Of a stretch of DNA of 59,295 nt, positions 1 through 59,295 are shown piece after piece. Position 1 is the first letter of the stretch. Every line of letters starts with the position of its first letter. Origin of the DNA: Thermodesulfobacteriota bacterium (GTDB lineage: Bacteria; Desulfobacterota_D; UBA1144; Nemesobacterales; CSP1-2); NCBI GenBank assembly GCA_035559815.1, contig DATMAT010000038.1, positions 1-59,295 of the forward strand. The letters run 5' to 3'. Both the position numbers and the translations under genes were made by a program. The notes beneath the pieces were generated by a model. That model ran no database searches. It had not been told where the DNA came from and saw nothing but the letters and a program-made list of their open reading frames with translations.

Positions 1-1
1 A

Positions 2-361
2 TGGTTGGGAAACAGGGCATTTTTGGAGCGGATGGAGAGATTGGTGGAGAAGAGGGATTTAGAAGAGGTTCCATCGGCACAGACTTTTCCCTCACGACCA
101 ACAAAACCCGATGTGCTTGAATCCGTTTCGAGAGAATATGGCATAACAGTAGAGGAGTTGGTTGGACGAATGGATCAGGGGGCATATAGGGCGGCGGTTT
201 ATCTTTTGCGAAGGGTGGTTAATCTAAGCCTCAAGGGAGTGGCGGAGGAATTTGGAGTATCACCGTCAAGGATATCGAAGATACAAGGTGAGATTCAAAA
301 GGGCATAAAGAGAGATTCAAAACTGCTTAAATTGTTAGAAAGGTATAAGGTCAAGAACTGA
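2..361 (+). CDS. C-terminal part of a REP-associated (Y1-type) transposase
   Basis: The frame is open to the left window edge, so only the last ~120 residues are seen. They hold a DnaA-like/HTH module: a region resembling 'YGITVEELV' followed by 'AAVYLLRRVVNLSLKGVAEE' and 'GVSPSRISKI'. This order is what I know from the C-terminal extension of RAYT-type transposases (Y1_Tnp family) in Desulfobacterota-like genomes. The catalytic HUH domain would lie upstream of the window. Such single-copy transposases are linked to REP-like palindromes, and many palindromic repeats occur further along this window. Alternative: another DnaA-like HTH protein. The family call is fairly firm; the link to these repeats is inference. 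Confidence 0.7.
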   Translation, partial: WLGNRAFLERMERLVEKRDLEEVPSAQTFPSRPTKPDVLESVSREYGITVEELVGRMDQGAYRAAVYLLRRVVNLSLKGVAEEFGVSPSRISKIQGEIQKGIKRDSKLLKLLERYKVKN

Positions 362-431
362 CCCTATTATACTTCGATCATTTACCCTACGATAAGAAAT
401 ATTCGATTATTTTATGTGAGTTTGAATACAA

Positions 432-453
432 TTTTGTAGCCTCCCTTACAAAA
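432..453. promoter_or_regulatory. Inverted-repeat operator upstream of narK
   Basis: The site reads TTTTGTAG-N6-TTACAAAA. A near-identical inverted repeat lies at 4729-4752 before the nitrite reductase gene. Each is followed by a TGTA tetramer and lies about 110 bp upstream of a sigma-54 promoter, the usual position for an enhancer-binding protein site. Which regulator binds is not shown; the activator encoded at 13616-15463 is the nearest candidate. Confidence 0.6.
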
Positions 454-561
454 GTGTAGCTTCTTACTAAATTTGCCTACTTGTTTAATAGGTCACATTT
501 CTACGGATTTGCCCCTTTAAATAAGGCTTTTTAACATCATCCATACCCCGGCTATCCACAA

Positions 562-577
562 CGGCATAAGAATTGCT
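562..577 (+). promoter_or_regulatory. Sigma-54 promoter for narK
   Basis: CGGCATAAGAATTGCT has the invariant GG (563-564), ten bases, then GC (575-576), matching the -24/-12 consensus. It lies about 35 bp before the narK start and matches the nitrite reductase promoter core (GGCATAAGA-TTGC) almost exactly. Confidence 0.75.
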
Positions 578-613
578 CAACTTGCCCGAAATACTCTAAA
601 GGAGGATTTATGT

Positions 614-1945
614 ATGGAAATCATGAATAAAGCCATCCGGATTCAGTTGCTCGATTTTAAGTCACCTCAAATGCGCGCCTTTCACGTTACTTGGTTCGCC
701 TTTTTCTTGTGTTTCTTCGGCTGGTTTGGTATCGCTCCACTCATGGCCGTTGTCAGAGATGACCTGCATCTCACCAAAACCCAGATTGGGAACACCATAA
801 TCGCATCAGTAGCCATTACCATTCTCTTTCGTCTCATCATAGGCCGCCTTTGCGACCGTATAGGGCCTCGCCTGGCGTACACCTGGCTTCTCATCCTCGG
901 ATCGTTACCGGTTATGGGAATTGGTCTTTCTAATAGCTACGAAACATTTTTGTTATTCCGATTGGCCATAGGTGCTATCGGCGCTTCCTTTGTGATCACT
1001 CAATATCACACCTCGGTCATGTTCGCTCCTAACTGTGTCGGTACGGCTAATGCTACTACGGCGGGTTGGGGCAATTTGGGAGGAGGTGTAACTCAGATGG
1101 TGATGCCGCTTATATTCGCAGCCTTCTTGAGTCTGGGAATAGACAAATTTTTGAGTTGGCGTCTCTCCATGGTTGTCCCCGGCGCCCTTCTCTTTCTTAC
1201 CGGTATTGGATATTACTTTCTTACCCAGGATGCTCCAAACGGCAACTACAAAGAATTGCGTGAGAAAGGCGAGCTTCCACCGGCCAATGATGGCCAACAT
1301 GGTTCGTTTATGCTTGCGGCCAAGGATTACCGCGTCTGGGCCCTTTTTGTAGTTTATGCCGCTTGCTTTGGGGTGGAGTTAACCATTAACAACATTGCCG
1401 CCCTCTACTACTATGACCAATTTAGCCTGGACCTGGAGACTGCCGGGTTGATTGCCAGTCTGTTTGGCCTTATGAATATCTTTGCCCGAACCCTGGGCGG
1501 TGTATACTCAGACCGTTTTGCCGCTAAATTTGGGCTAAAGGGTCGGGTCAGCTTGTTATTTGCCGTTTTGTTGCTGGAAGGCCTAGCGCTCATTGTCTTC
1601 TCCCAAATGTCCATACTTTTTACAGCCGTCACCTCTATGATCGTGTTCAGTTTGTTCGTGCAGATGTCCGAGGGTGCAACCTACGGAGTGGTTCCATTCG
1701 TGAATAAAAAAGCCTTGGGGTCGGTAGCCGGTATCGTAGGCGCTGGTGGCAATGCCGGGGCGGTTGCCGCAGGATTTCTCTTCAGGGCAGAGAGCTTGAG
1801 CACGCAACAAGGTTTGATGTATCTTGGTATACTAGTCGTCATCGCCTCCGGTTTTGCCTTATTGGTTAGATTCTCGCCAGAGGTGGTAGCAGAGGAGAAA
1901 GAGGCGCTACAGCAAGCCTTGGCTCAAAGGGCGGTAGCAAACTAG
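614..1945 (+). CDS. narK: NarK-family nitrate/nitrite MFS transporter
   Basis: This inner-membrane transporter of the nitrate/nitrite porter family has 443 residues and a hydrophobic pattern fitting 12 helices. The MFS motif A is visible between helices 2 and 3 (GRLCDRIGPR, about residues 76-87). Two glycine-rich nitrate signatures follow: 'AGWGNLGGG' near residue 150 and 'GIVGAGGNAGA' near residue 375. The ATG at 614 sits 8 nt after AAAGGAGG. It likely imports nitrate for the reductases encoded at 5-12 kb. A sigma-54 promoter and shared operator upstream suggest co-regulation with them. Direction (uptake versus nitrite export) cannot be read from sequence, but the assimilatory neighbours favour nitrate uptake. 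Confidence 0.92.
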   Translation: MEIMNKAIRIQLLDFKSPQMRAFHVTWFAFFLCFFGWFGIAPLMAVVRDDLHLTKTQIGNTIIASVAITILFRLIIGRLCDRIGPRLAYTWLLILGSLPVMGIGLSNSYETFLLFRLAIGAIGASFVITQYHTSVMFAPNCVGTANATTAGWGNLGGGVTQMVMPLIFAAFLSLGIDKFLSWRLSMVVPGALLFLTGIGYYFLTQDAPNGNYKELREKGELPPANDGQHGSFMLAAKDYRVWALFVVYAACFGVELTINNIAALYYYDQFSLDLETAGLIASLFGLMNIFARTLGGVYSDRFAAKFGLKGRVSLLFAVLLLEGLALIVFSQMSILFTAVTSMIVFSLFVQMSEGATYGVVPFVNKKALGSVAGIVGAGGNAGAVAAGFLFRAESLSTQQGLMYLGILVVIASGFALLVRFSPEVVAEEKEALQQALAQRAVAN

Positions 1946-1975
1946 CTAATAATGCTACGACCGAAGAGCAATATG

Positions 1976-2360
1976 GCTCAGAGTGTCATTCCGAATTCCT
2001 CAACATACTTAGAGCTTGTCCTGAGTGAAACGAAGGAATAAACTCATGTGAGGAAGCTTATGAGAAATCTGACAGAAGTGTAGTGTCATTCCGAACGAAC
2101 ATGAGGAATCTTCAACATTTCATCATTAAGATTTCTTCCCCATTAGATATGAAATTATATCACGGGGTCGAAGTGACAGAAGAAGCGGTAGAAACGGCCT
2201 CATTATCCTTGTCATTCCGAGCCTTGTCCCGAACGAATGTGAGGGAGCTTGTGAGGAATCTGACACAAGGTGTCATTCCGAGCGGATGCGAGGAATCTTT
2301 TTCTTAGATTTCTCCCGGAGTTTATCCAGCATAGCGAAGGAGTCGAAATGACAATACAGC
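1976..2360. repeat. Cluster of GTCATTCCGA...GAGGAATCT repeats
   Basis: The narK-porin gap holds at least four imperfect copies of a module beginning GTCATTCCGA and ending GAGGAATCT, near 1983, 2084, 2213 and 2271. Degenerate forms recur at about 16363, 29990, 43390 and 56780. A 74-codon frame across this block is a by-product of the repeats. Dispersed REP-like element; mechanism unknown. Confidence 0.7.
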
Positions 2361-2427
2361 GGTAATCCTTTTGGCAATCTACAGGGCACTATCACGGTAA
2401 AATCTCTTAGAGGAGGATTTTAAGTCT

Positions 2428-3879
2428 ATGTTATCCCTATACAAAGCCTACAGCTTTGCCGTGTTATTAACCTTGTTTTGTTTTATTCATGTCTCCCCAA
2501 GCAGGGCATTTGACCTAGAGAGATCGGATATAAGAGTGAGCGGTGGAGTAGACATTAGGCTTAGAAACGAGCTTTGGAGCACCTTTGAAAGAGAGGGAGC
2601 AGACACAGACAGAATTTATGATTTCTTTCTCATAAGGGCGCGAGGATTTATCGATATTATCTGGAAGAACCTCACGATTCATGTGATGGGCCAGGGGGTT
2701 AAGGCGTTCAACCTCCCGGAAAACGGCGCCTTTGGACCAGGCCCTTTGTACTTTAATGCAAGCGACCAGGACACCGGCCCTGGAAATTTCCAGGTCGTAG
2801 AAGCCTACTTACACCTGAAAGATATCCACGGCTTTTATTTAAAAGGCGGACGCATAGGAATCCTGGAAGGCGCTGAGGTGCTTTACGGAGAGCCAAAGAT
2901 TGACTGGGTTATAAAAGCAAGGCTTTCAGAAAGACTCATCGGCAACTGGGATTGGGTCAATATAGGCAGGAGGTTTGACGGAGGAACTGCCGGCTATGCC
3001 AATAAAAATCTTGACCTAAATCTCTTTGGAGCAAACGTTACCTTTGGTGGATATGATTTTGATGATGGATACTGGAAAGACCTCGACACCGTAGTGGTCT
3101 TGGGGGGCTCCTTCACCATAAAACAGGACATCGTTGTTCCCAATACACAGTTCAGGGTTTTCAACTATTTCTATTTCGACGACCGCACACCGGCAAGAGA
3201 TCTAGCCGGTGACGACCTGGAGATTAACACCACCGGGTTAAGCGTCGTAGGGGCCTATAATACTGGCCCCGGCCAGGTGGATTTAATGCTCTGGTTTGCG
3301 TTCCAGTTGGGGAATTTTGGAGACCTAGACCAGAAGGCGCTGGCTTTTATTGCCGAGCTGGGTTATCAGTTCATGAGCGCGCCGTGGAAACCTTGGATAA
3401 GGGCGGGAATTGCTTATGCCTCCGGGGATGGTGACCCGGATGATTCCGATAACGGTACGTTTTTCAACATGGTGCCTACCAATCATAAATGGTATGGGTA
3501 CGCCGATGCGGTTGCTTTCATGAACCTGATTAATCCTTATCTCCAATTAATTCTCACTCCACACGAGAAAGTGAGTTTTGCAGTAGACGGGCACTTATTC
3601 CGCTTGGCTTCAGACGATGAGTTTTGGATTAGCGGCTCCGGACCGTTTAATAATCAAGCATTTGGATATGTCTTCAACAGGCCGGTTGAAAGAAAAGACA
3701 TAGAAAAAAATCTTGGAGGTGAAATTGACCTTACTCTGGGTATCAAGCCGGTCAGATTCCTGACCCTAGAAATAGGCTATTCACACTTCTTTGGAGGAAA
3801 GGGAGTAGATGCGGTATTCGATAAAGAAGACCAGCTCGATTGGTTTTACGCTCAAGCTACGGTTAATTTTAGTAAATGA
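2428..3879 (+). CDS. Outer-membrane porin, alginate-export (AlgE-like) family
   Basis: This 483-residue protein has an N-terminal signal peptide (about residues 1-27, ending SPSRAF) followed by alternating hydrophobic/aromatic stretches typical of a beta-barrel. The ending (FYAQATVNFSK) fits an outer-membrane strand. The pattern and length fit the alginate_exp/AlgE-like porin group, which in many genomes sits beside nitrate or nitrite genes rather than alginate genes. An AGGAGG site precedes the ATG by about 11 nt. Lying between narK and the nitrite reductase, it may let anions cross the outer membrane; this is inference from context. Substrate specificity cannot be judged here. Confidence 0.75.
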   Translation: MLSLYKAYSFAVLLTLFCFIHVSPSRAFDLERSDIRVSGGVDIRLRNELWSTFEREGADTDRIYDFFLIRARGFIDIIWKNLTIHVMGQGVKAFNLPENGAFGPGPLYFNASDQDTGPGNFQVVEAYLHLKDIHGFYLKGGRIGILEGAEVLYGEPKIDWVIKARLSERLIGNWDWVNIGRRFDGGTAGYANKNLDLNLFGANVTFGGYDFDDGYWKDLDTVVVLGGSFTIKQDIVVPNTQFRVFNYFYFDDRTPARDLAGDDLEINTTGLSVVGAYNTGPGQVDLMLWFAFQLGNFGDLDQKALAFIAELGYQFMSAPWKPWIRAGIAYASGDGDPDDSDNGTFFNMVPTNHKWYGYADAVAFMNLINPYLQLILTPHEKVSFAVDGHLFRLASDDEFWISGSGPFNNQAFGYVFNRPVERKDIEKNLGGEIDLTLGIKPVRFLTLEIGYSHFFGGKGVDAVFDKEDQLDWFYAQATVNFSK

Positions 3880-3915
3880 ACAGAGCTTTGGAACCCCATA
3901 TACACACCCCTAATT

Positions 3916-3993
3916 CCCCTCTCAAGAGGGGACTAAAGTGGTGTGTTCCCCGTCTAGAGGAGACTTGCTGTAAAAATCCCCTCTATAGAGGGG
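3916..3993. repeat. Palindromic CCCCTCT...AGAGGGG repeats
   Basis: Just after the porin stop there are two palindromes: CCCCTCTCAAGAGGGG (3916-3931) and the perfect CCCCTCTATAGAGGGG (3978-3993). Related fragments (GAGAGGGGTG, CCCCTCTACAG) continue to about 4120. They may act as mRNA 3' hairpins. Overlapping frames on both strands here are repeat artefacts. From 4120 to 4308 nothing else is evident. Confidence 0.65.
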
Positions 3994-4308
3994 TGGCTCG
4001 AAGAGCCGGGGTGTGTCTTTTCTGGAGAGGGGTGACTCAGAGAGTCGAACTGTGTCCCCTCTACAGACCTGTCCTGAGCCTGGCCGAAGGAGGGGTATCT
4101 CGTAGGGACGGGGTGTGTTACCCGGTCCGGATAAAAGTTACATACACGGCGTTTTGACATTAAACTAGCCTTGCTATAAAATCAGAAAAAAAACGATAAC
4201 TTGTAGTATCAGGCACCATCACTCCTAATACGCGATGAACCCGACCGTCCAACAGCGGTGCTTCACTTGCTGTGGTTGGCAGGTTACCGCGATTGTTAGT
4301 TAAAAAAT

Positions 4309-4599
4309 ATGAAATTAAAGAAAATACCACCCGGCACTAAATTGCCAGTCAAGTTTACCCAACGCGAATGGCGTCTCATTCGCGACAAGATATATTATAA
4401 CCCAGACTTTGCAAAATTAGCTGTTGTGGAAGGCAAAGGGGTCAGAGCTGACCTGTCATTGGGCGACATCGAAGAGATTCAAGGATACGTGGCTTTTGAG
4501 GCCAATCATACAAAGAACCTAAAACTTCAAAAGGAACTCGACCGACTCTTTGCCAAGCTGCAAGTCTTTCTGGATAGCTATGACGATCAAAATGAATGA
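4309..4599 (+). CDS. Small hypothetical protein
   Basis: This is a 96-residue soluble, charged protein with no signal peptide or membrane segment. I do not recognise the family. Its composition looks like a genuine protein: an N-terminal 'TQREWRLIRDKIYYNPDFAK' stretch, then a long amphipathic helix (about residues 55-90) rich in Lys, Leu and Glu. No good ribosome binding site is visible before the ATG, which weakens the call. It lies alone between the porin repeats and the nitrite reductase promoter, on the same strand, and does not appear to share the downstream sigma-54 promoter. Function unknown. Confidence 0.5.
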   Translation: MKLKKIPPGTKLPVKFTQREWRLIRDKIYYNPDFAKLAVVEGKGVRADLSLGDIEEIQGYVAFEANHTKNLKLQKELDRLFAKLQVFLDSYDDQNE

Positions 4600-4728
4600 A
4601 AACAATATAGACCTATCCGAACCAATGATCCATTCACGAGAGACGCTAGAAAGAAATAGAGTAAAATACCGAAATGGGCTCAGGCCAAAATCTTGGCCAA
4701 CATTGTCGTTAATGTAAGATTGAGAGCA

Positions 4729-4752
4729 TTTTTGTAGAATTTCTTACAAAAA
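4729..4752. promoter_or_regulatory. Inverted-repeat operator upstream of the nitrite reductase gene
   Basis: TTTTTGTAG-N6-TTACAAAAA is a near-perfect inverted repeat, followed by TGTA. Bases beyond it (CTT/CCT...AATTT.CC and CCCTT.AAATAA) also match the narK upstream region, so the two promoter regions look homologous over more than 100 bp. Confidence 0.6.
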
Positions 4753-4858
4753 TGTAATTCCTCAGCAATTTCCCTTCCCATTCAATAAACCCCGATCAAC
4801 ACGAATTTTCCCTTCAAATAAAAGCGATTGGCCTCTTTTCGTGTTTAGTCAACCTCTC

Positions 4859-4874
4859 TGGCATAAGACTTGCC
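4859..4874 (+). promoter_or_regulatory. Sigma-54 promoter for the nitrite/nitrate reductase operon
   Basis: TGGCATAAGACTTGCC contains GG at 4860-4861 and GC at 4872-4873, exactly ten bases apart. It lies about 107 bp after the inverted repeat, against about 110 bp at narK. The leader to the ATG at 5070 is about 185 nt and carries inverted GTCTTTAGTC/GACTAAAGAC-type repeats (4918-5020) that could form hairpins in the mRNA. Confidence 0.75.
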
Positions 4875-5069
4875 CTAAACACAATCTAACCATAAAGGCA
4901 CGAAGAAATAAGTCGTCGGTCTTTAGTCATTAGTCCTTCGACAAAAATCATTCGACTGAGCCTGTAGTGAGTCTATCGAACTGCTCACGATGAAGTCTAA
5001 AGACTAGCGACCAAAGACTACTTCCTGTCTTAGTGTCTTCGTGGCAAAAATCATGTAAGGAAGATACGG

Positions 5070-8000
5070 ATGGGCTTAAATACCGAGAGGGTCGTCATAG
5101 TCGGAAACGGAATGGCCGGCTTAACTGCCCTCCAGGAAATCCTCAGAAAAAAAAAGAAAAATCTCGATATCGTAGTTTTCGGAGACGAACCATATCCCAG
5201 TTACAACCGAATTCTCCTCTCCGAAGTCCTCTCCGGCAAGCGAGGTTTTACACAGCTCACTCTCAAGCCCAGGAAATGGTATGAAGAAAATGGAATTCGC
5301 CTCTATACCGGAGCCCGGGTCACGGAGGTTGACGCGGGAAAGGGACGAGTCTATACGGAAAGCGGTTCCCTAAAATCCTCCCTCTTTGATCCCCGACTGG
5401 ATCGGGGATACCCCAGATCCCACGGCTTCTCCTCCCCCTATGACAAACTCCTTCTGGCAACCGGCAGCCTGCCATCTATCCCTCCGATTCAAGGGACCGA
5501 GAAAAAGGGCGTTTTTGTATACAGGACAGTGGAGGATGTCTGGGGAATGATGGAGATGGCGCGCTACAAAAAGCGTGCTGTGGTGATAGGAGGAGGGCTT
5601 CTAGGGCTTGAGGCAGCCAAGGCTCTCAAGGACAATGGGATGGAGGTTACCGTCGTTCATCTTCTAGACAGACTAATGGAACAGCAGCTCGATTTTACCG
5701 CTGCATCTCTTCTCAAGGCACAGCTTGAACGAATGGGGATCAGGATTCTGATGGAACGAGTGACTGAGGAGGTTCTGGGAAACGGTAACGTAACTGGAGT
5801 CCGTTTCCGGGACGGAGAAACCGTGGATGCAGACCTGGTTCTCATATGTACCGGCATCCGACCGAATGCAGAACTAGGAAAGAAAGCAGGCTTAATGGTA
5901 AATCGCGGAGTTGTAGTAAACGACTACCTTGAAACAAGCAATTCGAACATTTATGCGGTTGGGGAATGCGTCGAGCATCGGGGAAGAACCTACGGACTCT
6001 TTGACCCCTTAATAGAGCAGGCACGGATTGTCGCCGATTCCATTGCCGGCGAGGGAGAACTCACTTACGAAGGCTCCCTTGTGTCCGCAGTGCTCAAAGT
6101 TGCCGGAATCAATCTAGTTTCTATCGGAAACTTTCTTGGCGGAGAAGGCTTTGATGAAGTTGCATATTCAGACCAGGAATTGGGACTCTACAAAAAGGTT
6201 GTTCTACAGAATAACCGGGTTGTCGGCGCCGTCCTTATGGGAGACGTAACAGAATATAGACGGCTCTTTAAGCTCATTAAAGAAGGCACCGAGGTCTCGG
6301 GTAGAAGGCAGTCGCTTCTGTGGGGTGAAAATACTTTAGAGACTAATGTAGAGACGACTCGGCGAGTGGTCTCTACGGTAAAATCAGAGGAAGAAACTGC
6401 GGTCGAAGAGATAAACGGCGACGTTCCACTAGTCCCAGAAGAGCCTCCGCCACACTACGTAACCGACAACGACAGGCAAAGAGCCAGGGCAAACAAGTGG
6501 CTCACCAAGATGGATACCCCGAGAATCAAATCAGAGGGACTGGAAGTGGATTTCGAACGATACCGCCGTGAGGGATTCTCGGTAATTCCCCCAGAGGACT
6601 TATACCGCTTGAAGACATACGGGTACTGCAGCCAAAAGCAAGAGGGGTATTTCATGCGACGAATCAGAGTACCCGGAGGGGAAATAACCGCCTCGCAATT
6701 GGAACAGGTCGCTCACCTTGCCGAGGAATATGGAGGATGGGTGCACCTGACAACTCGTCACAACATAGAGCTCCATTGGACTCAGGTCGAGAATTCGGAG
6801 AAGATTGATAACGCTCTCAAGGATGTTGGGCTCACCACCCGCTCCGCATGCGGTCACACCTTCCGAAACATCACCGCTTGTGAACAGGCTGGAATATGCG
6901 AGGACGAAATCATAGATGTACGACCCTGGGTTAAAATCGTCCACAACTACGTGATAGACAACTCTCCCTTCTTGAACAGGAAACTCCCCCGCCGACTAAA
7001 TGTATATTTTGCCGGGTGCGGGAGCTGCCGCGCCTTCGCCCGACTAAACGACATTGCTTTCGTGGCGGTGTGGGGAAAATATCAGGGCGCAATGATTCCC
7101 GGTTTTGAGATATGGGTTGGAGGAAGCCTGGGAGCAAAACCTCACCTGTCCCACAAACTGCTCGACTTCGTCACCCCGGAACAAGCCCTGCCCGCAGTAC
7201 AAACGATTACAGAAATCTACACCAGGCACGGATATGTCAGAGGAAACGCTAACCCGCGTCTTAAGGTTTTGATCGATGAGTGGGGATTCGACCGTTTCAA
7301 AGAGGAATTCCTAAGCCTGTTCAGTTATAGGTCTATTCCCTTGGAGATATCCGAGGTTCTAAATGCCTGCGACTTAGAAAATAAAAATAACGGGTCTATA
7401 TCAGAAGAGGGAATCTATCCACAACAACAGAAGGGCTATTACCGGGTTGTGGTTCGAGTTCCACTTGGAGAACTGACATCCAAGCAAACGCTGGCCCTAT
7501 GCCGTCTGTCTTTAGAGTACGGAGATGGGAGGCTTATAGTCACAAAACAGCAAAACCTGGAGCTTCAATGGGTGAAAAAGGAAAAACTACTCAAGCTTCT
7601 TAAAGCGCTCAGGGAGATTGGGCTTAGCCCTAAGGGTGCGGGGTCCATCCTGGATGTTCAAGCCTGCTCGGGAACGACATTTTGCATCTGGGGAGTCTCC
7701 GATTCGCAGGGAACCGGCGACACGCTCATCAGGCATATAGCAGAAAAGAAATACATGGAAGACGAGGAAGTGAGAAAGATAAGAATCCATATATCCGGAT
7801 GTCCAAACAGTTGCGCCCAGCATCAGGTAGCGGAGATAGGACTCTCCGGCAGTAATGGAAAATACTTTCTCTATCTGGGCGGCCACATGAACGGAGACGC
7901 CAGGGTTGGTACGGTCGTCCGCTCGAATATCGCCCCGGATGAAATCAACCTGACGCTCGACACGATAATCGATCTTTATCTAGGAATGAGAGAAGAAAAA

Positions 8001-8411
8001 GAGTCCTTTGCGGTTTTCGTAGAGCGGGTCGGCACAGAAAAATTATCGAAGCTTCTAAGTGAGCGATTGGACACGCCAGAAGCCGTGCAAAATCGGGCTA
8101 GTTTGGCTGAAAAATCTAAAATCGATCCAGCGGATTCAATTGTAAAGGAATATACCATACGGTTCAAGCTAAACGGCAAGACTACCACTATCAAGGTTTG
8201 CCGGAATGAGAAAATACTTCAAAAAGGACTAGATGAAGGCCTTCCCCTACCCTTCAGTTGCCAGCAGGGAAGCTGCGGCACTTGCAAACTAAGAGTAAAA
8301 GGCAAATTTCATCAAGGTCAGGTTGAGGGGATTACACCCGAGGAGATAGCCAGCGGCTACGCCCTAATCTGCATGGCCGAACCGAGGGGGGATATGGAAG
8401 TGGAAGTATAA
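5070..8411 (+). CDS. nirB: Fusion NAD(P)H nitrite reductase: FAD reductase + siroheme reductase + ferredoxin
   Basis: This 1113-residue cytoplasmic enzyme should reduce nitrite to ammonium. Residues 1-415 form a NirB-type NAD(P)H/FAD reductase with GNGMAG (about 11-16), PYPSYNR, ATG (about 131), GGGLLG (about 174) and AVGE (about 296). Residues 525-1000 form the two pseudo-repeats of a siroheme/4Fe-4S reductase, with cluster ligands C866, C872, C911 and C915. Residues 1028-1113 are a plant-type [2Fe-2S] ferredoxin (C1064, C1069, C1072, C1101). Classical NirB instead has an internal BFD-type [2Fe-2S] domain and is about 800-850 residues; I see no BFD motif here. Two palindromic repeats lie inside the frame, at codons 107-114 and in the interdomain linker (427-436). 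The nitrate reductase gene follows 92 nt later. Confidence 0.88.
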   Translation: MGLNTERVVIVGNGMAGLTALQEILRKKKKNLDIVVFGDEPYPSYNRILLSEVLSGKRGFTQLTLKPRKWYEENGIRLYTGARVTEVDAGKGRVYTESGSLKSSLFDPRLDRGYPRSHGFSSPYDKLLLATGSLPSIPPIQGTEKKGVFVYRTVEDVWGMMEMARYKKRAVVIGGGLLGLEAAKALKDNGMEVTVVHLLDRLMEQQLDFTAASLLKAQLERMGIRILMERVTEEVLGNGNVTGVRFRDGETVDADLVLICTGIRPNAELGKKAGLMVNRGVVVNDYLETSNSNIYAVGECVEHRGRTYGLFDPLIEQARIVADSIAGEGELTYEGSLVSAVLKVAGINLVSIGNFLGGEGFDEVAYSDQELGLYKKVVLQNNRVVGAVLMGDVTEYRRLFKLIKEGTEVSGRRQSLLWGENTLETNVETTRRVVSTVKSEEETAVEEINGDVPLVPEEPPPHYVTDNDRQRARANKWLTKMDTPRIKSEGLEVDFERYRREGFSVIPPEDLYRLKTYGYCSQKQEGYFMRRIRVPGGEITASQLEQVAHLAEEYGGWVHLTTRHNIELHWTQVENSEKIDNALKDVGLTTRSACGHTFRNITACEQAGICEDEIIDVRPWVKIVHNYVIDNSPFLNRKLPRRLNVYFAGCGSCRAFARLNDIAFVAVWGKYQGAMIPGFEIWVGGSLGAKPHLSHKLLDFVTPEQALPAVQTITEIYTRHGYVRGNANPRLKVLIDEWGFDRFKEEFLSLFSYRSIPLEISEVLNACDLENKNNGSISEEGIYPQQQKGYYRVVVRVPLGELTSKQTLALCRLSLEYGDGRLIVTKQQNLELQWVKKEKLLKLLKALREIGLSPKGAGSILDVQACSGTTFCIWGVSDSQGTGDTLIRHIAEKKYMEDEEVRKIRIHISGCPNSCAQHQVAEIGLSGSNGKYFLYLGGHMNGDARVGTVVRSNIAPDEINLTLDTIIDLYLGMREEKESFAVFVERVGTEKLSKLLSERLDTPEAVQNRASLAEKSKIDPADSIVKEYTIRFKLNGKTTTIKVCRNEKILQKGLDEGLPLPFSCQQGSCGTCKLRVKGKFHQGQVEGITPEEIASGYALICMAEPRGDMEVEV
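5389..5409. repeat. Palindromic repeat inside the nitrite reductase frame
   Basis: ATCCCCGA-N5-TCGGGGAT encodes part of a local insertion (FDPRLDRGYPRS) between the TESGSL strand and the conserved YDKLLLATG motif, where homologues normally run on directly. The frame is kept. Confidence 0.65.
6348..6376. repeat. GTAGAGACG palindrome inside the nitrite reductase linker
   Basis: This 29-bp element starts GTAGAGACGAC and ends GTCTCTAC. It matches the intergenic copy at 12063-12091 at 25 of 29 positions. It encodes 'VETTRRVVST' in the linker between the FAD reductase and siroheme modules. Confidence 0.7.
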
Positions 8412-8414
8412 AGA

Positions 8415-8488
8415 TTAGCCACAAAGGCACAAAGACACAAAGTTTAAAATCTAAATTTAAAATCTTTTCTTAGTGTCTTCGTGGCTAA
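8415..8488 (+). other. Structured intercistronic region between nitrite and nitrate reductase genes
   Basis: TTAGCCAC...AAGACAC on the left pairs with GTGTCTTCGTGGCTAA on the right. An inner TTTAAAATCT/AGATTTTAAA-type pair lies between them. The right arm (CTTAGTGTCTTCGTGGC) is also present before the nitrite reductase start (about 5027-5044), so it is a dispersed repeat. It may stabilise or segment the operon mRNA. Confidence 0.5.
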
Positions 8489-8503
8489 AAAACAGGTGAA
8501 AGC

Positions 8504-11500
8504 ATGAGCGTTCGTTCGGTTTGTCCATACTGCGGCGTTGGGTGTGGTGTAATCCTTGAAACCCGAAAGGGAAGAGTTTTAAGCGTAAAAGGAGACCCTG
8601 ATCATCCGGCAAACAGGGGAAAACTCTGTACAAAAGGCATAACGCTCCACAAAACTATACACACGCCAGACAGGTTGACTCAACCCCTCATGCGCAAAAC
8701 GCGATCAGATTCCTTTCTTCCCGTCTCCTGGGATGGAGCACTGGGCAGAATTGTTGAGACCTTTCACTCATTCATCGATAGCTACGGACCGGGCTCCATT
8801 GCCTTTTACATCTCGGGGCAGCTCATGACCGAAGACTACTATGTAGTTAATAAACTGACGAAAGGCTTTCTAAAGGTGAATAACCTTGATTCAAACTCAC
8901 GTCTCTGCATGTCCTCAGCGGTGATGGGATATAGACGGGCCTTTGGAATTGATGCACCCCCCTGTTCGTACGAGGACATAGACCTTTCAGACTGCATATT
9001 CATAATCGGTTCAAACACTGCTTACTGCCATCCGGTTCTATTCACCAGGATCTCGGAAGCAAAAGCCCTTAAGGGAGATAAACTAAAGATAATAGTTGCG
9101 GACCCGCGAAGAACGCCAACTGCGAGCATTGCCGATCTATACATCCCTCTTAATCCTGGAACCGACGTCGCCCTGATAAACGGTATGATCCATATTCTCA
9201 TGAATGAAAGACTCATAGACGAAGAGTTCATATCTTCCAAGACCGAGGGGTTCGAGGAGATAAAGAAAACTTTTGAAAAGTATCCGTCTGAGATAGTATC
9301 ACAAATATGTGGAATACCTCCCTCTCTGGTCCGCGAAGCGGCATTGGTTTACGGAGAGGCCAATGCCGCTCTAACCTTGTGGGCCATGGGTCTTAACCAG
9401 AGCCGTCAGGGAACGGATAAGAACAACGCCGTAATTAACCTGTCCCTGGTTACAGGAAACATCGGCAGACCCGGTGCAGGGCCGTTTTCTCTTACCGGGC
9501 AAGCAAACGCCATGGGAGGAAGGGAAACGGGAGGCCTGGCCAACCTGCTCCCTGGTCATCGCTATATGGAAAACCCATCACATCGCCAAGAGGTTTCCGC
9601 TCTGTGGGAATGTGGGGAAATTTCCGAGGTAAAAGGACTCACCGCCGTGGAGCTTTTTGATGCAATACATCGTGGGACTATCAAAGCGGTATGGATAATT
9701 TGCACAAATCCGGTCGTCTCCCTGCCCAACGGTTCTAAATTTGAGGAAGCTTTGAAACGGGCAAAACTGGTAGTAGTGCAGGAACTTTATAGCCCTACAG
9801 ACACCGGGCTTTTTGCCGACATTCTTCTGCCGGCGGCCGGATTCGGCGAGAAGGAAGGAACTATGACAAACTCGGAGCGACGTATATCTCACATTTCTAA
9901 AGCCATAGACCCTCCGGGTGAAGCACTACCGGACTGGAAAATCATGACCCGATTTGCCCACAAGATGGGACTATCCAGATTCTTTCCCTACGAAAAGGCA
10001 GAGGACGTTTTCGAAGAATACAAACAGCTCACCAGAGGTACAGATATGGATATCACCGGGATTACATACGAGCGACTCAAGAAACAGGGCCCGATTCAGT
10101 GGCCCTGTCCCAACGAGGACCACCCAGGCACTCCTCGGCTATACACAAACCGAAAATTTCCGACAGAGAATGGAAAGGCCAGGTTGATTCCTGTTGATTA
10201 TATCTCACCGGCGGAGACACCGGACTCGGAATTCCCCTTTGTTCTCACGACTGGACGACTGAGAGATCAATGGCATACCATGACCAAGACCGGAAAGGTA
10301 GAGAGTTTAACGCTGCACGACCCAGCTCCCGTCCTGGAAATAAACCCCAATGACTCACTAAAGTTGAGTGTAAAAGACGGCGACCTTGTGGTCGTCGAGT
10401 CTCGTCGAGGTGAGGCAACCATCCAGGCTAAGGTGACGGACGGCGTTAAAGAAGGAACTGTCTTTTTGCCCTTCCACTGGGGAAAGCTCCTAGCTGATAA
10501 CGCCCGAGCAAACCTGATGACGGTCGAGGCTTTAGACCCCTTTTCCAGACAGCCCGAGTTTAAGGCATGCGCCGCAAGGATTAGAAAGAAGACCTTTGTC
10601 GATAAGCGAAAAGTCATAGTCGTAGGGAATGACCCGGCAGGACTCATGACCCTACAAACCCTTATTGAGATTAATCAAAGCGCAGAAACAATCCTTTTCT
10701 CGGATACTTACCCCGTGGACGTCAATCTTCCAAAGAATATTTTGCTGCGTAGAGAGCTGCCAGTGAGCATTGACACAGACGGTCATTACCTGGTCTTGAA
10801 GGATGGTTCCAGAGTTTTATACGAGAATCTGGTCCTAGCTCTCGGAAATCGTTCCTACATTCCTCCCATAACCGGCTTATCCCGTCAGGGCGTTTTATTC
10901 CTGGAAAGTTTAGACCAGGCAAGAAAGGACATAGGAAAACTCCACGTAATTGAACGAGCCATCGTTATTGGGGAAGGACCACTTGGGCTAGAAACTGTTG
11001 ATTGGCTCAGGACGCGGGGATTAAACGTCGAATTCATCAATCCATCCACCGTTCTACTGGAAAAGCAGGTGGATGGAATAGCTTCAGAACTGCTCTTCTA
11101 CGAACTCAGGAAGCGGGGCGTAAGTATGACACTCGGGGCAGAGGTCGAGGCGGTCCTGGGAAATGGACGTGCGGCCGGAATTCAACTGGCCGATGGAGAG
11201 AACAGGAAAGGAGACCTCATACTCATCGAAACCAGAGAGAGGGCGAACGTAGACCTGGCTTTCGAGGCGGGTATCCTGGTGAATAAAGGCGTGGTCGTTG
11301 GAGAGAAGTTAGAAACAAGTGCTCCCGATGTTTACGCCGTGGGCAGGGTTGCAGAGTTTTGTGGAATTACATCCAATGACCCGGAGATTCTCTCCCGGCA
11401 AGCTCAAGTTCTAGGCCGTCTCCTCGCCGGAGACCCCACCGTCCGCTATCGAAGCACTATAGGTTGTAACCGATTCCGTATGTTGGGATTTGACGTCGTG

Positions 11501-11896
11501 TCTTTCGGCGAGTTCAATGCCGACGACGAGGAGTCGAATGTACTCACCTTTCTGGATAAAGGACAGTTGGTCTATAAAAAAATTATTCTCCGTGATAACC
11601 GGGTTGTCGGCGGACTCTTCTTGAGGGACACGTCCTCGGCTGAGGAGATTCTGGAGTTAGCGCGAAAAAGAACAGACATATCCGCTTTTCGAAGTAATCT
11701 CCTTTCTGGCAATTTAAATGGACCTGTGTCTAGGGGTAAAGTCCTTTGCTCCTGCGTTGGTGTAACCAGGGAGGAAATCCTGGCCGGAATAAAGAAGGGG
11801 ATGGATTTAGCAGGCCTCAAGGAGAATCTTAGAGTTGGAGTTAGTTGCGGAACCTGCCTTCATGAGGTGAGAGAACTGGCCAAAACTATAGGCTGA
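8504..11896 (+). CDS. nasA: Assimilatory nitrate reductase fused to a degenerate reductase domain and a BFD Fe-S domain
   Basis: The protein has 1130 residues. Residues 1-690 are the molybdopterin catalytic part: a 4Fe-4S site (C7, C10, C14, C42), probable Mo ligand C135, and the molydop-binding barrel around residues 575-690. Residues 703-1060 are a paralogue of the NAD(P)H/FAD reductase in the preceding gene, but its FAD-site motifs are eroded: GNGMAG is GNDPAG, PSYNR is lost, LLLATG is LVLALG, ICTGIRPN is IETRERAN, and AVGE is AVGR. The NAD-type GEGPLG remains. The C-terminus is a BFD-like [2Fe-2S] domain (C1082, C1084, C1115, C1118), as in NasA proteins with a BFD tail. It should reduce nitrate to nitrite in the cytoplasm; the electron route is uncertain. 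Confidence 0.9.
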   Translation: MSVRSVCPYCGVGCGVILETRKGRVLSVKGDPDHPANRGKLCTKGITLHKTIHTPDRLTQPLMRKTRSDSFLPVSWDGALGRIVETFHSFIDSYGPGSIAFYISGQLMTEDYYVVNKLTKGFLKVNNLDSNSRLCMSSAVMGYRRAFGIDAPPCSYEDIDLSDCIFIIGSNTAYCHPVLFTRISEAKALKGDKLKIIVADPRRTPTASIADLYIPLNPGTDVALINGMIHILMNERLIDEEFISSKTEGFEEIKKTFEKYPSEIVSQICGIPPSLVREAALVYGEANAALTLWAMGLNQSRQGTDKNNAVINLSLVTGNIGRPGAGPFSLTGQANAMGGRETGGLANLLPGHRYMENPSHRQEVSALWECGEISEVKGLTAVELFDAIHRGTIKAVWIICTNPVVSLPNGSKFEEALKRAKLVVVQELYSPTDTGLFADILLPAAGFGEKEGTMTNSERRISHISKAIDPPGEALPDWKIMTRFAHKMGLSRFFPYEKAEDVFEEYKQLTRGTDMDITGITYERLKKQGPIQWPCPNEDHPGTPRLYTNRKFPTENGKARLIPVDYISPAETPDSEFPFVLTTGRLRDQWHTMTKTGKVESLTLHDPAPVLEINPNDSLKLSVKDGDLVVVESRRGEATIQAKVTDGVKEGTVFLPFHWGKLLADNARANLMTVEALDPFSRQPEFKACAARIRKKTFVDKRKVIVVGNDPAGLMTLQTLIEINQSAETILFSDTYPVDVNLPKNILLRRELPVSIDTDGHYLVLKDGSRVLYENLVLALGNRSYIPPITGLSRQGVLFLESLDQARKDIGKLHVIERAIVIGEGPLGLETVDWLRTRGLNVEFINPSTVLLEKQVDGIASELLFYELRKRGVSMTLGAEVEAVLGNGRAAGIQLADGENRKGDLILIETRERANVDLAFEAGILVNKGVVVGEKLETSAPDVYAVGRVAEFCGITSNDPEILSRQAQVLGRLLAGDPTVRYRSTIGCNRFRMLGFDVVSFGEFNADDEESNVLTFLDKGQLVYKKIILRDNRVVGGLFLRDTSSAEEILELARKRTDISAFRSNLLSGNLNGPVSRGKVLCSCVGVTREEILAGIKKGMDLAGLKENLRVGVSCGTCLHEVRELAKTIG

Positions 11897-12062
11897 AGTG
11901 TGAGGGAAGATGAAACTCGACAGTGTAGGGAAAAATCTGATTGAACAAAATGGCAATTGTTTCATCTCATTAATAAACAAAGCTTGATAATGATATAAGC
12001 CCTATGGCTCTAGAGATTAGTCCTTATGTAGTAACGGGATGCCTCCGGATTCCACCATTATT

Positions 12063-12091
12063 GTAGAGACGACCCGGCGGGCCGTCTCTAC
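12063..12091. repeat. Intergenic GTAGAGACG palindrome
   Basis: GTAGAGACG-N11-CGTCTCTAC is an inverted repeat between the nitrate reductase and FprA genes. It is the same family as the copy embedded at 6348-6376. The surrounding 11897-12151 gap shows no clear promoter. Confidence 0.7.
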
Positions 12092-12151
12092 CTCAGAACT
12101 ACCTTTATTTGTGCACTTGAAAAGTTATATCAAAACGAAAGGAGGATTTTA

Positions 12152-13606
12152 ATGACACATCTCTTTACTAATACAAACCCATTAAGGATAGCCATCATTG
12201 GCTCTGGGCCGGCCGGTTTTTACGCCGCCGACCACCTTCTCAGACAAAACAAATTTGTCGTAGAAGTGGATATGTACGACCGATTGCCTACGCCCCATGG
12301 CCTGGTGCGCTCCGGCGTGGCTCCAGACCATCAAAAAATCAAATCGGTTATCAGGGTCTATGATAAAATTGCAGCCAATCCCCGGTTCCGTTTCTACGGC
12401 TTCGTCGAATTTGGCAAGCATATCCAGCTAGAAGACCTGAAAAGGCATTACCATCAGATTATATTTGCCACAGGCGCACAAACAGACAAGCGCATGAACA
12501 TACCGGGTGAGGACCTACAAGGCAGCCACGCGGCTACCGAATTCGTAGCCTGGTACAACGGCCATCCCGACTATGGCCATCTTCAGTTTGACCTCTCTGA
12601 AGAAAAGGTTGCAGTTATAGGCGTTGGTAATGTGGCGATAGATGTAGCTCGCATTTTGTGCCTTACCCAGGAAGAGTTAAGACGGACAGACATCGCCGAC
12701 TACGCCCTAGAATCCCTGAGTAAGAGTCGGGCCAGGGATGTATACATACTCGGACGACGGGGCCCGGCTCAGGCAACGTTCACGAATCCGGAAATCAAAG
12801 AACTTGGCAACCTTGCCGATGCGGATGTAGTCACATTACCGGATGAGGTCGAGCTCGACAAAATAACTCGATTGTCATTAGAACAAAGCAATGACCAGAT
12901 AGCGATGAGAAAAATTGAGATTCTACAGGGATACGCTATCAGAAAGACCACTCAAAAATCTCGCAAGATTCATTTGCGATTTTTTGTGTCTCCTGTAGAG
13001 CTGGTCGGAGACGAATCCGGCCGTGTTTCGGCTATTCGCCTGGTAAAAAATGAACTCTATTCCGATGAGAATGGCAGTCTCAAATCCCGTCCGACAGGTC
13101 GTTTTGAAAAATTGCCGGTTGGCCTCGTCTTCCGCTCGATTGGGTACAATGGGATTCCCCTGCCAAATGTACCCTTTGACGAAAAATGGGGAGTCGTGTT
13201 TAACCAAAGAGGGCGTGTTATCGACCCTGAAACCCAAAGACCCCTCCTCGGTCTTTATGCTACTGGCTGGGTTAAGCGCGGCCCCACTGGAGTAATCGGG
13301 ACAAACAAAACTGACTCCGCCGAGACTGTAGATTGTATTCTCGAAGACGCCCTATGTGGCAACATTCTTAACCCGCCCCACCCCGAAGCAAACAGCGTGG
13401 AAAATCTCATTAGTGAGCGCCAACCCAATTACGTCACCTATAAGGACTGGCTAAGCATTGATGCGCTAGAAGTAGCACGTGGGGAGGCAGAGGGGCGTCC
13501 ACGCGTTAAGTACACCAGTATTTCCGATATATTCACTGCCCTCGGACGTGAACATCAATTAGTTGGCTGCTCCAAAGATGAAAGGGTTGAAAGGAAGAAT
13601 ATTTAA
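12152..13606 (+). CDS. Ferredoxin/adrenodoxin-type NADP+ reductase (FprA-like)
   Basis: This 484-residue flavoprotein has the adrenodoxin-reductase/FprA layout. An N-terminal FAD motif (GSGPAGFYAA) is followed by 'YDRLPTPHGLVRSGVAPDH', a hallmark of the family. Later come the NADP motif (GVGNVAIDVAR, about residue 156) and a C-terminal 'GWVKRGPTGVIGTNK' flavin-contact segment. AAAGGAGG lies 8 nt before the ATG. It exchanges electrons between NADPH and a ferredoxin. Here it may feed the nitrate reductase, whose own reductase domain looks defective, or the ferredoxin domain of the nitrite reductase; this is inferred from neighbourhood. Glutamate synthase small-subunit homology is an alternative but fits less well. 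Confidence 0.88.
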   Translation: MTHLFTNTNPLRIAIIGSGPAGFYAADHLLRQNKFVVEVDMYDRLPTPHGLVRSGVAPDHQKIKSVIRVYDKIAANPRFRFYGFVEFGKHIQLEDLKRHYHQIIFATGAQTDKRMNIPGEDLQGSHAATEFVAWYNGHPDYGHLQFDLSEEKVAVIGVGNVAIDVARILCLTQEELRRTDIADYALESLSKSRARDVYILGRRGPAQATFTNPEIKELGNLADADVVTLPDEVELDKITRLSLEQSNDQIAMRKIEILQGYAIRKTTQKSRKIHLRFFVSPVELVGDESGRVSAIRLVKNELYSDENGSLKSRPTGRFEKLPVGLVFRSIGYNGIPLPNVPFDEKWGVVFNQRGRVIDPETQRPLLGLYATGWVKRGPTGVIGTNKTDSAETVDCILEDALCGNILNPPHPEANSVENLISERQPNYVTYKDWLSIDALEVARGEAEGRPRVKYTSISDIFTALGREHQLVGCSKDERVERKNI

Positions 13607-13615
13607 CGTTCAAGG

Positions 13616-15463
13616 TCAAAGTTCTTCTTTAATCCATTCCTGAACCTGGTTTTGCAGGTCAGACACGATGTTTTGAAGAGACGTGCCTTCGGCTGAGAAG
13701 GTTCCGACAACCGAGCGTGTAGTGGTACAGATGATTTCAGAATCAAGCCGCCAACGGTTTTCTCCCAAGGACTTGAGGCGTCCGACCAAGGAATAATCGA
13801 GTCCACCTTGTCGGGCAGCCTCGCAAGCGTTGATTTCAAGCTCTTCGATAGCCCTTAAGTTTTTAACCCCGGCTTTGGAGAAAAGGTCTAACATCCCTTC
13901 GCGGGCAATCCACTCAATTCCAGGCATGGTGCTGAAGTTCCGGTTAATTTGCTCTTCGATCAATTGTGCAGTACCTGCATACTCGCCCTGGCTTCGGACA
14001 TAAAGAAGCCCTAGCCTATGTGGTTGAGTGTTAAACAGCGTGGTGCCATGAAAAACAAACCATCCTCCGCCCAGTATCATAGCAATAAGTAACACTGAAA
14101 TAGCAATCACTAAACTAGGCTTACGTTTGACGAAGAACCATAATGAATATGATTTTCCTGTAAATGGGACAAAGTAACCCTGTTCCAACTCACCGCCACT
14201 TGAGTAAAGAAACTGAGATTTTCCAGCAGATAAAAGAGGGTAGCTCTGGGGTTCATCTGATTTAGGAACTTTAGCCGGTTTAACGCCTTCACTAAGCTTG
14301 TGGCCACATTCGGTGCAAAACTCCTTATTCGGAGGATTTTCTTTTCCACAGTTTTGACATTCTTGGACTGAACCTGTAGAACGACCGATCTCCGGCTTAG
14401 TCTCGCTAGATAGCCCATATCTCTTCATCTTATTTATGAGCCCCTGCCTGGAAATCCCCAGAATCTCAGAGGCCCTTTGCTTATTGCCTCCGCTTTTTTC
14501 TAACGCCTCTTTTATCTTCCGAATCTCAATTTCTTCCACCGTTCCTCTAAGAAATCTAGTGCTTTCCTCGGCAGGGGCACGTTGCAACGTGTCCCTGCTA
14601 ACTATTACGCCTCTTACATTATCCGAAAGGTCACTCTCCTCGATTACATCACTATCAACCAAAATTGCTGCACGTTTTATCTCGTTCTCCAACTCCCTTA
14701 CGTTTCCGGGCCAATCGTATTTTACGAGGCAATCCATCGCTTCAGGGGAAAGACGCATGGAGTCCCTTCCTAGTTCATTTACAAAGCTACTCAAGAAGTG
14801 CTGTGCAAGGAGTGGAATATCCCCTTTAATCTCACGAAGGGGAGGCATATTGATATGGACGGCATTTAGTCGGTAATACAGGTCTTCACGGAAGTTTCCC
14901 TTTTTTATCTCGCTTTTTAGGTCTTTATTCGTAGCCGCGATAACCCTTACATCCACTTCTATCGTGCTTCTTCCTCCGATTCTCTCTAGCTTCCTCTCCT
15001 GAAGCACCCGCAGAAGCTTGGCCTGGGCGGCAAGACTCATATCTCCAATTTCATCAAGAAATAGGGTTCCGCCGCTTGCCATCTCAATCTTTCCCGCTCT
15101 CCTCTCCACTCCTGTTGCCACACCCTTCTCAATGCCAAAAAGCTCGCTCTCAAAAAGGCTCTCCGGCAGGGCTGCGCAGTTAATGGCGACAAAGGGTTTA
15201 TCAAAGCGGGAGCTGTTTGTATGGATAGTACGTGCGGCAAGCTCCTTTCCGGTACCACTCTCCCCGGTGATAAGAACGTTTAAAGGGCTGTCACTGACCT
15301 TCTCTATTAACTTTATTATTTCCCGTATACTGGGGCTTGTTCCTATGATGTTACTTACAAAGGGTCTGCTATTAGGTTGTTCTTTTGAGGTGGTGTTTTC
15401 TTTATTTAAGCGGCCTCTTGACCCCTGGAGTTTTTTATCATCCCTTTCGCCCATAGGAATCAT
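13616..15463 (-). CDS. Sigma-54 activator with zinc ribbon, membrane helix and C-terminal extracytoplasmic domain
   Basis: The protein has 615 residues from the ATG at 15463, which follows GGGGGAG by 8 nt; a longer TTG start at 15508 is possible. Order: short N-terminus, AAA+ sigma-54 domain (Walker A GESGTGKE about 67-74, Walker B GGTLFLDEIGD), Fis-type HTH (about 330-370), zinc ribbon (CQNCGK...CTECGH, about 390-410), a hydrophobic helix (about 460-485), then about 130 residues presumably outside the membrane. There is no receiver, GAF or PAS domain. The sigma-54-contacting GAFTGA loop reads GVATGV, lacking the usual aromatic residue. It converges with the FprA gene with a 9-bp gap and diverges from the cupin gene. 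Likely regulator of the nitrate genes, by location. Confidence 0.82.
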   Translation of the reverse strand: MIPMGERDDKKLQGSRGRLNKENTTSKEQPNSRPFVSNIIGTSPSIREIIKLIEKVSDSPLNVLITGESGTGKELAARTIHTNSSRFDKPFVAINCAALPESLFESELFGIEKGVATGVERRAGKIEMASGGTLFLDEIGDMSLAAQAKLLRVLQERKLERIGGRSTIEVDVRVIAATNKDLKSEIKKGNFREDLYYRLNAVHINMPPLREIKGDIPLLAQHFLSSFVNELGRDSMRLSPEAMDCLVKYDWPGNVRELENEIKRAAILVDSDVIEESDLSDNVRGVIVSRDTLQRAPAEESTRFLRGTVEEIEIRKIKEALEKSGGNKQRASEILGISRQGLINKMKRYGLSSETKPEIGRSTGSVQECQNCGKENPPNKEFCTECGHKLSEGVKPAKVPKSDEPQSYPLLSAGKSQFLYSSGGELEQGYFVPFTGKSYSLWFFVKRKPSLVIAISVLLIAMILGGGWFVFHGTTLFNTQPHRLGLLYVRSQGEYAGTAQLIEEQINRNFSTMPGIEWIAREGMLDLFSKAGVKNLRAIEELEINACEAARQGGLDYSLVGRLKSLGENRWRLDSEIICTTTRSVVGTFSAEGTSLQNIVSDLQNQVQEWIKEEL

Positions 15464-15673
15464 AACCAAAACTCCCCCGTAACTAAATTCAATTTTATCA
15501 CAGGGCAATTATAAGCGTCAATTTTCTTTACGATGGCGTCAAGAAGCTTTACGTTTCCATCAACAAGCCTCACGTTCTCGGTTTAACCTCGTGGTTCAAA
15601 TACAAGATGTCAATACTTAAAAATCCTTTTTTAACAAGGAGTTACGGGTATTTCTTTATTTCCCGCTAATAGC

Positions 15674-15689
15674 CGGCATACATCTTGCC
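15674..15689 (+). promoter_or_regulatory. Sigma-54 promoter for the cupin gene
   Basis: CGGCATACATCTTGCC has GG (15675-15676), ten bases, GC (15687-15688). The core resembles the narK and nitrite reductase promoters. No TTTTGTA/TACAAAA inverted repeat was found upstream, so the activator may differ. Confidence 0.7.
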
Positions 15690-15728
15690 GTTTTATATGG
15701 ACAAAATCGAAAAAGGAGGTAAATGACA

Positions 15729-16223
15729 ATGCAAACAAAACGCTTAATTATAACTTGCCTTTCCTTCTTGGCCCTTATTATGGTGTGGAATGGGATTCTC
15801 ACTAAAGTAGAAGCAACGACAAGCGATCACGGACTCTTCACGCCGGGAGAGATTAAGTGGACGGACGCGCCATCGGCGCTTCCTACCGGTGCTAAGCTGG
15901 CAGTTCTGGAGGGCAACCCCTTTGAGAAGGGTTTCTACACGATGCGCCTCCTGATGCCCGATGGATACAGGATCCCACCGCACTGGCATTCAGGGGTTGA
16001 GCATGTGACCGTTATTTCAGGCACTTTCAACCTCGGCATGGGAGACAAGTTCGATGAGAAGGTCGGGACGGTTATGCCCGTGGGAACTTTTGGTTTCCTA
16101 CCGCCGCAAACGAAGCACTTCGCTTGGGCAACCGGAGAGACAGTCATCCAGCTCCACGGGGTAGGACCGTGGGAAATCACCTATGTAAATCCACAGGATG
16201 ACCCACGGAATGTAAAGAAGTAG
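15729..16223 (+). CDS. Secreted cupin-domain protein
   Basis: The ATG at 15729 is 8 nt from GGAGGT, better spaced than the ATG at 15723. The 164-residue product starts with a signal peptide (hydrophobic core LIITCLSFLALIMVW), so it is probably periplasmic. The remainder is a single cupin barrel: the metal-binding motif 1 is seen as 'PPHWHSGVEHVTVISG' (His, His, Glu/His set) and motif 2 as 'PPQTKHFAWA' with a conserved His. Such proteins bind a metal ion; the reaction is unknown. A sigma-54 promoter places it under control similar to the nitrogen genes. It diverges from the membrane-linked activator gene, which may regulate it. Confidence 0.8.
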   Translation: MQTKRLIITCLSFLALIMVWNGILTKVEATTSDHGLFTPGEIKWTDAPSALPTGAKLAVLEGNPFEKGFYTMRLLMPDGYRIPPHWHSGVEHVTVISGTFNLGMGDKFDEKVGTVMPVGTFGFLPPQTKHFAWATGETVIQLHGVGPWEITYVNPQDDPRNVKK

Positions 16224-16362
16224 CGTCTTGCTCGGGGGGAGAGTCGGCCATTCGGTGCTGTCTCTCTCCTTAGCCTTGGATGAGGTTGACATTATGGGTA
16301 TCCGATTGATCCCCCGGTTATGATGTTTGATAATCTGATCCGGTAATGAGCCAGTGGCATCT

Positions 16363-16467
16363 GTCATTCCCACGAAAGTGGGAATCCATAGGCATTAAGT
16401 ATTACTGGATTCCCGCTTAATCTCGTGCCCGAAAGCGTTAATCGGGTAACATGCGGGAATGACACTT
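16363..16467. repeat. TGTCATTCCC palindromic repeat
   Basis: TGTCATTCCCAC-GAAA-GTGGGAATCCA opens the element, and GCGGGAATGACAC closes it in inverted orientation. An inner CCCGAAAGCGTTAATCGGG-like hairpin lies between. It fills the gap between the cupin and the lectin-like gene (16224-16594). Confidence 0.65.
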
Positions 16468-16594
16468 TGGGCACCTTGTGCATCACCTCAAGCCAGCTTT
16501 TCTACTACCGCTTTAGTTTTTCAAAGGTCATAACCGGGGGACGAGAGTTTAAATAAACTTGGCAATAGAAACCCAAGAAAAGGAGGATAGTACA

Positions 16595-17512
16595 ATGGTT
16601 AGGTACTTTGTTTTTTCCATTGTCTTTGTAGTAATGGTTTTTGTTGCTTTAGTCGTGACCAGCACATCCAGCTTTGCCACCGACGACCCGAATGTGATAC
16701 ACGCCTGCATTAAAAAGAATAATGGGCAACTTAGAGTGGTCGGAGAACCAAGCGAGTGCCTGCCATCAGAAAACCCGATTGATTTACAGGCGGTGGTAGA
16801 AGTTGAAGAGGATGAATGCCCAGTGAACATGGTTCCGGTGGGAAATATATGTGTGGACATGTATGAGGCGAGCGTGTGGTCTCAACCCCCTGATGCTGAT
16901 GGAAACCCACAGGGAACTCAGTTCGGAGAAGTGAATTTCTATCCCTGCTCAGACAACGGAAACGACTGCTCAGACCCAAACCAGCCTAGTAAGATGATAT
17001 ATGCCGCATCTGTGCCAGGAGTAAGGCCCTCTGCGTTTATCACCTGGTTTCAAGCACAGCAGGCGTGTGCTAATGTGGGGAAGAGACTGCTTACGAATGC
17101 AGAGTGGCAGATGGCTGCCGCAGGGACGGATGACTCTGGAACGGACCACACTACGGCGGCTTGTAACATATTTCCTGGCCCTGGTCTTGAGCCTGAGCCC
17201 ACCGGTTCCCGCTCAGATTGTGTCTCAAACTGGGGAGTATTTGATATGGTAGGGAACGTATGGGAGTGGGTAGGGGACTGGATACAGGATAACTCTGATA
17301 ATGATAGAGGAGATATACCCAGTTCTCTTGATTATGGCAATGATTTAATCTTTGGAGTAGATGAGGCGTTTCCTGAGCTTGAAAGGTTTCCAGCGGCGCT
17401 TTTCCGTGGCAGCAACATGGCTTTCGGCACGGGCGCCGGGGTCTTCGCGCTCGATGCCCGCTTTGGGCCTACGTTCTCGTTCGGCGGCCTCGGCTTCCGT
17501 TGCGCCAAGTAG
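16595..17512 (+). CDS. Secreted FGE-sulfatase/C-type-lectin-fold protein, candidate retroelement target
   Basis: Start chosen at 16595, 7-8 nt after AGGAGG; the upstream TTG frame at 16559 lacks a site. The 305-residue product has a signal peptide ending near SFATDD, then a SUMF1/formylglycine-generating-type domain from about residue 75 ('NMVPVGNICVDMYEAS', 'GKRLLTNAEWQMAAAG', 'FDMVGNVWEW'). Such proteins often bind ligands rather than modify sulfatases. The last ~35 residues (from RGSNMAFG to GFRCAK) match the layout of variable regions of diversity-generating retroelement proteins. Their codons are GC-rich and poor in A, unlike the rest of the gene. No reverse transcriptase or template repeat is in the window. 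Catalytic FGE activity is doubtful. Confidence 0.78.
   Translation: MVRYFVFSIVFVVMVFVALVVTSTSSFATDDPNVIHACIKKNNGQLRVVGEPSECLPSENPIDLQAVVEVEEDECPVNMVPVGNICVDMYEASVWSQPPDADGNPQGTQFGEVNFYPCSDNGNDCSDPNQPSKMIYAASVPGVRPSAFITWFQAQQACANVGKRLLTNAEWQMAAAGTDDSGTDHTTAACNIFPGPGLEPEPTGSRSDCVSNWGVFDMVGNVWEWVGDWIQDNSDNDRGDIPSSLDYGNDLIFGVDEAFPELERFPAALFRGSNMAFGTGAGVFALDARFGPTFSFGGLGFRCAK
17408..17512 (+). other. Candidate DGR variable region
   Basis: This 3' tract encodes a C-terminal lectin segment ending GFRCAK. Codons at expected variable positions (TTC, GGC, GAT, GCC, CGC, TTT, TTC, TTC, GGC, GGC, CTC) are of NNC/NNT type, as expected if AAC/AAT template codons were mutagenised. A is scarce. Proof needs the template repeat, which is absent here. 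Confidence 0.45.
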
Positions 17513-17604
17513 TCTTTGAGGATTAAATGTAGGGGCAATCCTTTTGTTTCCATTTCTCGCGCACCGCGCTTGAAATACTACAAGTGATTGCCCTAAGAAT
17601 AAAA

Positions 17605-17629
17605 AGGGGCGAACACGAGGTTCGCCCCT
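17605..17629. repeat. AGGGGCGAAC hairpin repeat
   Basis: AGGGGCGAAC-acgag-GTTCGCCCCT is a perfect 10-bp stem with a 5-nt loop, about 95 bp after the lectin-like gene. A looser pair GGGCAATC/GATTGCCC encloses 17534-17592. It may serve as a transcription end or be a dispersed repeat. Confidence 0.7.
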
Positions 17630-17704
17630 ACAATGACAACTTGATAATTTGTTTTGGAAGCCAGGCGAAAGCCCGTCCGCGGCATTAAAGATTGAGATTT
17701 ATCA

Positions 17705-17758
17705 GTAGGAGCGCCATCCCTGGCGCGACTTGGGGTCGCGGCTAGAAGCCGCTCCTAC
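17705..17758. repeat. GTAGGAGCG...CGCTCCTAC repeat
   Basis: Nine-base inverted termini enclose a GC-rich centre with further internal pairing (GCGCCA/TGGCGC; CGCGGC...GCCG). This belongs to the same GTAG...CTAC palindrome class as 6348, 12063 and 57387. Confidence 0.65.
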
Positions 17759-17798
17759 CTATTTTTGAGATAGGTTCTAATAAGAAGGAGGAAATATC

Positions 17799-18581
17799 AT
17801 GAGTACAATTCAAGGAAGAACAGTCAATAAAGAAGAACTCGAAGTAAAGGTGAAAGAGATGTACCGTGAGGTTGCTCAAAATCCACACGGAAACTTTCAC
17901 TTTGAAACAGGGCGAGGTCTAGCTGAAAAGCTTGGCTACCCGTCGGTTGATTTGGATAAAATTCCTGAGGAAGCGATTGATTCCTTTGCCGGTGTCGGCT
18001 ATCATTTCGACATCGCCAATATCAAACAGGGTGAGAGGGTCCTGGATTTAGGCAGCGGCTCCAGTATGGATGTGCTTTTCGCCGCCCTGAAAGCAGGGAA
18101 AAATGGAAAAGTGGTTGGAATAGATATGACCGATGAACAGTTGAAAAAGGCAGAAGACCTGCGCGACCGATTCGGATTTGATAATGTTTCCTACCAGAAG
18201 GGATATATCGAAGAACTGCCCTTTGAAGATGAGAGCTTTGATGTAGTGGTATCAAACGGTGTGATTAACCTTTCTGCGGAGAAAGAAAGGGTGTTTGCGG
18301 AAGCCAGTCGGGTACTTAAAAGTGGCGGGCGCCTGGCGATCTCCGACATAGTATCGGACCAGGAATTGCCTGAGGGAATTACCTGTGATGCCACAATTTG
18401 GGCCTCTTGTATCGGCGGAGCTATGCAGATAGATAAATACAAAGCGGCTATTGAATCACCCGGCATGCGCGTTGTTTTTATCAGGGAGAATCCCCAATAT
18501 CAATTTCTTTCGAAATCTGCACAGGGAGCAAGTAAAAAATACGGGGTTAAAAGCATTTCGCTGCTTGCTGAAAAATTATAG
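17799..18581 (+). CDS. SAM-dependent methyltransferase, ArsM-like
   Basis: This 260-residue soluble class I methyltransferase has motif I 'VLDLGSGSSMDVL' (about residues 82-94), an acidic 'VVGIDMTDEQL' strand, and 'FDVVVSNGVINL' further on. The 'EELEVKVKEMYREVAQNP' N-terminus and the late 'ITCDATIWASCIGGA' segment with two cysteines are typical of arsenite methyltransferase relatives. ArsM enzymes use three or four conserved cysteines; only the C-terminal pair is evident here, so arsenic as substrate is not certain. AAGGAGG precedes the ATG by about 9 nt. No ArsR or arsenic transporter gene is nearby. Confidence 0.75.
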   Translation: MSTIQGRTVNKEELEVKVKEMYREVAQNPHGNFHFETGRGLAEKLGYPSVDLDKIPEEAIDSFAGVGYHFDIANIKQGERVLDLGSGSSMDVLFAALKAGKNGKVVGIDMTDEQLKKAEDLRDRFGFDNVSYQKGYIEELPFEDESFDVVVSNGVINLSAEKERVFAEASRVLKSGGRLAISDIVSDQELPEGITCDATIWASCIGGAMQIDKYKAAIESPGMRVVFIRENPQYQFLSKSAQGASKKYGVKSISLLAEKL

Positions 18582-18750
18582 AATTGTAGCCCGACCACTG
18601 CTGTTCAAAATAATCTGAAAGCAATAAATAAACTACCGTGAATAACATATGAAAATCTTGATGATGCAAAGTTCTAGAAATGGGATGGCTTCGGTCGTAG
18701 AATTTATCCTTGCCGTCTTTCTCGCTAAACACTGCCTTCCTTCACGTCAT

Positions 18751-18796
18751 TGCGAGCACATTCGTTTCACTCAGTGTAAACTACGCGAAGCAGTCT
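18751..18796. repeat. TGCGAGCACATTCG...GCGAAGCAG repeat
   Basis: This element begins TGCGAGCACATTCGTT and ends ACGCGAAGCA. It recurs in opposite orientation at 57008-57044 with few changes. It lies between the methyltransferase and the convergent activator gene; the rest of 18582-18857 shows nothing clear. Confidence 0.65.
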
Positions 18797-18857
18797 CTTA
18801 TTTTTCTCTTATTTTGGATAGGTTTAATGAAAGATAAACATCTAACGATGTTTTATG

Positions 18858-20429
18858 CTACTCCCGCCAGGGTTTTCTGATCTTGATCCCGAACTTCGTT
18901 ATTTTGTAGTCAATCTGCCGGGGGGAGATTTCCAGTAGTGTAGCCGCGCGTGATTTGACCCAGCCGCATTTCTGGAGTGCTTCTATGATTCGCTGTTTTT
19001 CTATCTCTTCCACCGTCTTGGGAAGAGAGGAATTCTTAGTCTTAATTTCCTGCTGAAACGAAGGGGATTGATTGTCTACAACCCTATCGAATGCCCTTAT
19101 TTCATAGGGTAATTCATCTACCTCCACAATCTCTTCATCGGTCATGATCACCAGCCTCTCAATACTGTTTTCAAGCTGTCTTACGTTCCCCGGCCAGGGA
19201 TACTCGAGCATTAATTCCATTGCCTCGTCTGAAATTCTGGTCCTCTTCTTGTTTTCTTCGTTAAATTTTTTTAGAAAATATTCCACCAACACCGGTATAT
19301 CCTCCTTTCGTTCCCTGAGGGGCGGAAGAAATATCGGTATTACATTAAGCCGGTAGTAGAGGTCTTCTCGAAAACCTCCCTGGGCAACGGCCCTCTCCAA
19401 GTCCTGGTTCGTCGCGGCAATAATGCGCACATCCACGGAGATCGTTCTTGAGCTGCCTAGCCTTTCAAACTTCCTTTCCTGAAGAACGCGGAGGAGTTTC
19501 ATCTGAGTCGACACCGGGATATCCCCGATCTCGTCGAGGAAAATAGTTCCGCCATCGGCCAGCTCAAACCGGCCCTTGCGTTCATTTGTTGCCCCGGTAA
19601 ACGAGCCTTTTTCGTGTCCGAAAAGCTCGGATTCAAGAAGTGTTTCCGGAAGCGCCGTGCAATTAACTTTAATGAAAGGGCCTTTAGCCCTGCGGCTGTT
19701 ATAGTGGATAGCCCTGGCTATGAGCTCTTTGCCCGTCCCGCTTTCACCCCTTAGAAATACAGTGGCCTTTGTAGCAGCCACACGATGTACCGTCTCGTAT
19801 ATTTCTTTCATCCTATTACTTTGACCGACTACGTTTTCCAAACTATGCCTTACTTTCAGTTCACGTTGTAAACGGATTTTCTCTTCTATGAGCGTCTTCT
19901 TCTCCTTATCAACCATGCGACTAAGCTCCACCGCCTGGCCTATGAGGGAAGCAACCATAGTAAGAATCCTAACTCCACCTTCCATAGAAAAAGAGACCTT
20001 TCCTTGATAAAACACCACGCCAAGTGTCCCTAATACTTTATCCCCCGTTTTAATCGGGACGCATATAGATGAAATCCTCTGATTTTGGTCGAAGAGTTTA
20101 ATTTGCTTACTAAGCTCCAGTTCATCCCTAATATCGGGCAGGATCATAGGAGAACCGGTTTTATAGACTTTTCCTATAATTCCCTCTCCTGCCTTATAAA
20201 CTCTTAGCCTTCTCTCCTCTTCCGCGATTCCGAGGGCAACAAACGTAGAAAGCTCCCCTGTATCCCGGTTGTAAAATACAACTGTGCCGTATTTCATATC
20301 CAAAAATTTGTCAAGAATATTCATCACCGAATCGAGGGATTTTTTAAGGTCTAGCGTAGATGTAAGAACCTTGCTTACCTCGTAAATAGTGGTAAGCTCC
20401 AAAACCTTTGTATCCACTTCTACCATCAT
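18858..20429 (-). CDS. GAF-domain sigma-54 activator (NifA-like)
   Basis: This 523-residue regulator has the NifA/FhlA plan. An N-terminal GAF domain (about residues 20-170) may sense a small molecule. A sigma-54 AAA+ domain (about 200-435) has Walker A GESGTGKE, an intact [15 protein letters not shown] loop and [13 protein letters not shown]-terminal Fis-type HTH (about 480-520, '[18 protein letters not shown]') binds DNA. Unlike the other activator in this window, its GSFTGA loop is canonical, so it should be fully able to open sigma-54 promoters. Targets could include the cupin, narK and nitrite reductase promoters; this is inference. Two adjacent ATGs lie at the start; the binding site is weak. 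Confidence 0.88.
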
Positions 20430-20590
20430 CCTTAAGGTCCCATTACTGAGGAAAAGACTTCAGTTAATCATCCCGGAGTAGACACGTGGAGATTGATGCA
20501 TACTTTTAGCTTGTCCCCTTTCTCCCGGCTTAGAGTCAATTAGCCCAGCAAATTATCGCATCTCTTCAGAACCGGTTTGCTAACATTTTT

Positions 20591-20606
20591 GGCAAATAAT
20601 ATGCCA
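20591..20606 (-). promoter_or_regulatory. Possible sigma-54 promoter of the NifA-like gene
   Basis: On the minus strand TGGCATATTATTTGCC has GG-N10-GC spacing and the preferred TTTGC -12 element. The site is nearly palindromic, so a weaker GG-N10-GC also reads on the plus strand, where no gene follows. It lies about 160 bp upstream of the 20429 start. Confidence 0.5.
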
Positions 20607-20656
20607 GAATGGAAATAGCTATATGACTGGATTTTGTTGCTTCTGAAGTGCTAACT

Positions 20657-20675
20657 ATGCTTATAAATTAAGCAT
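20657..20675 (-). terminator. Hairpin after the cAMP operon
   Basis: ATGCTTA-TAAAT-TAAGCAT is a perfect 7-bp stem about 38 nt beyond the stop of the last gene of the minus-strand operon (20713). It is AT-rich and has no strong U-tract, so termination is only a suggestion. Confidence 0.35.
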
Positions 20676-20712
20676 CAAAGTCAAATTGAAAGGCACATTG
20701 GATAGCAATTTT

Positions 20713-21480
20713 CTAAAGTCTTATCTCCATCCCATCTTCCAGCACGGTTAGGGGTGATTCTTTGGATAAACTTTTTAACTCTTTGACCAGCTCTTTTTTA
20801 TAAAGGGGCTTAACATGGGAGATATATACTTTCACGTCATTCCGATTCAACTTTTTTATCTCATCGTGAAGCAGTCTTGGGGTGAGATGCCCGGTTATCC
20901 TGGCTACCTCTTCCAGTGAATTGGGAAAAGAGGTTTCTATTATCACCGCACGCAGTCTCTCGCTTCTTTGAACATTCTGCCAGAATGAATCGGTAATATA
21001 GGTATCACCGGTAAACGCAAAAGCCTTTTTCCCGTCGTCTATCAGATAGCCTACGGTAGGGATGGTGTGATTTACCGGAATGGGCATAACGCTATACCCT
21101 CCGATCGTCTTCTTTTGAAACGGGTCCAAGGTCTTATAGGTAAGTTTCGACTCTTTCAAATTAGGAATCTTGGAGAAGTTCGGCCAAATATGCCCATTCA
21201 ATATATGGGAGGATATGCTATCGATAGTTTCTTTTATGCCATAAACGTTCACCGGCGCGGTTCTCAAATCAAAGGTCAGCTCCGCCAGAAAAGGCAGGTC
21301 GCCAATATGGTCGATATGTGAATGAGTAATCAGTATGTTGTCTATTCGAGCACAATCTTTCGAGTCGAGTACCTCTGTAACCGAGCCGCAGTCAAGAAGC
21401 AGTTTGTCATCAACCAGGAATGCCGTGGGTCTTGAACTTATTCCTCTGCTCCCTCCACAACCTAGAACGAAAATTCTCAA
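20713..21480 (-). CDS. Metallo-beta-lactamase-fold phosphodiesterase, class II cAMP phosphodiesterase-like
   Basis: This 255-residue cytoplasmic protein starts MRIFVLGCGGSRG and carries the zinc motif 'THSHIDHIGDLPFL' (about residues 51-64), a later 'PVNHTIPTVGYLI', 'FTGDTYI' and 'ISHVKPLY'. This arrangement fits class II (PDE1/CpdP-type) 3',5'-cyclic-nucleotide phosphodiesterases, which share the fold with RNase Z. Being the last gene of an operon that begins with an adenylate cyclase strongly favours cAMP as substrate. The gap to the upstream channel gene is 9 bp. Alternative: a general MBL hydrolase or RNase Z relative. Confidence 0.8.
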   Translation of the reverse strand: MRIFVLGCGGSRGISSRPTAFLVDDKLLLDCGSVTEVLDSKDCARIDNILITHSHIDHIGDLPFLAELTFDLRTAPVNVYGIKETIDSISSHILNGHIWPNFSKIPNLKESKLTYKTLDPFQKKTIGGYSVMPIPVNHTIPTVGYLIDDGKKAFAFTGDTYITDSFWQNVQRSERLRAVIIETSFPNSLEEVARITGHLTPRLLHDEIKKLNRNDVKVYISHVKPLYKKELVKELKSLSKESPLTVLEDGMEIRL

Positions 21481-21489
21481 ATGACGCTC

Positions 21490-23028
21490 CTATAGCCCGA
21501 AGAAGGTCCTCATGCTCTGCAAGAATCGCGATGCATATCGATTGCGTATTGCCTGAACCTCTTCCGCTTTCTTCTCTTCCTTGAAAAATCCCTCGTTCAC
21601 GAGCTGTCTTTCTGCCAGGCGTTTACTTAGGTCTTCCAGTATACCCGGATTCTCCTCTAGTATCGGGACTAGATTTTTCTTCTCTATCTCTATTACCTCC
21701 ATGTCGGTCTCGGCAATCACGGTGGCTCCCCTTGGCTCCCCGGTGAGGAGGGACTTCTCACCAAAAAAGTCCCCTTCCTGAAGATTTCCTACAACTATCT
21801 CCCGGCCGTTGTCCGAAGTCTTCACGTGAACGCTGGCACTTCCCTGAAGAATGAGGAATAAAGAGTTCCCGAATTCACCCTGCTTGACTATACGCTCACC
21901 CTTTCCGAAAGACCAGTTACGGCCGGAGACGGCCAAGGTCTTAAGATACCTTTCATCAAGTGGGTCGAATATGCTAACGCGGCGAAGGAACCCCTCTATC
22001 CTGGCCCGATTCATCTCCTCGACCAGCTCCTTTTTATCCGCCGCCTCGTGTATAAACACATCCCTTATCGGGAAAGGAATCCTGATGCCCTTTCGCCTGA
22101 AGTTATACCAGATGCGGGTCATCACTTCATCCTGAATATTCTGGTACGAGGCATGGTCCTCGATGAAGAACTTGAGGTCATAGGTTATGGCAAAATCTCC
22201 AAAGTTTATCAGCCGGGATATAGGCCTGGGTACGGCCAGAACTCCCGCACTCTCCAGAGCGCATGATATAAGGGTCTCCTTTACCAAGGTGGGAGGGGCG
22301 CCGTATTCGACACCCACTTGTAGAAGAAGGGCGTGCAGCTTCGACGGCTTGTAGAAATTAATCAACTGCTCCTTCGAGATGATGCTATTAGGAACAACCA
22401 GGTAATTGTTGGCCAGCGTCCGAAGGGTGGTAGCACGCCAGTTTATATCCACTACCTCCCCTTCCTTGTCTCCGAGCATAACCCAGTCCCCAACTTGAAA
22501 GGGCGGCTCTATGCTAATGGTGATGCCGGCGATTAAACCGCCAAGAAAATCCTGAAGGGCAAAAACGAGTATCCCCGCAGTGACGCTAGAAGCAACGAGA
22601 AGACCGGAAAGCTCTTTGCCGAAGACAAAGTGAGCAATTAGCATTATGGTGGCGATTAGGATTATTACCGTAGCAACACTCCGGAGTAGCCCCGGCACCT
22701 GTGCCTTCCGGTGTTCATGGATGTAAAAGTCCCAGAGGAAAGTGGAGAAAACCCTGGCCGCAAACCACACGCCGAAGAAGACCACCATAGCTGTGCCCCA
22801 TTTGAGGATTAGACCCAGGTCCTTAGTCTTGAATAAACCGTAATCGTTGTGGAACGAGGCCCAAACCCAAACGGTGGCGAAGAGAGAGAAAAGGTAATAG
22901 AAAATTCCCAAGCTAATTCTGAAACGGCTCCAGAGAATCCAGCCGATTAAGAGAAGAACAACGAAAACAAATAGACTAATCAGTGAAGAGGCTAATATGG
23001 GTGACTGCTCGAACCAGGCGGTGATCAT
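21490..23028 (-). CDS. MscS-family channel with cyclic-nucleotide-binding domain
   Basis: The 512 residues start with four or five membrane helices (about 1-170). The MscS pore helix and beta domain follow: 'GILVFALQDFLGGLIAGI' and 'FQVGDWVMLGDKEGEVVDIN' (about 165-215). The C-terminal CNBD (about 355-475) has the phosphate-binding cassette 'GDFFGEKSLLTGEPRGATV' with its Glu and Arg. This is the plan of bacterial cyclic-nucleotide-gated (bCNG) channels of the MscS superfamily. It should respond to cAMP in the inner membrane; ion selectivity is unknown. It sits directly between a protease gene (12 bp) and the phosphodiesterase gene (9 bp). Confidence 0.88.
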   Translation of the reverse strand: MITAWFEQSPILASSLISLFVFVVLLLIGWILWSRFRISLGIFYYLFSLFATVWVWASFHNDYGLFKTKDLGLILKWGTAMVVFFGVWFAARVFSTFLWDFYIHEHRKAQVPGLLRSVATVIILIATIMLIAHFVFGKELSGLLVASSVTAGILVFALQDFLGGLIAGITISIEPPFQVGDWVMLGDKEGEVVDINWRATTLRTLANNYLVVPNSIISKEQLINFYKPSKLHALLLQVGVEYGAPPTLVKETLISCALESAGVLAVPRPISRLINFGDFAITYDLKFFIEDHASYQNIQDEVMTRIWYNFRRKGIRIPFPIRDVFIHEAADKKELVEEMNRARIEGFLRRVSIFDPLDERYLKTLAVSGRNWSFGKGERIVKQGEFGNSLFLILQGSASVHVKTSDNGREIVVGNLQEGDFFGEKSLLTGEPRGATVIAETDMEVIEIEKKNLVPILEENPGILEDLSKRLAERQLVNEGFFKEEKKAEEVQAIRNRYASRFLQSMRTFFGL

Positions 23029-23040
23029 GGGGTGTTATTT

Positions 23041-23883
23041 TTACAAAGCCTTCTTGAATCTCTTCGCCCTTAACTGAACAAGAGATTGGTCAAATTGGTC
23101 GGACGGCAGCTCTTTTTCAACCCTGGCTATTCTTTCAGAAGTGGCCGGATGGGTTTTCATTATACCCCCGGTCGATCCCTGCCCCTGACTTTGCAGACGG
23201 ACTAGGAAGTTCTTCAATGCGTAAGGGTCATATCCGGCTCTCTTTAGATAAGTAATTGCATCTTCATCGGCTCTATACTCCTGGGTCTTGCTATAACCAT
23301 TGACCACCAATGTCTTGAATACGTCGTCTATAGAACCCTCGAAGGCTGTCACCAGTTGTGATAGTTCCGCAGGTGTATATCTCTGAGCCGCCTCTTTACC
23401 GATCAGGGTAGCAACTTCGGTCAGACGAGCCTTCTGTATAGCCGAGACGCCGTCCCGGTTGTTTATATGCGCAACCTCATGAGCCAAGACTGCCGCCAGT
23501 TCGTCTTCATTCTGCGTTGCGTAGAGCATGCCCTTTGTTATCAATATAATCCCACCGGGACAAGCAAATGCGTTTATCTCTTCTGAATTAAGAACAGCAA
23601 AGTGATATCCGCCGTATGTATATGGCTCATCCGAGTTCACCGCCACCGTGTTTCCCACCAGATTGACATATTCAGTGAGTTTTCTATCCTCCAAAAGGGA
23701 ATATGTCGAAAGTATCCTCGCCGCCACCGCGCGTCCCACATAATATTCCTCTTCATCGGAAAGGGGCGTGGCCGCCTGGAATGTCTGTTGCACTACTCTG
23801 GTAACACTGCCTATATCCATGCCGGAACATGCAATCAGCGAGACTAGGATTATCCCTGCAAGTAAAGCTAGTGGCGTTTTCAT
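23041..23883 (-). CDS. M48-family metalloprotease lipoprotein
   Basis: The 280 residues begin with a lipoprotein signal (hydrophobic stretch then LIACSG; Cys near residue 19). The zinc motif 'VLAHEVAHINNRDG' (HEXXH) and the later 'EYRADEDAITYLKRAGYDP' glutamate ligand region are intact, and the C-terminus has 'THPATSERIARVEKEL', typical of BepA/LoiP-like M48 peptidases. It would act in the periplasm on envelope proteins. It overlaps the upstream SH3 gene by 4 bp (ATGA), so translation is probably coupled. Why a protease belongs to this cyclic-nucleotide operon is not known. Confidence 0.88.
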   Translation of the reverse strand: MKTPLALLAGIILVSLIACSGMDIGSVTRVVQQTFQAATPLSDEEEYYVGRAVAARILSTYSLLEDRKLTEYVNLVGNTVAVNSDEPYTYGGYHFAVLNSEEINAFACPGGIILITKGMLYATQNEDELAAVLAHEVAHINNRDGVSAIQKARLTEVATLIGKEAAQRYTPAELSQLVTAFEGSIDDVFKTLVVNGYSKTQEYRADEDAITYLKRAGYDPYALKNFLVRLQSQGQGSTGGIMKTHPATSERIARVEKELPSDQFDQSLVQLRAKRFKKAL

Positions 23884-24341
23884 GGAGGAGTCAGTCTCCC
23901 AGTTTGTATGAATTGCAAGACCTGTTTATCGGAAACGGTGTAGCCCTCCACCCGGTTAACCGCCGTATAATTCAGTCCGGGATTGCTCCTTTTGTATGCT
24001 GATTCAACCTGAGGATTGAATCCCTTGCCGGCCAATGCCACCTCTCCGCCCGATGCAGACTGACCCTGAGACCCGGTAATTTTGCTGAGGGTAAATGACT
24101 TTTTATCGACCGCACTCTTGTGAATGCACCCCGGAAGCCCATTAAACCTAACCTGATACCAGTCACCCTGCTTGGACGTAACTTCTAGGACATCATTGTA
24201 GTAAACCATGGCCTTGACCGGAGCGAAGAACTGGCAGGAAGTCCTTATAGCGTTCTGCTTTGTGATGACTGTCAATGTTTCGGCATGGGAGGAAACAGAG
24301 GCGGAAGCCAGTATAAGAAAGCCTATGAGGTATAGTTTCAT
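23880..24341 (-). CDS. Secreted SH3-domain protein
   Basis: This 153-residue protein has a clear signal peptide (MKLYLIGFLILASASVSSHAE). A bacterial SH3-like fold follows (about residues 25-75; 'AIRTSCQFFAPVKAMVYYND', 'GDWYQVRFNG'). The conserved-looking tail 'YTAVNRVEGYTVSDKQVLQF' ends the protein. SH3-like domains of this type bind peptidoglycan or periplasmic partners. The gene starts 1 bp after the cyclase stop and overlaps the protease start by 4 bp. It may link envelope state to the cyclase's periplasmic CHASE2 domain; this is inference. Confidence 0.75.
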   Translation of the reverse strand: MKLYLIGFLILASASVSSHAETLTVITKQNAIRTSCQFFAPVKAMVYYNDVLEVTSKQGDWYQVRFNGLPGCIHKSAVDKKSFTLSKITGSQGQSASGGEVALAGKGFNPQVESAYKRSNPGLNYTAVNRVEGYTVSDKQVLQFIQTGRLTPP

Positions 24342-24342
24342 G

Positions 24343-26451
24343 CTATTTCTCAGTAAACTTTATAACATCCCAGTCCTCTGTCAAGTGGGGGTTAGATATC
24401 ATGTATTCACACCTTCTCTTGTAAAATTGGGCGGGCCCGTCTTCCGGGTATTGCCTGAGTAAACCCTCGAATACCTGAGCCGCTTCCGGCCATTTCTTAT
24501 CCTTATAAAGCGACATACCCTGCTGGAAGACGCTCAAAAGCCCCTGTCTCTCCGATTCTATATTCCCTTTCTCACCGACCAGTTCGTATATTTTTACCGG
24601 TAACTGCTTTCCCTTTACCGCTATCGAGCCTAGCTCCCTTTTATAAAAAATATCGTCTGTCCCGATAATAGTATTCTCGCTCACTATTATGCTGGTCTTG
24701 AAAAACTTATTAGCCGATTCCAGCCTGGATGCCAGATTTACCGTATCACCGATGACCGTGTAATGGAATAATCTATCGCTTCCAATATTTCCGGCAATAG
24801 CTTCGCCGGTATGTATCCCTATCCTGACCTTTAACCCGGAGAATCCATCTGCACGGAGACCCTCGTTGATTTCATCGAGAGCCTTAAGGCACTGAAGGGC
24901 AGAGAGGCAGGCGTTTACCTCGTCCTTGTCCGTATCGAACGGTGCACCCCAGAATGCCATGACCGAGTCCCCGATATATTTGTCTATCACCCCCTGATTT
25001 CCTATCAGCACCTCGGTCAGAGAATTCAATACCGAATGCAGTATAACTGCTACCTTCTCCGCGGACGTAACCTCGGCAAACGAGGTGAACCCGGCCAGGT
25101 CGGCAAAAAATACGGTGACACGTCTTACCTGCCCGCCCGGTTTTATGAGAGATGGGTTTTCTATGATGTAATCGGCAATCTTCTTGTCCATATACTGGGA
25201 GAAAGTCGCCCTAAGGAAAAGCCTCTGTCTACCCTCGGTAGCATAGCTATACGCAACCGACACCAGAAAACTGAGTATCAGGGAAGTAATAGGCGGAATG
25301 ATATCCATGTAAACGGATTCCCTGAATAGGATTGCCAGGATTATAAGCACTACCACCAGGGATGCTATAAACAGTGAAAGATTTTTAAGAAGGGAATAAC
25401 TCCTCAAGACGGAATAGCTGATAAAAAACGAGATCAGCAACATAAAAGCGAGCACAAAAATTCCATTTAAGGGGCTTACAAAATTACTACTGACAATATT
25501 ATCAAGAGTGGTTGCATGAATCAGCACACCGGTTGACACCGAAGAGGTCGCCGTCGGCTTTAGGTCGTATAAACCAGCCGCTGTGAGCCCTAGGAATACG
25601 ATTTTCCCCCTGAAAAACTCCTTTTTAATCCCCGGGTCTTCAGATGCGGCGCTTCTTAGATATGAGCTCAGTATCTGGGAGGCCGAGAAAACCTGGAAGG
25701 GATTTCTATCCCTATAGTATCTGAGCATAAGCGTACCATCGGTTAACGGTACCTTTGTTTCATCAACAAAAACGGAATTTTGTTCTATTTTGACCCTAGC
25801 CTGCTTTATGATATGACTCAATACAAAATTGGGGATGACGTATTCTTTTAACCCGAATAAAAGTGGAACTCTTCTATAAACCCCGTCCTTGTCCGGAGAG
25901 ATGGTGACGTTTCCCGCTCCGGCAACAGAGCTTTTAAAAACGTCTAGAGGAGTAATAACGGAGTTGTACGCCCAAATAGGCCAGGTTACGTTCCTCACCG
26001 ATATGGATTTGATAAAATCCTCATCAGTTGGGCTCATAATCTCCTCTTTCTGAGATAGGAAAACGGGCAGATAAACGTTCGAGGCTTTTTTCATGGCCTC
26101 TGCCAGGATCCTGTCGTCTTCCTCGCCGTATGATGAAGGTTCGGTAAACAGAATGTCTATGAATAGGGCATCCGCCTGGGATACATACTCTATTATCGGG
26201 GCGTAGACCTGCCTGGGCCAGGGCCAATTAATGCCCTGTTCGCTCAAAGCATCGATACTCTCCTGGTCAACCTCGACGATGACTATTTTTTCAGAGTAAG
26301 GCCTTGATGGATTGAGCTGTCTTGAGAACAGGTCGTAAGCCTGAAACTCAAATTCCCTCAGAACGCCGGAAAGAAAGATTAGGAGGGAAAGAATAAAAGA
26401 GGAGATGGAAAGTACTACTATTTTTGTAACTTGACGATTTAATAAGCTAAT
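24343..26451 (-). CDS. CHASE2-domain adenylate cyclase with probable AUU start
   Basis: The open frame runs up to a stop at 26476. An ATG/GTG/TTG start is found only at 26247 (TTG), inside the CHASE2 domain. Upstream in frame are a first membrane helix ('VVLSISSFILSLLIFLSGVL') and the CHASE2 opening 'EKIVIVEVDQESI', so the true start is probably ATT at 26451, 7 nt after AGGAA, giving 702 residues. Order: helix 1, periplasmic CHASE2, three membrane helices (about 325-410), class III cyclase (FFADLAGFTSF, DKYIGDSVMAFWG, YTVIGDTVNLASRLE), and a helical tail. Lys and Thr at the purine-specifying positions favour ATP. First gene of a five-gene operon. Confidence 0.87.
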   Translation of the reverse strand: MSLLNRQVTKIVVLSISSFILSLLIFLSGVLREFEFQAYDLFSRQLNPSRPYSEKIVIVEVDQESIDALSEQGINWPWPRQVYAPIIEYVSQADALFIDILFTEPSSYGEEDDRILAEAMKKASNVYLPVFLSQKEEIMSPTDEDFIKSISVRNVTWPIWAYNSVITPLDVFKSSVAGAGNVTISPDKDGVYRRVPLLFGLKEYVIPNFVLSHIIKQARVKIEQNSVFVDETKVPLTDGTLMLRYYRDRNPFQVFSASQILSSYLRSAASEDPGIKKEFFRGKIVFLGLTAAGLYDLKPTATSSVSTGVLIHATTLDNIVSSNFVSPLNGIFVLAFMLLISFFISYSVLRSYSLLKNLSLFIASLVVVLIILAILFRESVYMDIIPPITSLILSFLVSVAYSYATEGRQRLFLRATFSQYMDKKIADYIIENPSLIKPGGQVRRVTVFFADLAGFTSFAEVTSAEKVAVILHSVLNSLTEVLIGNQGVIDKYIGDSVMAFWGAPFDTDKDEVNACLSALQCLKALDEINEGLRADGFSGLKVRIGIHTGEAIAGNIGSDRLFHYTVIGDTVNLASRLESANKFFKTSIIVSENTIIGTDDIFYKRELGSIAVKGKQLPVKIYELVGEKGNIESERQGLLSVFQQGMSLYKDKKWPEAAQVFEGLLRQYPEDGPAQFYKRRCEYMISNPHLTEDWDVIKFTEK

Positions 26452-26458
26452 ATCAGCG

Positions 26459-26463
26459 TTCCT
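26459..26463 (-). promoter_or_regulatory. Ribosome binding site deciding an AUU start
   Basis: On the minus strand AGGAA lies 7 nt before ATT (26451-26449). No ATG, GTG or TTG exists between the upstream stop and residue 69 of the extended protein. AUU starts are known for infC; use here would lower and condition translation. Confidence 0.5.
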
Positions 26464-26652
26464 AATATCTTTGATTTATTGTTTGTACTTTGTATTGCCT
26501 TAGCTATGTATTTTCTCAGCCTTGTGTGTAAGTTTACAAATTACATTCTTCTGGATTTGTTTAAATCTCTTACTATCCATTCCCCTGGCGTCGAAAGACC
26601 ACACTTAACGGTAAAATCCAAACTGCGAATAATGTTAAAGTGCAAACAAGAT

Positions 26653-27285
26653 CTAAGGTTTTGTAACCTTCAAGTCGGAAAATTCCCAGACATTTTTGTT
26701 TTGTGCATTTGCGGGCGAATTTCCAGTTAAACCTACAAAACTCCCACCCTGTGGTGGTTGCCCTTTGAAGGTAACAACTTCTATATCATTAATGTAAACT
26801 TTTGCTTCGTTTCCCTTTGTCACCACCCTTAGTTGATTAACCTCACCTAAACCTTTTTTAAGTGCGCTATTCTGACGCCACGATACCGGTTCTAAAACAC
26901 GCTTATTTGTCCAACGTTTGACTGTATACCAACCGTCACCGGTAACCAAGAGGTAATAGTAATCATCGTAGCCCTTCGCCCAGAATATGAGCCCGCCGCC
27001 ATAGTTTGGGTCGTCGCTCTTGGTAAGACTTACATTAACACAAGCATCCATGTCCTCAAAAATGTTGGCTTGGTTAATAATGGGATAACTGGTATTCACG
27101 TCTGGCTGAATGACCAGTTTTCCATTGGCTACGTTCAAGTTTGCATTTGCCTCACCCCAGGCCGGGTCCAGAGACGTAAAATTATCCTCGTAAAAAACTT
27201 CACTACCCTTACAGGCTAAAACGTTTTTGGCTAAAGATAAAACGGTTAGACCAACCAGCACGACTAGAACAATTTTAGTTTTCAT
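26653..27285 (-). CDS. Secreted lectin/LamG-like (DUF1080-type) protein, copy 1
   Basis: This 210-residue protein has a signal peptide ending near VLACKG. The rest is a jelly-roll domain with 'YEDNFTSLDPAWGEA', 'GGGLIFWAKGYDDYYYLLV', 'LRVVTKGNEAKVYINDIEVV' and 'VGLTGNSPANAQ'. This pattern fits concanavalin-like domains such as LamG or the DUF1080/GH16-related family, often carbohydrate-binding. TAAAGGAGG precedes the ATG. It is a close relative of the next gene (26653 and 27370 copies form a tandem pair, same strand, 84 bp apart). Ligand and catalytic activity are unknown. Confidence 0.72.
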   Translation of the reverse strand: MKTKIVLVVLVGLTVLSLAKNVLACKGSEVFYEDNFTSLDPAWGEANANLNVANGKLVIQPDVNTSYPIINQANIFEDMDACVNVSLTKSDDPNYGGGLIFWAKGYDDYYYLLVTGDGWYTVKRWTNKRVLEPVSWRQNSALKKGLGEVNQLRVVTKGNEAKVYINDIEVVTFKGQPPQGGSFVGLTGNSPANAQNKNVWEFSDLKVTKP

Positions 27286-27369
27286 AACATACCTCCTTTA
27301 AACAAGTGTATTACTCATCACTAATACTAAGAAATATGAGAGTTTTGGTCTCGATTCTTCCCCTTAATT

Positions 27370-28041
27370 CTATTGGCCTGGGTAGCTGCCCGAGCCGGGA
27401 GAAGCACCGGAACCCGTGGCAGCCGCATCTGGCTTTGTTACCTTCAACTCGGAAAATTCCCAGACTGACGGGGCGTTGCCAATTACCCCGATAAATCCAC
27501 CACCCTGGGGTGGTTGGCCTTTGAAGCTAACTACCTGAGTGTCGTTTATATAAACTGTAGCTTCATTCCCCTTGGTCACAACGCGGAGTTGATTGGTCTG
27601 GCCCACGCCCTTTTTTAGAGCGGCATTCTGGCGCCACGGCACCGGGTCCAGGGCTCGCCCGTTTGTCCAGCGTCTGACTGCATACCAGCCGTCGCCATTT
27701 ATAAGCAAGTAATAATAATCATCGTATCCCTTGGCCCAAAAGATAAGACCACCTCCCCAACTTACGTCGTCGCTCTTGGCTATGGTCACATTTATGCAGG
27801 CATCCATGTCCTCGAAGATATTAGCCTGGTTTATTGCACTCCATAACTTATCCGCCTCGGGTTGAATGACAAGCTTTCCATCTTTTACACTCTGCTTATT
27901 GCTTGGTTCACCCCATGCTGGGTCCATAGTAGCAAAGTTATCTTCATAAAGGACCTCACTTCCCTTACAAGCCAAGACATCCCCGGAAGTAAACAAAAAA
28001 ACCATTGCAACAACTGCTAAAACACCTATCATCCACCTCAT
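27370..28041 (-). CDS. Secreted lectin/LamG-like (DUF1080-type) protein, copy 2
   Basis: The product has 223 residues, a signal peptide ending VLACKG, and the same domain as the downstream copy. Most of the core is shared ('INQANIFEDMDAC', 'GGGLIFWAKGYDDYYYLL', 'QLRVVTKGNEA'). It differs by a Gly/Ser/Pro-rich tail ('GSGASPGSGSYPGQ') that may be a flexible linker or surface tether. CTAAGGAGG precedes the ATG at 28041. The pair clearly arose by tandem duplication, and differences concentrate in the N-terminal third and tail. Function unknown; binding of a sugar or polymer at the cell surface is the likeliest role. Confidence 0.72.
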   Translation of the reverse strand: MRWMIGVLAVVAMVFLFTSGDVLACKGSEVLYEDNFATMDPAWGEPSNKQSVKDGKLVIQPEADKLWSAINQANIFEDMDACINVTIAKSDDVSWGGGLIFWAKGYDDYYYLLINGDGWYAVRRWTNGRALDPVPWRQNAALKKGVGQTNQLRVVTKGNEATVYINDTQVVSFKGQPPQGGGFIGVIGNAPSVWEFSELKVTKPDAAATGSGASPGSGSYPGQ

Positions 28042-28339
28042 GATCTACCCTCCTTAGTTATTTAGTTATTTTTTACATGAAAAATTTGGGGAGGCAGAAA
28101 AATGCTATTCATATACATATAGTATGTCTATTAAATAATGTAATTTAAGATAGTTAGGCAAATTATATAACCGCCGCTCATTCCATGTCAAGCATTTGTA
28201 TATTCAGTAAATATGAGGCTAGGAAAGACAATGAGGATAGAAAAGATTCATGCATAAAATGAGTTTAACTTGAATCCCAATGCTAAAATGATAAAATGGT
28301 GCGAAGTTTTAAATTTCTTTCTTAAAGGAGGAAGAAATC

Positions 28340-29884
28340 ATGATCAAAGTTAGACGACTTAGTAAGATACTAATAATCCCATATTATCTAACCATTCTTA
28401 TATTTACTCTAATAGTATCTGTATATTTTGTCTCATGTGATAATGATGGAGACGGCAGCAGCGATACTCTGGATTTGGCGGTCACGGAAGCAACAACCAC
28501 ACAGATTGTTGACGAGGAGGGAAACCCACAGAACAAATCAGTACTCAGGATAAGCTTCAACGGCGAAGTTCAGGTTTTGGATGCCAGCGGTCTAACAGTA
28601 AAGAGCGCCCTTAGAGACCCCGTTACTGACCAAACAGTTTTCAGTGAGCTTGATATAAAGCAAACCAATGTCACTGAGGTGATAGCTAATACAGTAAAAG
28701 CAACAACCAGGCAGGTTGATAACAACACGTTAGAATTGACAGTTGACGGACTTGTGGGAGATGGGGGGATTTTCTCTGTCACTGATGGTGCATTGACAAT
28801 AAACGGTAATCCCATAGAAGCTGGTGAAATAACCCTATCACTACCGACAAGCCCCGAAGAAGCAACCCTGGCAATAAAGCCCTTTTCTCCGACTGACATC
28901 AACCTTTTTTTGCAACTAGCTTATCCTGATGGAATGCCTGACATTATTCCCACCCCCCTGATAGATGAAGAGGTATTTGAAGGCTTTTCGGAATTCATGC
29001 AGCGGAAAGTAGACTTAGGGTTGATAAGCGAAGAGGAATTGCAGGAACTGTTAGAACTCTTTAACAGCCCGGAGGTTATAGAAACTATACCTAATGCTAA
29101 TCTTCGAGCCGCACTGCTCTCCTTGGCAGGAACGGCTTTCTCCGCAGCTATTGACGCAGTTATAAATGGAGAGAATAGGAGAGGCATTCCTTATGCGTTA
29201 GTGGACTTTGACCTTGGCAAAGTGAATCTGCCGTCTCCTTTAGAGGTCTTTCCCCCAGTTCTAGCCCTAGCCTTTCCTAACACCCCGGGTGGTTCCACCA
29301 TCATTTTTAATGATGCCCTTATGGGGGAGCCTTTCCAGGTACTCTCATCCATTATGGCTCATGAGGCATTGCATCAAGGAGTTGTTTCATCCGGGATACC
29401 AGAAGAGATAGTGGCAGCGGCAGCAGCGACACTGGTTTGGGCTCAACAGTTGCTTATTGATCCACAGGTTGTTTCCACAAATACTTTCACTGTGGATTTT
29501 CAGAATTCAGCGCTATTGGGGATGCTGAACTCAGGAAAAAGAGGATTCCCAAACTTAGGTCTTGATGAAGCTCCTCAGACGCACTCTCCTCCAGTCGTAC
29601 TTCCAGATGCAGTATCTCCATTTGGAGAACTTCCCAGTTTTGAGGATGGTTTTCGCTTTATCAACGAACTCGGGGGTATAGCCGATACCGACACCCCTGG
29701 ACAAAACAACCCTACACTCCAGCGCTACCTTTCAGCCATTTCACAAAGCAACCAGTCGGGATGGGATTTTAACCAGGAAACCCTTGACTTTATTGATGGC
29801 AATATCCAAATACTCACCCCTCAGGAGCAGTTTAAACTGGTTCAGATTCTCAAATTAAGATTGCCAGAGGAAGTAATCCCCTAG
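28340..29884 (+). CDS. Lipoprotein with bacterial Ig-like N-terminus and HEXXH motif
   Basis: This 514-residue protein starts with a long signal region and a lipobox-like 'VYFVSCDNDG', so it is probably lipid-anchored. Residues 45-170 resemble SbsA/Ig-like repeats found in secreted proteins (TVKSALRDPVTDQTVFSE..., 'NTLELTVDGLVGDGG'). Near residue 340 is 'SSIMAHEALHQGVVSSG', an HEXXH zinc motif, followed by 'EEIVAAAAATLVWAQQL'. A distant third ligand is not obvious, so peptidase activity is uncertain. AAAGGAGG precedes the ATG. No family recognised with confidence. The gap upstream (28042-28339) is AT-rich without clear elements. Confidence 0.65.
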   Translation: MIKVRRLSKILIIPYYLTILIFTLIVSVYFVSCDNDGDGSSDTLDLAVTEATTTQIVDEEGNPQNKSVLRISFNGEVQVLDASGLTVKSALRDPVTDQTVFSELDIKQTNVTEVIANTVKATTRQVDNNTLELTVDGLVGDGGIFSVTDGALTINGNPIEAGEITLSLPTSPEEATLAIKPFSPTDINLFLQLAYPDGMPDIIPTPLIDEEVFEGFSEFMQRKVDLGLISEEELQELLELFNSPEVIETIPNANLRAALLSLAGTAFSAAIDAVINGENRRGIPYALVDFDLGKVNLPSPLEVFPPVLALAFPNTPGGSTIIFNDALMGEPFQVLSSIMAHEALHQGVVSSGIPEEIVAAAAATLVWAQQLLIDPQVVSTNTFTVDFQNSALLGMLNSGKRGFPNLGLDEAPQTHSPPVVLPDAVSPFGELPSFEDGFRFINELGGIADTDTPGQNNPTLQRYLSAISQSNQSGWDFNQETLDFIDGNIQILTPQEQFKLVQILKLRLPEEVIP

Positions 29885-29984
29885 AGGAATTCCCTGCGGT
29901 TATCCCACAATGAGTTCCTGTGGATGCTTACTAACGGTTTATCTTCTCTTGCTTTTTTCAAGGTAACCGTTCACCCCCCCCATT

Positions 29985-30020
29985 TGAATTGTCATTCTGA
30001 GGGCGTCAACCCTAAGAATC
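29985..30020. repeat. GTCATTCTGAGG...AAGAATCT repeat
   Basis: A short copy of the dispersed GTCATTC...GAATCT family lies between the HEXXH lipoprotein and the convergent sulfite-oxidase-family gene. Nothing else is evident in 29885-30176. Confidence 0.5.
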
Positions 30021-30176
30021 TGGTCCAATTGACAATTAGCTTTACGGTAAGGGGCGAATGATTACTTTTCAAGTAGTCTTAGTTACTTTGGGGATTAACT
30101 GATTAAGGGAGGGGTGAGAGAGAATGGGATAAAAAAGAGTGAAGAGCCGGTAGAAAAATCCCTTCTGACATGAATA

Positions 30177-30833
30177 TCACTTATTCTCTTTAGCCTTCCT
30201 TCTTATCTCCCAGGCCTTCATGTCCTCCTCCCAGAATCTCTCCTCTAGCCAGGGGTCGCCATGAATGTGATAACCCCTTAACTCCCAGTAGCCCGGTTTA
30301 TCTTCCAGCATGAATTCCACTCCACACACATATTTGGCGCTTTTCCAGGCGTAAAGCTGGGGGATAACCAGCCTGAGCGGAAAGCCGTGTTCAGGCTCGA
30401 GCGGCTTGCCGTTTAGATTGTATGCGAAAAGACAATCTTCCCTCAAAAAGTCCTCCAAGGGTAGATTAGCCGTGTAACCCTCCATGCAGTGAATCATGAG
30501 GTATTTAGCTTGGGGATTAGGCTCGACCAGGTCGTAGATGGTTTTGGTGCTTACACCCTCCCACAGCATATTCTGCTTAGACCACCTAGTTACACAGTGA
30601 AAATCAGCAAGCACCTCCACTTTGGGAAGGCTCAGGAATTCAGCCCAGGTGAGCGTTCTTTGCTGCTTAACTTCACCGCCAACCACGAAACGCCACTTCT
30701 CTTGATTAAACACCGGCCTTGGCGCTATGTCATAAACCGGGAATTTGTGGGTTATAACCTGACCCGGTGGAATTCTTTTCATGTGGGTAACGGTTGGGCT
30801 TACGATTTGCTTTTTTTCATCTACCTCGTTCAT
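30177..30833 (-). CDS. Sulfite-oxidase-family molybdopterin protein (YuiH-like)
   Basis: Start chosen at the ATG at 30833, 8 nt after AAGGA; the longer frame to 30932 contains repeat-like DNA. The 218-residue protein is an oxidoreductase molybdopterin-binding domain without an Fe-S or dimerisation domain. The conserved segment 'VLADFHCVTRWSKQNMLWEGV' carries the Cys that ligates molybdenum in this family. 'PEHGFPLRLVIPQLYAWKSAKYVCGVEF' and 'GYWELRGYHIHGDPWLEERFW' are also typical. No export signal is seen, so it is probably cytoplasmic. Substrate unknown. It follows the pterin operon on the same strand after about 160 bp; a functional link is not established. Confidence 0.85.
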   Translation of the reverse strand: MNEVDEKKQIVSPTVTHMKRIPPGQVITHKFPVYDIAPRPVFNQEKWRFVVGGEVKQQRTLTWAEFLSLPKVEVLADFHCVTRWSKQNMLWEGVSTKTIYDLVEPNPQAKYLMIHCMEGYTANLPLEDFLREDCLFAYNLNGKPLEPEHGFPLRLVIPQLYAWKSAKYVCGVEFMLEDKPGYWELRGYHIHGDPWLEERFWEEDMKAWEIRRKAKENK

Positions 30834-30993
30834 ATCCACTTCCTTTTTAGTTTCCGCCACAGAGGACACCGAGTTTCGTCCGTTATCGTGTTTGCGTGTT
30901 AGCTTGTTTTCAAGTTGTTTTTTAACCCACAAACCCGTAACAAGCTAATCTGTTAACAATCTCTTTTCTCTGTGCTCTCTGTGGCTGGTCTTT

Positions 30994-31698
30994 TCAAAAT
31001 ATCCCGGACGACGGCAAGATGACCACCTCCTCGGTAAGCGTCTCTTTTGGCTGCTTGTATATATTCACTATCATTTTTGCTACGTCCTTGGCGTCAATCA
31101 TCTTTTTCCTGTCCCAATCCCCCGGAAGACCGTCCCAGAGCGGTGTATCAGTTGGACCGGGCAATACGGCAGTGACCTTGATTCCCATATCCCTAAGCTC
31201 TTCCCTGAGTGAATTGGTAAAACCCAGAAGACCAAACTTTGAGGCACAATAGGCAGACCAATTAGGAAAACCAGTCTTAGAGGCAATTGAAGAGATATTG
31301 AATATATGACTTCCCTTCCCCATTAATCTAAGAGAATGTTTGGTAACAAGGAAAGCCCCGGTTAGATTGACTCTAAGTGTCTCTTCCCACTTAGATGTCT
31401 CAAAGTCGGAAACGGGACCAAGGAAGGCTACCCCGGCATTGTTTACCAGCACGTTTATCTTCCCGCTAACCTCGGAAAGACCTTTTATAAACCCACCAAC
31501 CTGAGCTTCATCCCCGACGTCGCAAACGGAGGCATATACCCTGCCCCCATTCTCTTCTATTTCCCTTTTTACTGTCTTTAACCCCTCGTTAGTTCTGGCG
31601 CAAATGGCAAGGATGGCTCCTTCCCGGGCAAACTCCAGAGCGACTTCCCTGCCTATTCCCTTCCCAGCGCCAGTGACAACTACCAACTCCCCGCTCAT
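30994..31698 (-). CDS. Short-chain dehydrogenase, sepiapterin-reductase-like by context
   Basis: This 234-residue classical SDR has the NAD(P) motif '[14 protein letters not shown]' (about 7-20), '[10 protein letters not shown]' (about 89), catalytic Ser ('FNISSIAS') and 'YCASK' (Tyr/Lys). 'ARTNEG' after the second strand suggests NADPH. The start overlaps the folE stop by 4 bp, making it the last gene of a four-gene pterin operon with folE and two PTPS genes. In the biopterin route a sepiapterin reductase (SDR) makes tetrahydrobiopterin from pyruvoyl-tetrahydropterin, so that role is inferred from position. Other SDR substrates cannot be excluded by sequence. Confidence 0.82.
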
Positions 31699-32249
31699 AC
31701 CTGCTTGCCTATCAGCCTCAGAAACTCCGACCTAGTCCTTTCATCCTCTTTGAAAACCCCTCTCATCGAGCTTGTCAGCATGTTCGCCTCTGCCTTTTTA
31801 ACGCCCCTCATGGCCATGCAGAGATGATAAGCCTCTGCAACCACGCCGATGCCCTCCGGGTTCAATATATCGCTCAGAAAATCGGCAATCTGGACGGTCA
31901 TCCTTTCCTGAACCTGAAGCCTTCGGGAAAATACCTCCACTATACGGGGGATTTTGCTAAGCCCGATGATTTTTCCGTTAGGGACATAGGCCACGTGGCA
32001 TTTTCCGAAAAATGGCAACAAATGATGTTCACACAGACTATAGAACTCTATGTCCCTCACTATCACCATTTCATCATACTTTTCATCAAAAATCGCACCG
32101 TTCACCAATTCCCTTGGTGATAGCCTATAACCCGATGTTAATTCCTTATACATCCTGGAAATCCGTCCAGGTGTATCCTTCAGTCCCTGTCGATCCGGGT
32201 CCTCCCCGATCGCGGTAAGAATTTCCTTTACTGCACTCTCGATGCTCAT
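31695..32249 (-). CDS. folE: GTP cyclohydrolase I
   Basis: Start chosen at the ATG at 32249 behind GAGGAGG; the longer frame begins with TTG at 32279 inside the previous gene. The 184-residue enzyme converts GTP to dihydroneopterin triphosphate. Hallmarks are '[17 protein letters not shown]' (about 25-40), the zinc site '[21 protein letters not shown]' (Cys and two His, about 68-88), '[20 protein letters not shown]', and '[13 protein letters not shown]' with the third zinc Cys. Full length for the family. It sits between the PTPS genes and the SDR gene, so its product probably goes to a biopterin-type cofactor as well as or instead of folate. Confidence 0.95.
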
Positions 32250-32253
32250 ACTG

Positions 32254-32679
32254 CTATTCTTCCTCCTCGAAATACTCAAAGTAGTTATCCGGTGTCTCCC
32301 AGAGCTTCAGATGACGGAGTTTGGCCTCTTTCAACCTGGGCTGAAGCTTGAGCCAGATGTATTTTACTATGTTTTCCCCAGAAGGTTGGAACTCCCTGAA
32401 ATAAGGTACTTCGACGTCAAGCCGGGTATGGTCCAGCTCCTCTATTATATCCTTCATGAGTCCATCTAACTCGGAAAGGTTTATTATCATCCCCGTTTCC
32501 GGGTCTATTCTTCCGGAAACCTTTACCTCCACATAGTAATCGTGTCCGTGCCCCCTGGGATTATTGCATTTTCCGAAAATACGGCGATTTTCCTCCTCGG
32601 AGAATTTGGCCGAATGGAGCCGGTGAGCGGAGGAGAAATGATAGATCTTAGCCAACGTGCATATCTCTCTTATCATCAT
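32254..32679 (-). CDS. 6-pyruvoyl-tetrahydropterin synthase family protein, copy 2
   Basis: The protein has 141 residues. The zinc histidines appear as 'FSSAHRL' and '[10 protein letters not shown]'. The catalytic C-x5-HGH arrangement is present ('CNNPRGHGH'), with '[17 protein letters not shown]' and a late '[14 protein letters not shown]' glutamate, as in PTPS/QueD enzymes. It converts dihydroneopterin triphosphate to pyruvoyl- (PTPS) or carboxy-tetrahydropterin (QueD). The pairing with an SDR and the lack of QueE/QueC genes nearby favour a PTPS role. Its start overlaps the first copy by 4 bp. Sequence divergence between the copies suggests separate substrates or a heteromer; unproven. Confidence 0.88.
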
Positions 32680-33101
32680 CGCTCCCTCCGGTAATCCACA
32701 TAAAGATCAGGCGTCTCATAGAGCCTTATTCGATAGAGCCGGCAGTCGGTTTTTTCTTCGAGCTTCTTTTCCATGGAATCCCAAAGCACCCGAGCTATAT
32801 TCTCGGTAGTAGGAATTAAGTCCTTAAAGTGTGGATTATCCTCATTCAGATATTTGTGGTCAAAATCCTTCAAGACATCATTAATCATGGGCTTCAAATC
32901 ATAAAGGTTAATTATCATTCCGGTATCCGGGTCAACATCACCCTCTATGGTAACCTCTAGGACGTAATTGTGGCCATGACCGTACGGGCTGGTGCATTTG
33001 CCGAAAACAGCCTTGTTCTTTTCATCGCTCCACTTGGGATTCCAATAACGATGAGATGCAGCGAAATCTATTCTCTTTGTAAGAAGGGTCTTGTATCCCA
33101 C
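32676..33101 (-). CDS. 6-pyruvoyl-tetrahydropterin synthase family protein, copy 1
   Basis: The protein has 141 residues and a GTG start at 33101 without a clear binding site. It shows 'FAASHRYWNP', 'CTSPYGHGHNYVLEVTIEG' (C-x5-HGH), 'DPDTGMIINLYDLKPMI' and 'DHKYLNEDNPHFKDLIPTTEN'. The last two resemble animal PTPS more than typical QueD. 'LYETPDLYVDY' carries the terminal glutamate. It is the first gene of the pterin operon (this gene, copy 2, folE, SDR), all overlapping or within a few bases. The role is inferred as the PTPS step of tetrahydrobiopterin synthesis; QueD activity remains possible. Confidence 0.88.
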   Translation of the reverse strand: MGYKTLLTKRIDFAASHRYWNPKWSDEKNKAVFGKCTSPYGHGHNYVLEVTIEGDVDPDTGMIINLYDLKPMINDVLKDFDHKYLNEDNPHFKDLIPTTENIARVLWDSMEKKLEEKTDCRLYRIRLYETPDLYVDYRRER

Positions 33102-33218
33102 AGTTATTCTTGCTCGGATTAAGAGATCGAACTTAATTTAAGTATTAAGGATAGCATATGGCTTATAAATGTCACGAATAAGCTTCCATTTCTTTAACTC
33201 TACGGTACTATTTATTCG

Positions 33219-36200
33219 ATGTATATCAGTCCTGAAGAGATTCTCGAACAGGTGTTCGTCGACCTTCGAAGAAAACGCAAAAGGATTCTAATCGAAAATG
33301 GAGGAGTAGAGTTTTTATTAGTTTCCCTGGTTATCCTGGGGGCTGTCTCTATTCTTTCCTACGTTTATCCGAACCCTATCTATTTTAGCGCTCTAAAGCT
33401 CATAGCCATAACCGGCTTATGCTTCGGATTCTGCAGGTTTCTACTCCCGGCACTGTTAAAGAACGAACGAAAATCAGGAATAGCCCTAGAGCTAGAAAAG
33501 CTGTTACCAGGTTTAGGAGAAGAAGTCTTAAGCGCCGTCCTCCTGTCATCAGACCTTAAGAAAAATGATATAGAACTGGGCATCTCTAGTTCCCTGGTCA
33601 AAGCTCATTTGGATAAAGTTGCCCACAAACTCGGCTCATTGGACCTGTCCCCGGTCATTCCTGAAAGGAAGAGCATCAAATACAAGAACCCTCTTCTAGC
33701 CGTTTCCATACTTCTTTTAGCCGTACTGGTATTCGCTCCAAGGGATTTTCGAACCTTCTTGTTTAGCACCCAAATCCTGCCCTCCTCAGAGCCAGCACTG
33801 CTAGACCTCGCCGATATTACCATACAGTATCAATATCCTGACTATACAAAGATTCCGGCCAAAGAGGTGCGAGGGAGCAACGGAGACGTAAGGGCCTTAA
33901 AAGGAACCCATGTCACCTTCTTGGCCGAAGCGATTAACCAATTCCACAAAGGAAGATTATTCTTGGAGCAAGGCAATGTTATCCCCGTAAATCTCGAAGA
34001 TGGGAGAATCAAAGCCGAGTTCACGGTAGTTTCAAGCGGCAGTTTTTTCATCGAAGATGAAGATGGGAAATTCAGGTCGAAGTCCTTTAAAATCACCTCC
34101 GAGGAAGATAACCTTCCCCAAATAACCGTTAATACCCCGGCCGGAGAGATTATGGAAACGGGCGAGAAGGACAAGCTTGAGCTTTACTACACGGCCCAGG
34201 ATGATTTCGGACTCACTAAACTGGTTCTATCCTGGCAGGGCAAGAACGGCGAGTCGAGCAAATTGATACGGCAGGAAAAAGAAGAACCACAGACAGCCGA
34301 GGGAAAATTTGTCTGGGACTTAAGCCTGGTCGAATCCGAACCCGACGAAATTATCCAGGCAAAGATAAAAGCCTATGATAACGACACAGTGTCCGGGCCC
34401 AAGGTAGGTGTTTCAAACACAATCAGAGTTCAGATAAAAAACTCTCGAAAAAAGCATCAAGATATATTAGCGCAGGCCGAAGAAGTCATGGATAAACTCC
34501 TTCATGTACTCGCGGATGAAATCGAAAGCTCGAGATTAAAAGCTGCGCTTTCAGAGAACGCAGCTAACCGAGGGGAGACCGAACCCCGCACCGAGCTCGA
34601 TAGGATAAAAAAAGACCAGGAAGGCATAGCCGGTAAGATTGAGGATGCCTTGAGTTCCTTGAATAATCTTCTCGGCAAAATGCAGGATGACCAATTTTCA
34701 GATTATACGTTTTATCTCGGGCTCTCTAACATGAGGATTAGAATCGAGGAGTTACTGCAAGAGCGCCGTAATCTGCTTTCCTCCTTATCCGCAGGTGATT
34801 TACTCCGGCTTGACGGCCTTATAACCAGAGAAATTAATGAGTTTGAGGACGACATAATATTCTTAGACTCTATGCTCAAAGGCGAACGATTAGAAGAATC
34901 CTTGGTATACGGAAAAGAAACGCTCGACAAGTATAATCAGCTCTCCGCGCTTTTGGAAAAACTAAGACAAACCGGGGACGAGGCAATGATGGGAGAGATA
35001 GAGGGAAAGATAGAAGAACTAAGAAGCCTGGTCTCTCAGTTAGCAGAGAAGTTGAGCTCTATAAGCGCAGATATCTACGAAGGATTTCTCAATCCCGATG
35101 CCTTTGAGTCCCTTGATTTGCAGGATAGGCTAGACGAAATTAGCAGGCTGGCACAGGAGGGGAAAATTGAAGAGGCCCTGGAATTGCTCTCCGGTATCAA
35201 GGACAGCCTAGAAAGCATGATTGCCTCCTTGGAAAGCGGCTTTCAGTCTTTCAGCACGGCTTCATTATCAAAAGAGTTAGCCAAGTTAAACGAGTTGATA
35301 GCCCGAATCGAGGGCATCGAGAAGGAACAGACTGCGCTCAAACAAAGAACCGAGACCCTCAAGGAATCACTGCTAAAATCCCCCCCAAAAAATGAAAGCC
35401 TGCTCGAATTTGCGGAAAGAGAGCGGAAAAAAGTGGAACAGTTGAAGAGTAGGCTTATGCAGGCCAGGGATAAACCCTATGCCGGTGAACCGGAAAGTGA
35501 GGTTATCAAGGGCTTTAATCCTATCGACCAGGCTCTTCGCAAGACGGACGAGCTAGAGCGTTGGCTTCTTGCTCTAGAACTGGAGGAAGCACTTAAAAAT
35601 GCCCAGGAACTGGAAGCAGAAACCAGCGGTCTTAACAATCTCATCAAACTATTCGGGAAAACGGCAGAAAGCCATGGAGAGATAGAGAGAGCAGAAGAGA
35701 TGGCCAAAGGGATCCGGGAGGATATCGAGCAATTCTTAAAAGGCGGGGCTAAAGATGTACAATCATACCAGGTCGCCGAGAGACAGGATAAGATCCAGGC
35801 AGAAACAAGAGACCTTGAAGATACCCTAGTCCAATACCAAGATGACCTCCCCCTTTCTCCAGGAATAGGTGAGAACCTGTCTGAGTCTAAGGGGTTCATG
35901 GGCGGTGCATCAAAAAGCCTTAAAAGCAAAGAGGTATCAAAAGCCATCTCAAACCAGGAAGAAGCCATTAAATCCCTGAAGAAGGCCAAGGAGGAGGCAG
36001 GTCAACTACTCAAGAAATACCAGTTGAGCGCAAGAGGCATGGGACCCCCTGTTCCCTTTGTCCTGGGCGGCAATCAGCCAAGAGAGGGCCCACGAGGGAT
36101 CGACACCGGTTATGTAGAGATCCCGGCCCCCGGAGAGTCGGAGAGGGGAAAGGAATTTAAGGAGAACCTTATGAAGGCCCTGAAAGGAGGGTCGCCCGAC

Positions 36201-36248
36201 GGATACAGCGAACTCAACAAGAAATATTACGAAAGGATCATCAAGTGA
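33219..36248 (+). CDS. DUF4175-family membrane protein with long coiled coils
   Basis: This 1009-residue protein has two N-terminal helices (about 28-75), a third near residues 150-168, an Ig-like beta region (about 190-400), and a very long Glu/Lys/Leu-rich coiled-coil part (about 410-930). The N-terminal 'GIALELEKLLPGLGEEVLSAVLL' is typical of DUF4175 proteins, which usually sit in MoxR/DUF58/VWA operons. Topology suggests an inner-membrane anchor with a large periplasmic coiled coil. It overlaps the next gene (GTGA), and MoxR follows. The role is unknown in general; in such operons it is thought to act with the MoxR ATPase in envelope stress or assembly. No DUF58 or VWA gene is present here. 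Confidence 0.82.
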   Translation: MYISPEEILEQVFVDLRRKRKRILIENGGVEFLLVSLVILGAVSILSYVYPNPIYFSALKLIAITGLCFGFCRFLLPALLKNERKSGIALELEKLLPGLGEEVLSAVLLSSDLKKNDIELGISSSLVKAHLDKVAHKLGSLDLSPVIPERKSIKYKNPLLAVSILLLAVLVFAPRDFRTFLFSTQILPSSEPALLDLADITIQYQYPDYTKIPAKEVRGSNGDVRALKGTHVTFLAEAINQFHKGRLFLEQGNVIPVNLEDGRIKAEFTVVSSGSFFIEDEDGKFRSKSFKITSEEDNLPQITVNTPAGEIMETGEKDKLELYYTAQDDFGLTKLVLSWQGKNGESSKLIRQEKEEPQTAEGKFVWDLSLVESEPDEIIQAKIKAYDNDTVSGPKVGVSNTIRVQIKNSRKKHQDILAQAEEVMDKLLHVLADEIESSRLKAALSENAANRGETEPRTELDRIKKDQEGIAGKIEDALSSLNNLLGKMQDDQFSDYTFYLGLSNMRIRIEELLQERRNLLSSLSAGDLLRLDGLITREINEFEDDIIFLDSMLKGERLEESLVYGKETLDKYNQLSALLEKLRQTGDEAMMGEIEGKIEELRSLVSQLAEKLSSISADIYEGFLNPDAFESLDLQDRLDEISRLAQEGKIEEALELLSGIKDSLESMIASLESGFQSFSTASLSKELAKLNELIARIEGIEKEQTALKQRTETLKESLLKSPPKNESLLEFAERERKKVEQLKSRLMQARDKPYAGEPESEVIKGFNPIDQALRKTDELERWLLALELEEALKNAQELEAETSGLNNLIKLFGKTAESHGEIERAEEMAKGIREDIEQFLKGGAKDVQSYQVAERQDKIQAETRDLEDTLVQYQDDLPLSPGIGENLSESKGFMGGASKSLKSKEVSKAISNQEEAIKSLKKAKEEAGQLLKKYQLSARGMGPPVPFVLGGNQPREGPRGIDTGYVEIPAPGESERGKEFKENLMKALKGGSPDGYSELNKKYYERIIK

Positions 36249-37852
36249 GAAGCTTAGTCATCCTTGCTTTTTTTCTGAGCATTATTTCCGCCCCGGCTGA
36301 AGAACCGGATTTCTCGGCACACTTGGAAAGAGGTGAAACCCACCTATCCCGATGGCAGATAGGAGAAGCATCCAAGTCAGCCGATAGCGCATTGGATCTG
36401 GCTAAAAATAACGAAGATAAAGCCAGTGCCTATTTCTTGAAGTCTCAGGTCGAGTTTTTTAAGGGCAATTATACTCAAGCAAAGAAATTTGCCGAGGAGG
36501 CGTATTCGCAAAACCCTAAAGGGAAGGAAATCGGCAATTTCTTGGATTACATATCCAGGGTGTCAGAGGTGGGAGGAACATTTAAGGAGGTAAGAACCGA
36601 GCGTTTCGTATTACGATACGGCCACGCAAAAGATTCCATACTCTTAAGCTACGCTGAAGACGTGCTAAACAAGGCTTACTACGAAATAGGACTGGACTTG
36701 GAAGCATATCCCCCGGAGCCAGTAATCGTTGAGATATATCCCGACCTCAAGAGCTTTACGCTCGCCTCTACCCTCTCTGAGAAGGATATAAAAACAACGG
36801 GCGTTGTAGGAATCTGCAAGTTCAACCGTATCATGATACTTTCCCCCAGACTGCTGCCGCAAGGGTATTCATGGTTCGACACCTTAGCGCACGAATACAC
36901 CCACTATCTCATCTTTTTAAAAAGCGGCAACACCGTTCCGGTGTGGCTCCACGAGGGGATCGCCAAGTTTCAGGAAAGAAGATGGAAAGAGAAAAAGAGG
37001 AAGGTAATAAACCCATTTTACGAGACGCTTTTGGCCACCGCGGTTAAGGAAGACAGTCTCGTACCGATCGAGAAAATGCATCCCTCCCTGGGAAAACTGG
37101 ACAGCGCTTACCAAGCCCAACTGGCATTTGCCCAGGTCGGAACGGTAGTCGATTTTTTAGTCAGAAAATGGGGCAGCCAGTCGCTCGTCGATTTACTGGA
37201 TGTAATCAGAGAAAGGGAGGATCTTGAGCTAGCCATAAAGGAAGTGACAAACATGAGTTTTGACGATTTTTATGGTTTATGGGTAGAAGACCTTAGGGAA
37301 AAGAACCTTAACGTGAGAATCCCTGGCCTAAAAGTCAAAGAATTGAGGTTCAAGCAGGAAAAGATGAGACCCCAGGACCAGAGTGAAGATTTAGTTGACC
37401 TGGACGATGCCCGGGCCAGGGAATACACCCGGTTGGGCGACCTTCTCGGTATCCGAGGAAGGGTTAAAGCCGCCGCCTATGAATATGAAAAAGCACTCCA
37501 CTTCGACAAAGACTCTCCAATCATCATAAATCGCCTGGCTTCAGCCCAAATCTCCCAAGGCGAATATGATGAAGCAAAAAAGAGGCTGGCGGCATCGCTC
37601 GAGCTATATCCGGAATATGTGGATACCCACGTCAACCTCGGTAGGATATACATGAATAAAGGAAAATTAAACGAGGCCGAAAAAGCCTACCGGGAGGCTA
37701 TAGCCATAAATCCCTTCAATCCGGAAATTCACATAGCCCTAGCCACCGTCTACAACAAGCTGGGATTAACCGACCTGGAAGAGCGTGAGAAAGATATACT
37801 GGCAACACTTCTTAAAGATGAGCCACGAATAGACACGAATGAAGGCGAATGA
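36245..37852 (+). CDS. Secreted gluzincin peptidase (Peptidase MA-like) with TPR repeats
   Basis: GTG start overlapping the DUF4175 stop by 4 bp. The 535-residue product has a signal peptide (MRSLVILAFFLSIISAPAEE), N-terminal TPR-like helices (about 25-105), a zinc peptidase domain (about 110-345; HEXXH as 'LAHEYTHYLIF', then 'VPVWLHEGIAKFQERR' with the glutamate ligand), and C-terminal TPRs (about 395-520; 'AYEYEKALHFDKDSP', 'GRIYMNKGKLNEAEKAYREA'). This architecture matches Peptidase_MA-like secreted proteins. It probably acts in the periplasm with its operon partner DUF4175. Substrate unknown. Confidence 0.85.
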   Translation: MRSLVILAFFLSIISAPAEEPDFSAHLERGETHLSRWQIGEASKSADSALDLAKNNEDKASAYFLKSQVEFFKGNYTQAKKFAEEAYSQNPKGKEIGNFLDYISRVSEVGGTFKEVRTERFVLRYGHAKDSILLSYAEDVLNKAYYEIGLDLEAYPPEPVIVEIYPDLKSFTLASTLSEKDIKTTGVVGICKFNRIMILSPRLLPQGYSWFDTLAHEYTHYLIFLKSGNTVPVWLHEGIAKFQERRWKEKKRKVINPFYETLLATAVKEDSLVPIEKMHPSLGKLDSAYQAQLAFAQVGTVVDFLVRKWGSQSLVDLLDVIREREDLELAIKEVTNMSFDDFYGLWVEDLREKNLNVRIPGLKVKELRFKQEKMRPQDQSEDLVDLDDARAREYTRLGDLLGIRGRVKAAAYEYEKALHFDKDSPIIINRLASAQISQGEYDEAKKRLAASLELYPEYVDTHVNLGRIYMNKGKLNEAEKAYREAIAINPFNPEIHIALATVYNKLGLTDLEEREKDILATLLKDEPRIDTNEGE

Positions 37853-37889
37853 AAACAAACCAGATGCGTGATACAATACCTGGTCGTGA

Positions 37890-37985
37890 GCTCGGTCAAA
37901 CGATACAAGATGCATGATGCACGACGTAAAAGAAGCTTTTCACAATCCTGCATCATGTATCCTGTATCATGCATCATACACCGTC
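37890..37985. repeat. Inverted GATACA/TGATGCA repeats before moxR
   Basis: GATACAAGATGCATGATGCA on the left pairs partly with TGCATCATGTATCCTGTATC on the right, with more GCATCAT copies. It lies in the 186-bp gap between the peptidase and the MoxR gene and may be a dispersed repeat or an mRNA hairpin. Confidence 0.5.
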
Positions 37986-38038
37986 TCATTCCCTCAAAGA
38001 CTGTAGGTGCGTAGATAAGAATTAGAGCGAGGAAATAA

Positions 38039-39052
38039 ATGACCGCATACGAACATGGAAGCGAAAGGGATGTAGAGAAGGTAACCCAACTGGCCAGGGT
38101 TAGAAAGGATATTCTCCAGGAAATCAGCAAAGTAATAGTCGGCCAGAAAAATGTCATAGAACATCTGCTTATATCCCTGATGTCATCGGGACATTCGCTT
38201 TTTGTCGGAGTCCCGGGGCTGGCAAAAACCTTGCTCGTCAGCACTTTGTCCGACGTTCTCAATTTAAGATTTAACAGAATCCAGTTCACACCCGACCTGA
38301 TGCCTTCGGATATTACCGGCTCTGAAGTTCTAGAACACGACACATCCACCGGAAAGAGGTTTTTCAAATTCATCCACGGTCCGATCTTTTGCAACATACT
38401 CCTGGCCGACGAAATAAACAGGGCCTCACCTAAAACCCAAGCGGCCCTCCTCCAAGCCATGCAGGAAAGAAAAGTAACCGTGGGCGGTGAAACCTACCGG
38501 CTCGAGCCTCCCTTCTTGGTTTTTGCCACTCAAAACCCCATCGAACAGGAAGGCACCTATCCCCTTCCGGAAGCGGAGCTTGACCGCTTCATGTTCCAAA
38601 TAGACGTCGACTATCCCACGATGAATGAAGAGGTAGAGATCGTAAGAACTACGATCGGGGCATACAGGCCCGAGCTTAGGAAGGTACTCGATGCTTCCAT
38701 GATTTTTGAATACCAGGACCTGGTTCACCGGGTTCCGGTATCCGAGCACGTTGCCGCCTATGCAGTGAAGTTAGCCCGGGCTACCCGGCCCAGCGAACCG
38801 GACAGTCCTGAATTCATCAAGAAGTGGGTCTCTTGGGGGGTCGGCCCCAGGGCTTCACAATTCTTGATCCTGGGAAGCAAAGCAAGGGCGGTGCTTGACG
38901 GCCGCTATACACCAAGTACCGAGGACGTAAAATTCCTTGCGCCTTCGGTCCTGAAGCACCGGATTGTCCTCAATTTCCGTGCTGAAGCCGAGGGAATGAA
39001 GCCCATGGATGTCATCAAGGAGATCCTGGATAAGGTTGAATTAAATGTCTAG
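38039..39052 (+). CDS. MoxR-family AAA+ ATPase
   Basis: This 337-residue cytoplasmic ATPase has Walker A 'GVPGLAKTLL' (about residues 58-67), Walker B 'ILLADEINRASPKTQAALL' (about 120-138), sensor 'FATQNPIEQEGTYPLPEAEL' (about 160-180), all diagnostic of MoxR/AAA_3. MoxR proteins act as chaperones for VWA-domain partners. Here upstream genes encode DUF4175 and a TPR peptidase; the usual DUF58 and VWA partners do not follow, since the next gene is on the other strand. They may be elsewhere, or the local trio may be complete on its own. Confidence 0.92.
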   Translation: MTAYEHGSERDVEKVTQLARVRKDILQEISKVIVGQKNVIEHLLISLMSSGHSLFVGVPGLAKTLLVSTLSDVLNLRFNRIQFTPDLMPSDITGSEVLEHDTSTGKRFFKFIHGPIFCNILLADEINRASPKTQAALLQAMQERKVTVGGETYRLEPPFLVFATQNPIEQEGTYPLPEAELDRFMFQIDVDYPTMNEEVEIVRTTIGAYRPELRKVLDASMIFEYQDLVHRVPVSEHVAAYAVKLARATRPSEPDSPEFIKKWVSWGVGPRASQFLILGSKARAVLDGRYTPSTEDVKFLAPSVLKHRIVLNFRAEAEGMKPMDVIKEILDKVELNV

Positions 39053-39070
39053 CCATCAACGAACATGTCG

Positions 39071-40555
39071 TTACATCAAATCGGCGAACATCTTACGGTA
39101 ATGCCGATACCAATCGCTCTGAAATCTCTCTTCCGGGTCATATTTCTTCTTTAGCTTTAGGAACTCAGGAAAGTTGGGATAGCAGGACAGCACCTGCCGG
39201 AGAGTGGCGTACTTGTGGTAGGTTAAATAATAGCTTCCTCCATACTGTATTCCCCGGTCTATCAGACGGCGGAAATCGTTAGCCGCCCTTTCCAGCCCCG
39301 GTGCATTATGTATGACATGTAAATTGAATATCACACAGGCATAAGACTCCTTTGCCCAGGCTAGAAAACTCTCTTCGTCCTTTTCGATAAGACGTATAGT
39401 CCCATAGACTAGGTCAACATTATTTTCTAGGAAGTCATTACGAACGTCCTCCATGAAGCTGACCAGGGCATTCCTGGGCACATAGATTTCGGTAATCATC
39501 TCCGTTGCCCTATCCTTGGAGCCCAACTGCCTGTCCAAAAGCCGGTGATAATCATCTATGTACGTGCTTAACTGATGGGTGTCAGACCAGTATATTTGAC
39601 CGGAAGTAGAGAGATAATGGGCGGAGTAAAGTTCAAACGCCTTTTTTTTGTTCGTGTGCGCCAAGTGGATAAGCCTCTTCCAGTCTTCGGCGGAAAGAGA
39701 CCTCTGCCCTTCCGCAATTAGAGTATCCTCCGACACCGGCTCATAGCATGAGAAAACGCCCTTACTCAGAAAGCAGTCGGAATCAGAGTCGGTATTGTAC
39801 TGGAAATCCCCATACAAAAAGCCCTCCTCGATGCGATGCTCGAACGACGGAATAAGTTCTTTAATATCGATAACCTCGACCACTCTCCTGAGCTTTCGGC
39901 GAGGCGTGAGTCGGAGTCTTACCGAATAGATTATTCCAAATAGGCCATAACCACCGACCACGAGCCTAAAGAGTTCAGGGTTTTGCGTGCGACTGCATAG
40001 GTGGAGCTTAGAATTTTCATCGATAAGAACGAGTGACTCCACATCCTGTATTATAGGCTTGAAGCATAAACCCCGGCCATGAATGTTTGCGCCTATAGCC
40101 CCACCTATGCTCAGACGATCTGCACCCGTCTGCTTCTGAGTAATACCCCACTTTGTCAACCGGCCCTCCCGAGCTTTATGCAAATATTCAATCAATTCGG
40201 GCCACTTGATTCCGGCTTCCACTTCCAAAATACCTTCTTTGGAATCAAAATCTAATACCCGATTAAGCTTTGTGGTATCTATGAGCACGGTATCGGTTCC
40301 GAACTGCTGTCCTCCCATTGCATGTCTTCCGCCGGAGATAGAAATGGTTTTACCTCCTTGCCTGGCCTCTCTTACGATACTCTGAATGGCTTCCGCCGAG
40401 TCCACTGGTACAATCCGGCTCACTAAGACCGGGTTTAGCTTTGAATGTATGTCGTTGACTAGAAAGCCCCCGCTTTTCTGCATCCTTTTAGGGTGTTTGC
40501 GGAATCGGGCTACCTGATTACCTGCCCCTTTCCTATTTTCTCGTCCGACTATCAT
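39071..40555 (-). CDS. FAD-linked oxidase
   Basis: Start chosen at the ATG at 40555, 9 nt after GAGGAG; a longer frame reaches 40606 but crosses the operator. The 494-residue soluble protein has a PCMH-type FAD-binding domain: 'ISISGGRHAMGGQQFG' (about residues 63-78), 'GGAIGANIHGRGL' (about 138), 'VGGYGLFGIIYSVRLRL'. The C-terminal domain (from about 250) is substrate binding and ends with 'NFPEFLKLKKKYDPEERFQS', seen in FAD-linked oxidoreductases. The flavin His of BBE enzymes may correspond to the His in GRHAMGG. Substrate unknown. The TetR-like palindrome upstream suggests repression by a regulator encoded elsewhere. Confidence 0.82.
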   Translation of the reverse strand: MIVGRENRKGAGNQVARFRKHPKRMQKSGGFLVNDIHSKLNPVLVSRIVPVDSAEAIQSIVREARQGGKTISISGGRHAMGGQQFGTDTVLIDTTKLNRVLDFDSKEGILEVEAGIKWPELIEYLHKAREGRLTKWGITQKQTGADRLSIGGAIGANIHGRGLCFKPIIQDVESLVLIDENSKLHLCSRTQNPELFRLVVGGYGLFGIIYSVRLRLTPRRKLRRVVEVIDIKELIPSFEHRIEEGFLYGDFQYNTDSDSDCFLSKGVFSCYEPVSEDTLIAEGQRSLSAEDWKRLIHLAHTNKKKAFELYSAHYLSTSGQIYWSDTHQLSTYIDDYHRLLDRQLGSKDRATEMITEIYVPRNALVSFMEDVRNDFLENNVDLVYGTIRLIEKDEESFLAWAKESYACVIFNLHVIHNAPGLERAANDFRRLIDRGIQYGGSYYLTYHKYATLRQVLSCYPNFPEFLKLKKKYDPEERFQSDWYRHYRKMFADLM

Positions 40556-40593
40556 GTCCGTGTTCTCCTCGTCTTTATTTAAGTCTAATAATA

Positions 40594-40607
40594 AGTGAAT
40601 ATTCACT
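40594..40607. promoter_or_regulatory. TetR-like palindromic operator
   Basis: AGTGAATATTCACT is a perfect 14-bp palindrome, extended by a nearby CACTTA repeat. It lies about 40 bp upstream of the FAD-linked oxidase start, where it would overlap a promoter. TetR-type operators such as TGAATATTCA cores look like this. No TetR gene is in the window. Confidence 0.5.
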
Positions 40608-41121
40608 CACTTATTTCAGTGTATTACTTTCTTTGTCCTCTGTCAAGGCTGGATCATAAACAGGTAATGCCTGCAGACGGCTGGCTTGGTGATGGCGGGA
40701 TGGGGAAAACTTGAATAAATAGACCCGTTCGTCCTTAGTTTACCGAAGGGCTCACCATGAAGACAGGTCTAGAACTTTCAGTAACACCACGCCCTTCATC
40801 TTGAGCGGAGACGGAGGATGAAGCGGTCGAAGGGCGAACACCGCCAGCTTCAAATCATCCTTCTACCCTTCGGTCTTAATCAGTATGAACTAAGGCTTAA
40901 GCAACGCTGATGAACCTGAATAGATTGCTCCATCGTTTAATTTCTACAACCGACAAGAACCGAGTTATCTCATGACAAGCCGCCTTCTTTCGTCAACGAT
41001 GAAATCCATTATTTTTGACAAGTATAATCGACAAGGATTTATATATCATTCACAGATATATTGATTTGGATGTCAATAACGCAGCAAACTTAAAAAGAAG
41101 TATTAGATGTTCAAGGGCGTT
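40608..41121. other. Long intergenic stretch with dispersed repeat
   Basis: The region holds a repeat module near 40735-40860 (GAAGGGCTCACCATGAAGAC, CCCTTCATCTTGAGCGGAG, GGTCGAAGGGCGAAC) related to the one at 52200-52330. No open frame of note, promoter or RNA gene is seen in the remainder. Confidence 0.5.
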
Positions 41122-42717
41122 TTATTTATCCAAAAGCCTTGCTTTACCGGGGTACGCTACATTCTTGTCCAAAAGCTCGGCTGGGTGATCTCTAGCCGCT
41201 ATCCGCTCTTCAAATTTTGATTTTATTAGCTCGCTGACCGTCGGCTCCATCCGCGAGAGGAAAGGCTTTGGATAAATACCCATTACGAAAAACATGACCG
41301 CTAGGGGAAGGAGAACCATGATTTCTCTAACGCTGAGGTCTCTTAAAACCTTGTTTTCCGGCTTATCCAGCGGCCCAAACATCACTCTTTGATAGGCCCA
41401 GAGCATATAAACCGCACCTAGTATCAAACCGGTGGCACCGAGGGCTGAATAGATATAACTCGACCTAAACACGCCCAACAAAATCAGGAACTCGCCCACG
41501 AAGCCGTTCAGAAGGGGAAGGCCGATAGAAGAGAGGGTGGCCAGCATAAAAAAAGCCGCAAATATGGGCATGACCTTTGAAATCCCGCCAAACTCGGCCA
41601 TGAGCTTCGTATGCCTCCTTTCGTAAATCATCCCTACTATCAGGAAGAGGGCGCCGGTAGAAATACCGTGGTTGAGCATTTGGTATATTCCGCCCTGTAT
41701 GCCTTGAATGTTGAGGACAAATATCCCAAGCATAACCAGCCCGAGGTGGCTTACGCTGGAATAAGCCACGAGCTTCTTCAGGTCGGACTGGGCAAAGGCA
41801 ACCATCGCCCCATAAATGACCCCTATGATTGCTATCACACTTAAAATGGGAAGTAAGTCCAGCGTGGCCTCCGGAAAAAGAGGCAGCAGGAAACGGAGGA
41901 AACCGTAGGTACCCATTTTAAGGAGAATTCCGGCCAGTATTACGCTTCCCGCAGTGGGGGCTTCGACGTGGGCATCGGGAAGCCAGGTATGGAGCGGAAA
42001 CATGGGCACCTTTATGGCAAAAGCTAGGAAGAACGCTAAAAAGGCCAAACCCTGAGGACTGAATATACCCAAATAAGGGATGTTCAGCTTGTAGAAATCC
42101 ATTACGTCCATGGAAGAAACCCCGAACTGGTCGAGGTGGAGAATGTAGAGATAAAAAATGGCAATAAGCATCAGGGCGCTGCCGAAAGCGGTATAGATGA
42201 AGAATTTTATGGCGGCGTAGATCCTGCGGTCTGCCCCCCAGATTCCGATGAGGAAATACATCGGTATCAGCACCGCTTCCCAGAATATGAAGAAGAGAAT
42301 CATATCTAGGGCCAGGAAAGTGCCGATAAGCGCCGTCTCCAATACCAGCATGAGAATGAGGAACTCCCTCATCCCCCTATGAATGGCGTTCCAGGCGCTG
42401 AGGATGGTTATGGGCATGATGAAAGTGGTGAGGAGGACGAGGAATAGGCTTATGCCGTCTATTCCCAGGTGATAGCTCACCCCCAGGCTCTCTATCCAGG
42501 GAGCTTTGACCTCAAATTGCATTCCGGCGTATCCGAGCTTGAAGTTAGTGAATAAAGGTATAGATATCAAGAACTCGATGATACTGACCACAAGCGCGCC
42601 TATTTTCATAGGTTCTTCGGAATCTTTGTATACCAAGGACAATGCTACCACTAGAAGTATCCCAACTAGGGGAAAGAACGTGACAATGGTTAGAATTCCA
42701 CCGGGTAATGATTCCAA
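41122..42717 (-). CDS. nuoM: NADH-quinone oxidoreductase subunit M, solitary
   Basis: This 531-residue polytopic protein of the complex I antiporter family ends with 'LLDKNVAYPGKARLLDK'. Motifs include 'GIDGISLFLVLLTTFIMP', 'LIGIWGADRRIYAAIKFFIYTAFGSALMLIA' in two short parts, and 'PLHTWLPDAHVEAPTAGSVILAGILLKMGTYG' in the proton-channel region (short extracts of this). The start is TTG at 42717, about 12 nt after AGGAGG. No other nuo gene is adjacent, whereas nuoM normally lies in nuoA-N. It may be an extra copy, part of a dispersed complex I, or a subunit of another NuoM-containing complex. Confidence 0.92.
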   Translation of the reverse strand: MESLPGGILTIVTFFPLVGILLVVALSLVYKDSEEPMKIGALVVSIIEFLISIPLFTNFKLGYAGMQFEVKAPWIESLGVSYHLGIDGISLFLVLLTTFIMPITILSAWNAIHRGMREFLILMLVLETALIGTFLALDMILFFIFWEAVLIPMYFLIGIWGADRRIYAAIKFFIYTAFGSALMLIAIFYLYILHLDQFGVSSMDVMDFYKLNIPYLGIFSPQGLAFLAFFLAFAIKVPMFPLHTWLPDAHVEAPTAGSVILAGILLKMGTYGFLRFLLPLFPEATLDLLPILSVIAIIGVIYGAMVAFAQSDLKKLVAYSSVSHLGLVMLGIFVLNIQGIQGGIYQMLNHGISTGALFLIVGMIYERRHTKLMAEFGGISKVMPIFAAFFMLATLSSIGLPLLNGFVGEFLILLGVFRSSYIYSALGATGLILGAVYMLWAYQRVMFGPLDKPENKVLRDLSVREIMVLLPLAVMFFVMGIYPKPFLSRMEPTVSELIKSKFEERIAARDHPAELLDKNVAYPGKARLLDK

Positions 42718-42970
42718 TTTCTTAGTGGTCCTCCTGGGAAGTTTTTCTGATTTAGCGGCTTTTAAATATACATTGGAGACTAGGGGTTCTCAAGGAGAAG
42801 AAGAGTGAAAGACTCCATTCAATTACGGAAAGCTGGGGCTTACACAGTATACTTAACATTCTTAGCATCTACTACGTTGAGATTGAAGAAAGCAATATAC
42901 CTAAGGTTGAGAGCGTTAGTCCGAAACGTATACGCTCTGTTATCTGCGATTCGAATACTAGTATAATTTT

Positions 42971-43153
42971 TTACGTTGCTTCGATATTATAAATTCCAAC
43001 CAAAGCAACACCTTCTTTAGAAATACCAACTCTCTTAACTTCTTCTATTGCTTTTATAACATGCTTCTTCTTTATGTTTTGAGGAATCATACCATTACAT
43101 TTATTCAAGACTCTTAGTAATCTTTTTTCTGCAGGTCTTTGAACTGGTTTCAT
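42971..43153 (-). CDS. Small open frame, possibly a gene remnant
   Basis: A 60-codon frame with a plausible helical segment ('IKKKHVIKAIEEVKRVGISK') but no ribosome binding site. The first 45 residues faintly resemble N-terminal domains of HNH-type proteins, but the frame then ends. It may be a decayed fragment. The rest of 42718-43501 is AT-rich and contains a GATTCTTCGCTCAG...AGAATGACAC dispersed repeat at about 43388-43441. Function unknown. Confidence 0.2.
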   Translation of the reverse strand: MKPVQRPAEKRLLRVLNKCNGMIPQNIKKKHVIKAIEEVKRVGISKEGVALVGIYNIEAT

Positions 43154-43387
43154 GCATAAAATATCACAAAATACAGCCTGATTTCAAAAAGGTTTCTGCA
43201 TTTTGACTACTTTATAAACTGTATAACCGATACGATTTCAGTTATGGCTGAGACTGCCGAATACTGGTACCAAATCCGACTAATATGTATCTATAGGCTA
43301 CGCTGAATCCTTCACCATACTCATAGCTCGTCCTAAGCAATTTCGATAAACCTAGTGTAAACTCTGGGAAGCATCCAAACAGAATAG

Positions 43388-43441
43388 AGATTCTTCGCTC
43401 AGCCTGCACTGAATGAAGTGAATGTGCTCAGAATGACACAC
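43388..43441. repeat. GATTCTTCGCTCAG...CAGAATGACAC repeat
   Basis: This is the reverse orientation of the GTCATTCTGAGC...GAAGAATC family, with the insertion CCTGCACTGAATGAAGTGAA in its centre. It lies just upstream of the antitoxin gene. Confidence 0.6.
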
Positions 43442-43501
43442 TCAATGTTCAGTCGGATTCGGTTTGACAAATAAAAGTGCTAGTCCTAATATAAATGTAT
43501 C

Positions 43502-43711
43502 ATGAGAGCAAAAGTCTTAGCTAAGAAAACGAAGCAAGATGCCGACTATATATACCTTAAAATCAGCCGAGATACCCTGGAGACCCTTTGTGATGCAGCA
43601 GGGCTTTATCGCCAGGAGTTCTTAGATTTATTAGATGAATCAGAGAAAGACCATCGCACAGGCCGGGTCACCAGACGGAAGTCACTTCACGAACTAATCC
43701 CGAAAAAATGA
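43502..43711 (+). CDS. Probable antitoxin of a RelE-type toxin-antitoxin pair
   Basis: This 69-residue charged protein ends two bases before, and overlaps the reading context of, a RelE-like toxin frame that begins at 43712. Its size, basic/acidic composition ('DTLETLCDAAGLYRQEFLDL', then a Lys/Arg-rich tail) and its position immediately upstream of the toxin fit a type II antitoxin, although I do not recognise a DNA-binding fold. It appears intact while the toxin is broken. Spacing between stop and toxin ATG is zero bases, as in coupled pairs. Call rests mainly on context. Confidence 0.5.
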   Translation: MRAKVLAKKTKQDADYIYLKISRDTLETLCDAAGLYRQEFLDLLDESEKDHRTGRVTRRKSLHELIPKK

Positions 43712-43989
43712 ATGATTGAGATTTCAACTACGAAAACTTTTGATCGGCTGTTTCAAAAGCTACCTAGAAAGATTCAGCTTAAAGCAGCTAAGAAAACGGA
43801 CCTTTTTAAACAAAATCCCTTCAATCCGATCCTCAGGACAGAAAAGTTGCATCCACCTAAGCATGATGTCCGGGTTTTCGTCTGGACATTCATTAGCGAA
43901 TTGTGTTCAAGTTTGTTGGATCAAATCAGGCAGAGTTTCAGTTCATCGGACATCATAATAAGATCTATAATTATGACATTTTCAGATAA
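43712..43989 (+). pseudogene. Broken RelE/mRNA-interferase-type toxin
   Basis: The first frame encodes 'KTFDRLFQKLPRKIQLKAAK' and 'PFNPILRTEKLHPPKHDV', typical of RelE-family toxins. After about codon 53 the expected continuation appears in another frame: 'GFRLDIH', a TAG where a Tyr is expected, then 'RIVFKFVGSNQAEFQFIGHH' and 'NKIYNYD', ending at 43989. One missing base near 43870 plus one nonsense codon explain this, so the toxin is probably inactive. The frame that continues to 44167 past this point is spurious and overlaps the end of the methionine sulfoxide reductase gene. Confidence 0.65.
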
Positions 43990-44029
43990 TTCTTGCCCTG
44001 TTGCATTTAAATACACACATAGAAAATTC

Positions 44030-45100
44030 CTATTTCTCAAAAAGCTTCTTGTACTCCCCGTAGCCCTCCTTCTCCAGGTCCTCTTTGGGAATAAAGCGAA
44101 GAGAGGCGGAGTTTATGCAATAACGAAGCCCGGTAGGCTCAGGCCCGTCGTCGAAAACGTGTCCTAAATGGGAATCGGCGTGCCTGCTTCTCACCTCTGT
44201 TCTTGTCATGAATAAGCTTCTGTCCTCTCTCTCTACGACATTTTCCGGCTCGAGCGGCTGGGTGAAGCTTGGCCAGCCCGTTCCCGAATCATATTTATCC
44301 AACGAGCTGAAAAGGGGTTCGCCGGAGACAATGTCCACGTAGATTCCTTCCTTTTTGTTATTCCAATACTCATTGCTGAAAGGCCTCTCCGTACCCTCTT
44401 CCTGCGTGACCTGGTACTGTAGCGGTGTTAATTTCTTCTTTAGCTCGTCTTTTGAAGGCTTGCTGTACTTCTTTTTGCTACTTTTTGATGTGGTTTCCAT
44501 TTTATCCCCCCATATTTTTTTTAGGTACTGATCTCGTCCCGAATAATATCTATAATACCTATATCTTATAGGGTTCTTCTTGTAATAATCCTGATGATAG
44601 TCTTCCGCTTTATAAAAAACCGATGCTTCGACTATCTCCGTTACGATCGGTTTATTATACCTTTCTGATTTACCTAAGGCCTGTTTTGATTGCTCCGCCA
44701 ATAGTTTTTGTTCATCATCATGATAAAAGATTACACTTCTATACTGCGAGCCCCTATCCACAAATTGGCCGTTCGGGTCGGTCGGGTCTATTTGCCTCCA
44801 GAAAACATCGAGCAGGTCCGAATAGGTTATTTTAGAAGGGTCGTAAACGATTTGAACGGCCTCGACATGGCCCGTTCCTCCGGCAGAGACCTCTTCATAT
44901 TTTGGGTTTTCCTTATGCCCGCCGGTATAGCCCGAAATAACCTCAATCACCCCATCCAGCTTCTCAAAAGGCGGCTCCATGCACCAAAAACATCCCCCGG
45001 CAAAGGTTGCTTTCTCCAGCTTGGTCTCCGCATGCACCGAGGTTTGCATGAAGAGCAGGATTAGAAATGAGAAAAAGTAGACAAAGGTTTTAGCCGACAT
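44030..45100 (-). CDS. msrAB: Periplasmic MsrA-MsrB methionine sulfoxide reductase fusion
   Basis: The product has 356 residues and a signal peptide ([15 protein letters not shown]). The MsrA domain (about 27-200) has the catalytic '[19 protein letters not shown]' motif and '[19 protein letters not shown]'. The MsrB domain (about 215-350) has '[20 protein letters not shown]', '[11 protein letters not shown]', '[13 protein letters not shown]' and catalytic '[11 protein letters not shown]'. Such fusions repair both S- and R-sulfoxide of methionine; secretion places the activity in the periplasm or at the cell surface. AAGGAG lies 8 nt before the ATG. It probably protects envelope proteins from oxidants. 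No partner reductase gene (e.g. MsrQ-like or a CcdA/thioredoxin) is adjacent. Confidence 0.95.
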
Positions 45101-45261
45101 TTCATACTCCTTCCATTAATTTCCCTATTAAGATGATAATTAAGGATTAAAGTTTCTCAAAGAGTGTGACATAAATCCTCGTAAAAGAATGACCTTATGG
45201 AATTGGTCAAATCCGGTCTAGACTGATTAATTGGGTTGTGAGGTTTAAAATCGAATTAAGG

Positions 45262-45295
45262 AGCTGGGTTACCGGCGATTGCCGATAACCCAGCT
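45262..45295 (-). terminator. Strong hairpin downstream of the NHL/RTX gene
   Basis: AGCTGGGTTA at 45262-45271 and TAACCCAGCT at 45286-45295 form a perfect 10-bp stem, with an inner CGGC-gatt-GCCG extension. It starts 28 nt beyond the stop of the minus-strand gene at 45323. The trailing bases are only moderately U-rich. Confidence 0.65.
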
Positions 45296-45322
45296 TAGAT
45301 CTTATTAGTCTTCTATGTTTTT

Positions 45323-48028
45323 TCAGGGTACTTTGGTGATGGTCTCGCAGTTTGCCGCCGTATCAGCATTTTTATGGGGTCCCCCGTCGCAGGTATCATT
45401 ACCCGGACCTCCATCCAAATCATCATCCTTTTTACCACCCTTTAGAGTGTCATCGTTATCTCCACCGTTAAGGTTGTCCCTGCCCAGCTGCCCTAGTATC
45501 GTATCATTTCCGCTTCCACCATCTATAGTGTCGTCACCGCGGCCACCACAGATTACGTCGTCCCCGCCAAGACCGTTTATCGTATCCCTACCGGCAAAGC
45601 CATGAATCACATCGGGCCCTTCTGTTCCGTTGATCACGTCGTTACCGGAAGTGCCCGGAATGGTCACCGGCAAGCCCATGCACTTGGCATTGGTGGGGTC
45701 GCAGGCATCGCCTATACCGTCACCGTCGGTATCCACCTGTCCGGGATTGGCAGTAGTCGGGCAGTTGTCCACGTCGCCACAAACTCCGTCCGTGTCTATA
45801 TCATTCGATGCATCATTAGGACAGTCATCACAGACATCCCCTATATCGTCATTGTCGGCATCCTCCTGCCCGGAGTTGGGAGTTTCAGGACAGTTATCGT
45901 CTACATCGGGAACCCCATCGCTATCCGTATCAAAATCCGGGTCACATACATTACCGATGCCATCGTTGTCGATATCCTCCTGCAGTGGATTTGCTATCGT
46001 GGGGCAATTATCATCCACATCTAAAACGGTATCGTTATCATCATCTTCGTCGCACACATCGCCCTGACCATCCCCGTCCAGGTCGGCCTGGCCTGAGTTA
46101 GGGTCGTCAGGACAATTGTCCATTGAATCCGGCACTCCGTCTTCATCCGTATCAACAGGCGGTATGAACAAGACCTGAACTCGATGGTTATCGGTGTCGG
46201 CCACGTAAATATTTCCCGAGTCATTCACCGATATCCCCCGCGGTTCAAAGAATTCTCCATCACCAGCTCCTATAGTCCCGAATTTGAGCAGAAAATTGCC
46301 GTTTGAGTCAAATTTCTGTATGCGATTGTTCAAGGTATCTGCGACGTAGATATTGCCCTCATAGTCAACCGCTATCCCACGCGGGGTATTAAACTGACCG
46401 TCACCCGTGCCGCTAGTACCAAACTGAAGCAGGAAGTTGCCGTTAGAGTCGAATTTCTGGATACGATGGTTGTTGGTGTCCGCTACATATATGTTGCCTT
46501 CGTAATCCACCGCTAAACCACTAGGAAAGCGAAATCGCCCCGCGGCACCTCCGAAAGTGCCAAACTTTAACAGAAAGTTACCGCTCGAATCAAACTTCTG
46601 TACGCGATGATTATCCGTGTCCGCCACGTAGATGTTGCCTCCATCGTCCACCGCAACTGCATTGGGAGAGTCAAATTGCCCATTTCCCGAGCCTAAACCG
46701 CCAAATGTAAGCATGAAGCCACCGCTTGAATCAAACTTTTGTATGCGGTGATTTTCTGTGTCTGCCACGTAGATATTTCCTGTATTGTCCAACGCCATAC
46801 CGGACGGCTTATTAAAATGACCACTAGCAGTGCCAAGAGTGCCAAACTTGAGGAGAAAATTGCCAGACGAATCAAACTTCTGTATGCGATGATTGTTTGT
46901 ATCCACAACGTAAACGCTATTTGTGCTATCTACAGATGATGAAGATGGAAATCTAAACAAAGTATTCCCCTTACCGAAGGTGCCAAGCTTGAGTATGAAG
47001 TTACCGCTCGAACTAAATTTTTGTATACGGTTATTTTTTGTATCCGCTACAAGGATATTGCCTCCGCTATCCACTGCTACACCGGTTGGCCCATTAAGGC
47101 GGCCATTGACCAAGCCGAAACTTCCAAACTTGAGAACGAAATTACCGTTAGAATTAAATTTCTGGATTCGGTTATTTCCCGTGTCCGCTACATAAATGTT
47201 GCCCCCACTATCCAGGGTTACATCCATCGGAGAATTGAACTGTCCGTTTCCTGCTCCAGGTGTTCCAAACTTAAGAAGAAAGTTACCGCTAGAATCAAAT
47301 TTCTGGATTCGGTTATTATTCTTATCAGCAACGTAAACGTTACCTGCAGTGTCCACCGCGATTCCCCTCGGGGAATTAAGCTGGCCGTCCCCGGATCCAA
47401 GTGCTCCGAACTTGAATAGAAAATTACCGCTTGAATCAAACTTTTGTATACGGTTGTTAGTCGTGTCCGCCACATATATGTTGCCAGAATCGTCTAAAGC
47501 TATACCGACCGGTTCATTGAACTGACCGTCCTCTGAACCTAAACCCCCAAATGAGAATACTAAATTACCGCTGGAATCAAACTTCTGTATGCGATGATTC
47601 CCGGTATCTGCTACATACATGTTCCCCGTCCCATCGATTGCCACACTGAAGGGCCTCGTAAATTCGCCGTCTACCGTACCGAAACTACCAATCCTCATAA
47701 TCTCTTCACCGGATGAGTCCATTTTGACTATCTGGCTTATAAATCTTTGAACCCCATAAATATTTCCATCATCGTCAAGCACTACATCTACTATACTCGT
47801 TAGAACCGGCTGCTCTATGGGCACACTAAATTCAAACGTTTGTGCGCGCACAGATTTGCTATTGACCATCACTAGTAAAAAAATGGCAAGCAACATGCTT
47901 AGTAAAGCTCTGCTTCTGGACCTGTTCGTGAGAAAGCCCGATGCGTTGAGCCCATTACTCCAGTTCTTAGCATTCTCCCGAACACAATTCATAATCCTAG
48001 AACAGATCATCATATGGAATGCCCGCAT
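45323..48028 (-). CDS. Large secreted NHL beta-propeller protein with thrombospondin type 3 and RTX repeats
   Basis: This 901-residue protein starts at the ATG at 48028, 9 nt after AGGAGG. It has a long N-terminal region with a signal-like stretch ('ALLSMLLAIFLLVMVNSKSV', ending RAQTF). About residues 70-620 hold roughly 12 NHL-type repeats of ~46 residues ('GNIYVADTxNNRIQKFDSSG' pattern), enough for two six-bladed propellers. Next come Asp-rich thrombospondin type 3 repeats (about 625-770; 'DTDEDGVPDSMDNCP'). The tail has RTX/hemolysin calcium-binding nonapeptides (GGxGxDxxx, about 790-880). A Sec signal and RTX repeats together are unusual. The role is probably calcium-dependent surface adhesion or matrix binding; unproven. 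Confidence 0.87.
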   Translation of the reverse strand: MRAFHMMICSRIMNCVRENAKNWSNGLNASGFLTNRSRSRALLSMLLAIFLLVMVNSKSVRAQTFEFSVPIEQPVLTSIVDVVLDDDGNIYGVQRFISQIVKMDSSGEEIMRIGSFGTVDGEFTRPFSVAIDGTGNMYVADTGNHRIQKFDSSGNLVFSFGGLGSEDGQFNEPVGIALDDSGNIYVADTTNNRIQKFDSSGNFLFKFGALGSGDGQLNSPRGIAVDTAGNVYVADKNNNRIQKFDSSGNFLLKFGTPGAGNGQFNSPMDVTLDSGGNIYVADTGNNRIQKFNSNGNFVLKFGSFGLVNGRLNGPTGVAVDSGGNILVADTKNNRIQKFSSSGNFILKLGTFGKGNTLFRFPSSSSVDSTNSVYVVDTNNHRIQKFDSSGNFLLKFGTLGTASGHFNKPSGMALDNTGNIYVADTENHRIQKFDSSGGFMLTFGGLGSGNGQFDSPNAVAVDDGGNIYVADTDNHRVQKFDSSGNFLLKFGTFGGAAGRFRFPSGLAVDYEGNIYVADTNNHRIQKFDSNGNFLLQFGTSGTGDGQFNTPRGIAVDYEGNIYVADTLNNRIQKFDSNGNFLLKFGTIGAGDGEFFEPRGISVNDSGNIYVADTDNHRVQVLFIPPVDTDEDGVPDSMDNCPDDPNSGQADLDGDGQGDVCDEDDDNDTVLDVDDNCPTIANPLQEDIDNDGIGNVCDPDFDTDSDGVPDVDDNCPETPNSGQEDADNDDIGDVCDDCPNDASNDIDTDGVCGDVDNCPTTANPGQVDTDGDGIGDACDPTNAKCMGLPVTIPGTSGNDVINGTEGPDVIHGFAGRDTINGLGGDDVICGGRGDDTIDGGSGNDTILGQLGRDNLNGGDNDDTLKGGKKDDDLDGGPGNDTCDGGPHKNADTAANCETITKVP

Positions 48029-48137
48029 GATGTATATCCTCCTCTCATAGTACGTATGGTAATTTCCACATACCTATGTTTAGTACTTTCCTGACATAAA
48101 CTCCGACCATATCGTCAAAAAATGAAAAAATAAGAAA

Positions 48138-48323
48138 GTGTATGACTCTCTAAAAAAGACTAAATTCAGTCGACGCGTAGAAAATCGACTTCCAACAAGT
48201 TTTCTATTACCTAAAGAACCGAAAAAAAATCTTACAAAAGTCGATTCAATTAACACGCGAGAAGCGAAGGAACTTTTGGAAGGAATCCTGGCTTTGCTAA
48301 TCGAAGTCAACTCCTCTTTCTAA
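48138..48323 (+). CDS. Possible small basic protein
   Basis: A 61-codon frame, basic N-terminus (LKKTKFSRRVENRL) and a helix-like C-terminus ('EAKELLEGILALLIEV'), in the 475-bp gap between the NHL protein and the Fur-type gene. A weak AAGAAAG lies before the ATG. The opposite strand has a similar-length frame, so this may be chance. No family recognised; nothing else is seen in 48029-48503. Confidence 0.22.
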   Translation: MYDSLKKTKFSRRVENRLPTSFLLPKEPKKNLTKVDSINTREAKELLEGILALLIEVNSSF

Positions 48324-48503
48324 ACTTCATTAAGTATATAGCCAACCGTATATACTCAAGACTTAATTTTTTCTGTATAAAAGGTTGGGGTTCACGGAAA
48401 AATATAACTTTGGTTATATTTTTTAATGGAGAGTCATTAATCTTAACTTCTACCCTAGTAATTTCGGAAAGGATAAAACAAATGTCAGTTAAGCTTTGAC
48501 CAG

Positions 48504-48941
48504 CTACGAACCTTTCAGGCAATCCTTGCAGACACCGTGTAGGTAAAGCTCCGCAGCGTCTATCCTAACCTCGGCTAGCGGCGATCTCTCCACATCCAAT
48601 TCATAGTTAACCTTTTTCAGATAAACATCGTCAACTTTTCCACAACCGTCACATACAAAATGATGATGTTCATCAAGATTGGTATCATATCTCATCGCGT
48701 TTCCGCTCCGTCCCAAATAGGAGAGTAAACCGGTTTTAACCATCTGTTCCATATTTCGGTAGACAGTCGCCGCGGAAAGCATTGGATGCTCCTCTTTTGC
48801 TTTTTGATATACCTCGTCAACTGTTAAGTGTTGGTCCGCCCTGGAAAGTATGCGAAAAATCACCATGCGCTGGGGGGTGAGCTTGAGCCCTCTCTCCCGT
48901 GATAGATTAATTAATTTTTGAAGCCGGTCCTGGTCGTTCAT
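48504..48941 (-). CDS. Fur/PerR-family metal-dependent repressor
   Basis: This 145-residue regulator has a winged-helix N-terminus ('GLKLTPQRMVIFRIL', 'SAATVYRNMEQMVKTGLL') and a C-terminal metal domain with 'EHHHFVCDGCGKVDDVYL' and 'HGVCKDCLKGS', giving two CXXC zinc pairs. This matches the PerR branch in architecture, with the His-rich regulatory site. It is divergent from the Dps-like ferritin gene, sharing a 176-bp gap that contains a perfect palindrome over the ferritin promoter. It probably represses the ferritin and itself under iron-replete, peroxide-free conditions; this is inferred. Confidence 0.88.
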   Translation of the reverse strand: MNDQDRLQKLINLSRERGLKLTPQRMVIFRILSRADQHLTVDEVYQKAKEEHPMLSAATVYRNMEQMVKTGLLSYLGRSGNAMRYDTNLDEHHHFVCDGCGKVDDVYLKKVNYELDVERSPLAEVRIDAAELYLHGVCKDCLKGS

Positions 48942-49046
48942 GCTAGATAAAAATTACCACCGATCATGATTTTTTTAACTAAATATACCATCCATAGATA
49001 AATTTACTACTTATATAATATCTATATACATCTAAAATATCCTATT

Positions 49047-49060
49047 ATTTGATATCAAAT
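49047..49060. promoter_or_regulatory. Palindromic operator over the ferritin promoter
   Basis: ATTTGATATCAAAT is a perfect 14-bp palindrome covering the -35 box of the ferritin promoter. It lies in the divergent gap with the PerR/Fur-type gene. Its sequence is not the classical Fur box, so the match to PerR is positional. Confidence 0.5.
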
Positions 49061-49077
49061 TGCAATCAGGATATAAT
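49049..49077 (+). promoter_or_regulatory. Sigma-70 promoter of the Dps-like gene
   Basis: TTGATA (49049-49054), 17-nt spacer, TATAAT (49072-49077). The start codon at 49118 follows GGGAGG. Both hexamers and spacing are close to consensus. Confidence 0.75.
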
Positions 49078-49117
49078 AGCGTATCATTAAATAAGACCAA
49101 AAGGGAGGACTAAGCTT

Positions 49118-49744
49118 ATGGCAACCAAAGAGAAAAAGCACATGAAAGGAAAGGTTAAACCGGGTGACGTGACCCAGCGTGTTGGGGTCGAACAACTCGA
49201 AGCCCGCGGAGTGGACGTCAAGGAATTAAGAGAAAAACTAATCGATGCGGCCGGCGCCGAGTTTACCACATACTATTATTACACCATACTGCGTATGTAC
49301 CTGGCCGGCCACGAAGACTATAAGGAGATATGCGAGGACGCCCGTCTCGAAGACAGGGCCCATTTTGAGCTTATTACCCCCAGGATTTACGAGCTCGGCG
49401 GAGGCTTGCCTACCGATATAAGGGCTTTTGCCGATAGAGCGTCATGTGCTGATGCCTATTTGCCCAAAAATCCTTCTCCCGCAAACATTTTAGAAGTTCT
49501 TCTCGAAGCAGAAAGATGCGCCATAAGAACGTGGAGCGAGGTATGTGACCTTACCTTCGGCAAAGACCCGCGTACCTATGATATGGCATCCAGAATCCTC
49601 CAGGAAGAAGTCGAGCATGAAGCCTGGTTTATAGAACTGTTAAGCAAAGAAAGAGATGGGGTCATTCGCCCCTCCGGTCATTTCCGACGAGGAGAACCGG
49701 GCGAGGCTCCTTACAGCAAGAACCGCGGTTTTTATAATCCATGA
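49118..49744 (+). CDS. Dps-like ferritin-fold protein (DPSL type)
   Basis: This 208-residue four-helix protein has two ferroxidase-type pairs: '[17 protein letters not shown]' (first Glu) with '[18 protein letters not shown]', and a second '[13 protein letters not shown]'. The paired cysteines ('RASCADAY', '[12 protein letters not shown]') are typical of the DPSL group, which uses a bacterioferritin-like di-iron site inside a Dps-like dodecamer to detoxify peroxide and store iron. A strong sigma-70 promoter and an overlapping palindrome facing a PerR/Fur-type gene suggest peroxide-responsive control. A ferredoxin follows on the same strand after a hairpin. Confidence 0.85.
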
Positions 49745-49758
49745 TCGAAATCATCAGC

Positions 49759-49794
49759 AAAGATAGGCGGGGTTGGAAGACACCGCCTATCTTT
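49759..49794 (+). terminator. Hairpin between the Dps-like gene and the ferredoxin gene
   Basis: AAAGATAGGCGG (49759-49770) and CCGCCTATCTTT (49783-49794) form a perfect 12-bp stem with a 12-nt loop. It sits 15 nt after the ferritin stop and 8 nt before the ferredoxin start, so it could end most transcripts and keep ferredoxin expression low, or act at the level of translation. Confidence 0.6.
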
Positions 49795-49802
49795 GTATAT
49801 TA

Positions 49803-50135
49803 ATGAAGACCTACCAAGTAAAGCTACATACACCGGAAGGAACAGCGCACCTAGAGGTTCGGGAAGATGAATATATTCTGGATGCCGCATACGAGGCGGG
49901 TTATGATATTCCCTCTATGTGCCTACAGGGTTTTTGCTTGACCTGCGCGTCGAGGTTGTTGAGGGGTAAGGTGGATCAATCCGAGGCTGTTCGCTTCTAC
50001 CCCGAGGATGAAAAGGAGGGATACGTCCTTATCTGCAGCGCTAAGCCGCTATCCGACCTCTGCATAAAAACCCACCAAAAAAAGGAGATGCAAAATCATC
50101 GTAAAAAGTACGGCCTGCCCTACCCCCATGGCTGA
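49803..50135 (+). CDS. [2Fe-2S] plant-type ferredoxin
   Basis: Start chosen at the ATG at 49803; the longer frame starts with TTG inside the hairpin loop. The 110-residue protein has a beta-grasp fold with the cluster motif 'PSMCLQGFCLTCASRLLRG' (C-x4-C-x2-C) and a fourth Cys in 'YVLICSAKPL'. The Lys-rich tail (KKEMQNHRKKYG) is unusual for this family. It could donate electrons to the Dps-like protein for iron release (as bacterioferritin-associated ferredoxin does), or serve elsewhere; the adjacency suggests the first. The start has no clear binding site, so translation may be low. 50136-50415 is empty. Confidence 0.87.
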   Translation: MKTYQVKLHTPEGTAHLEVREDEYILDAAYEAGYDIPSMCLQGFCLTCASRLLRGKVDQSEAVRFYPEDEKEGYVLICSAKPLSDLCIKTHQKKEMQNHRKKYGLPYPHG

Positions 50136-50415
50136 GAATTTCAGCATCTGGTTGTTTTATCAACTAAATGACTCATTTAAAAGGTGACTTTGTTTAAACC
50201 TATGAACTTTTCCTAGTCGAGATAAATAGTGAAGCACAGCTATTACTTACGCGCTTAATGAGAGGTTTCGTTCCTAGAAAAATGACTTCATAATTTATTT
50301 GGCTCGACACTTTTAGTCAATTCTATTCCTACATTACTACTAAATTGGCATTGTTAGCGTTCATAAACCCTATAACCAGATATTACCTTAAATAATCAAG
50401 CCCCATTGTTAAACT

Positions 50416-51789
50416 TTAATTTTCAACAAGACCAGGGGGCCGTTTATTCTCTTTGCCGGTATTTCTAAGAATCACCCATCCTCCGACCCCAGCGATGAGC
50501 GATGCGGTCAGAATTCCTAGTTTAGCTACCGAGAGAATTTCATCGTCCTCAAAGGCCAGACCAGCTATGAAGAGAGACATAGTAAAACCGATTCCGGCCA
50601 GCCAACCCACTCCATAGATTTTCAACCAACTAACACCGCTAGGTAAGGTGGCTATGCCTATCCGCACGGCAAACCAGGAAAAGAGCGTAACTCCAACCTG
50701 TTTGCCGAGAACCAGCCCAAACAATATGCCCAGTGCTACCGGATTTGTGAACAATGCGGCGAGACCCCCGCCCAAATTAACCCCGGCATTGGCAAGCGCA
50801 AAAACGGGCATGACTCCAAATATTACCCATGGATGTAAAGCATGTTCCAATCTTTGTAGTGGCGTTTGAGCTAACTTGCTGGCTGATTCTATAGCCTCCA
50901 CAACTTCGTGTTGCTGCTTGCTGGTAAGGATGCTCCCGCCTCCACCGACGTCTTTGAATTCATCGAGTAGGTTACGGCCTCTTTCCAGAAATTCCTCTTT
51001 ACCGATTCTGGCCCTAGCCGGAATGGTCATTGCTGCAAGCACTCCGGCTATGGTCGCGTGTACTCCGGACATGAGGAACGCAAGCCAGAGCCCCCCTATA
51101 CCCAGGGCAGCGTATACGAGTGGATTGCGAACTCCAGCGCGATTGGTTGCCAGAAGGGCTGCCAAAAAGGCCGCGCCCACAATCAAATTTGACCAGTAGA
51201 TTTGAGAAGTGTAGAAAAAGGCAATGACCAAAACCGCTCCTATATCATCCACAATAGCAACAGATGTCAGAAATATCTTGAGGGATACCGGCACCCTCTT
51301 GCCTAAAATGGCTAACGCCCCCAATGCAAAAGCAATGTCAGTAGCCATCGGGATTCCCCATCCGGAAGCACCGGCCTTTCCTCCATTGAATACAAGATAG
51401 ATAATAGCTGGCGTAACCATACCGCCAATTGCCGCAGCGATGGGAAGCGCTGCCTGTTTCGGCGAAGATAATTCGCCGACCAGTATCTCACGCTTTATCT
51501 CCAGTCCAACGACAAAAAAGAACATAGCCATCAATCCATCGTTGATCCAAAGTATAAGAGGCTTGTCCAAAAGAAAGCCCCCAATCCCCACCTGGAGCTT
51601 TGTCTGCCACAGATTGAAATAGCCGTCAGACCAGGGCGAATTAGCCCAGACCAGCGCCACGACGGTGCAGAGGAAAAGTAATATGCCCGCGGATGCTTCA
51701 AGCCCGGTAAATTCCTGAAAAGGACGCAGTATCCACTCCATAGATGATTTTTGTGATGTGTCCATTATTTCCTTGCTTTCCTTACTCAT
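50416..51789 (-). CDS. nhaA: Na+/H+ antiporter NhaA
   Basis: This 457-residue inner-membrane antiporter follows GAGAGGAAC by a few bases. The conserved 'VGLEIKREI' and 'SVAIVDDIGAVLVIAFFY' (paired Asp of the ion site) are intact, as is 'ATDIAFALGALAILGKRVP'. Twelve hydrophobic helices fit. A 60-residue insertion-like stretch with 'ERGRNLLDEFKDVGGGGSIL' lies in a loop, as in many NhaA proteins of this subgroup. It exports Na+ in exchange for protons. It is a single gene with no close partner; the promoter in 51790-51850 was not defined. Confidence 0.95.
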   Translation of the reverse strand: MSKESKEIMDTSQKSSMEWILRPFQEFTGLEASAGILLFLCTVVALVWANSPWSDGYFNLWQTKLQVGIGGFLLDKPLILWINDGLMAMFFFVVGLEIKREILVGELSSPKQAALPIAAAIGGMVTPAIIYLVFNGGKAGASGWGIPMATDIAFALGALAILGKRVPVSLKIFLTSVAIVDDIGAVLVIAFFYTSQIYWSNLIVGAAFLAALLATNRAGVRNPLVYAALGIGGLWLAFLMSGVHATIAGVLAAMTIPARARIGKEEFLERGRNLLDEFKDVGGGGSILTSKQQHEVVEAIESASKLAQTPLQRLEHALHPWVIFGVMPVFALANAGVNLGGGLAALFTNPVALGILFGLVLGKQVGVTLFSWFAVRIGIATLPSGVSWLKIYGVGWLAGIGFTMSLFIAGLAFEDDEILSVAKLGILTASLIAGVGGWVILRNTGKENKRPPGLVEN

Positions 51790-52498
51790 AGTTCCTCTCC
51801 ATCGATTAGGGCAATTCAGGTCAATATTAATTTGTATATTAGAACAAATTGCTTCTACTAAAAAACAACAAAGTTATTGGATTTCTTAAAGCGGGGTATG
51901 ATTATTATAAATATTATATTGGTAAAAAATAACACTAGTAATGGCAAATAGAGTGTGCATCTAGAAGAAGCACTTGGTTATTTCTCGATTATTTATCATA
52001 CTTTGAGGACTTCAGAATCTCAACACCTTAGACTTATTATCTATATGAAACCACTACTGTCTAAAATTAATTAGAAACCAAAGGTTCGAACTGGTAAAAC
52101 GAGGCCTTTAGATAGATAAAAAAGTCCTTTTAAAATCAGGTCACCCCCCTTTATGTTTGCTATGCAAGCGCAATCCTAATCCTAGTTTTTGAAATGCTTT
52201 TAACCCTTACTCACCCTTCGTCCTAGTTTATCCTGAGCGAGGCCGAAGGACTCAAGGTGAAGGGCACGGTACTGCTGCGAGTTTTATACCCGCCTTCATG
52301 GTGAGCGGAGTCGAACCATGAGCCCTTCGTCAAGACCAGCACAGGCTTCCCCCGAAAGGAGCGAAGGGATAATTGCTTTCAATTGCGAGTTGCTTTGTTT
52401 TGGCAGTGAATAAATATCTTATTTTGGACAAGTTGATATGAAACTTATATTAAAGCCCCGAGTAAAGAAAAACAAGTTAAATTCTACGCTGCCAGCTT
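51790..52498. other. Long intergenic stretch with dispersed repeats
   Basis: This 709-bp gap is AT-rich up to about 52180. From 52200 to 52330 it has a repeat module with CCTTCGTCC...GGCCGAAGGAC, GGTGAAGGGC, CTTCATGGTGAGCGGAG and GAACCATGAGCCCTTCG, whose parts pair in inverted orientation. A related module is at 40735-40860. No gene is seen. Confidence 0.55.
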
Positions 52499-53344
52499 TT
52501 AGCTCATTCTATTCACCGCATTATTTTTATCATTCAATTTTTCCCAAATCAGGCTCACTAAATAAATTAAGGCAAGCGATATTACCGATATGGCAATAAA
52601 TTCTATCCACGAAAATACGAGGGCTTTCTCTTTAGAGACACCGAAAGAAGAGAGAAGCGCAATCAAGCTAAGGTCCCTCGTCCCCAGCCCCATAGGGGTT
52701 ACCGGAAGAAACTGAGAAAGAACGCTCACCGCACTGACGCGAATGACATCTATTTTACCTATATCTATCCCCACCGCCTTAGCCGAAGCCAAAACACTAA
52801 GGGCGAAGAATAGATACATAAACAGAGAGCTTAAGATTACTTCCCTTAGCGAATCAAAATTCCTTCTCCTCCAGATAATCGTTGCAATTAGAGTTAACCC
52901 AATTAAAGAGATAGAGAAATAAAAATATGTATCTCCGTAAATACCGACCACAAGACATATCACACCGAGGTCGAGAAACCTAAGATGTAAAATGGCGGAT
53001 AATGCTGACTTCAGTGAAAAACCGCTTAGTTTGAAAGCGCCAAGAAGCACCCCCTCCCCGGCCAGATGAATCGTTCCTACAGCCACCAGTCTTGACAAAC
53101 TGAACACCCGGAGAAGTTTTTCCAGCCGGTAGGCCCCCAGTATATATCTGAATCTTATTGCCTCGAATACTATAAAAGCAGTATTGAACAGTATGGACGG
53201 CGCAAGATAGAGAAGGTCTACCTCTTTGAATCTGGCGAAAACCTCTTTCCATGAGACAAAATAGGAAAGGACCAATAAAGCGATTATTCCGGTTACGGGG
53301 GAAAGCCGTTTTAAGGTCTCGGTCAAACCTTTTTTATTCTCCAT
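52499..53344 (-). CDS. YbhN/UPF0104-family membrane protein
   Basis: The 281-residue protein has about eight hydrophobic segments. Its conserved regions 'LSRLVAVGTIHLAGEGVLLG', 'LSQFLPVTPMGLGTRDLSL' and 'KALVFSWIEFIAISVISL' match the lysylphosphatidylglycerol synthase transmembrane/UPF0104 family. The GTRE/GTRD-like motif is typical of the family. Such proteins have been suggested to move or modify lipids or glycolipids; the exact role here is unknown. Start follows GGGAGG. Neighbours (a protease and NhaA) give no functional clue. 53345-53494 has no clear element. Confidence 0.72.
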   Translation of the reverse strand: MENKKGLTETLKRLSPVTGIIALLVLSYFVSWKEVFARFKEVDLLYLAPSILFNTAFIVFEAIRFRYILGAYRLEKLLRVFSLSRLVAVGTIHLAGEGVLLGAFKLSGFSLKSALSAILHLRFLDLGVICLVVGIYGDTYFYFSISLIGLTLIATIIWRRRNFDSLREVILSSLFMYLFFALSVLASAKAVGIDIGKIDVIRVSAVSVLSQFLPVTPMGLGTRDLSLIALLSSFGVSKEKALVFSWIEFIAISVISLALIYLVSLIWEKLNDKNNAVNRMS

Positions 53345-53494
53345 TCCTCCCTTTCAGGCTAATGCAAAATTGGAGAGAAATTTCATCCCTGTTCTGATTT
53401 CCACTTGTTACCGACAATGTAACCAAACCTGTGAAATTTGATACTATATCAAGATTAAGAAACCGTTAACCAGTGATGAATAAACGGTTAATAA

Positions 53495-54352
53495 TCACCT
53501 CCCCATAGCCATGGCCTCGAGCCTGGCGATTCTCTCCTCAATGGGTGGATGTGTGCTGAAAAGAGAAGCAAGCCCGCCGCCACTAAGCGGATTTACTATG
53601 AACATATGGGCGGTGGCATCGGCTGTCTGCTCATTCACCCGGAGGGGAATCCTGCCCGATACCTGGCCGAGCTTCCTGAGAGCATTGGCAAGGTAAAGCG
53701 GATTTCCGCAAATCTTGGCCCCGCCCTCGTCTGCAGAATACTCCCGGGCGCGTGAAATAGCCATGCGAATGATCATTGCGGCAAGCGGCGCAACAATCAT
53801 CATTACCAGAAGCATCAGGACATTGCCCCTGCCTCTATCATCTCTTCCCCCGCCGAATATAGCCGCCCACTGGGCCATGTAGGCAAGATAGCTGATAGCG
53901 CCGGCGATTGTAGCAGCAACGGTTCCAATCAGTATGTCTCTATGCTTTATGTGCGCAAGCTCGTGGGCCAGCACACCTCTTAACTCTTCCGGGCTCAGTA
54001 GTCTCATAATCCCCTGGGTCACGGCCACCGCCGCGTGGCTCGGATTTCTACCAGTGGCGAAAGCGTTAGGAGCGTCCTGAGGGAGAATATAAACCTTGGG
54101 CATGGGAAGACCGGCATTCTGGGCCAACTCCTGCACGGCACCATAAAGCCTGGGCTCATCTTCGGGTTTGACTTCCACGCCCCTATACATCGCCAGGACG
54201 ATCTTGTCGCTCCACCAGTAGCTTATGAAATTCATCACCCCGGCAATCACCAATGCGATAAGGGCGCCGTTTTTCCCGCCAATCGCTCCACCCGCCCAAA
54301 TAAGAATTGCGGAGAGTAGAGCCAGTAGCACTACGGTTTTAATCGTATTCAT
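53495..54352 (-). CDS. htpX: HtpX-type M48 membrane protease
   Basis: This 285-residue inner-membrane zinc protease has two N-terminal hydrophobic segments (about 1-45), the zinc motif '[19 protein letters not shown]' (about residues 128-146), two central helices, and '[19 protein letters not shown]' supplying the glutamate ligand. The end '[17 protein letters not shown]' is typical. It removes misfolded inner-membrane proteins. A second, lipoprotein M48 protease is encoded at 23041-23883. AGGAGG precedes the ATG by 8 nt. Monocistronic as far as visible. Confidence 0.95.
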
Positions 54353-54800
54353 GGTTCAACCTCCTGAACAAATTATTCTTCCGGAGAAGAACAAAACCAA
54401 CTTCTAATGCTCTTTCTAGTCCCTTTTTATTTGCCACCTGCATTGACTAGTATGGCTCTTGTTCATCTTTTAAGAGATAAATTATACCTGATCAACGAAT
54501 CGACTATTCGATTTCGGCATATACTCTTTATATATGGCAGTGACAATAGTTTTGGGAACCATTATCCCAACGAAAGCGGCTGGAGTTTAGTAGAATTTCT
54601 CCGGTATTTTTATTGCTCCCTTCATCAGATTTGTATAAATATGGGCAGTTCTCCCGACGACCCTTGAGATTTGGGGAACTCTCCCAATGGAAAAAGAGCT
54701 CGTAGAAGAATACTGCTTTCAGGTTGATAGGTTATATTAGAAATGATATATTTTCATTACTCATTTGAGCAAACCCATTTCGAATCCAAGGCCATAAAAA
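54353..54800. other. Intergenic region upstream of the L,D-transpeptidase
   Basis: This 448-bp AT-rich gap contains a direct-repeat pair GGGCAGTTCTCCC / GGGGAACTCTCCC (about 54640-54687), a possible operator for the following gene. No coding frame stands out. Confidence 0.4.
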
Positions 54801-56582
54801 TTGAGAACCCAGAGCATAAGAAATAGATTATTAAAATTTACCGTCCTCATTCCGGCCATCCTTGCCCTTTTCTCCGGCTGCGCCGTGAAGAACGAGGAAA
54901 TCCTAGAGCCCGCTGCCGATGTATCCAGAGAAACGACATCAGAGCAGGTGCGTAAGCTTATCCAGAGAGAAATTAAAGATGCGGGTACCCCTCCCCGGAT
55001 AAGCTTTGGCGGCAAATTCATATACGCATCTACCATGCTGCCCCGCTTCTATGAGCGCAATAATTACCGTCCGGTCTGGAGCGATGATAACGGCCTTTTG
55101 CCCCAGGCCGATGCTTTCGTCACCATAATCAGCGATGCCAGTAAAGAGGGATTAAACCCGGCTGACTACCACTTGCCCGAGATCAATGTAGCGCTGAGCG
55201 AGATTCATCAGGACGAGGTGGTCACCGCTTCCAACTATCAAACCTACGGAGAGCCCCTAAGCCCCTACGGTCTTTCCAAGGCAGATCTACTCTTGACCGA
55301 TGCTCTACTCAAATACAGCTCACACCTTCTCAACGGCCGCATCCATCCGGAGGTCGTCGACACCGCCTGGATGATAAGACACCGAGAAATGGATCTAACC
55401 GACGTCTTAAGAAGTGCTGTAGAAACAAACCAGATTGAAGAAAACTTGAAAAGGCTCCTTCCGGAGAACCCGGTATATTCAAGACTGAAAGATGCTCTGG
55501 CCCAATATCAACAGATCGCCGAAAGAGGCGGCTGGCCTATGGTTCCCGAAGGCTCAAAGATGGAGAAAGGCCATAGAGGAGATAGAGTGTTAGCTTTACG
55601 TGCCCGCCTTACTGCCTCCGGGGATTTGAGCGAAGAATATCAGCAGGGCGAACACTCAGATTTATTCGACAACAATTTGGCAGAAGCTGTGCGCCGATTT
55701 CAAAGACGCCACGGACTCAAGCCAGACGGCGTCGTTGGCCCCTCTACCCTGGCCGCTCTGAACGTGCCGGTTCAAAAACGCATAAATCAAATAGAGCTAA
55801 ACATGGAGCGCTGGCGCTGGATTCCTCAAAACCTGGGCAGGCGGTACATCCTGGTTAATATCGCTAATTACGAACTCTACGTGGTCGAGTACAACCGAAC
55901 AGTGCTGAGAATGCGAGTGGTAGTGGGCAAGCCATACTGGAATACCCCGGTCTTCAACGCAGACATGACCTACCTGGTGCTAAATCCATATTGGAATATC
56001 CCGAAAACCATATTCGCTGAGGAGAAACTGCCCAAGATAAAAAAAGACCCGGAATATTTCTCCAAGGATAATATCAAGGTTTTAACAAGCTGGAGCCCCA
56101 ATGCTCAGGCGATAGACCCGTCGACAATAGACTGGTCTAAGGTCACCGAGCAGAATTTTAGATACAGGCTCAGGCAGGAGCCCGGGCCGGGCAACCCGCT
56201 TGGCCGAATCAAGTTCATGTTCCCAAATCCTTATCACGTTTATCTTCATGACACGTCACAAAAATATCTATTCAACAGGGTGGAGCGCAATCTTAGCCAC
56301 GGCTGCATAAGGATCGAAAAGCCTTATGAGCTAGCCGAGTATGTCTTGAGCTCCGACCCGAGCTGGACGCCGGAGAAAATACGCAAAGCTATCAACAAAG
56401 GCACCACTCAGAGCGTCCGTCTGCCGGAACCGATCCCGGTATATCTACTCTACTTTACGGCATGGGTTGATGATGACGGGACTGTGGAATTCCGCGACGA
56501 TATTTACCAGCGCGACCGCGCCCTGGAAGAAGCGCTGAGAAGCACGCCACAAACCTTTAGTAGCGCGAAAGAGGTGATGTAG
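54801..56582 (+). CDS. L,D-transpeptidase (YcbB/LdtD-like) lipoprotein
   Basis: TTG start, 9 nt after AAGG. The 593-residue protein has a lipoprotein signal ('LALFSGCAVK'), a scaffold region with 'YERNNYRPVWSDDNGLLPQA' (about 75-95), a peptidoglycan-binding domain ('VRRFQRRHGLKPDGVVGPST', about 297-316), and a YkuD catalytic domain (about 340-540; 'YLVLNPYWNIPKTI', 'NLSHGCIRIEKPYELAEYV' with the SHGC catalytic Cys). It cross-links 3-3 in peptidoglycan at the envelope. Length and order match the YcbB group. The intact catalytic motif suggests activity. No partner gene is near. Confidence 0.93.
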   Translation: MRTQSIRNRLLKFTVLIPAILALFSGCAVKNEEILEPAADVSRETTSEQVRKLIQREIKDAGTPPRISFGGKFIYASTMLPRFYERNNYRPVWSDDNGLLPQADAFVTIISDASKEGLNPADYHLPEINVALSEIHQDEVVTASNYQTYGEPLSPYGLSKADLLLTDALLKYSSHLLNGRIHPEVVDTAWMIRHREMDLTDVLRSAVETNQIEENLKRLLPENPVYSRLKDALAQYQQIAERGGWPMVPEGSKMEKGHRGDRVLALRARLTASGDLSEEYQQGEHSDLFDNNLAEAVRRFQRRHGLKPDGVVGPSTLAALNVPVQKRINQIELNMERWRWIPQNLGRRYILVNIANYELYVVEYNRTVLRMRVVVGKPYWNTPVFNADMTYLVLNPYWNIPKTIFAEEKLPKIKKDPEYFSKDNIKVLTSWSPNAQAIDPSTIDWSKVTEQNFRYRLRQEPGPGNPLGRIKFMFPNPYHVYLHDTSQKYLFNRVERNLSHGCIRIEKPYELAEYVLSSDPSWTPEKIRKAINKGTTQSVRLPEPIPVYLLYFTAWVDDDGTVEFRDDIYQRDRALEEALRSTPQTFSSAKEVM

Positions 56583-57098
56583 TTGGTTTTTCCCGAAAAT
56601 CAATACTTGGTTTTCTAACACTAATATTCCTTTTTTCATTTCATACAAATTGTAATAGCCCGGGATTTAATCAAACGGACAACGCCTTAGCAAGTTGTGT
56701 CTAGTAGAATGATTTCACTTTTATAAATGTCACTCTGGAGCCCTTCTTATATGACGGAACCCACGAGCGGCTTACATTGTCATGCTGAGCGAAGCGAAGC
56801 ATCTAATACTATCTAGATCCTTCATCTTCGATTCAGAATGACAGCGTTGAAAGAAATAACTTATGCTTACATTCTTTGTGTTTTCTATGTCGCAAAACCG
56901 CTTGTGTCATTCCGAACCTTGTCCCGAATCCTTCCCCCGGTTTAACCGGGGGACCATCGCTCAGGATAAACTCCTGTGAGGGAGCTGGTGAGGAATCTAA
57001 ATAGATTTGCTTCGCGTGGTTTACAGTGAACGAACGTGCTCGCACCAACATTATCGAGTTAACCCTATGATAAACCACAAGGATTTCTCAAGTTAATT
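56583..57098. repeat. Repeat-filled intergenic region
   Basis: Three modules are seen: TTGTCATGCTGAGCGAAGCG...ATTCAGAATGACA (about 56778-56842), TGTCATTCCGAACC...CCCCCGGTTTAACCGGGGG (56904-56953), and TGCTTCGCG...GTGCTCGCA (57008-57044), the last inverted relative to 18751-18796. No gene. Confidence 0.65.
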
Positions 57099-57344
57099 CT
57101 ACTCACAGGGAATATCCGGCGGGGTTTGTCCGGAAATAGAAGCGCATCTTTCCAAATCCGAGCACTTTATGAGTGGTATTTTCCCCCCTGAGCCGAGTGC
57201 CTGGTACTCCTCGATGCTCAAGGGGATGTTATTGCAGGTAGCCGGGTCAAATTGACCGCCTTCTCCCTTAGTTGAATCCGTCGAATAACTCCCCCCGGCA
57301 CAACCGGCAAGCAAAAATAAAACCGCCAATAATAACTTAGACAT
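57099..57344 (-). CDS. Small Cys-rich lipoprotein
   Basis: This 81-residue protein has a clear lipoprotein signal (MSKLLLAVLFLLAGCAGG; Cys at about 15). The mature part has five further cysteines ('PATCNNIPLS', 'KCSDLERCAS', 'PDIPCE') that could form disulfides in the periplasm. AAGGAGGAGG precedes the ATG. I do not recognise the family and the neighbours give no clue. Confidence 0.7.
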   Translation of the reverse strand: MSKLLLAVLFLLAGCAGGSYSTDSTKGEGGQFDPATCNNIPLSIEEYQALGSGGKIPLIKCSDLERCASISGQTPPDIPCE

Positions 57345-57386
57345 TTTTCCCTCCTCCTTGATTCGTTCATTTTACTCAGGACGATT

Positions 57387-57414
57387 GTAGGAACACGCCG
57401 TGTCCTGTTCCTAC
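57387..57414. repeat. GTAGGAACA palindrome
   Basis: GTAGGAACA-N10-TGTTCCTAC lies between the small lipoprotein and aspS, in the same GTAG...CTAC palindrome class as 6348, 12063 and 17705. The rest of 57345-57667 shows no clear element. Confidence 0.65.
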
Positions 57415-57667
57415 ATCGTTCTCAATAATAAAGAGCAGACTAAGTATAATTCGAAAACAGAAAAACAGGCAAATGTAAAAGCCTTAAGGTGAATGGAGTG
57501 TTCTTAAATATGGAGAGTATTATCCCTGCTTCACTATCTTTCCACCCTTACTCCCTACTTCCTATACCAAACACGTTATGGCTATAATTCAACCGCATTC
57601 TTGCCAAATTCGCAGCAATGGTTAAGATTTTAGGCAATCTTATACATAAGGATAAGGAGTCGCCTTG

Positions 57668-59295
57668 ATGCTCGAGCTCTTGGGAGATTGGAAAAGAACG
57701 GACTACTGCGGAAGCCTGGGAATTAAAGACCTGAACCGCGAAGTAATCATCATGGGCTGGGTTCAATCAAAGAGGGACCACGGGGGATTAATATTTGTGG
57801 ACTTAAGAGACCGGGAAGGAATCGTCCAGGCAGTTTTCAATCCCCAGACGAGCAAAGACTCACATGCCAAGGCGGAGCTATTGAAAGACGAATGGGTAAT
57901 TGCGGTCAGTGGCAACGTGGCAAAGCGCCCTCCGGAAACGCTTAACCCAAACATTAAGACCGGTGAGATTGAAATCATCGTTAATGAGATCAAGATTCTC
58001 AATACATCGAACGTGCTCCCCTTCCCTATCGAGAACAAAATAAATGTGGACGAACTATTGAGGATGAAATACCGTTTTCTAGACCTGAGAAGACCGGAGA
58101 TGAAAGAGAATCTTATTCTACGGCATGAAATAGCCAGCGCCACCAGAATCTATTTGAACTCTCAGGGCTTTATCGAACTGGAAACGCCTTACCTGACCAG
58201 GTCCACACCGGAGGGGGCCAGAGACTTTTTAGTCCCGAGCAGGCTGAATCCGGGTGAGTTTTACGCCCTTCCCCAGTCGCCCCAGCTCCTGAAACAAACG
58301 CTCATGATCTCCGGATTTGACCGGTACTACCAGATCGTCCGTTGTTTTCGCGACGAGGACCTTAGAGCAGACCGCCAGCCTGAGTTTACCCAGATCGATT
58401 TAGAGATGTCGTTTGCTAAGGAAGAGGATGTTATGGAGATAGTAGAAGGGATGCTCAAAGCCATATTCAGGGCGGCAAAGGGTACGGATATCCCCACTCC
58501 CTTTCCCCGGATGAGATACGACGAGGCCATGCTCAGATACGGAAACGATAAGCCGGATATACGGTTTGGCCTTGAGCTTTCGGATATCACCGGGACATTC
58601 CGGGAATCGGGTTTCAAGGTGTTCAGCGATGCTATAAAAAAAGGGGGAATCGTTAAGGCACTAAACCTGAAGGGCAAGGGTGGGGAGCTCTCCAGGAAGG
58701 AGATAGATGACCTGGTGGAATTTGCAAAAACCCTGGGGGCTAAAGGACTGGCTTGGATAAGGATCTCAGACGGCGAATGGCAATCGCCAGTAACCAAATT
58801 TTTAAGCGACAAGGAGAAAGAGGAATTAAAAAGAACCCTAAATATAGAGGACGGGGACATCATATTTTTCGGCGCCGACTCCGGTTACATCGTCAACCTG
58901 GTGCTCTCTAACCTGAGGCTTCGTCTCGGTGAAAGGTTCAACATGATCGACCATAGCAAATTCGCCTTTCTCTGGGTTGTTGACTTTCCGCTTCTTGATT
59001 TCGACGAAACTGAAAAACGCTACGTGGCTATGCACCATCCATTCACCTCACCCAAGGAGGAAGACCTGGAGATTTTTGATACGGCTCCGGAAAAGGTAAG
59101 AGCCAGGGCTTATGACATAGTGCTGAATGGAGTGGAGGTCGGCGGAGGAAGCATCAGAATACATAGGAGCGATATACAAAAGAAACTATTCGACAAAATC
59201 GGGTTAGAGCCGGAGGAGGCAAAGAAGAAATTTGGATTTTTGCTAGAGGCTCTAGAGTTCGGAGCGCCGCCTCATGGAGGCATCGCCCTTGGGCT
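57668..59295 (+). CDS. aspS: Aspartyl-tRNA synthetase, likely non-discriminating, cut at the right edge
   Basis: This open frame runs to the window end with about 542 codons and no stop. The ATG follows AAGGAG by 8 nt. The N-terminal OB-fold has 'IMGWVQSKRDHGGLIFVDLR' and class II motif 2 'GFDRYYQIVRCFRDEDLRAD', then the bacterial insertion ('GLELSDITGTFRESGF', about 305) and a late 'ARAYDIVLNGVEVGGGSIRI'. In the N-terminal domain RDHGG is seen; an equivalent His marks non-discriminating enzymes that charge tRNA-Asn with Asp for GatCAB. The C-terminal motif 3 is just beyond the edge. Cytoplasmic, essential. Confidence 0.95.
   Translation, partial: MLELLGDWKRTDYCGSLGIKDLNREVIIMGWVQSKRDHGGLIFVDLRDREGIVQAVFNPQTSKDSHAKAELLKDEWVIAVSGNVAKRPPETLNPNIKTGEIEIIVNEIKILNTSNVLPFPIENKINVDELLRMKYRFLDLRRPEMKENLILRHEIASATRIYLNSQGFIELETPYLTRSTPEGARDFLVPSRLNPGEFYALPQSPQLLKQTLMISGFDRYYQIVRCFRDEDLRADRQPEFTQIDLEMSFAKEEDVMEIVEGMLKAIFRAAKGTDIPTPFPRMRYDEAMLRYGNDKPDIRFGLELSDITGTFRESGFKVFSDAIKKGGIVKALNLKGKGGELSRKEIDDLVEFAKTLGAKGLAWIRISDGEWQSPVTKFLSDKEKEELKRTLNIEDGDIIFFGADSGYIVNLVLSNLRLRLGERFNMIDHSKFAFLWVVDFPLLDFDETEKRYVAMHHPFTSPKEEDLEIFDTAPEKVRARAYDIVLNGVEVGGGSIRIHRSDIQKKLFDKIGLEPEEAKKKFGFLLEALEFGAPPHGGIALG

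Follow-up and report, generated by a model that had tools for sequence, protein, structure and literature searches.

A putative envelope-responsive cAMP circuit: a conserved CHASE2 cyclase–SH3–M48 core recurrently linked to an MscS-type channel and a phosphodiesterase

Cyclic nucleotide control of ion flux is familiar in animals; bacterial cAMP is known mostly as a transcription-factor ligand. We know of no settled account of how MscS-type channels carrying a CNBD are supplied with ligand, and the adjacent channel and cyclase genes Rv2434c–Rv2435c of Mycobacterium tuberculosis are a possible precedent. Channels of the bCNG type are members of the MscS superfamily with a CNBD (Caldwell 2010 and Malcolm 2012, as cited in PMC4560390). 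The predicted channel described here resembles them in its MscS pore and beta domain and in the CNBD at its C-terminus, which includes a binding cassette, but it is encoded together with a cyclase, a phosphodiesterase (PDE) and an envelope-facing SH3/M48 pair. The CHASE2 adenylate cyclases CyaD1, CyaD2 and CyaK of Sinorhizobium meliloti receive input via the outer-membrane protein NsrA and give output via Clr (PMC13001267). They too join a CHASE2 sensor to a class III cyclase, with input through an envelope partner, but the candidate output of the present operon is a channel in place of Clr, and its partners are an SH3 and an M48 protein. The yeast enzyme PDE1, Rv1339 and CpdA of C. glutamicum (PMC9293780) share with the predicted PDE of the operon the metallo-beta-lactamase (MBL) fold, the [T/S]HxHxDH motif and membership of PF02112 or PF12706, and differ from it in that the latter shares its operon with both a cyclase and a channel carrying a CNBD. 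The literature searched contained no description of a CHASE2/M48/SH3 operon or of a cyclase/channel operon.

The window, that is, the whole stretch of 59,295 nucleotides analysed, carries five near-contiguous minus-strand genes at 20713–26451, with spacings of 1, −4, 12 and 9 bp (Table 1). The genome belongs with the Dadabacteria, the named loci nearest to it being those of Candidatus Dadabacteria CSP1-2 and comparable MAGs. The gene arrangement, the protein families and the motifs DKYIGDS, YTVIGDTVN and HSHIDH quoted in the initial annotation were all recovered, each domain scoring above its curated Pfam cut-off and the SH3 domain barely so.

Table 1. Position, strand and basis of assignment of the operon genes and their flanking features
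Feature	Position	Strand	Basis
CHASE2 + class III adenylate-type cyclase	24343..26451	−	Pfam, residues, TM estimate
Secreted SH3 protein, C-terminal helical AGKGF segment	23880..24341	−	SH3_3, 36-homolog alignment, structure model
M48 metalloprotease lipoprotein (LIAC, HEVAH)	23041..23883	−	Peptidase_M48; 4-bp overlap with SH3 gene
MscS-type channel + C-terminal CNBD (bCNG type)	21490..23028	−	Pfam, PDB relatives
CNBD of channel, phosphate-binding cassette FFGEKSLLTGEPRGAT, Glu424 + Arg433	21604..21996	−	Alignments
Class II-type cyclic nucleotide phosphodiesterase, THSHIDH, TTG start	20713..21480	−	PDEase_II; yeast PDE1 relative
GAF + sigma-54 activator, 283 bp downstream of operon	18858..20429	−	Pfam; synteny G005
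Secreted 3keto-disac_hyd/LamG-like protein, upstream of cyclase	26653..27285	−	Weak Pfam match
Paralog of the 26653..27285 LamG-like protein	27370..28041	−	Weak Pfam match

The cyclase combines both domains of a CHASE2 class III cyclase in one membrane protein (CHASE2, 167.9 bits; Guanylate_cyc, 89.6 bits). Counted from an ATT start, it is 702 amino acids long, with one estimated TM helix before CHASE2 and three after it, and with a weakly TPR-like C-terminus; its nearest solved relative is CyaB. It retains both metal-binding Asp residues, the Lys and Asp that specify adenine, and the transition-state residues Asn and Arg. Among 90 aligned CHASE2 cyclases, the four catalytic positions were invariant, and the adenine-type Lys and Asp were conserved in 86 and 84 sequences, respectively. 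Class III cyclases with such residues make cAMP, and CHASE2 is a periplasmic domain.

The gene end at 26451, as given by the initial annotation, is an ATT codon (26451–26449, minus strand) preceded by AGGA at 26463–26460, so that the two elements together span 26449..26463. No ATG, GTG or TTG was found in frame ahead of the first TM helix, and the nearest canonical codon, TTG at 26247, was rejected as a start because its use would delete that helix and the beginning of CHASE2. The aligned start position was ATG in none of seven Dadabacteria orthologs (the window, L060, L061, L071, L073, L220 and L221): the codon was ATT in the window, G009 and G003, ATA in G005 and G002, and ATC in G004 and G006. 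AGG was present at Shine-Dalgarno distance in six of the seven, compared with 18% of internal Ile codons in the same genes. An upstream TTG offers an alternative start in two of the seven, and most inspected orthologs outside Dadabacteria have an ATG close by. Since this comparison supports a non-AUG codon at the position, translation of the cyclase probably starts at ATT 26451. A weak non-AUG start is known from infC, and its apparent conservation here suggests that the cyclase may be kept scarce.

The channel matched MS_channel_2nd (69.7 bits), MS_channel_3rd (41.6 bits) and cNMP_binding (80.7 bits), and showed five hydropathy peaks with an MscS core. Its relatives in the PDB are MscK and MscS, and those nearest to its CNBD are PKG and PKA. 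The protein has the composition of a bCNG channel, MscS domains followed by a C-terminal CNBD, with E424 and R433 both present. CNBDs with this cassette bind cAMP, the Glu and Arg holding ribose and phosphate. The phosphate-binding Arg was found in all 19 cyclase-linked channels readable at that position, compared with 37 of 51 unlinked channels (p 0.008, uncorrected for relatedness). MscS-type channels with an N-terminal Peripla_BP_6 domain were also observed at L241 6057–9563 and L255 6330–9245 (G297), one of which additionally carries a C-terminal CNBD.

The MBL protein scored 70.8 bits with PDEase_II, threefold over the cut-off of 23.7, and 61.9 bits with Lactamase_B_2; among proteins of solved structure, yeast PDE1 is the closest to it. 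Membership of class II is indicated by PF02112 together with HxHxDH, although THSHIDH has Ile where the classical HxHLDH has Leu. Class II PDEs hydrolyse cAMP, but members of the CNBD and MBL families present in the operon need not all act on it. Across the loci, the same slot is filled by different PDE-type MBL subfamilies, three in all: PDEase_II proteins in Dadabacteria, a group within PF12706 with a THxHxDH motif that agrees with the definition of atypical class II PDEs made for Rv1339 (PMC9293780), and the Apyc1 family at locus L252. Apyc1 enzymes have broad cleavage activity on cyclic mononucleotides, with a preference for cAMP and cGMP in their relative YhfI (PMC9117128). The recruitment of different MBL subfamilies to one slot suggests selection for breaking down a cyclic mononucleotide. 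If the protein were instead another phosphoesterase, such as a relative of RNase Z or PhnP, the operon would hold a maker and a receiver with no dedicated off switch. The MBL fold by itself leaves the substrate unfixed, the predicted structure is poor (pLDDT 56), and the NCBIfam models of RNase Z and PhnP do match, all far under their cut-offs; set against the PDEase_II score, the kinship with PDE1, the three PDE-type subfamilies and the preference of YhfI, this makes a non-PDE activity improbable.

The PDE slot also yielded two minor observations. In G002 and G006 (L074 and L078), a class II PDE gene adjoins a second, divergent CHASE2 cyclase, and the operon itself is without the PDE. At L252 8129–12763 (G379), a CHASE2 cyclase, the Apyc1-family MBL protein and an MscS-CNBD channel stand in a row; here a bacterial Apyc1 homolog lies in what looks like a cAMP operon, outside the phage setting.

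The two remaining proteins face the envelope. The SH3 protein, which scored 27.1 bits with SH3_3 against a cut-off of 27, has a signal peptide and an SH3b domain, joined by a flexible linker to a helical end that carries AGKGF, invariant in a 36-homolog alignment. Its predicted structure (pLDDT 76) matched SH3b folds, and the helical AGKGF part of the model gave no confident fold match. The M48 protein (Peptidase_M48, 110.6 bits) carries HEVAH and the lipobox LIAC followed by Ser; by the usual sorting rule, Ser after the lipobox Cys suggests that this lipoprotein may reside in the outer membrane. The closest NCBIfam models were BepA and LoiP, and both assignments were rejected at 109.9 bits against 570 required and 62.7 against 365, respectively. 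Like the operon protein, BepA and LoiP are secreted and have the M48 fold, and LoiP is also a lipoprotein; the operon protein differs in lying far below both family cut-offs and in its link with a cyclase and an SH3 protein.

The co-occurrence of the five families, which had been proposed as a check on the initial annotation, was borne out both in close relatives and, in rearranged form, in distant phyla. G005 preserves the full set of five, with both gene order and flanking genes unchanged, and G002 and G006 have four of the five, those of G006 over separate contigs. G003 and G009 have cyclase–SH3–M48 and a convergent PDE gene without the channel, the PDE copy of G003 being N-terminally truncated and lacking HxHxDH. 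The five families were clustered in three gene orders across distant lineages, including SH3–M48–MscS–cyclase–MBL in G115 and SH3–M48–cyclase–MBL–MscS in L135 (Aminicenantes), L139 (labelled Clostridiales), L129/G390, G293 and G389. In G115 and G293, the sole class III cyclase of the genome sits in this cluster. No natural fusions among the five families were seen in the loci read. The recurrent joining of the same families in unrelated bacteria gives the operon the appearance of a real, self-contained signalling circuit. Two side observations belong here: the G115 channel gene (L065 8728–10232) is frameshifted inside the CNBD, the rest of which is open in another frame, reflecting either a sequencing error or decay; and in G012 (L069 274–2889), a stand-alone CNBD protein comes immediately after a CHASE2 cyclase, and the opposite strand carries, a few kb distant, a class II PDE and an MscS-CNBD channel.

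We scanned 84,980 species for AGKGF-type SH3 proteins by the single peptide pattern E[VI][AS][LI]AGKGF and obtained 359 loci, of which the best 80, those nearest to the query, were examined; many loci are MAG contigs, and individual taxon labels, such as that of L139, may be wrong. Among these best 80 of 359, an M48 gene adjoined the SH3 gene in every case, and a CHASE2 cyclase was present in 56 of the 59 loci with adequate flanks. The core loci include Nitrospirota, Thermodesulfobacteriota, Spirochaetota, Aminicenantes, Verrucomicrobiota and Pseudomonadota. A channel was found near the SH3 gene in 8, and an MBL protein likewise in 8, of the same best 80 of 359. In an unbiased clustering of neighbour ORFs, these two (8 and 7 loci, respectively) were among the commonest families after the three core genes; one larger neighbour family (12 loci) came mostly from related Nitrospirota. 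The conserved unit is the envelope-facing core of three genes, and the channel and PDE are recurrent add-ons. Within the core (L080–L159), the cyclase was observed either first or last in gene order.

The linkage of cyclase and channel was assessed separately in 387 genomes, 45 of which contained a channel of the MscS-CNBD type (47 loci at E <= 1e-60). At 8 of these 47 loci, a class III cyclase lay on the same strand within 6.5 kb of the channel, compared with 0.67 expected from the per-genome count of class III cyclases (approximately 12-fold; P ~1.5e-7), and P was ~4e-5 with related loci collapsed to six, the correction for relatedness being incomplete here as for the Arg retention. The linkage is not due to chance. 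It requires eight changes on the cyclase tree, at least six of them forced by supported (starred) branches, and seven on the channel tree, at least four of them so forced; both trees were built by a quick method and contain some long branches, and gain and loss are indistinguishable on them. On these trees, the coupling of cyclase and channel appears to have arisen several times separately. The two genes also adjoin each other without this SH3/M48 pair in G205, in G343 and at four loci of one class, that of G379, which looks cyanobacterial.

The initial annotation had read the operon as a full circuit that makes, senses and destroys cAMP. The recurrent cyclase–channel linkage and the intact residues support this in part, but the unit that is conserved proved to be CHASE2 cyclase, SH3 and M48; as most core loci are without channel and PDE, the channel is one recurrent output and not the defining one. 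The same loci are what would be expected if the functional unit were the core only, feeding a general cAMP pool and CRP-like regulators, with the channel and PDE as co-expressed envelope or osmotic stress genes. The S. meliloti CHASE2 cyclases do work via the CRP-type regulator Clr (PMC13001267), and the window genome and most tested relatives encode extra CNBD proteins, some of them CRP-like in size; in the window's genome, this further cAMP machinery amounts to eight class III cyclases and six CNBD matches. Against a general pool stand a channel linkage at about 12 times expectation with several origins, the cAMP-contacting Arg in all linked channels, and cyclase–channel adjacency without SH3/M48 in G205, G343 and the probable cyanobacteria; we regard this alternative as unlikely, although worth keeping in mind. 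A linkage that is not due to chance, together with the Arg kept in linked channels, makes a cAMP circuit the best explanation. We therefore favour, with somewhat more confidence than doubt, a self-contained envelope-responsive cAMP circuit that would run from cyclase to channel and be reset by the PDE. As to its history and output, the chances seem evenly balanced that the core has repeatedly taken up a PDE and a cAMP-gated channel of the MscS type, and that the resulting one-operon circuit would act directly on ion flux and not on transcription.

A cyclase combined with a CNBD membrane effector is also the logic of Pycsar anti-phage defence, in which infection would raise a cyclic mononucleotide and the CNBD channel would kill the cell. 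PADLOC gave weak-to-moderate matches to PycC and Pycsar effectors, and the cyanobacterial-type locus L252 holds an Apyc1-family protein, Apyc1 being described from phages (PMC9117128). The PADLOC matches did not, however, extend beyond the cyclase and CNBD domains that both systems share, and no defence genes were found among the neighbours examined. Pycsar pairs a PycC-type pyrimidine cyclase with its effector, whereas the operon encodes a CHASE2 membrane cyclase with adenine-type residues, an MscS pore, periplasmic partners and a predicted PDE of its own; assignment to Pycsar was therefore rejected, and a defence role appears highly improbable.

In the favoured cAMP circuit, the CHASE2 cyclase in the inner membrane would read a periplasmic state set together with the SH3 and M48 proteins, the former probably contacting peptidoglycan or envelope proteins. 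The active cyclase, probably kept scarce by its AUU-type start, would produce cAMP at the membrane; cAMP bound to the CNBD would alter opening of the MscS-type channel, in either direction, and hence the flux of ions or osmolytes, until the class II-type PDE hydrolysed the cAMP and reset the channel. Gene content, intact motifs and a conserved, repeatedly evolved linkage are what the sequences show, whereas cAMP as the ligand, the direction of gating, the part of SH3/M48 in CHASE2 input and the scarcity of the cyclase are what we infer. If this scheme is correct, the core with channel and PDE would be the setting in which at least some bCNG channels naturally signal. An operon with a maker, a receiver and a destroyer of cAMP would be a compact, testable unit, and the widespread CHASE2 cyclase–SH3–M48 core may report on the outer envelope.

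Finally, we considered the flanks of the operon. Scanning the window for Rfam families and tRNAs gave zero matches. The GAF + sigma-54 activator gene stays beside the operon in G005 and is perhaps independent of it. On the other side, a homolog of the 3keto-disac_hyd/LamG-like gene adjoins the cyclase in both G005 and G002, and its paralog may be the gene that opens the transcription unit. A perfect match to the sigma-70 consensus (TTGACA, 18 bp, TATAAT) is located at 28191–28162 on the minus strand, before both LamG-like genes, so a transcript may start there and cross these genes into the operon.
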